Shown: positions 1 through 33,622 of the stretch, piece by piece | Position numbering within the stretch: position 1 is the stretch's first letter | Layout: every line of letters starts with the position of its first letter | Assembly: GCA_031263525.1 (NCBI GenBank) | Contig: JAISFP010000027.1 | Span: 1 to 33,622 of the forward strand | Length of the DNA stretch: 33,622 nt | Origin: Deltaproteobacteria bacterium | Lineage (GTDB): Bacteria; Desulfobacterota; Desulfarculia; Adiutricales; Adiutricaceae | Reading direction: 5' to 3' | Notes under the pieces: generated by a model | What the model saw: only the letters and a program-made list of their open reading frames with translations | Told to the model about the DNA's origin: nothing | Databases searched by the model: none | Position numbers and translations under genes: made by a program

Positions 1-314
1 CCCCCTTTAAGTCCCAGCCGAGAGTTTTTTTCAATATCGATGAGTAAATAGGTAGGTGGAGGCAGAAAGGAAGGTTGACCAGTTGGCAGCAACCAAAGCA
101 TGAGCAAGAGCCTGGTGCCAACCAATGTCAACTTGTAAGGCCGGCCCGAGCCCGGAGGAAGGCCGCCGAACTCGGACGCTCCCCGACATTACGGTCATCC
201 TGCATCCATTCCCCGGCCTCCAGCCCTGCCTACCCCTGCCTCACATCCTCCCTATCCCAGGCGTAGAGCCCTCTCAGCCGTCCCACGCCTTACATCCACT
301 GCCTCCATACATTC

Positions 315-499
315 GTAACTGTTCAGGCACCCCAACCAAGGGGAGCTCAACAGCTGGGTCTTTCCAACCAAATGTCCTCTACAAAAACTCTTCCCCTCCA
401 CTTGCAGTATCCATTGCTGACCCTTAAACTGTAAGGGGTTCTCATTTAGGCTCTCTTCCTCCTAAAAGGCCCTTAATAGAGGGGCACCTGAAAAGTTAC
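315..499. mobile_element. MITE-like element family 2, copy 1 (~185 bp)
   Basis: Left end GTAACTGTTCAGGCACCCC, right end GGGGCACCTGAAAAGTTAC (imperfect TIRs). The whole element aligns to the reverse complement of 28818-29001. Confidence 0.7.
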
Positions 500-733
500 G
501 ATAAAATTTTATTTCAAGATCTCTGGCAGCTTCAGATCTGAGAAACCAGCAGAGTAATTATGTGACATAAGGGCTAACGTTTAGTCCTGTCAGCAGCACG
601 GGACAGGACCTTTTGAAGCTCTAAAAATGGCGGCAGAGGATGTGACTCCTGACTTCATTCTTCAGAACTTAGAAGAAACAGCACCAGAGTAAAGGTGGAA
701 ACCCGCCAGCCCCCCTGCACCCGGCAAGCACTT

Positions 734-876
734 CCCGGTAAGATCCTGACAGTTCCAGACATATTACAGGCGATCTCCCGGTACGATTCTGTCAGCTCAA
801 GTCGCATTACAGGCGATCTCCCGGTACGATTCTGACAGCTCAAGTCGCATTACAGGCGATCTCCCAATTGAAGTCG
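734..876. repeat. 43-bp direct tandem repeat, about 3 units
   Basis: ATTACAGGCGATCTCCC recurs at 763, 806 and 849 (period 43), with CCCGGTA(A/C)GAT(C/T)CTG(A/T)CAG between. Confidence 0.85.
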
Positions 877-1234
877 GTCCACCTTCCGGCTTCCCCCCTA
901 CATTCCAATGCAGGATATAGCATGCGATCAGTCATTACAAAATTTAATGCTAAGCTTTTTCTTGAATTTACATTCAATTAATAGAATATTTAACAGTTTG
1001 CTGCATAAGGCAAGAAATATAAGAATTGATATAAAATATTAATATGAGGTGTTGTTGATAATTTTTACCAGAAAAGAGAAACATATCTCACATATTCTTA
1101 AAATTAGATAGAAAATATTTTGTTAAGATTTAATATATAATAATACAATGCCTAATTTATAAGGATATATAAAATATAATATACTGGTTAACAATCTATA
1201 ACGTTTCAGTCTATTCCTTCTCTTGGGAATTACC

Positions 1235-1337
1235 AGATCATAACACAAAAACTTGCAAGCAATTGTTATGCCAATGATGTCCGGAAAACCCCAGCAGGCC
1301 CCTTTAAATGGTTTCAGAGGGGGTGCCTGAACAGTTC
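1235..1337 (-). mobile_element. IS-end remnant related to the element at the right window edge
   Basis: Reverse complement reads GGAACTGTTCAGGCACCCCC...GGGGCCT...TTGGCATAACAATTGCT...AAGTTTTTGTGTTATGAT. This parallels 33485-33622: GTAACTATTCAGGTGCCCCC...GGGGCCT...TTGGCACGATATTTGCT...AAGTTTTTGTGTGATGAT. Confidence 0.5.
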
Positions 1338-1532
1338 CAGTGTGCCAACGTTCAATGAGTGCAGAACATATTGGAAGTTTAAAATCTTCCAAGTCGTAAT
1401 AATTGTCTGGGAACCGGACAACGTCTTAAAAAACCAGTTGACAAGCTAGGTCATTTCTAATAAATTTAGTTTCAATGTTACATTTGTTGATAATTTTGAT
1501 TTAACCACGTTTGAGGTCGGGAGTCACAATAT

Positions 1533-3374
1533 ATGACTGAGAAAGACAAGACACAAGCCAACGGATCGAATCTGAAGCGTCTATTGCGCGATTCTGCTTC
1601 ATTTTCAGATTATATTGGTTCCGGTTCAGTCTTTGTCGACAAGACCGGTTTCATCTTCGATCTTCTGAACAGTAGCCCCGAACGCATGTTTTTTCTCTCC
1701 AGGCCGAGAAGATTCGGCAAAACTCTTCTGCTCGACACTATCCAGCATATAGCCAAGGGAGACAGGACCCCTTTCGCCGGCATGAAGATCGGAGAGTCCG
1801 ACTACGTCTGGGAGAGGTATCCTGTCATCCGGCTCACTTTCAGCCAGTTCGAGTCTGACCCGCTGGCGTTCAGGAGAAAGCTTCTGAAAAAATTTGACGA
1901 GATTGCAAGAGAGCACAATCTTGATTTGGAACCTGCCAATTCCGTATCAGACATAGATAGCGTCATTTCGAAACTGTCAAAAAATTATCCTCCATCACAC
2001 ATGCCGAACATGTCTCAGAGCACTGAGCAGGAACCGGCGAACGTCATGCTCCTCTTAGACGAATATGACTTTCCACTGCTTGGTAGCCTCGACAATCCTG
2101 ACAGTGCAGAAGAGCTTCGCAACATGCTCCGTACATTCTACAGCACTATAAAAAGTTGCCGTGACAAGATACGTTTTCTCTTTGTGACGGGAGTAACTAA
2201 ATTTTCAAAACTCTCTATTTTTTCAGGAATGAACAGCATTATCGACATATCTTTGGATAAAAATTATTCTTCCATATGCGGTTTTACAGAAGAAGAAATA
2301 GAAACTAATTTTCATGGCCATATACTCAAAGCTTTGTCTGACATGCAGGAAGACGGAATTTTTAAAGATGACTCAACATATTCAGATTTCATGAAACAGC
2401 TTGAATTATGGTACAATGGCTATTCATGGGATGAAACAACTAAAGCCTGCAAAGAAAAGACTAAAGTTTACAATCCTTTTTCTGTCATCAATTGCCTTTA
2501 TAACAAGGAATTCAACCATTACTGGTATGACTCCGGAACTTCTCCGGCCGCATACAAACACAGGCTTAACCCTGAGACCTATGTCAACATAATTTCCAAC
2601 AATCTTAACTCAGGAGAACTGGCACCTACAGAAGACCTGAAAGGCTTGAAAAGCGAGTCTTTTCTGTTCCAGACCGGATACGTAACCATAGCAAAAACCC
2701 AAAAATCACTTATGTATAAAAACTATATTCTTAAATGCCCTAACAACGAGATTAGCTACGCGATAGCCAAGGATTTCTGCAATCTGGATTCCCCTTTCCC
2801 AGGATTTCAAGGTTCCATCAATGAAAAATATGGTGCTTTCGTTAACGCATTTGAGGCATCCGATGATGAGGAATGCGCCAGGCTCTTTTCATCACTGCTG
2901 GACAAATTTTCGCTTCACATGAATTCTCCTGCCGAAAACGTTTATCAAGCCATTCTTTACATCCTTCTCAACTCACAGGGTTTTCGCGCAACATTTGAAC
3001 AACCGCTTGGGGACGGAAGGATTGATATCTCCTATGTTTCTCCATCAGGCATCCAGGCAGTCATAGAAATCAAGCGCGTAAGACTAAGCAGTTCTGAGAA
3101 AGTTTCTAAGCTGACGGAGGCGCCGCCTTCCGGTTCTGCGTTGCCTGGATTCCAGGAGCATCCTGAACACGTAAGAAATGGCCTGGAGAAAAGCATTGCC
3201 GATGCAGTCAGCCAGATACTCGCGAAAAAGTATCTCCGAGCATTTTACTTGGAAGGCGAAACCCGCGCTTGTGCCGTTGCCGTTCATGGATGGACTGACA
3301 GCATGTTCCGGTTCTACAACGTAGACTGGAATTCTAGGACCATTTTGCCTCCCATGCATAAGGAGCAACCCTGA
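1533..3374 (+). CDS. AAA-ATPase-like protein with C-terminal PD-(D/E)XK nuclease-like domain
   Basis: 613-aa ORF. VFVDKT and LSRPRRFGKTLLLDT (P-loop-like), MLLLDEYDFPL (Walker B), C-terminal GRIDISYVSPSGIQAVIEIKR. SD-like GGGAG upstream of the ATG. Confidence 0.9.
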   Translation: MTEKDKTQANGSNLKRLLRDSASFSDYIGSGSVFVDKTGFIFDLLNSSPERMFFLSRPRRFGKTLLLDTIQHIAKGDRTPFAGMKIGESDYVWERYPVIRLTFSQFESDPLAFRRKLLKKFDEIAREHNLDLEPANSVSDIDSVISKLSKNYPPSHMPNMSQSTEQEPANVMLLLDEYDFPLLGSLDNPDSAEELRNMLRTFYSTIKSCRDKIRFLFVTGVTKFSKLSIFSGMNSIIDISLDKNYSSICGFTEEEIETNFHGHILKALSDMQEDGIFKDDSTYSDFMKQLELWYNGYSWDETTKACKEKTKVYNPFSVINCLYNKEFNHYWYDSGTSPAAYKHRLNPETYVNIISNNLNSGELAPTEDLKGLKSESFLFQTGYVTIAKTQKSLMYKNYILKCPNNEISYAIAKDFCNLDSPFPGFQGSINEKYGAFVNAFEASDDEECARLFSSLLDKFSLHMNSPAENVYQAILYILLNSQGFRATFEQPLGDGRIDISYVSPSGIQAVIEIKRVRLSSSEKVSKLTEAPPSGSALPGFQEHPEHVRNGLEKSIADAVSQILAKKYLRAFYLEGETRACAVAVHGWTDSMFRFYNVDWNSRTILPPMHKEQP

Positions 3375-4371
3375 AACAGAAACGCCGAATCTAAGCTCCG
3401 GGATTAAAATGGTCATACCTGGCAAGATTGATTCAGTTTCTGTACTGCGATAAGCTTGTTCAACAATTCGTAACCAGCAACTGTTCAATGGCTCGCCGCC
3501 CGGATCAGGGGCAGGCTCGCGGCAGAACTTCTCCTGGAGGCGGCATCGCTCCTGGCGCTAACGTCAGCCATGATCGCGGCATGCGTGACGAGAATCCTGA
3601 ACTCGAGGCACCCTGTTCGGCTTCTCCGGTCTGGCAGACGCGAGAACGTGAGGAGAATCCACTTCCTCGCCGCCTGCTGGACGCTGATGCTCACAGGCGT
3701 CCACGCAAGACTTCACTTGGACAGATTCCTCTCCGTTCCCCGTGAGGTCGCGGGAATCTCCGCCGGGAAACCTGCTCGCGAACCTCGCGCTCGCCTGGGT
3801 TGCTGTGCCGTCCGCTGGCTGTGGGGTCAGGGCCTCGTTCGACAGGTGCATCGGCGCGAAGCTGTTCCAGGGGTTCGCTTTCGACTTCTGGGATCCGGAA
3901 AGGCCGGCGCTCCTGTTTTACGCCGAAAATATTGCCATACCTGCCCTGTACGCAGTGGCAGCCCGCTGGACGTCTAAAATTCTAAAGGCAATGTCTCTGA
4001 GGCACGGGCGGTCAATAATTTTCCCAGGAGTCAAGTCTTTGGAATGAACCTGGCTACAATGCTCCATGAAATGACCGATCCCTGAAAGCAGGCACCAGGC
4101 TCCCAGAGCGAACAGGTCATGACTCTTGAAACTCACTGTCACGGAAGGCACACGCCAGAACGGCCCCGTCCTTTCAGGGCCAGGCCCGCCTCTGACCGGA
4201 CCAGAAGCAGGCAGAGACACCTGGTACGGCATGACGGCGAGACAGATTCTCGCGGGACGCGCCCCGCCAGGTCGCAACTCATTCGCGGCAGGGAGCTGTC
4301 CCGCAAGACAATCAAGCGCGGACGATAAATCGGCAGGGCATGCCGGAATCCGGCAGGCCTTTGAGGCCTCT

Positions 4372-5253
4372 CTACATGCCCTCCATCTCCCTTATCTGTC
4401 TCGGGGGATCAAGCGGTACCGGTGACTCCTCCTCGGGGACAGCCGGAGCGGCGACCGCCGGTGTCGAAGGCTGGACCGAAGAAGGCGTGTGCTGGGCCGC
4501 CGGGGTCGCGACCGTGCCGGCCTGGGCTGCCGCAGGTGCCGCCGCCGGGGTTTCGGTCGCACCGGGCTGAGCCGCCGCCGGGGTCGCGACCGTGCCGGGC
4601 TGGGCTGCCGCAGGAGACGTCGCCGGGTTTCCGGGCGCACCGGGCTGAGCCGCCGCCGGGGTCGCTGCCGTGCCGGGCTTGGCCGACGGGGTCGCGGTGC
4701 GGGCCGCAGGTGCCGCGGCCCGACGGGGCGGGGCCGGGGTGCGCGGGGCGAAATACTGCGAGCACATGCCCAGGCGGTTCACCCACAGGGGCGTCACACG
4801 CTGGGCGGAGTCCACCTGCATGTAGGTCTCGCACTCGAAGGTCTGGTCGGGGTTGCGGACGAGATCCCAGTCGCTGGTGTGGCTCCACTGGTCATGCTGG
4901 TAGGAAATCTCGCCGGCTATGGTCTTGGACTCGCTCCATACGTAGCGGTAGTTGCCCCCGCCCATGGGCTCGACCCTTGTCGGCTGGCCCCAGGCGGCCA
5001 GGAGCTCGGCCACCTCGTGGCCCTGCCAGGTCTGGAGGACCGCTATGGTCGGCATCGAGTAGAACTCGCTCTGGTCCTCGAAGCAGCTCGGCGTGACCGG
5101 CTGGCAGGTCTCCCAGCCGTGGACCAGGTCCTGCATGGTGTCGTGAAGCTGGGCGCAGGCGGGGAGGAGTGCGGACAGGGCCATCGCGAGCGCGGCGGAC
5201 GCCAGGGTGAAGGGGCGGCGGTTTGCCCCGCCGCGGGCTGGAGTGTTTCGCAT
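4372..5253 (-). CDS. Lipoprotein with Ala/Pro/Thr-rich repetitive C-terminal region
   Basis: N-terminal signal peptide with lipobox-like LLPAC. Ordered central domain (EVAELLAAWGQPTRVEPMGGGNYRYVWSE), then PAAAQPGTVATPAAAQPG repeats. Confidence 0.75.
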   Translation of the reverse strand: MRNTPARGGANRRPFTLASAALAMALSALLPACAQLHDTMQDLVHGWETCQPVTPSCFEDQSEFYSMPTIAVLQTWQGHEVAELLAAWGQPTRVEPMGGGNYRYVWSESKTIAGEISYQHDQWSHTSDWDLVRNPDQTFECETYMQVDSAQRVTPLWVNRLGMCSQYFAPRTPAPPRRAAAPAARTATPSAKPGTAATPAAAQPGAPGNPATSPAAAQPGTVATPAAAQPGATETPAAAPAAAQAGTVATPAAQHTPSSVQPSTPAVAAPAVPEEESPVPLDPPRQIREMEGM

Positions 5254-5511
5254 GGTGTTCCGTCTTCTGTTTTGATGCCGTTCTCGCCCGGGCCGGGACG
5301 GCCCGGTGACCGGGAACGTTTAGGGGGCCCGCCGCCAGATCCTGGGGAAGGCTGACGGGGAGGGACGAGGGGGAGGGGGACGCCTGGAAGGCGGGGAGAG
5401 GAGAGGATGCCGGAAACTCGCGGGAAGTCGAGGAGAAGCGGGAAGGTGTCCCTGAACGGCGCGGCCACGGTCGTGACCGACCGCCAGCCGGGCCTCCAGC
5501 GGTCCGGAGGG

Positions 5512-5763
5512 TCCGCCGGGGCCGGCCCAGGAAAGGGGGGGCCGCCGCGACCGGCCTCGGAAAGGGGAGGCCGCCGCGACCGGCCCAGAAAAGGGGGGCC
5601 GCCGGGGCCGACCCAGAAAAGGGGGGGGCCGCCGCGACCGGCCCAGAAAAGGGGGGGCCGCCGGGGCCGGCCCAGAAAAGGGGGGCCGCCGGGACCGGCT
5701 CAGGAAAGGGGATAGCCGCCGGGGCCGGCCCCGGAAAGGAGGGTCCGCCGGATCCCGGCCCCG
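5512..5763. repeat. ~29-bp GC-rich minisatellite, about 8 units
   Basis: (G/T)CCGCCG anchors at 5541, 5570, 5598, 5628, 5657, 5685, 5715, 5744 (spacing 28-30). Unit approximately CCGGCCCAGAAAAGGGGGGCCGCCGGGGC. Confidence 0.85.
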
Positions 5764-5766
5764 GCG

Positions 5767-8700
5767 TCACCCGGAGGCGGCCCCGTCCCCCTCGCCGGGC
5801 CCGGAGAGCTCGCCCTCGGCCTCCTGGACCCGGGGGGGGATCCACTTGGCCAGGGCCTGGAAGAGCTCGTTCACGTTGATGGGCTTGTTCACGTGGTCGT
5901 TCATGCCGGCCTTGAGGGAGAGCTCACGGTCGCTGGACATGGCGTGCGCGGTCATGGCCACTATGGGGAGCCGGTCGAAGCCCAGGTCCCTTATGGCCCT
6001 GGTGGCGGTGAGCCCGTCCATGACGGGCATCTGGATGTCCATGAGGACCAGGTCGAAGGGCTCCTTCTGGACGATGTCCACCGCCTTGGCCCCGTCCGGG
6101 GCGATGGTTACCGTAAAGCCCGCGTTGCCCAGGATCTTGGAGGCCACGAGCTGGTTCACCTCGTTGTCCTCGACCAGGAGGATCCTGGCGCCGCGGATGG
6201 CCTTCACCGCCTCGCCGCCCTTGGCCGCCCTCTTCTGCACGGAGCGGGCCGAACGCCCGAAAAGCTCCATCAGGCAGTCGTTCACGGCGGACTCCGTGAG
6301 GGGCTTGTTCAGGACCTTCCGCACGCCGAGGGACCTGGCGCTCGAAAGGATCTCGTCGCGGTTGTAGGCCGTTATCATCACGACCAGGGTGCTCCTCGTG
6401 AGCCCGGACTCGGCCGTCATGCGCCTTATGGTCTCTATCCCGTCCAGGCCGGGCATCTTCCAGTCCACGATTATGAGCTCGGGCTTGGGCGAGGCGTTCT
6501 TCAGGTACATCACCGCCTCGTCCCCCGAGCTCACCGTGGTGACGGACTTGACGCCTATCTTCAGGAGCGACTCCCGCAGGAGCTCCAGGGCCGTGATGTT
6601 GTCGTCCACGGCGAGCACGTTCACGTTGCCGAAGGAGACCTGGGGGACCCCGTCCGCCTGGGGGGCCTCGCTCACCGTGAAGCGGGCCGTGAAGCTGAAG
6701 GTCGAGCCCTTCCCTGGCTCGGACTCCACCCAGATGCCGCCCCCCATCATCTCCGCCAGGCGCTTGGAGATGGTGAGGCCCAGCCCCGTGCCGCCGTACT
6801 TGCGGGTTATGGAGGTGTCCGCCTGGGTGAAGGCCTTGAACAGGGTCGACACCTGCTCCTGGGTGAGGCCTATGCCCGTGTCCCTGACCGAGAATCTCAG
6901 GGTCACCTCGCTGCCCTTCATGGGCGGGGCGTCGCGGTCCTCTCCGGGGCTCCGGGGATGCCAGGACCCGTCCCCGTGACTCCCGGCACCGGCGGCAGCC
7001 GCCGCGGGTCCGGCACCGCCGGCAGATCCGGCACTGACGGCGTCCGCGGCCTCCGGGGCCGTCCCGGCTCCCCCCGCCGCCAGCGCGGCGCCGGGAAGGA
7101 CTGCACCGCCCGGCCGGACGGTACCGCCCGAAAGGCCGTGAGGCCCCGCGCCATCTGCCGGAGGTCCGGCGGGGGCAGGCTGAGCGGACGCGGACGGCCT
7201 GGCCGGGGGAAGGACGGGAGACGGCGGGGCCTTGAAGGCCCCCTCCCCGGAGGGCCCGCGGTCGATCTCGGCCTTGACGCTGACGCCGCCCTTCTCGGTG
7301 AACTTGAGGGCGTTAGAGAGCAGGTTGTTCAGGATCTGGCCCAGGCGAACCTGGTCGCCGGTGAGCCAGCGGGGGACGTCGGGGTCGATGTCCAGGGTGA
7401 AGGCCAGGCCCTTGGCCCGGGCGCTGTCGCCCAGGAGCTTCACGGCGGACTTGGCGAGGTGCTCGACCGAAAAGTCCGTCATCTCCATCTCGAGCTTGCC
7501 GGCCTCAATCTTCGAGAAGTCCAGGATGTCGTTAATTATTCGCAGGAGCGCCTTGGCAGCGACGGAGATGCGGTTCAGGTACTCGCCCTGCTGCTCGTTC
7601 AGCTCGGTCTCGAGCACCAGGTGGGTGAGACCCAGTATCGCGTTCATGGGCGTGCGGATCTCGTGGGACATGTTGGCCAGAAACTCGCTCTTGGCCCTGG
7701 CGCTCTCCTCGGCGAGCTCGCGGGCGAGCCTCGCGTCCCGCTCCTGCTCGATCATCTTGTAGATGTCCTGCTCCATCTTCTTCTTCTCTGAGAAGTCGAA
7801 GTAGCCCCCCATTAGCCGGACCGGCGTCCCGCTCTCGTCGCGCTCCACCGCGCGCCCGATGTTATAGGTCCAGATGTAGTGGCCGTCCTTATGCCTGAGC
7901 CTGCCCTCGCAGGCGAAGACGTCCATGTCGCCGTCCAGGCACATCTCCAGGGCGGCCTTGGCCGCGGGCTCGTCGTCCGGGTGGACCAGGCCCTCCCATT
8001 CCTCTATCGTGCCCTTCAGGTCACCCGGGCCGTAGCCCAGGATCTTCAGGAGCACGTGGTTGTAGCGAATGGTCCCCCGGGCGAGGTTCATGTCCCAGGT
8101 CCCGAAGCGGGCGGCCTCGAAGACCAGCTCCATCTGCTCCTTGTTCTCCCTCAGCGCGTTCTCGATAGCCTTCTGGCGCGTGACGTCCAGCATCACGCCC
8201 AGGAGCCTCTCCGGGTCGCCCTCGGGCCCGAACTCCACCACCCTGCCCCGGTCCTGAGCCCAGACGATGGACCCGTCCTTGTGGACCATCCGGTAGTCGG
8301 CCTCGTAGAAGGGGGTCAGGCCCTCCAGGTGGTCGGCCAGGGCCTTCTGGGCCTTCTCCAGGTCCTTGGGAAGCACGAAGCGCTTCCGGTCGGCCAGGGT
8401 CGTCCCCAGATCCTCCAGGGCGTAGCCCATGGTTGCCGCCCACTGGGGGCTGTAGGCCACCTCGCCGGTCTTGAGGTCACAGTCCCAGGCGCCCAGGTTC
8501 GCTGCGGCTATCACCGCGGAAAGCCGCTTCTGCTCCAGGTCCAGCGCCCTCCCGGCCGCCTCCTTCTCCTGGAGTGCGCGGGTGAGCGCCTGGCGGGCCA
8601 GCCTCTTCACGTGGATGTCCTGGACGACCCCCGCGAAGGTCAGGGTGTCCTGGTCCTGGCCCCGGACGAGCTCGCAGTTCAGGTTCACCCAGCGCCACTC

Positions 8701-9033
8701 GTCGCGCTTGTAGCACCAGAGCCGGTGCTCGAGCTCGTAATGGTCGTTCCGTCCCTGGATGAGCTCGTCCAGGCCCGACAGGAACACGCCCAGCTCGTCA
8801 GGATGCACCCAGTTCCCGATGTACTCCTTCAGGCTCATTGTCTTCCGGGAGTGGTCGTCGTCCCGGTTGCCGAGGAGCAGGAGGAAGCTCTCGTTCACCG
8901 TGATCCTGGCCTTCTCGACATCGTCCTCGTAGAGCGTGAGCTCCCACAGCCCTATCCCGGAAAGGAACAGGTTGTTGACAAGGGCGTCCAGCGTCAGGCG
9001 CGGAGCGCGGCTCTCGGGGCCGTCATCAGGCAT
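5767..9033 (-). CDS. Hybrid sensor histidine kinase: multiple PAS/PAC domains, HisKA, HATPase_c, two REC domains
   Basis: 1088 aa. PAS-type repeats (e.g. [34 protein letters not shown]), H-box [23 protein letters not shown]-box [27 protein letters not shown]1 LAVDDN...[12 protein letters not shown]2 [11 protein letters not shown]...[13 protein letters not shown]. Confidence 0.95.
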
Positions 9034-10616
9034 CGGGGATCGGGGCTCCGTGACACGCGGGATGCCCGCGCGGTTGGGGGGTGACGCGCCGGAAAAGCGC
9101 CGCCCGGGCGGTAGGATGCCGCCCGGAAGGCCGGGATGACGGGCGCTTGGGAAAGGGTGGGGGACGGGCCTGGCCGGAGCTGGGGCGCGGGCTGGCGCCT
9201 GCGGCGGCCCTGGCGGCGGGAACAGTCCGGCGGGGCCCAGGTCTGGGGCGGGGGAGTGTCGGAAGGAGGCTTGCGCCTCCGCTGCCGGAAGGGGGACGGG
9301 GCCGAAGAGCGGCCCCCTGCGGGTAGTATTCTACTTGAGTTTCCGACAAAAGGAAACCGCGCCCGGGCTTGCCCTGCCGGCCCCGCGGACCGTCCGGTCC
9401 CCCCCGCGGACCAGCTGACCCCGGCCCTGACGCGGCCGGGAATGGCCCTCCCCGGGCCCGGACAGGCACGGGCTGCCGCCTGCGGGCTGACGCCGGGAAG
9501 AGCTGGAAAGACACGGAAGACCCGGGAAAAGCCGGAAGAGCCGGGAGGCAGCCGATCCCCTGACACGCCCTGCAGTGACGGCCCCCCCGAAAGCCTCCTG
9601 GCGGCATCCCGTGCCAGGTGCATGCCAGCCGCCCCACGCCACTCTTGACATTTCTAAAACCCGCTTGATTAGGCAAAAAAATAACTTAATTCATATCTGC
9701 ATCAGATTTTCAGCGGCTGACAACTGGCGGACCGCACCCGGCAAGCCCAGAAAGTCAGGCCGAAAGTGCCTGGGCAGACGATTTGCCGTCCTTTCTCAAC
9801 AGCTTTGCGACGTGCGGGTCGAAACATCGCCATGCCTCTGCAGCTGCATTGCCTCGTCCTGCCATGAGATCTGCCTGGCACGGACGACAAGGCTTGTGTC
9901 TCGCCTGAGGCAACTTTATCGCGCCTGGACAGCGGCCTTGCGGAACCAGACCATGAAAATTTTGCAAAACACTGCCGGCAAGCTTTAAATCGTACGGGCG
10001 ACAGCTTTGCCGCACCTGGACAGCGACCTCATGGACCTTTGGCAAAAACTGTCCGGTTTCTGGCCAGGAAGCCATGAGACACGCGGTGAACGGGCATTGG
10101 CAAGACAGGCCAGAAGCCTCGCGGCATACTATGCATTGAGCTTCAGGCCACCGGGAAAAAGCTTGAAGGTATCCGAGCGACAGCCTTGCAGCGCATTCGC
10201 CGCAACTTTACTGCACCTGCAAAACAGTCTAAAGACGCCATGTCTACAGTCTTCTGTGCCTGGAAAGGCCGGAGGGTCCGGTTCAAGAAGGGCGGAGGGT
10301 CCGGGGGTCAGACGGCCCGAAGGCCGGGATGTGCGAGGCAAGAAGTACGGTGGGTCCGGGGGTCAGAAGAAGGAGGCCGTGGTGTCCGGGGTAAGAAGGC
10401 CGGAGGTGCCTGCGCTCGGACAACCGGGAGGTCGGGTGGCAGGATGGCCGACAGTTCCGCGGCCAGACAGCAGGAAAATGCGGTTAGCGAACTGAGGGGA
10501 GCTCTGGGGGCCTGACGGACCGGAGCCGGGAATGCCGGAAACCCCGGGCTGCCCGGAGGATCGCGCGTCCCCGGAGCCCGAGGGAGCCGGGCCGGCCCGG
10601 CTCCCAGCCGCTCGGC

Positions 10617-12377
10617 TCAGAACTGGTCCACGAACTCCCCTATGACCTTGAAGCCTCCCCTCCAGAAATCCTCGTCAAGGGGCCCCACGCCGGCGGCGGC
10701 TAGTATGTCGGCAGGGGACGCGCCCCCTCCCCTGGAGAGGATCTTCATGAGGCGGTCGGCGAAGGGGGGACCCTCCTGCTCGTAGAGGCGCCAGAGGCTG
10801 AAAACCAGGAGCTCGCCGAAGGTGTAGGCGTAGACGTAGAAAGGTGTGTGGAAGAAGTGCGGGATGGCGGCCCACTCCCAGCGGAACTCGGGGGGGAGCT
10901 CCATGGAGTCCCCGAACTGCTCGGAGAGGTTCCGGAAGTAGGCCTCCGAGAGCTCGTCCGGGGTCGCCCCCTCCTCTATCATCCTGTGGGCCTCGACCTC
11001 GAAGAGGGCGAAGAAGGCCTGCCGGCCGACCGTGGCGTAGGCGTCATCCAGCACGTGGCCAAGGAGCGACGACCGGCGCTTCGGGTCGGTCTCCCTGGAG
11101 AGGAGCCTCTTGGCCAGGAGCATCTCGCCGAAGGTGGACGCGGACTCCGCCATGGGGAGCGCCGCCTGGAACTGGAATATGCCCTCCGGGGCGGCCAGCT
11201 GGGAATGCACCGCGTGCCCCAGCTCGTGGGCCAGGGTGAAGACGTCCTGGAGCCGCCCGTTGTAGCTCATGAGCACCCACGGCGTCTCCCCGGCCAGAAC
11301 CGACGCGCAGAATGCCCCGCTCCTCTTGCCGGGCATGAGCCTGGCGGTGAGGCGGCGGTCCCCGGCCACCTTCATGGCCAGATCGGCCATCCTGGGCGAG
11401 AAGGCCCGGAATGCCCCGTCGACCTCCGAGACGGCCTCGGCGAAGGGGATTGCCTGCCCGGACTCGGGGAGGACGGGCGCGTAGAGGTCGTAGCGGGAGA
11501 GCCTGGGCATCCCCAGGAGAGCGGCCTTCTTGGCGAAGTAGCGGCCGAAGACCCTGGGGGCCTCCTCGCGGGACACCGCGAGCAGGCTCGCGACCGCCTC
11601 GTCGGGCAGATCGTTGCGCCTGTTCCTGACCGACTGGGGCGTCCGGTAACCGCGGAGCAGCACGTTCTCCAGCCTCCAGGATCGTGCCAGGTTCTGATAG
11701 ATCTGACCCAGGACGGGCCCCTCTGCCGACCAGACGCGGTAGAACTCCCGGTACGCCCCCTTCCTGTGGAGGGGGTCGTGGGACCGGAAATGGACCGAGA
11801 ACTCCTCCCGGCCCAGCTCCCTGGGCTCCGGAAGGAAATGGGCGAGGAAGCGGTAGCGGGAGGTGAGCGAGTCGTAGAGGGTGACGAGGGCCTGGGAGCC
11901 AGTCACCTCCTTCAGGTTCACGACCCTCTCCTCGGCCTCGGAGAGCGCGAAGGGCTTCATGTCCCTTATGCGCCCGAGGAAATAGGCGTGGCGGGCCACG
12001 CTGGCTATGTAGGCCGCGGCCCGCTCCTCGGGCAGGTCCTTGAACCAGAGCTCGAAAAACAGGGTCGCGTTCGAGAGGTCGGCCGCGGCCTCCTCCACCA
12101 TCCCCAGGAAGCTCACGACCTTCTGGTCGGACGTGTCCTGGGAGAAGGCGAGATCCGCAAAGCCCGCTATCTTCTCCAGCTGCTCCTGGACGTGCTCGAG
12201 ATCCGCAAGCGCGCTCCGGAACTCGTCAGAAGAGAAGGCGGGATCCCCGAGTCTCTCCCGCCACTTGGGGAAGCTCGACGCGAGCTCCTTCAGCTCGCGC
12301 ATGTCCCGCCCCAGCTCTTGCGAGCCAAACGTGTAGAGCTGGCTCAGGTCCCAGTGCGGCGGAAGGCTGTCTGTCAT
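10617..12377 (-). CDS. pepF: M3 family metallopeptidase, oligoendopeptidase F-like (catalytic motif intact)
   Basis: 586 aa. FTLAHELGHAVHSQL zinc motif with downstream AESASTFGE; C-terminal AAGVGPLDEDFWRGGFKVI. SD-like GGAG upstream of the start. Confidence 0.93.
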   Translation of the reverse strand: MTDSLPPHWDLSQLYTFGSQELGRDMRELKELASSFPKWRERLGDPAFSSDEFRSALADLEHVQEQLEKIAGFADLAFSQDTSDQKVVSFLGMVEEAAADLSNATLFFELWFKDLPEERAAAYIASVARHAYFLGRIRDMKPFALSEAEERVVNLKEVTGSQALVTLYDSLTSRYRFLAHFLPEPRELGREEFSVHFRSHDPLHRKGAYREFYRVWSAEGPVLGQIYQNLARSWRLENVLLRGYRTPQSVRNRRNDLPDEAVASLLAVSREEAPRVFGRYFAKKAALLGMPRLSRYDLYAPVLPESGQAIPFAEAVSEVDGAFRAFSPRMADLAMKVAGDRRLTARLMPGKRSGAFCASVLAGETPWVLMSYNGRLQDVFTLAHELGHAVHSQLAAPEGIFQFQAALPMAESASTFGEMLLAKRLLSRETDPKRRSSLLGHVLDDAYATVGRQAFFALFEVEAHRMIEEGATPDELSEAYFRNLSEQFGDSMELPPEFRWEWAAIPHFFHTPFYVYAYTFGELLVFSLWRLYEQEGPPFADRLMKILSRGGGASPADILAAAGVGPLDEDFWRGGFKVIGEFVDQF

Positions 12378-12414
12378 TGGGTCAAACTCCGTGACTGGTC
12401 CCGCGCGGGGCGCG

Positions 12415-13450
12415 GGCCGGAAGGTGGCGCGGTTGGCCCCGGAAGGGCTGGAAGTCCGGGGCGGGCGGATAGACCGCCGGAGGACGGCGGAAAGGGCGGG
12501 AAGCAGAGCCGGGGAGGCCGGAAAGGGCGAGCAGCCGTCGGCGACCGGGCATGGGCCGAAAGGCAGAACAGGGGAGGCAGGAAAGGGCGAGCAGCCCGTC
12601 GGAGGCCGGGCGAGGGCCGGCAGGCAGACCAGGTGAGGCAGGAAAGGGCGAGAAGCCCGTCGTAGGCCGGGCTAGTGCCGGAAGGCAGACCCGGGGAGGC
12701 CGGAAAGGGCGAGCAGCCCGACGGAGACCGGGCGCGGGCCGGTAGGCAGCCCCGGAGAAGCCGAAACGGGCGAGTTACCCGTCTGAGGCCGGGGGAGGGC
12801 CGGAAGGCGGAGCCTGGGAGGGCGGAACGGGCGAGTAACTCGCCTGAGGCCGGGCGAGGGCCGGAAGGCAGAGCCGGGGAGGCCGGAACGTGCGAGTAGC
12901 CGGCCGGAGGCCGGAGGCCAGGGCTGGTAGGTAGACACGGGGAAGCCGGAACGGGCGAGTAGCCCGTCGAAGGACGTCGGCGAGGGCCGTAAGGCAAGGC
13001 GGAGGAGGCCGGAAGAGACGGAAAAGCTGTCTGATGCCGGCGGCGAAGGCCGGAAAAAGGAGCCGGGGCGGCCGGTACGGAGGAAAAGCCTGTCGGAGGC
13101 CGGCGACGAGGGCCGGAAAGAGGAGCCGGGCGGTCGGGACGGACGAAAAGCCTGTCGGAGGCCGGTGGCGAGGGCCGGAAAAAGGTGCCGGGGCTGCCGG
13201 GACGGACAAAAGGCACGTCGGAGGCCGGTGGCGAGGGCCGGAAAGGGGAGCCGGGGCGGCCGGGACGGGCGAAAAGTCCGTCGGAGGCCGGTGGCGAGGG
13301 CCGGAAAGGGGAGCCGGGGCTGCCGGGACGGACGAAAGGCACGTCGGAGGCCGGTGGCGAGGGCCGGAAAGGGCAGCCGGGGCGGCCGGGACGGGCGAAA
13401 AGCCCGTCGGAGGCCGGTGGCGAGGGCGGGAAAGCAGTACGGCGGATGCC
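12415..13450. repeat. 61-bp / 63-bp two-phase minisatellite array
   Basis: Anchor G(T/C)CGGAGGCCGG-like at 12476, 12537, 12598, 12659, 12720, 12781, 12842, 12903 (steps of 61), then 12966, 13029, 13092, 13154, 13217, 13280, 13343, 13406 (steps of 63, one of 62). Confidence 0.9.
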
Positions 13451-14089
13451 GGAACGGGCCGAAAAGGGAAGAAGAAGTGGGGTACGGAACGAGTGACAAG
13501 CTCTCGGGGGCCGGCGGAACAAGCCGGAAGGCAGGGCGAGGGTTGCCGGAACGGTAGAATGCCCCTTCAGTGGCCTGGCGTTGGCCGGAAAGCAAGGCGG
13601 AAAAGGCCGACAGGGCGGAAAGCCAATCGGGGACTGGGGCACGGACAGGAACAATGATGAATGAAAACGGAGATGAATGCAAGGATCAAAATTTACGCAC
13701 AGTGTCAATATAAAAGTATATGTTTAATAAAAAAAATGCCTCTGATGTCCGCGATTCGCTTGCCTCTCCAACATGTATTCCGCGATGCCTGTCAGTCCGG
13801 AACCGTCTGATAAAAACTGTCTGAAATTTTGTGAAAAGGCTGAACCATTCCTCCGGACCCGACCGTCAAGCATCGTTACAGTTTATCCAGACATATCGGG
13901 AGATAAGGCGTGAAAAAGTCGGAAAAAGGAAGGAGGAGTAAGGAATTACGGCACCATGTCTCACCACACTTTCCAACAGGGATGTGTCATTCTCATGCCT
14001 CCGCCAGTCCGAGGGCGGTGAAATCGACTGTATGAAGCTGCGAACTTGAAATATTACCATTTCACGGAAACATGAACTAATGGGGCGGT

Positions 14090-14135
14090 GAGCTGGCGAG
14101 ACCGGCTGGCTTTGGCACCGGTCGCCCGCCAGCTC
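14090..14135. other. Strong imperfect hairpin (possible bidirectional terminator or structured RNA)
   Basis: GAGCTGGCG (14090-14098) pairs with CGCCAGCTC (14127-14135); inner GACCGG (14100-14105) pairs with CCGGTC (14118-14123). Confidence 0.55.
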
Positions 14136-14234
14136 CTAACCAGCGCATGATGTGTCTTCAGATGAATGAGACACACTTTGTTGTAGCTTGAATCATAGTT
14201 TTAAATTAAAGTCCTGCGCACCTTATTCGTTCAT

Positions 14235-14377
14235 ATTACCCGTTTAATTAAATGCCGGTATTTGGGCATCAGTCGAGAGGTGGAAATGTCGGTCTAACCT
14301 CCAGCCCTGGTATGTTCTCACTATGATTCGTTACTAAAATATGGAAGAAGATTCCGACATTCAATTAAACGGGTAAT
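14235..14377 (-). mobile_element. MITE-like element family 1, copy A (143 bp, inverted relative to B and C)
   Basis: ATTACCCGTTTAATTAAATGCCGGTAT...ATTCCGACATTCAATTAAACGGGTAAT. Its reverse complement aligns along its full length with 19644-19786 and 25227-25370. Confidence 0.9.
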
Positions 14378-14744
14378 ATTTAGGTGAAAGAGAAATAACG
14401 ACCAAAAAGCGATGCCGCCTAGGTCAAACGTGACCGAACTCTGAACCTGTCTCGGCGGAAGGGCGCCGGCCCCTCATGAGCTAACTGAATCTTTTGTTAA
14501 AGGAGCAAGCACACATATTCTGTGAAAGAATCCTCAATGACAGCAAAAGTTCACATGATGCTGCAGAAAGGCAATCCCGACTGATTAAAAATGTCACATT
14601 ACTCCATCGGAAGAATCAGAAATGGATCAGGATGCAAGCAAGCATGCGGGTGGACGGAACAGGCCGGACACGGTCGTTTTCTATCCGGACTTAAGAAAAA
14701 ACCCTCTCGTCGTCCCGACCGAGCCTGGAAGCGCCGCCTAGCTC

Positions 14745-16385
14745 GAATAGTCGTGAAAGATCTCACAGCAAGCAAGAGAAATTCTCAATTGAATTGTAGC
14801 ACCCTCTCCAGAAATTCTTATCAAGAGGTCCGGCCCCGGCTTCCCCAGGATGTCCAGAGGGGGGGCAGTGCCACAGGCGGCGAGGATCTTCAGGAGCCGC
14901 TCAGCGAAGGCCGGGACGCCTGACTCGTAGCTCCCCCAGAGCCCGAAGGAAAGTATGCGTCCGAACATTTCTGAGTAATTGAAGGTTAGACACTGAAAAA
15001 ACCAGTTGTCGGCATTTTATGAAAAATATTTCATGTCGTCGCAAGAAATCACGTCCCCGTACTGCTCAAGGTACCGCTCCTTGAAGACAAGGAGCACATG
15101 CTCGAAGATCTCTCCGCGATCGGCCAGAGCCATAAACGTGATCTCTATGCGGAACAGAAGGACGGGGTACAGGCTGCAGAGCGCATAAATGTCGGTCATG
15201 AAATGAATGAAAAAGGCGTTCCTGTTTTCGGCTCCAATCTTGTCCCTCATGAGCGACCAGGCCAGGCGAGTCTCCCCGAACGATCTCGCCGTGTCGATCA
15301 GCAAATGGGACGCCGTGGACAAGCGATAGTTGAACGGGCCTGACAGCATCATGTTGGCGGAAACATTAGTCCGTTCGCAAGGCAGAAGACATCCGTCAGT
15401 CCCGAGCCAGCATTAGTATTTACCCATGCAGCCTCGCCCGGCACTCCCATGTGGGAAACGAAGGATGTCGACTCATTCACGTCACTCGGCGGCACCGTGG
15501 ACAGCCGGCCCTCGGAACATACCCTGCGCGCCAGTGGCTCCAGGACTGGATAAAATTGGCCAAAAGACTTGAGTACGGCCTCAAGGCTCTTGCGGTAGCT
15601 CATGAGCCGGGGTTTCCAGGGAACATCCAGAAACTTCTGCTGCGAAAGAGTGTCGTTCAAAATAAGTATTGCCTTCCGCAAGAAAACTTCCTGAAGGACC
15701 GAGCCCCTTCCTCCCTCGCCACCCCGAACATGGCGTCAACAACTTCGGAAGGGATATCGCATTTCAGATCCAGCGGATAATGAGTCCTGTTACGGCATTC
15801 CGTCTTGTCTGTGTCTGCCCAGTCGATTACGGCATCTATGAACCTATCTACGCTCTGGCCGTCGAATGGGCGAACCTGCCGTCCTTAGCCTCCCGGACGA
15901 GCTACATCCTGAGCTTCTGGATGTGAGCGGTGTCGGAGGGCACGGTCGGATCAGTCTCGGTAAATTCAGGCCCTATACGACGAAGACAGTCCGTGTGGCC
16001 GGTTGCCGACTTTGCGTACAATTCACTCCTTTTTTCGGAAAGATTCATCCACATGGCCCTGAACTGGGATATGGAGTCAGCAATATCGTCCAGGATAGAG
16101 TCGGCATTCTGAGTGACATCACAGGACAGATAAAAACCCTGGAGTCTGCCTGAGGCAATATTTTAAATCGTTTCGTACCTAAACATGAGAACGAGAATGT
16201 TGTCCAGTTGCTCAACCAGAGACGAAAACTCGCAGAAGAACTATCTGGATCAGAAAATCCCTTGAACATCTCAACAAAATCCTCGAACCTTTCATCCGTG
16301 TCTTCTCCCTACTGCATAAATCTATCATTGACCTGAAGCAGGAGGCTGATCATCTCCCAATGCTGACTGCCGTTGTAAAATCCCA
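14745..16385 (-). pseudogene. Decayed M3 oligopeptidase F-like paralog
   Basis: Fragments in different minus-strand frames collinear with 17230-18849: ILSFGLWGSYE...AERLLKILAACGTAPPLDIL; FMALADRGEIFEHV...EQYGDVIS; LTDVFCLANGLMF. DNA at 15705-15770 and about 16350-16385 matches the corresponding parts of the 17230 gene. Confidence 0.82.
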
Positions 16386-16500
16386 TCTGAACGTACCTCA
16401 TGCACCTGAAAAGGCAACTGCGGGAAAACTTAACCAAGAAAGACAGGAAATGAAAAATGAGTTGCCGGAGAAGAGATGAAGAAGAATGGATAAAGAAGAA

Positions 16501-16610
16501 GGGATGCAGAAGAAGGGATGCAGAAGAAGGGATGCAGAAGAAGGGATGCAGAAGAAGGGATGCAGAAGAAGGGATGCAGAAGAAGGGATGCAGAAGAAGG
16601 GATGCAGATA
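16501..16610. repeat. 14-bp tandem repeat GGGATGCAGAAGAA, 8 units
   Basis: Near-perfect units at 16501, 16515, 16529, 16543, 16557, 16571, 16585, 16599. Confidence 0.95.
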
Positions 16611-17229
16611 ATGAGAAACTGCTGATTATGCAGGAGTATCTCCGTAAAAAGAAAGGAGGCTGAACACTCTCAACAGAGTCACAACGATAATTAAGTCAGT
16701 ATAATTCAGAATTTCATGAAATACAATGCTTTCCTTATGCCATGAAGAAACGGTTTCCTTAATCCGCAAAGAAGATGTTCGACAGGCATACGGTCTGTCA
16801 AAACTGAATGCAGTCAGCCCTGAGCGGACGAAAGCATAAAGGGACCTTCATGCGTGAACGAAGGCGGTCAAGCAGCGAGAAAGGTATGAAAATCAAGAAT
16901 CTTCAGATAACTTTGGAAATGTTCCAAGCATTATGGCCACGCTCAGAACTGTCCAATGAAAATGGAGATACGAGGCAAGAAAGTAGCGTGAACGGTAACT
17001 TTCCCATTTCTCTCAGCTTGTACAGGGGGGCGGAAGCTTTGGGGAGAGGTTCGTGCTGCCCCGTGCGGCAGTCAGAACCACGACACGGAGTTTCCGACAC
17101 ACGAAATGCCGCTACACTTCCACGCTGAAAGCTCCAATGAAAAGACCAGCGGCCTCGACAGCATACCCGAAATTAAAGCAGGGCAGGGCAAGGACAACTG
17201 CAAGGCATGGTCCCGTGAACCCGCAGAAG

Positions 17230-18849
17230 TCATCTCATGTCCCCGAACCTTTCGATGGCCCGGAAGCATCCCCTCCAGAATGACTCGTCCAGGGGGCCCA
17301 CGCCCGCTTCCGCCAGTATGTCCAGGGGAGCAGCGCGACCGCCGGCGGCGAGAATGCAGAGAAACCGATCCGCGAAGCCGGAACCCTCCTTCTCGTAGAT
17401 GTCCCAGAACCCGAAGGCGAGAATCTTTCCGAAAAGATAGTTGTACTCCAGGAATGGAGGCCTGAAGAACAGTTTCTCGACGAAAGTCTCGAAGCTGAAG
17501 GAATCCTGGTACGAAAGGGCGTCACCGAACTGTTCTGCGAACCGGAGCTTAACCTCCTTCATGACCTGTCCGAGAGACTCTCCCCGGTCCCCCAGCGCCC
17601 TGAAGGCATCATCCTGGGCGACGACAGTCGTGACATCGGTGCAGCATTCGAGATAAACCTCATACATGAACTGACAGATCACGGAGTTCCTGCGGGTAGC
17701 ATCGCGCACTTTCCCGAGGAGCGAGCGGTACGCGAGCAGTCCCCCGAAAGCCTGTACCGCATCGTACAGGAGCTGGGGGGGAGTGGAATGAAAGCCACCG
17801 GTGCTACCCACATGCATGAGGTAGGCGGCACGCATGAGCGTCTGAGCCAGCACGATCAGGCTTTTCAGGTCGTCATTCGGCGCAACGTAAACCCAGGGAG
17901 GCTCGCCTTCAGGGGACTGGATGGTACAGGATACGATGGAACTGGACTCCGGCAGGCGAACCATCGAAAGACGCCCCTCGTACACCATCCTGGAAACGTG
18001 TTCCTCAAGGATCGGGGCGAATTCGCCAAAGGATTCCAGGACCAGGGAAAACGCCATCCGGGAAGGCACGCGTACCGGTTTCCCGGGGACAGCGGCAAAT
18101 CTCTCCAGACCCAACAATTTGTACCCAAGAAGACCGGCCTTCCAGAGGAAATGCTTCCTGAAGGCCTTCGGTCCCTCCTCCCTCGCCACGCGAAGCATGG
18201 TGTCCACCACCTCGGAGGGAATCTCAAATAACTGATCGTCATGTTCGTGCGGGCCGGGCCGCTCCCCCGGCTTCCCCAGACGGGTCCAGTCGGCAACTGC
18301 CTCGAGAAACTCGGTCGGCAGGCCCTTCCGGCGCTGACCCCGCCTTTTCGCCTCCTGAGCCTTCTTCAGCTCTGCCGACAGACTTGAGGGAACCAAGCCA
18401 TCGAGTCCCGGTGTGTCGTCGGTAAGGTTGACCATCGCGCGGCGCATGCAGTAAGCGTCCTCCGGCACAGCCTCCAGGAGCGCGTCCGCCCTCTCCTGCG
18501 GAAGAGCCTGCATGCGGCTCATGAACAGTTGCACTGCCTTCCCGAACTCCTGACTCGCGGCCGATGCCTTGCTGAGGAGGATCCAGGGCACGGTGAAGCC
18601 CGGGAGCTCCATGTCGCCAAGTTCCTCCACCGACTCGTACCTGCGCCGGCGACCTTCCAGGACCCTAAGACGCAAAGTAAGATCGCGAAACCACTCCCCG
18701 CCCTTTTCAGGATCATCCAGACCCGCGAGAGACTCGGTAAAGTCGCGGACCATGTCCAGCGACTCACGCACTTCCCGCGCGAAACCTTCCTCGCCCTCGG
18801 GAATAAGGCTGGACAGTTCCCAGTGCGGCTGGCCTCTGTACGTTTTCAT
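17230..18849 (-). CDS. M3 family oligoendopeptidase F-like paralog lacking HExxH (predicted pseudoenzyme)
   Basis: Start MKTYRGQPHWELSSLIPEGEEG preceded by GGAG; matches pepF N-terminus LPPHWDLSQL and C-terminus AEAGVGPLDESFWRGCFRAI. The region aligned to LAHELGHAVHS reads LAQTLMRAAYL. Confidence 0.85.
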   Translation of the reverse strand: MKTYRGQPHWELSSLIPEGEEGFAREVRESLDMVRDFTESLAGLDDPEKGGEWFRDLTLRLRVLEGRRRRYESVEELGDMELPGFTVPWILLSKASAASQEFGKAVQLFMSRMQALPQERADALLEAVPEDAYCMRRAMVNLTDDTPGLDGLVPSSLSAELKKAQEAKRRGQRRKGLPTEFLEAVADWTRLGKPGERPGPHEHDDQLFEIPSEVVDTMLRVAREEGPKAFRKHFLWKAGLLGYKLLGLERFAAVPGKPVRVPSRMAFSLVLESFGEFAPILEEHVSRMVYEGRLSMVRLPESSSIVSCTIQSPEGEPPWVYVAPNDDLKSLIVLAQTLMRAAYLMHVGSTGGFHSTPPQLLYDAVQAFGGLLAYRSLLGKVRDATRRNSVICQFMYEVYLECCTDVTTVVAQDDAFRALGDRGESLGQVMKEVKLRFAEQFGDALSYQDSFSFETFVEKLFFRPPFLEYNYLFGKILAFGFWDIYEKEGSGFADRFLCILAAGGRAAPLDILAEAGVGPLDESFWRGCFRAIERFGDMR

Positions 18850-19643
18850 GGGGGATACTCCATAATCAGGAAAGGGATGGCGGCAGAAGAGGTAAAACGG
18901 GTGTGGCGGCAAAGCTGATGGACAGAAGGGCAGGGCAGGCACCTCGAGAACGGAGGCACGGCAGGCAGCCAGGGGACGGACGACAGGGCAAGCGGACGCT
19001 TCCGGGCACTCCAGCTCACGGACTGCCGGACTGGCGCGGACCGACAGCCCAGCATTCTGCTACATAATGCGCCCGTATCTTAAAAAAAGCAAGCGGTAAG
19101 CCCCCGGGCAGACTTCACCGAGCTTTCCCGCGTTAGTCCGACACCATACCTGATATCCTGGCACACCCCCGGCAGAACCGACCCATGCAACATAACCTGA
19201 CACCTGAACGGGAAGAGCGTCCTCGGCCAGGAAAATTAAAAAAGGCCGGATGGCCCCTGCGGAAACGCCGCCACGCTGCCTTTTCATAATCCATGGTTCT
19301 TCGAGTCGTACATCTGGAGCGTTGCGGCCTGGCGACTCCGCCTGGTCCTCGTCGACTGGTCTCCGAAGACGCCGGCACGCCTGAACCTGGTACGCCTGTC
19401 CTGTTTCTACCGCGTGAATCCATCTCCGGATGTTCTCGTCAGAGGACCGGCACCCTCGTTTCACAAGATCTCAACAGGAAGGGTCCGATGCTCATTCCGT
19501 CACCGCCGACAGAATCCTCATGCACCCTGAATGTGATGTCAAATCACTCGGTCTCGGAGGCTTCTCGATGGTTTCATGAACGATAACATAAAAGAGGAAT
19601 GAAGAAAGATAAAGATTAGACAAGGATTAAATAAAAGGGAAAT

Positions 19644-19786
19644 ATTACCCGTTTAATCAAATGTCGGAATCTTATTCCATATTTTAGCAGCAAAATATAG
19701 CGAGTAGATACCAGGACTGGAAGTTTGCCCGACATTTCCACACATGGACTGACAGCCAAATTCCGACATTTGATTAAACGGGTAAT
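19644..19786 (+). mobile_element. MITE-like element family 1, copy B (143 bp)
   Basis: Perfect 27-bp TIR ATTACCCGTTTAATCAAATGTCGGAAT / ATTCCGACATTTGATTAAACGGGTAAT. Flanked by TA on both sides if ends are set at TTACCC...GGGTAA. Confidence 0.93.
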
Positions 19787-19873
19787 AATGAAAGATTGAA
19801 GAAGGGATGAAGAAGGATTGGATAGGGATTGGAAAGGGATTGGATATGGATTGGATAAGGTTTGAATTAGATT

Positions 19874-19921
19874 GGATAAGGATAAGGATAAGGATAAGGA
19901 TAAGGATAAGGATAAGGATAA
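19874..19921. repeat. Hexanucleotide (GGATAA)8 microsatellite
   Basis: Uninterrupted GGATAA x8, preceded by degenerate GGATTGGATA-type repeats from about 19800. Confidence 0.95.
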
Positions 19922-20886
19922 GATAAAGATAATATAAGGACTAAATAAGAATTAGACAATAATTGGACAAGGATTAAATACGGTCTTGACAAGTATTAGA
20001 AAAGGATTCTAGAAATATAATTAGAACTTGGATAATGATTTGAAAATTATTTGATGTGGAATTGATCTGATTACATAATGATAAATGAAAGATAGTAATT
20101 GAGAAAACTATTTAGGAATGATTTCAAAAATGATTAAAATTCAAATGGAATATCTTGAGGAAGGATTAGGAAAAGATATGCGAAATGACAAAAAATTATT
20201 ATAGAAAAACATCACGAAAGACGAAACAGAGGATACACACATGACATGCGAATTATCTCCCTAACGCAAGCTGAACATCCGACCTACACCTAGTTCTTTC
20301 GAAAATTTTGTGATCCGAAAAATACACCGCGTCCCCGTGCTGAGTAGCAAAGTTCCTTTTCCAATCTGCAATCCAGGCTACACTGTCGCATCTCGTGATC
20401 GTAGCCACGCAATCTTACTCCAGAAACTGAACTGAGCACCTTGACAACTCAGCACAGACACCAAAGTCGATTACGAAACAATCCGGCGTCAGGCTGAAAA
20501 CAGAAACTCCGCAACCTTCGAACACTTTGAGCAGACAGAACTGTTAAAGATTATAGCTAGAAAATTAAACATAAATTAAATTGATTAATTAATGAATTTA
20601 TAAAACTATACTCATATCTCCGATCTAATAAAAGAATTTTGATAAAAACTATTTATCGCTATATAAAATAAATTTTATAAACGTTGATATTATCCACATA
20701 TTAAAATCGGAAAATTAAATTGACATAACGATAATTATTAAAACAATCTCATCTCTTTATGTTCTCCATACTCAACCTCCAAGTTCCCAATATCAGACAT
20801 CGGCAGAAGACGGCAACGCTCGTAACTGAAGGTTCCCCCGGAGGGTGAAGCGACAGATACCCTTCGTCCATCAATCACGGACAGGT

Positions 20887-22623
20887 TCAGAGTGTTTCCA
20901 CAAGTTCGAACAAGGATTCAATACCTCTGTTCCAAAAATCCTCATCATCTAAAGACATGCCGCACTTATCAAAAATATAAGTCGGCGGCGCTGATCCGCC
21001 TCTCCTGAAGATATCGACAATCCGCTCAACCCAATTCTCCTCAGCTCCGTCGGCGGACCGCCAGAGGGACAGGGCCGCAACCTTGCCCATGACACGTTCC
21101 CAGGCGAAGTAGGGAGGACGGAAAATAGAGAGCTCCCTTGTCCACTCCCAACGAAAATCGCGAGGTAACAACATGCTGTCACCGATCAATTCCGATGCGG
21201 TGTACAGGTACTCTTCGCCCAGCTTTTCAGGGGAATCGACTGCATCCACGCAGTCCAATCCGTGAGCCGCTATCTCCAGACGTGCAAGCGCCAGTCCCCG
21301 GCCGATATCGTTCCATGCCCTGTCGAGCGCGAGACAGACGATTGCAACGCGCCGGGACGGATCCTTTTCCCTGGCTATGAGCCTTCTTGTCAGGAGCTCC
21401 TCCCCGAAGGCGCGTCCACACTCTGCCAGGATCGGCCCAGGGACGAACTGGCTGTCGCCAACGCCCGAAGATAGCTGAAGATGAGCAGCATGGAACAGCA
21501 ACCTGGCCAGCTCCAGCGCGTCTTCAGCGCCGCCCTGCCAGTTCATGAGGACCAGAGGGGACTCGCCAGGGCTCATGGGACGACACTGATTCCTGCCCGG
21601 CCAGACTGCCGAAAGAGATCCCCGGTCAAGAACTCTGGACGCGAGCCCGGTCAGCGAAGGCGAAAACTCACCGAAGGCCGCTTCCGTCTCGCAAAGCGCC
21701 TCACGGAAACTGAGAGGTGCCATGCCGCCGTTCACGGGGGCAAATATATCATGCAACTCCAGTCTGTCCTTGTTCATGAGCACTTTTTTACGTCTGAAAT
21801 ATTCCGAGAACGTAATGCTCGAACCTCTGCTAACCGCTTCTATGATTGCCATCATCAACCGCCTCTCAAGATCGTATACAAGATTTCTGACGCTCATGGG
21901 TCCGTAGCAGTCTTTCAGGCCGGTAATGGCGTTAATCCAGTTGAGTGCGGTTTCAGCATAGACCCTGCCCAAAGCCGGCCCTGGTCGGGTCCATACCCTC
22001 AGAATCTCGTCCCACGCGGAGCGTCTGACCGTCTCGTCCTCCGAACGCAGGCATGCCTCCAATTTTTCAAGCGAGTCTTCCTTTCCCTGGGAAGGATTTG
22101 CCAGCTTGTAACTCCGTCCCGACATCGTCTTCAGATAAGCCGGCGGAATCGACCCCCCGCCGATTTCCCCCGATCTTTCAGGGTATATAGACGGATCGAA
22201 TTTCCACGTCCGTGCCAGGTAGTACCAGTATCCGGGGACATGCTCCATAAGTCTTAGAGCAGTCTTTTTCGGCTGAGACCTCCACAGCCACTCGAACACT
22301 CCTGTCACGGCCTCCACCTTTCGAGCGGCGGCGTATGCCTCCCGGAGGCTCTCCGTAAACGTGTCATCAGCTTCCCATTTCACGTCACAGTGGCACACGA
22401 TCTCCCTGTGCCTTCTCGCGAGACTGCCGACCGCGTCCAGCTCGTCCATCAATTTACGAAATTCGTCCTTCCCTCCGGGGTAGCTGAAATTGAGCCCGCT
22501 CCTCCACCCTATGGAATCCCTGACGAAGCCCTCCATGACCTGCGTCTCCCGCCTGATCCCGTCCGCCCCGGCAGAACAGATAAGATTCAGGTCCAGCTGC
22601 GGCAGCCCGTCTGGTATTTTCAC
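20887..22623 (-). CDS. M3 family oligoendopeptidase F-like paralog lacking HExxH (predicted pseudoenzyme)
   Basis: 578 aa, GTG start with upstream GAGG. C-terminal LLPRDFRWEWTRELSIFRPPYFAWERVMGKVAALSLWR aligns with pepF [37 protein letters not shown]. The HELGH position reads LARLLFHAAHLQL. Confidence 0.85.
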   Translation of the reverse strand: MKIPDGLPQLDLNLICSAGADGIRRETQVMEGFVRDSIGWRSGLNFSYPGGKDEFRKLMDELDAVGSLARRHREIVCHCDVKWEADDTFTESLREAYAAARKVEAVTGVFEWLWRSQPKKTALRLMEHVPGYWYYLARTWKFDPSIYPERSGEIGGGSIPPAYLKTMSGRSYKLANPSQGKEDSLEKLEACLRSEDETVRRSAWDEILRVWTRPGPALGRVYAETALNWINAITGLKDCYGPMSVRNLVYDLERRLMMAIIEAVSRGSSITFSEYFRRKKVLMNKDRLELHDIFAPVNGGMAPLSFREALCETEAAFGEFSPSLTGLASRVLDRGSLSAVWPGRNQCRPMSPGESPLVLMNWQGGAEDALELARLLFHAAHLQLSSGVGDSQFVPGPILAECGRAFGEELLTRRLIAREKDPSRRVAIVCLALDRAWNDIGRGLALARLEIAAHGLDCVDAVDSPEKLGEEYLYTASELIGDSMLLPRDFRWEWTRELSIFRPPYFAWERVMGKVAALSLWRSADGAEENWVERIVDIFRRGGSAPPTYIFDKCGMSLDDEDFWNRGIESLFELVETL

Positions 22624-23225
22624 TACTGAATTCCTCTTCTCCGGCTGCTTAGGCAGTCATGACTTGCTCGCGCCGGCATGTCGTCATGCCGAGCTATCGA
22701 ATGTCCAGCAAGTTTTTTTGACATTAACAAAGCAATTATCTGACATGACACAATAAATGAGCAGACAATTTTAAAGATATCATGACCGGTTTTAACGATC
22801 GTAAAATTCGACCAGGGCATGCGCATGGAACCGGAATGGTACAGAATAAGAAAATCGCCGGAGTCGGCAGTGCCGTTTCCGGCGATCGTGAAGTCCAGAG
22901 AAGACGGTGCCAAGATGACGTCCGGGTAACCGGCTCGCCTGCAACTACTCCGCCAGGCAGGCCCGACGGGAGCCGTCTCGCGCGACATGCCGGGGCACGA
23001 CCGGTCTGCCGCGACGAATCCATGCCGCATGAACGCAACATGGGACGACACACAGCCAAGAGCCGCAGATCCTTAGCAATTCACGGCCTCAGACCCGAAG
23101 AGGCTCTGCACGGCCTCGGACCCGAAGATCTGAAAGTTCAGAAATCCCAAGATCTGAAAATCTGCAGACCGTCAGACAGGCCGTTCCCTGGCGGAAGTCA
23201 GCGCCCCGTGACCCAGACCGGAAAC

Positions 23226-23249
23226 CCGGGCCGCCGGCAGGCGGCCCGG
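23226..23249 (-). terminator. Perfect 10-bp GC-rich stem-loop downstream of the 23293-24063 gene
   Basis: CCGGGCCGCC-GGCA-GGCGGCCCGG. On the minus strand it is followed only by a short T run (GGTTTCC), so it is a weak intrinsic terminator candidate. Confidence 0.5.
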
Positions 23250-23292
23250 TCCGGAACCTGCATGACATGAACGCAGGTCTGACGTCTGGAGC

Positions 23293-24063
23293 TTAGGGCC
23301 AGACGTAGTAGACGGAAGGCTTGTCCTTGTAGGGCGGCATGGGCTTTCCTATCAGCCTCGGCCTGCTCATGCAGCGAATGTTGTAGACGAGCCTGCCGTC
23401 CACCAGAGTCTGGCAGCCCTTCGGGAGGTGGGGAACACGCCAAGCCTTCTCCGCGCCCTCGTAGACCTGCTTCACCCACGGGGAGGTCGGCCAGTCGTAG
23501 GCTTTCCTCGCGCGGTAACGGCGGCGTACCGGCGCGGCGGTCGCCGGCTGGGCAGCCGCCCCGGCGGCCTGTCCGGTGCCTGGCGCCACGCCGGGGGCAC
23601 CGGGGGTCCTGGGCATGGAAGCCTGCTGCTGGCCCTGACGCTCGACCACCGCCTCGCCCGGCCCTGCCGGGGTCGAGACGGGGCTGGGCACTCCAGGGAG
23701 GCTCAGGACGCCGGAACCGGGAGCCGCTCCCGGGTAGGGTTGCTGCTGGCTCTGGGGAGGGTAGGGCTGGCCCTGGGCGGGATAAGGCTGGCCGCCCTGG
23801 GGAGGGTAGGGCTGGCCCTGCTGGCCGGGATCGGTGAAGAGATCCGACAGCAGCGCGTCAGGATCGGCCCCCGGCGCCTGCGGCGCAGGGGCCTGGCCCG
23901 GCTGCTGCTGCCGGTCGAAGTCCGGATCGTAGTAGCCCTGGCCCGGCGCGGGGGCCGGTGCGGGCGGGGGTGCCGCGCCTGCCTGGGCCAGAATGAGCCC
24001 GGCGGTTGCGGGGACGAGGGCGCACGCCAGAACGGCGGCGAGGGAGGCGGCTTTTATGCTCAT
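23293..24063 (-). CDS. Secreted proline/glutamine-rich protein
   Basis: 256 aa. Signal peptide MSIKAASLAAVLACALVPATAGLILAQA, QPYPPQGGQPYPAQGQPYPPQ repeats, conserved-looking C-terminus with Cys residues (PKGCQTLVDGRLVYNIRCMSRPRL). Confidence 0.72.
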   Translation of the reverse strand: MSIKAASLAAVLACALVPATAGLILAQAGAAPPPAPAPAPGQGYYDPDFDRQQQPGQAPAPQAPGADPDALLSDLFTDPGQQGQPYPPQGGQPYPAQGQPYPPQSQQQPYPGAAPGSGVLSLPGVPSPVSTPAGPGEAVVERQGQQQASMPRTPGAPGVAPGTGQAAGAAAQPATAAPVRRRYRARKAYDWPTSPWVKQVYEGAEKAWRVPHLPKGCQTLVDGRLVYNIRCMSRPRLIGKPMPPYKDKPSVYYVWP

Positions 24064-24227
24064 AATTACCCCTGGGGTCCGGAGCGAACGTCCTGGACGT
24101 CTGGCGTTGGAAAAAATTGCGGTCCCCCGCTCAGGGAGGGCGGACGGGCTGCGGTAGGGCTGAAGGGACTCTTACGTCACGCCTGTCCCGGGCGCGCGCA
24201 AGGAACCCGGAGCGATCAGGCTGACTT

Positions 24228-24255
24228 ATTATAAACGGGATGGACCCGGTTGCAA
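24228..24255 (-). promoter_or_regulatory. Sigma70-like promoter candidate upstream of 23293-24063
   Basis: Minus strand reads TTGCAA-N16-TATAAT (-35 at 24250-24255, -10 at 24228-24233). Confidence 0.4.
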
Positions 24256-25226
24256 AGGGGTCGGGGCCGGAAATGCCCTCCCCTGCGCTCGGCCCACCGG
24301 CCTCACGACCGCCATGAAGGGGCACGATCTCCCTTAGTCCGCAACATGTTCACTCTTAAAGGGCGGTCAGCTAACTAAACAAATATTTCAGAGCCCAAAA
24401 ATTTACCGCTCCTGACATGGCTCTCTGACTGTAAAAACCATCTGGCATCATGTCGCTAATTCATCGCTAGACTCATAATCCCTTGCAAGACAATGCTTAT
24501 CATCGAGCATGAACTAATTTCCGGCATGTGCGCTTAAACTATTCCTAAAGCCAAATGTCAGGTCGCGCTCGATAAATTTCGAGCTTTTTTAAAGCGGTTG
24601 TCGAGCTGTTATTAAAAATTTGACATGAAAAATCCCCTCCGCGTGACGAACGGCTACGCTGCCGAGTGAGTTTCTGAGACCGCCTGTCCCCCAATTTTTC
24701 ACATGCCGCAACCTGTGGCGGATCATGAGAACCGAATCGCTCCCCGAAACGCTGACCCACGCCCTCGGTGCCATAATGCCCCCCTCCCATTTCGCAAAAC
24801 CGGTGTTCCCGCCGGCAGCATTCACATTCCAGGCCGGCCCAGGAAACCGCCAGCCATCCTTATCTCCGGACCGGGACGACCGCTTTCTGTCCGTGTCTCC
24901 ACCATATTCCCCTCCGAAACCATCGCTCTCCTCAATCACGGGTATGCTTTCTCAGTGCACCGCGTCTGAAGCCGTCCGGGTCCCTTTCTCTCTGACAGGA
25001 CGAACTCCCCCTGTCCAATGCACCGGACCCATGCCGGCCGCGCTCACCAAAGCCTCCCAGTCACGTGTCCTCACACGCCTCGCTCCGCCCTCGAAGACCT
25101 GCCGCCAGCGTTCGCCAGGAAAAGGCGCACCCAGGTCCCGGCAGGGCCTCAGGCATTTCCGTGTCATGTGCTCACTCATCATAAAAGGGAACTAAAGGAA
25201 ACCTCGTAAAAGGGAAAAAAAAGGGT

Positions 25227-25370
25227 ATTACCCGTTTAACCAAATGTCGGAATCTTCTTCCATTTTTTAGTAACCAATCATAGTGAGCAGATACCAGGAC
25301 TGGGGGTTTGACCGAACTTTCTCCCCTCTGGACTGATAGCCAAATTCCGACATTTGATTAAACGGGTAAT
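25227..25370 (+). mobile_element. MITE-like element family 1, copy C (144 bp)
   Basis: ATTACCCGTTTAACCAAATGTCGGAAT...ATTCCGACATTTGATTAAACGGGTAAT. Internal sequence aligns with copies A and B (e.g. GATACCAGGACTGG). Confidence 0.93.
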
Positions 25371-25433
25371 TTCTGTTCACGGACGAAAGCGGGGGAACCT
25401 ACAGCAGGACCCAGCTCTTCCTCATTCCTGGTG

Positions 25434-25590
25434 CAGGACGGCTTTCCTCCGGGCCAGGACGGCTTTCCTCCGGGCCAGGACGGCCTTCCTCCGGGGCCCG
25501 GACGGCTTTCCTCCAGAGTCAGACCGGCCATCCTTCAGGTCCAGAGCGGTCTTCCTCCACGCCAGAGCAGTCTTCCTCCTGCCCCAGGAC
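25434..25590. repeat. 21-bp tandem repeat CAGGACGGCTTTCCTCCGGGC, degenerating rightward
   Basis: Anchors at 25434, 25455, 25476 and about 25497, then divergent copies to about 25590. Confidence 0.8.
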
Positions 25591-25927
25591 AGGCTACCTC
25601 CGTAGCCTGGGCGACCTACCCGTGAACAAATAGGAACCTGGCTCCGCGCTCCTGCCATGAAAACCACCTGTCCGAATTCATAGGACCAAGATATGGCAAC
25701 ACTGTCCGCGGCACAAGACCATGGCACCCTCCAGTCCAGCTCTCTCTCTCCAACTGCTGGCATGTAATAATTCCGGTTCACCACATGAAGACATCCTACT
25801 CGCTTTCTCCCGGACAAGGCGTTCCCCAGCACACTGTCTCGCCGCAAGCCTCCATCAAGCCAGGGCCCCCACTTTACAATGACATACCCCGCACTCTGAA
25901 GTGATTCCACCCAGCCGGAAGTTGTAG

Positions 25928-26077
25928 CGACCCTCAAGCACGAAGTATCGACTTGCCCCCCTATCCTCCTGTTTCAACGACCCTCGCGCACGAAGCCTGG
26001 ACTTCCCCTCCTTGCTTCCTGTTTCAACTAACCTCCCGCCCGTAGCCGGAACTTCTCCCCCTTGCCACCTATTTTCC
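25928..26077. repeat. 50-bp tandem repeat, about 3 degenerate units
   Basis: CGACCCTCAAGCACGAAG (25928), CGACCCTCGCGCACGAAG (25978), CTAACCTCCCGCCCGTAG (26028), each ending TCCTGTTTCAAC-like. Confidence 0.7.
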
Positions 26078-26174
26078 CCGAGTCTTCCCGACAATGCTCG
26101 TCAGTGGGGGGGACACCAATTTAAAAACTGTTGACGGACTGTAACATGACAGTTGGTGAAGGACGGCAGCTCTG

Positions 26175-26300
26175 AAACGGTCAGTCGAGCTCATCCGTGG
26201 CACCGTTTCCCCCTTCCTGCCCAGACGACCTTCTTTAACCTAACCATCACGTCTGACGTGCCGTAGACGCCCACGGCTGTTGCAAATGCGTCGACTGAGG
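26175..26300 (-). pseudogene. Duplicated 3' end of an AAA-ATPase/PD-(D/E)XK gene
   Basis: FATAVGVYGTSDVMVRLKKVVWAGRGKRCHG parallels the C-terminus of 26397-28319 (YAAAMAVYGTSDVMVRFKEVVWAGKRRRHSR). Downstream DNA (TGAAACGGTCAGTCGAGCTCA vs TGAAACGTTCAGGCGAGTTCA) is also shared. Confidence 0.8.
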
Positions 26301-26396
26301 AGCCCCCATACCCCAGACATCCTGACGGCCAATTCCGGATCCAGAGACGGAAAGATGCAGAGGGCTGGACGGCGGCACTGAAACGTTCAGGCGAGT

Positions 26397-28319
26397 TCAC
26401 CTGCTGTGCCGTCTCCTCTTTCCAGCCCAGACGACCTCCTTGAACCTCACCATCACGTCTGAAGTGCCATAAACGGCCATGGCTGCCGCATATACTTCGG
26501 CACCCTCGGAAAGATATTTCTTGGCGTAATTTTTTTTAATTAACTGATTGAACGCTGCCGATATCATTTTCTCAAGCCGTCCTTTCACGTAATCGCTATG
26601 CTTCCCGTGTTCGATCTTCTCGCCTGCCGGGGACTCGTCCAAGCCATTGTGAGCAGGATCAGCCTTCTCATGCTTAATCTCGATTGCTACCCACCCGTTT
26701 CCGGGAACCTGGACAGCCAGATCGGCTCTGCCTACGTCCGAAGACGATTCAGGAATGGTCAGCTTGTTCCCGAGTTCAAGAAGAAGCTGAATAATGGTCC
26801 TGAAAAAAAATTCGTTAACGCTTAACGAGTTAATCTGCTTGACTGTGCTACCGCTGGCGACAAGGCTGTCTAAACTATTAGGGCAACCAGGACCGTACTG
26901 CACGAGGCCGGCAAGAATGGACGACAGGAATCTTTCACATTCGGCCTCGTCATGTGCTGCAAAGGCGTGCAGAAGATTAATATATTTTTCATTTAAATTT
27001 TGGCTTGCTTTTGAAGGATCTTTTTCAGGAAAAAGCAGGTTCGCCAGGAGCTCGAGCCTGATAGAGTCCCTGATTTCGTTGTTGGGAATTTTCAGTTGAT
27101 ATTGCGTGTCTGTGCCTGATCCAGTGATACCGTTGACAGAGACTGTGAGATACCCTGCCTGCATGAGGAGCACGGTATCGTTCAGTCTATTAATATACAT
27201 GAGAGGTAACGACTCTTTGAATGAAAGATCCTTGGAGAACACCTTGAAGTAATCAGTTCCATTATTTGCAATACGGCTCGTGAGAAGAGATATACCTGTA
27301 TCATACCAATAGTTATTGAATGATTTTTTCTGAAAAAAACTCATCACAGATAGAGGGTTGAGGACCACCGTCTTGGCATCCCAGGTGTATCCGTTGTACC
27401 ACTTAATCATGGTTTCAACCAGATCGGCAACGGACGCATCCTTGCCAAGCTGGCCCTTTTTCTTGAGAGCCGAAAGGGTCGGAGAAAAATATTTAGAAAA
27501 TGATTTTTTAATCTCGTCTATCTTGAAGCCGCAAATACCGGCAAAAACTGGCTCTAGAGTGATGTCCCGAACAGTGTTCATAGCTGAGAACAGGGAAAGC
27601 TCCCTGAATTTTGTTATACCGGTTATCAATACGAATCTAAGGTACTTCGAACATCCTTTTATGGTTGAATAGAAGTCATGTAGCGTGAGTCTTATCTCAT
27701 TACATCTAGCCTGATTCCCAATGTTGGCAATCAGGGGGAAATCGTACTCGTCAATGAGCACGACGACGTTTCTTGAACCGAATACAGACGGAGCCTTTCC
27801 GCTCGCAATCCACTCCTTCCTGTGTTTCCGAGATAAGCTACGGATGAGACTGGCCATGGCACTAGGTGAATTTTTGCTGTCAAGGATTATTTCATTATCA
27901 AGAGCTACCTCCTTGATTGCTGAGAGCAAGTCAGACTCCAAATCGTCCGGCGGGTAAGTCTTGAACCCGGAGTTAAACGAGATTCGAATTACGGGGAAGA
28001 CATCCCACCTTTTTCCCATGAGTTTCTTTATCGCCAGGCCGGCAAAAAGGTCCCGTCTCCCCTCAAATATATTTTGTATGGTGTCAAGCAATAGAGTCTT
28101 TCCAAACCTTCTTGGCCGCGAAAGAAAGCATGGCGTGTTAGACCAGGTTCCGGGAGATATCAGCTTGTGGATTAGCTCAGTCTTGTCAACATATACGTAA
28201 TCATTGTTGATTATCCAATCGAAGTTTTCCACGCCCACGCCAAACGGGTCCTTTTCCGGATTCTTCTCAATCACGCTGCAGACCTCCTTCCTCAATGCTG
28301 AACGATCCGACTTTTTCAA
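26397..28319 (-). CDS. AAA-ATPase-like protein with C-terminal PD-(D/E)XK nuclease-like domain (paralog of 1533-3374)
   Basis: 640 aa, TTG start. YVYVDKTELIHKL, FLSRPRRFGKTLLLDT, VVVLIDEYDFPL, GRADLAVQVPGNGWVAIEIKHEK. Confidence 0.9.
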   Translation of the reverse strand: MKKSDRSALRKEVCSVIEKNPEKDPFGVGVENFDWIINNDYVYVDKTELIHKLISPGTWSNTPCFLSRPRRFGKTLLLDTIQNIFEGRRDLFAGLAIKKLMGKRWDVFPVIRISFNSGFKTYPPDDLESDLLSAIKEVALDNEIILDSKNSPSAMASLIRSLSRKHRKEWIASGKAPSVFGSRNVVVLIDEYDFPLIANIGNQARCNEIRLTLHDFYSTIKGCSKYLRFVLITGITKFRELSLFSAMNTVRDITLEPVFAGICGFKIDEIKKSFSKYFSPTLSALKKKGQLGKDASVADLVETMIKWYNGYTWDAKTVVLNPLSVMSFFQKKSFNNYWYDTGISLLTSRIANNGTDYFKVFSKDLSFKESLPLMYINRLNDTVLLMQAGYLTVSVNGITGSGTDTQYQLKIPNNEIRDSIRLELLANLLFPEKDPSKASQNLNEKYINLLHAFAAHDEAECERFLSSILAGLVQYGPGCPNSLDSLVASGSTVKQINSLSVNEFFFRTIIQLLLELGNKLTIPESSSDVGRADLAVQVPGNGWVAIEIKHEKADPAHNGLDESPAGEKIEHGKHSDYVKGRLEKMISAAFNQLIKKNYAKKYLSEGAEVYAAAMAVYGTSDVMVRFKEVVWAGKRRRHSR

Positions 28320-28817
28320 GGCAATTCGACTACTATGTTCATCTTACCACATGGATATGGCTGGAAGCAACCTTTCTGACGAGCAACCGAGCCGCCTTCC
28401 CAAGATGCTGTTCCAGAGACGAGACGACTACTTCCCGCTAGCCTGGCCGTCTCTTGCAACCGAACAAAGGTTGTCATTAAAGACAAGTCAAAACATATCT
28501 ATCCAAATGATGGTGAATCGAGCCGGTAGAGCCATGAAAATCGTGTCAGACGGACAATGCCCCCCCTGACGAAGTCACAGCATATCATTGGCATAAATAT
28601 TGCTGACACAACCTCCTTGTATATGGCATCCTCTTTTGCCTGCTCCAATTGTTCTTTCATATTACTAAATGTTCAATATATTTATTTAGCCGTTCTGCAG
28701 AAATTCGATCGATATTTCAATTCTTATTCCAGAAACAGTATATATAGTCCGGGGAGGCATAAGCATTATGGACAAGAAAAATTTATAACTATTGTTTCAG
28801 TATGATATATTTAAAAG

Positions 28818-29001
28818 GTAACTGTTCAGGTGCCCCTCTATTGAGAACCATTTTGGATTGAAAGAGCCCTCATGATGAGCCATCGAAGTTGCAGTGACAA
28901 CTATGGATGCTCCATGTGGTGGCGAAGAGTTTTTCAGAAGACATTTTAGTTAAAAAGATCCCCATGTTGAGTTCCCCTACGGGGGCCCCCTGAACGGTTA
29001 C
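28818..29001. mobile_element. MITE-like element family 2, copy 2 (~184 bp, inverted relative to copy 1)
   Basis: Ends GTAACTGTTCAGGTGCCCC and GGGGCCCCCTGAACGGTTAC. Reverse complement aligns end to end with 315-499. Confidence 0.75.
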
Positions 29002-29983
29002 GAAAAAGTTTAACTTGATAATTAATTAATTCATAACACCTTTCTTGCCCTGCTCTGAGATTATGTCTCTGCTGTGCGTCCAACTAAATCATCCTGCTTT
29101 CACATTAAACAGATTTCAATTTCGACATTGTTCAAGACTCGACTCTACAAGCCAATCCCCGGCCTCGCCCTACTCGGTGAAACTTCGAGGGCCAAAATTG
29201 TCGCCTCGTTAAACGGCTCCATATGCCGTTCTTCAGCCTTTTCTAACTCCCGGACCTGACGCCGTACCGTTAAAATTATTTCAAAAATAAATACCACAAT
29301 CTCACTCATTCAACCAAGGCGCTCACCACTTTCGTCTCTCTCATAACTCTCGTTATTCTCGTCACACTCATAGGACACTGGATCCTTTTGAATATAGCAT
29401 ACATGACAACTGTCCGGTACGTCCTGGAACTCAGGAAAATCACCATCTTCCTTCTCTCCTTCGGACTTTCGGAGATCCCAGTCGAAAATACCCAAGCTAT
29501 AAGCGAAAGGAAGTATAGCCACTTCCGAAACAATTAAATGAATAACTACGGTCCCGGTCACGTCTTGAAGCTCATAACGTACAAATTGGCCACGCGGAAC
29601 GGCACGAAAAATTGAATTCTCTTTATCGATTCCTCCCGCGCCAGATCAAACATTACGGCTCTCAAAAGACGCGGCCTCTGCGGCGGTACATCCCCCGCGT
29701 CACGCGGTGGCTCAGGAAGACTCGTCCAGCAGAGCTGTTACCCTAGCAGGTGCCGGCTTTGGCACGATGCCAGGCACCATTTCCCCGAATCTCCAACCCG
29801 TTGGCCAGATGGAGCGGTCACGATCCCATCTGCCAGAAGGATCCCGGCAGGAGGCCCTCCGGCAACCGCGCGGTTCTCCCGGACCGGAGACACGCGATCC
29901 GGCGGCGCGGAGGCACCTCGGCGAACCGGGCCCGAGCCGCTGCGGCCCGGGCCTGCAAGTCGGCGGCGGCGGCGCCGCGGCCC

Positions 29984-32170
29984 CTACGAGCTCGCGATAA
30001 GCTTGTCGGAATCCAGGATGAGGACCACCCGCCCGTCCCCCAGGAGCGTGAGCCCGTTGAAGAAGGGGAGCTTCCTGAAGGTCTCCAGCTCGAACTCCTT
30101 GATGACTATCTTCTGCTGGCCCAGGATCTCGTCGGCCAGTATCGACTGTCGGGTGTCGGTCTTGCCGCGCAGGATGATGAAGACCAGGGAGGCGCCGTTC
30201 CGGCCCTGGACCCCTCCGAGGGCCCCCGCCTCCGAGGGCGCGGCGGCCGCGCGGTTCACTGCCTGCTCCGGGAGGCCCAGGAGCGACTTCAGGTCTATGA
30301 CCGAGATGACCATGTCCCTGTGGCGGAAGACAGCGCCCTCCTTGTGGCGGTGGACGTCGGCCGCCGGGACCGTGACTATCTCGTTCACGCACTCCAGGGG
30401 GAGGCAGAAGGTGGAGGTCCCCACCCTGAGCATGATGGCCTCCTTGGTCAGGAGGGTGTTGGTGACCGGGAGCCGCATCCCCACGGTCATGCCCCGCCCG
30501 GGGCGGTTGTCGATGGTGACCTCCCCGTTCCACTTCTTGAGGTTCGTCATCACGACGTCCATGCCCACGCCGCGTCCGGACAGGTCGGTCGCCTGGTCCT
30601 TGGTGGACAGCCCCGAGCTGAACACCAGCATCTCTGCGTCGTGGTCGGTCATGGAAAGCTGCTGCTCGGGGGTGATGTTCCCGCGCTCCACGGCCTTGGC
30701 CTTGATCTTCTCCAGGTCGAGCCCGCGCCCGTCGTCGGCCACCTCTATGAATATCGCAGCCTCCTCCTGGGTGACGGTGATGGAGACCGTGCCGCGCCTC
30801 TGCTTGCCGGCGGCCACCCGGTCCTCGGGCATCTCGAGCCCGTGATCCACCGCGTTGCGGACGATGTGGACCATGGCCTGCTCGACGTCGTCCAGGAGGG
30901 ACTTGTCAATGGGCACCCGCTCCCCCGTGATGACCATCTCGGCCTCCTTGCCGATCTTGTGGGAGATGTCGCGCACGAGGCGGGGGAACTTCTTAAGGAT
31001 GTTGTTCATCTCCACCTGGCGGACCTCCATGATGGAGCGCTGGAGGTTCACGATGTCGTTGGAGATGGTCCTCGACACGGTGGAGAAGTCCCGGAGGAGG
31101 CCGATGTCCACCCCGGCCTTCCGAAACGAGAACTGCAGGTGGTTTAAAATCTCGCTCTTGGTGATGAGCCTGCCCACGCTCTCGAGGAAGAGGTCGATCT
31201 TGGCCTCGTCCACGCGGATGGTCTTCACCTGGGGCTCCTTCAGCGCCCCCGAGCTCTTGGAGGACCGGCTGCTCTTGACGGCGGGCGCCTCCACCTCCAC
31301 CTGGAACTTCTGCTTGAGGTCGTTCAGCATGGCCGCGAAGAACTCGACCATCATCTGGTCCATGTCCAGGTCGCGCTCGGCGAAGAGCTGGAGCCCGTCG
31401 CCCAGCTCGGCTATGAGCCCCATCGCGTCCTCGGTCGCCACCTCGGCCAGAAGCGAGTACAGGGAGTTGGCTGCGTCCACGAAGGCCCTGGCGTCCTCCG
31501 GGCCGGCCTTGCCGTCCCTGAACTTGGGCAGGAGATCCTCCATGGCCCTCACGCTGTCCGTGAGGTCGGCGCCGTTGTAGTTGAACCGGATCTGGTTCGC
31601 CCCGTCCTCCTCCAGGGTGGCCAGCGCCAGCCCGGTGGTCACGTCCGAGATGTCCTTCTTGAGCGCCTCCGCCTCGGCCTCCTCCATGCCGGGCAGCAGG
31701 TTCTCCAGGTCATCCACGAGCTTCCTCGCGGCGTCCACCAGCTGGGAGTCGCGCCGGCTGATCCTGTCCACCTGGGCCTGGATCTCCGCCACGAAGGCCA
31801 GGTGGTCGCCGGTCATGGTCGTGTAGGAGATGTCCTCCTCGAGCCGGGAGATGATGTCCCGGAAGATGTCGTTCCCCTTGAACAGCAGGTCCACCACCTT
31901 GGGGTGCTTGCCCAGGATGGAGTTGTTCTTGTCGATCATGCTCATCAGGTCTTCCAGGCGGTGGGCGATGGTGGCTATGTTGTCCACGTTGAACATCTTG
32001 GAAGACCCCTTCAGGCTGTGCATGTGCCTGAAAAGGGAGAATATGGTCTCGGAGGACGTGGGGTCCTGCTCCAGGTTCACGAGCTCGTTGTCGAGAGTCT
32101 CGATGGTCTCCCGGACCTCGTCCTTGTACTGCTCGAACAGTTCGGCCAGGTTTTCGTCGGTAACGCTCAT
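29984..32170 (-). CDS. cheA: Chemotaxis histidine kinase CheA
   Basis: 728 aa. HPt HMHSLKGSSKMF, N-box IVRNAVDHGLEMPEDR, G-box VADDGRGLD and SGRGVGMDVV, CheW-like C-terminus. GGAGG SD upstream of the ATG. Confidence 0.93.
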   Translation of the reverse strand: MSVTDENLAELFEQYKDEVRETIETLDNELVNLEQDPTSSETIFSLFRHMHSLKGSSKMFNVDNIATIAHRLEDLMSMIDKNNSILGKHPKVVDLLFKGNDIFRDIISRLEEDISYTTMTGDHLAFVAEIQAQVDRISRRDSQLVDAARKLVDDLENLLPGMEEAEAEALKKDISDVTTGLALATLEEDGANQIRFNYNGADLTDSVRAMEDLLPKFRDGKAGPEDARAFVDAANSLYSLLAEVATEDAMGLIAELGDGLQLFAERDLDMDQMMVEFFAAMLNDLKQKFQVEVEAPAVKSSRSSKSSGALKEPQVKTIRVDEAKIDLFLESVGRLITKSEILNHLQFSFRKAGVDIGLLRDFSTVSRTISNDIVNLQRSIMEVRQVEMNNILKKFPRLVRDISHKIGKEAEMVITGERVPIDKSLLDDVEQAMVHIVRNAVDHGLEMPEDRVAAGKQRRGTVSITVTQEEAAIFIEVADDGRGLDLEKIKAKAVERGNITPEQQLSMTDHDAEMLVFSSGLSTKDQATDLSGRGVGMDVVMTNLKKWNGEVTIDNRPGRGMTVGMRLPVTNTLLTKEAIMLRVGTSTFCLPLECVNEIVTVPAADVHRHKEGAVFRHRDMVISVIDLKSLLGLPEQAVNRAAAAPSEAGALGGVQGRNGASLVFIILRGKTDTRQSILADEILGQQKIVIKEFELETFRKLPFFNGLTLLGDGRVVLILDSDKLIASS

Positions 32171-32229
32171 GTAGTCCTCCGGCCTGGGCCCCGGGCCCGG
32201 GCTGGCGGGATGCCCCGCCTGCCTGCCCC

Positions 32230-32619
32230 CTAGCCCAGCTCCAGGGCCTTCCTCACCGCGGTCATGACCTTCTCCTCGTCATAGGGCTTGATGATGTACT
32301 GCCTGGCACCCACCTTCAGGCAGTGCATCACGGTCCTGGCATCCGACACCGAGGATGCCATGATAATCCTGGAACCGGGGTACTTCTCGAGCAGCTTCTC
32401 CAGCACCTCGGTGCCCCTCAGCTTGGGCATGACGATGTCCAGCGTGGTCAGCTCCGGCCTGAGCTCCTCGAAGAGGACGAGGGCCTCCTCCCCGTCGCAG
32501 GCCTGACCCACCACGTCGAAGCCCTGGCTCTGGAAGAGCTTGAAGAGCATCTGGCGCATCACCGGGGAGTCGTCCACAATAAGCACCCTTTGACCTGATC
32601 CGATCGCCATGTGAGCCAC
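32230..32619 (-). CDS. CheY-like single-domain response regulator
   Basis: 129 aa. VLIVDDSPVMRQ, LTTLDIVMPKLRG, IIMASSVSD, YIIKPYDEEKV. Directly upstream of cheA on the same strand. Confidence 0.92.
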   Translation of the reverse strand: MAHMAIGSGQRVLIVDDSPVMRQMLFKLFQSQGFDVVGQACDGEEALVLFEELRPELTTLDIVMPKLRGTEVLEKLLEKYPGSRIIMASSVSDARTVMHCLKVGARQYIIKPYDEEKVMTAVRKALELG

Positions 32620-32999
32620 CTTGATCTGAGAAGTGCGCCCGGAGCCCGGCCCCGGCAGGGCCGAGCCCGGAGACCGGCACCCGGACCGCCCCCGGCCTAA
32701 AAAAAGAGCCGGCCGCCCCGGACAGGCACCTTCCGTGCCGGCCCTGCGGCAGCCCCTCCGTCCAGGACGCGCGTCCGCGGCGTCCCCCGTCTCCAGGCGG
32801 GCGACACGACCGACCCCGCCCCGGGCCCTCCTGGGATCCCGTTTGACCGGCCGGAGGCCAAGTCCCGCTATTTCAGTCTAATCTTAGCATTGAGCCCATG
32901 CCATGTCCAGGACGCCAGGGGCCCTCCAAACGGCCACGGCGGCCAGACCCCGGACCCCGGGCGGGCTCCGCAGGACTCCCCGGCCAAGCCTCCGCCAGC

Positions 33000-33270
33000 C
33001 CCCCGCGAAAGCTTCGGACCGGACACCCGCCAACCGGGGGATCTCCCGCCCTGACAACCGCCAACTGAGGAAGCTTACGCCCGGACAGCCGCCAACTGTG
33101 GAAACTACATCCTGGACCCCCGCCAACCGGGGGAGCTCCGGCCAGGACAGCCGCCAACTGTGGAAGCTACATACTGGACCCCCGCCAACCGGGGGAGCTC
33201 CGACCAGGACAGCCGCCAGCTGAGGAAGCTTCAGTCTGGACCCCCGCCAACCGGGCGAGCTCCGGCCAGG
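33000..33270. repeat. ~31-bp (62-bp higher-order) tandem repeat
   Basis: CGCCAACCGG at 33121, 33183 and 33245 (period 62), with CGCCAACTG half-units at 33060, 33090 and 33152. Confidence 0.85.
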
Positions 33271-33484
33271 CCCGCGCCGCCCTTGCCCTTCCCCCTGCTG
33301 TCTGCCGTCGACGGATTGGGAACCATGTGCCCCCACGTCAGGTGTCAAGGACCACACCACCGACCGCACCCGGCAGTCCCGTGACCCCCGTCCCGACCGC
33401 TCCAAGAGCACTGCCTGCTATCCCCTGACCTGACCCGACATCCCCCCGACCGCTCACGGGGTCGTTGCCCGCTGTTACCGAACC

Positions 33485-33622
33485 GTAACTATTCAGGTGC
33501 CCCCCCCCAGAAATCATCCAGAGGGGGTTTCAGGGGCCTACAACTCATCTTTGGCACGATATTTGCTCAAGGTTATGTTTGGCGATTTGGGTGCCTTCCC
33601 AAGTTTTTGTGTGATGATTTTT
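33485..33622 (+). mobile_element. Left end of an IS or IS-derived element truncated by the window edge
   Basis: GTAACTATTCAGGTGCCCC matches family 2 TIRs. Following sequence resembles 1235-1337 reverse complement, including AAGTTTTTGTGTGATGAT. Confidence 0.5.

Follow-up and report, generated by a model that had tools for sequence, protein, structure and literature searches.

We report that the region upstream of the oligoendopeptidase gene pepF, within a window of 33,622 nucleotides (the whole stretch of DNA analysed; contig JAISFP010000027.1 of the Deltaproteobacteria bacterium assembly GCA_031263525.1), carries 16 imperfect head-to-tail units of 61-63 bp at 12475-13467, as seen by TRF, anchor words and unit alignment. 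These units very likely represent a non-coding GC-rich minisatellite that has grown in the pepF 5' leader, between a promoter-like element and the start codon.

The pepF gene (10617-12377, minus strand) encodes an M3-family oligoendopeptidase of 586 aa. Its assignment in the initial annotation was correct, given that the product matches PF01432 (E=4e-35) and PF08439 (E=1e-8) in Pfam and has an intact HELGH motif. Orthologs, 74-87% identical, are present in five congeners (G001-G005) with one pepF match in each, and the closest ones belong to the MAGs Deltaproteobacteria Gx485 and Gx481 (87%, 83% and 79% identity). The genome also contains five full-length pepF paralogs that are 27-36% identical to pepF; paralog sites are found in the window at 17230-18942(-) and 20887-22623(-), with a fragment at 14834-15316(-), and also at L128, L129 and L130. 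The HEXXH zinc motif is gone from all five (e.g. ARLLFHAAH and ARQLMKAAY replace AHELGHAVH), and for this reason they are probably pseudo-peptidases.

TRF, which had been proposed as a check of the initial annotation, reports a single array at 12462-13466 (period 63, 16.2 copies, score 764). Together with the anchors and a sliding lag analysis it bears out the description of this region as a minisatellite that switches its period from 61 to 63 bp; the lag analysis places the switch at approximately 12830-12900, in agreement with the anchors. Specifically, the anchors at 12475, 12536, 12597, 12658, 12719, 12780, 12841 and 12902 are separated by seven steps of 61 bp, while 63-bp steps connect those at 12902, 12965, 13028 and 13091 and, again, those from 13153 to 13405. 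Hence the regularity claimed for the left half is exact, and the claim of "exactly 63 bp" for the right half fails once, at a lone 62-bp step (13091 to 13153), which also breaks the frame there. The copies are direct, head-to-tail and derived from one unit within the approximately 10-100 bp that characterise minisatellites. As previously suggested the array starts close to pepF, with unit boundaries from approximately 98 bp off the ATG and related words down to approximately 35 bp.

On the basis of the anchors and the unit alignment the array consists of two blocks: a left block, older and more diverged, of seven 61-bp units (u1-u7; 12475-12901) and a right block (12902-13467) with nine units, all 63 bp long but for one of 62 bp, whose sequence shows a 2-bp insertion when compared with the left block. 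The 63-bp unit corresponds to the 61-bp unit plus two bases within a CCGG..GGC stretch, and the inserted bases are TG in the youngest units and other bases in u8-u11. The mutual identity among u1-u7 is mostly 72-87% (range 67-87%) and among u10-u15 81-97%, and unit pairs from different blocks are 57-79% alike. We consider u8 to be transitional since it combines the length of the 63-bp units with a sequence that is most similar to u7 (81%). The unit matrix thus resolves two subfamilies set apart by the 2-bp indel, in keeping with the two expansion phases that had been proposed. Moreover, the similarity within the pairs u13/u15 (97%) and u12/u14 (92%) equals or exceeds that between adjacent units, which suggests a 126-bp dimer duplication in the right block. 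The end units of the array are decayed. A degenerate repeat-like remainder of the leader (13468-13651), identified by lag analysis and sequence, connects the array with the promoter-like element; its 61-bp periodicity is weak, decayed CTTTCCGGCC words are visible, and degenerate relatives of the motif reach approximately 13640.

One minus-strand frame is without a stop throughout the array, and the stop codon of the resulting 444-aa ORF (12374-13708, minus strand) overlaps the pepF ATG as ATGA. This could be taken as a sign of a repeat protein encoded in part by the array, a reading that we find extremely improbable, and we judge the frame to be spurious. The frame is shifted at each 61-bp unit and broken in the right half by the 62-bp step, neither the 444-aa ORF nor the other long ORFs of the array match Pfam, and the variable columns of the 63-bp block are distributed over the codon phases as 7/4/9, i.e. 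without bias; on these grounds the earlier view of the array as non-coding holds. The array accordingly lacks what is expected of coding repeats: a period that is a multiple of three, substitutions following the codon frame and protein relatives. The strand in the pepF direction is composed of 49% C, 24.5% G, 22% T and 5% A (|GC skew| 0.33), and because A is so rare stop codons are rare in every frame and long ORFs are to be expected. Furthermore, an ATGA overlap arises automatically with every gene that starts with ATG-A, the conserved promoter-like element falls within the 444-aa ORF, and the congeners have no counterpart upstream of pepF.

That selection instead maintains the units as structured RNAs or as binding sites for proteins, e.g. 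as a riboregulator or for nucleoid binding, is very unlikely. A 7-bp hairpin (GACGGGC/GCCCGTC) is possible in several units, but its pairing is kept at 83.7% compared to 83.5% in shuffles and the covariation is no better than in shuffles, so pairing supported by covariation, as expected for a structured RNA, is not seen in the array. In addition, the folding energies of the sense leader equal those of composition-matched shuffles (z between -0.3 and 0.5) and Rfam gave no match. A tRNA search found none. A CRISPR-like array was also considered and rejected, since conservation spans the whole unit and there are no spacer-like columns.

The array is placed between the promoter-like element and the pepF ATG because conserved blocks flank it on both sides. 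On the start-proximal side, local alignment to the leader of the nearest congener, G005, revealed a conserved block (CCTTCCGG..CCTTCCGGCCCGCGCCCCGCGCGG; 12401-12446, minus strand) with a score of 51 and a shuffle maximum of 30, and the word underlying the array unit is present within this block. On the distal side, the best match to G005 is a block with the layout CCTTGCATTC..CCGTTTT..CATCATTG (score 37, shuffle maximum 31), and the distal element is also the best match to G002 (score 29, shuffle maximum 29.5). It corresponds to the conserved promoter-like element, TTGCAT-N17-CATCATTG (31 bases; 13652-13682, minus strand), identified by pattern search and congener comparison. Searching the whole genomes for this pattern with one mismatch allowed, we found a single exact copy in this genome (13652-13682, minus strand) and one in G005 (C346:10701-10731), in both cases upstream of pepF. 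The reversed pattern used as control gave zero matches, as did a variant with 20-nt spacing in this genome and in G005. Related forms occur in G002 (at -292) and G001 (at -188). The element thus stands out in G005 and G002 and less so in G001, and the comparison did not reveal it in G003 or G004. The distance between the element and the ATG is 1,274 bp here compared to 217 bp in G005, and 993 bp of this difference in leader length is due to the array. None of the five congeners has a comparable array upstream of pepF, and a DNA search for the array in their genomes gave short, weak GC-rich matches and no ortholog. Judging from these comparisons the array is an expansion inside the pepF leader, downstream of the conserved promoter-like element.

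The position and conservation of the element at 13652-13682(-) suggest that it is the pepF promoter. The label is based on these two properties because no more than 7 of the 12 sigma-70 consensus positions are matched and the element is left out by a strict promoter scan, which detected no canonical sigma-70 promoter in 12300-13900. Alternatively, the element may be an operator or a conserved upstream site of some other kind. The initial annotation had located the pepF promoter "inside or beyond" the array; most likely it lies beyond, given the conserved upstream element, and further promoters within the array are possible. A promoter between 12377 and 12415, which had been named as an observation that would count against the initial annotation, was not seen. 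Provided that the element is the promoter, the repeat neither overlaps nor duplicates it, the element being single-copy and outside the array.

Taken as a minisatellite grown in the leader, the array may have originated as follows. The ancestral leader would have been approximately 150-220 bp long and already have had short CCTTCCGGCC repeats, of which stretches of approximately 61 bp would have been multiplied by replication slippage or unequal recombination. The 2-bp insertion would then have founded the 63-bp form, whose expansion would have come later, at the end facing the promoter. Transcription from the element, if this is the promoter, would include the array as a C-rich untranslated leader of approximately 1 kb.

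To place the array in its genomic context we sampled contigs from the 6.7 Mb draft genome (121 kb, 13 arbitrary contigs) and from the genus (272 kb), family (174 kb), order (113 kb) and class (252 kb), with the contigs of the genome and the genus being L048-L098 and several class controls having a GC content equal to or above that of the host. Counting TRF arrays with a score of ≥100, the fraction of sampled DNA in arrays is 8.6% in the own genome, 2.9% in the genus, 1.8% in the family, 0 in the order and 0.5% in the class; Markov-shuffled sequence, based on samples of this genome and of two congeners, contained no array with such a score. The density in the own genome, 4.2 arrays per 10 kb, extrapolates to an estimated approximately 2,800 arrays genome-wide. 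Sixty-one percent of the arrays in the host sample have periods divisible by three, and therefore many of the other arrays are probably located in genes. The units of arrays across the genome are largely unrelated to one another. The arrays are strand-asymmetric, with a median |GC skew| of 0.21 compared to 0.08 in other DNA (p=2e-20). The CCGGAAGG core word shows a 2-3-fold enrichment in the genus, compared to approximately 1 in the class controls; we set this enrichment aside as an argument because it is partly a product of the arrays themselves. The pepF array is unexceptional within its genome. Searches of the open-access literature gave no description of the tandem-repeat load in this lineage; termite-gut Adiutricaceae are mentioned in PMC9137090.

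Of the 26 contig ends sampled, five are located within arrays, and hence the true repeat load is probably higher. This also indicates that the assembler struggles with arrays, which is what an assembly artefact of the draft MAG at pepF would call for. We nevertheless regard such an artefact as highly unlikely, since most neighbouring units are told apart by many positions and can hence be ordered, and both flanks of the array are unique and match the leader of the congener. The unit count is that of a single draft MAG, in which copies may have been collapsed (u13 and u15 being 97% identical).

Other repeats in the window include a second diverged array and a 29-bp GC-rich one. The former (33019-33267; periods of 31, 62 and 93 bp) precedes a single-domain response-regulator gene (32230-32619, minus strand) by a few hundred bp and is possibly a second leader array; the latter, with CCGGCCCAGGAAAGGG words at 5509-5751, is located just downstream of a hybrid sensor kinase gene (5767-9033, minus strand). 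The window also has two AAA-ATPase_like/PDDEXK_9 genes, at 1533-3374(+) and 26397-28319(-).

With respect to its role, the most likely reading is that the array has close to none and is largely neutral, i.e. a by-product that is tolerated in a lineage whose tandem-repeat turnover is very high. It is conceivable, at a lower probability, that it acts as a copy-number rheostat in which gain and loss of units in the leader reversibly change pepF expression. Because the conserved element is outside the array, this would have to involve a leader effect, e.g. Rho-dependent termination, which is conjecture: with a sense strand that is C-rich and poorer in G (49% C, 24.5% G, 5% A), more units would mean more Rho loading and premature termination. 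The location of the array between the conserved upstream element and pepF is compatible with such a role, the near-identity of u13 and u15 suggests recent turnover, and there is precedent in the promoter tandem repeats (MIRU-VNTR) of M. tuberculosis, proposed to be phase-variable with the copy number altering expression via the promoter (PMC12817950). On the other hand, the majority of the units are diverged, which is not what a rapidly homogenising array would give; pepF is a housekeeping-type peptidase; a selected RNA structure is not apparent, with folding z near 0 and hairpin pairing as in shuffles; and the many similar arrays across the genome argue against a special role at pepF.

Hence, we favour the largely neutral minisatellite, which can be compared with known systems. 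As for the M. tuberculosis promoter repeats, direct repeats of minisatellite size are located upstream of a gene, but the pepF array is downstream of the promoter-like element, in the leader, and it is longer (16 units), much more diverged and known here from the sequence of one genome. Vertebrate minisatellites are GC-rich, show a purine/pyrimidine strand bias and have subfamilies within an array. The pepF array resembles them in unit length, GC-richness, strand bias and subfamilies; it differs in being bacterial, and an origin at a recombination hotspot is not indicated here. The STAR elements of staphylococci are intergenic direct repeats that vary by species and locus and constitute one interspersed family (PMC3532100); the pepF array likewise consists of intergenic direct repeats, and repeats here differ between species and loci, whereas the units of the arrays across this genome are largely unrelated.

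On its own the pepF array is one more bacterial minisatellite, ordinary in kind. A broader view, which we regard as rather improbable, would be that of a gut Desulfobacterota genus with a genome saturated by tandem-repeat growth, in which leaders, that of pepF among them, gain a kilobase within a genus and serve as quickly evolving rheostats of expression. Because orthology pins the array between the upstream element and the start codon, an effect of leader length can be tested directly. Finally, related bacteria with a comparable GC content carry a far smaller repeat load than this genome, and one may ask which trait of repair or recombination permits the high load here.
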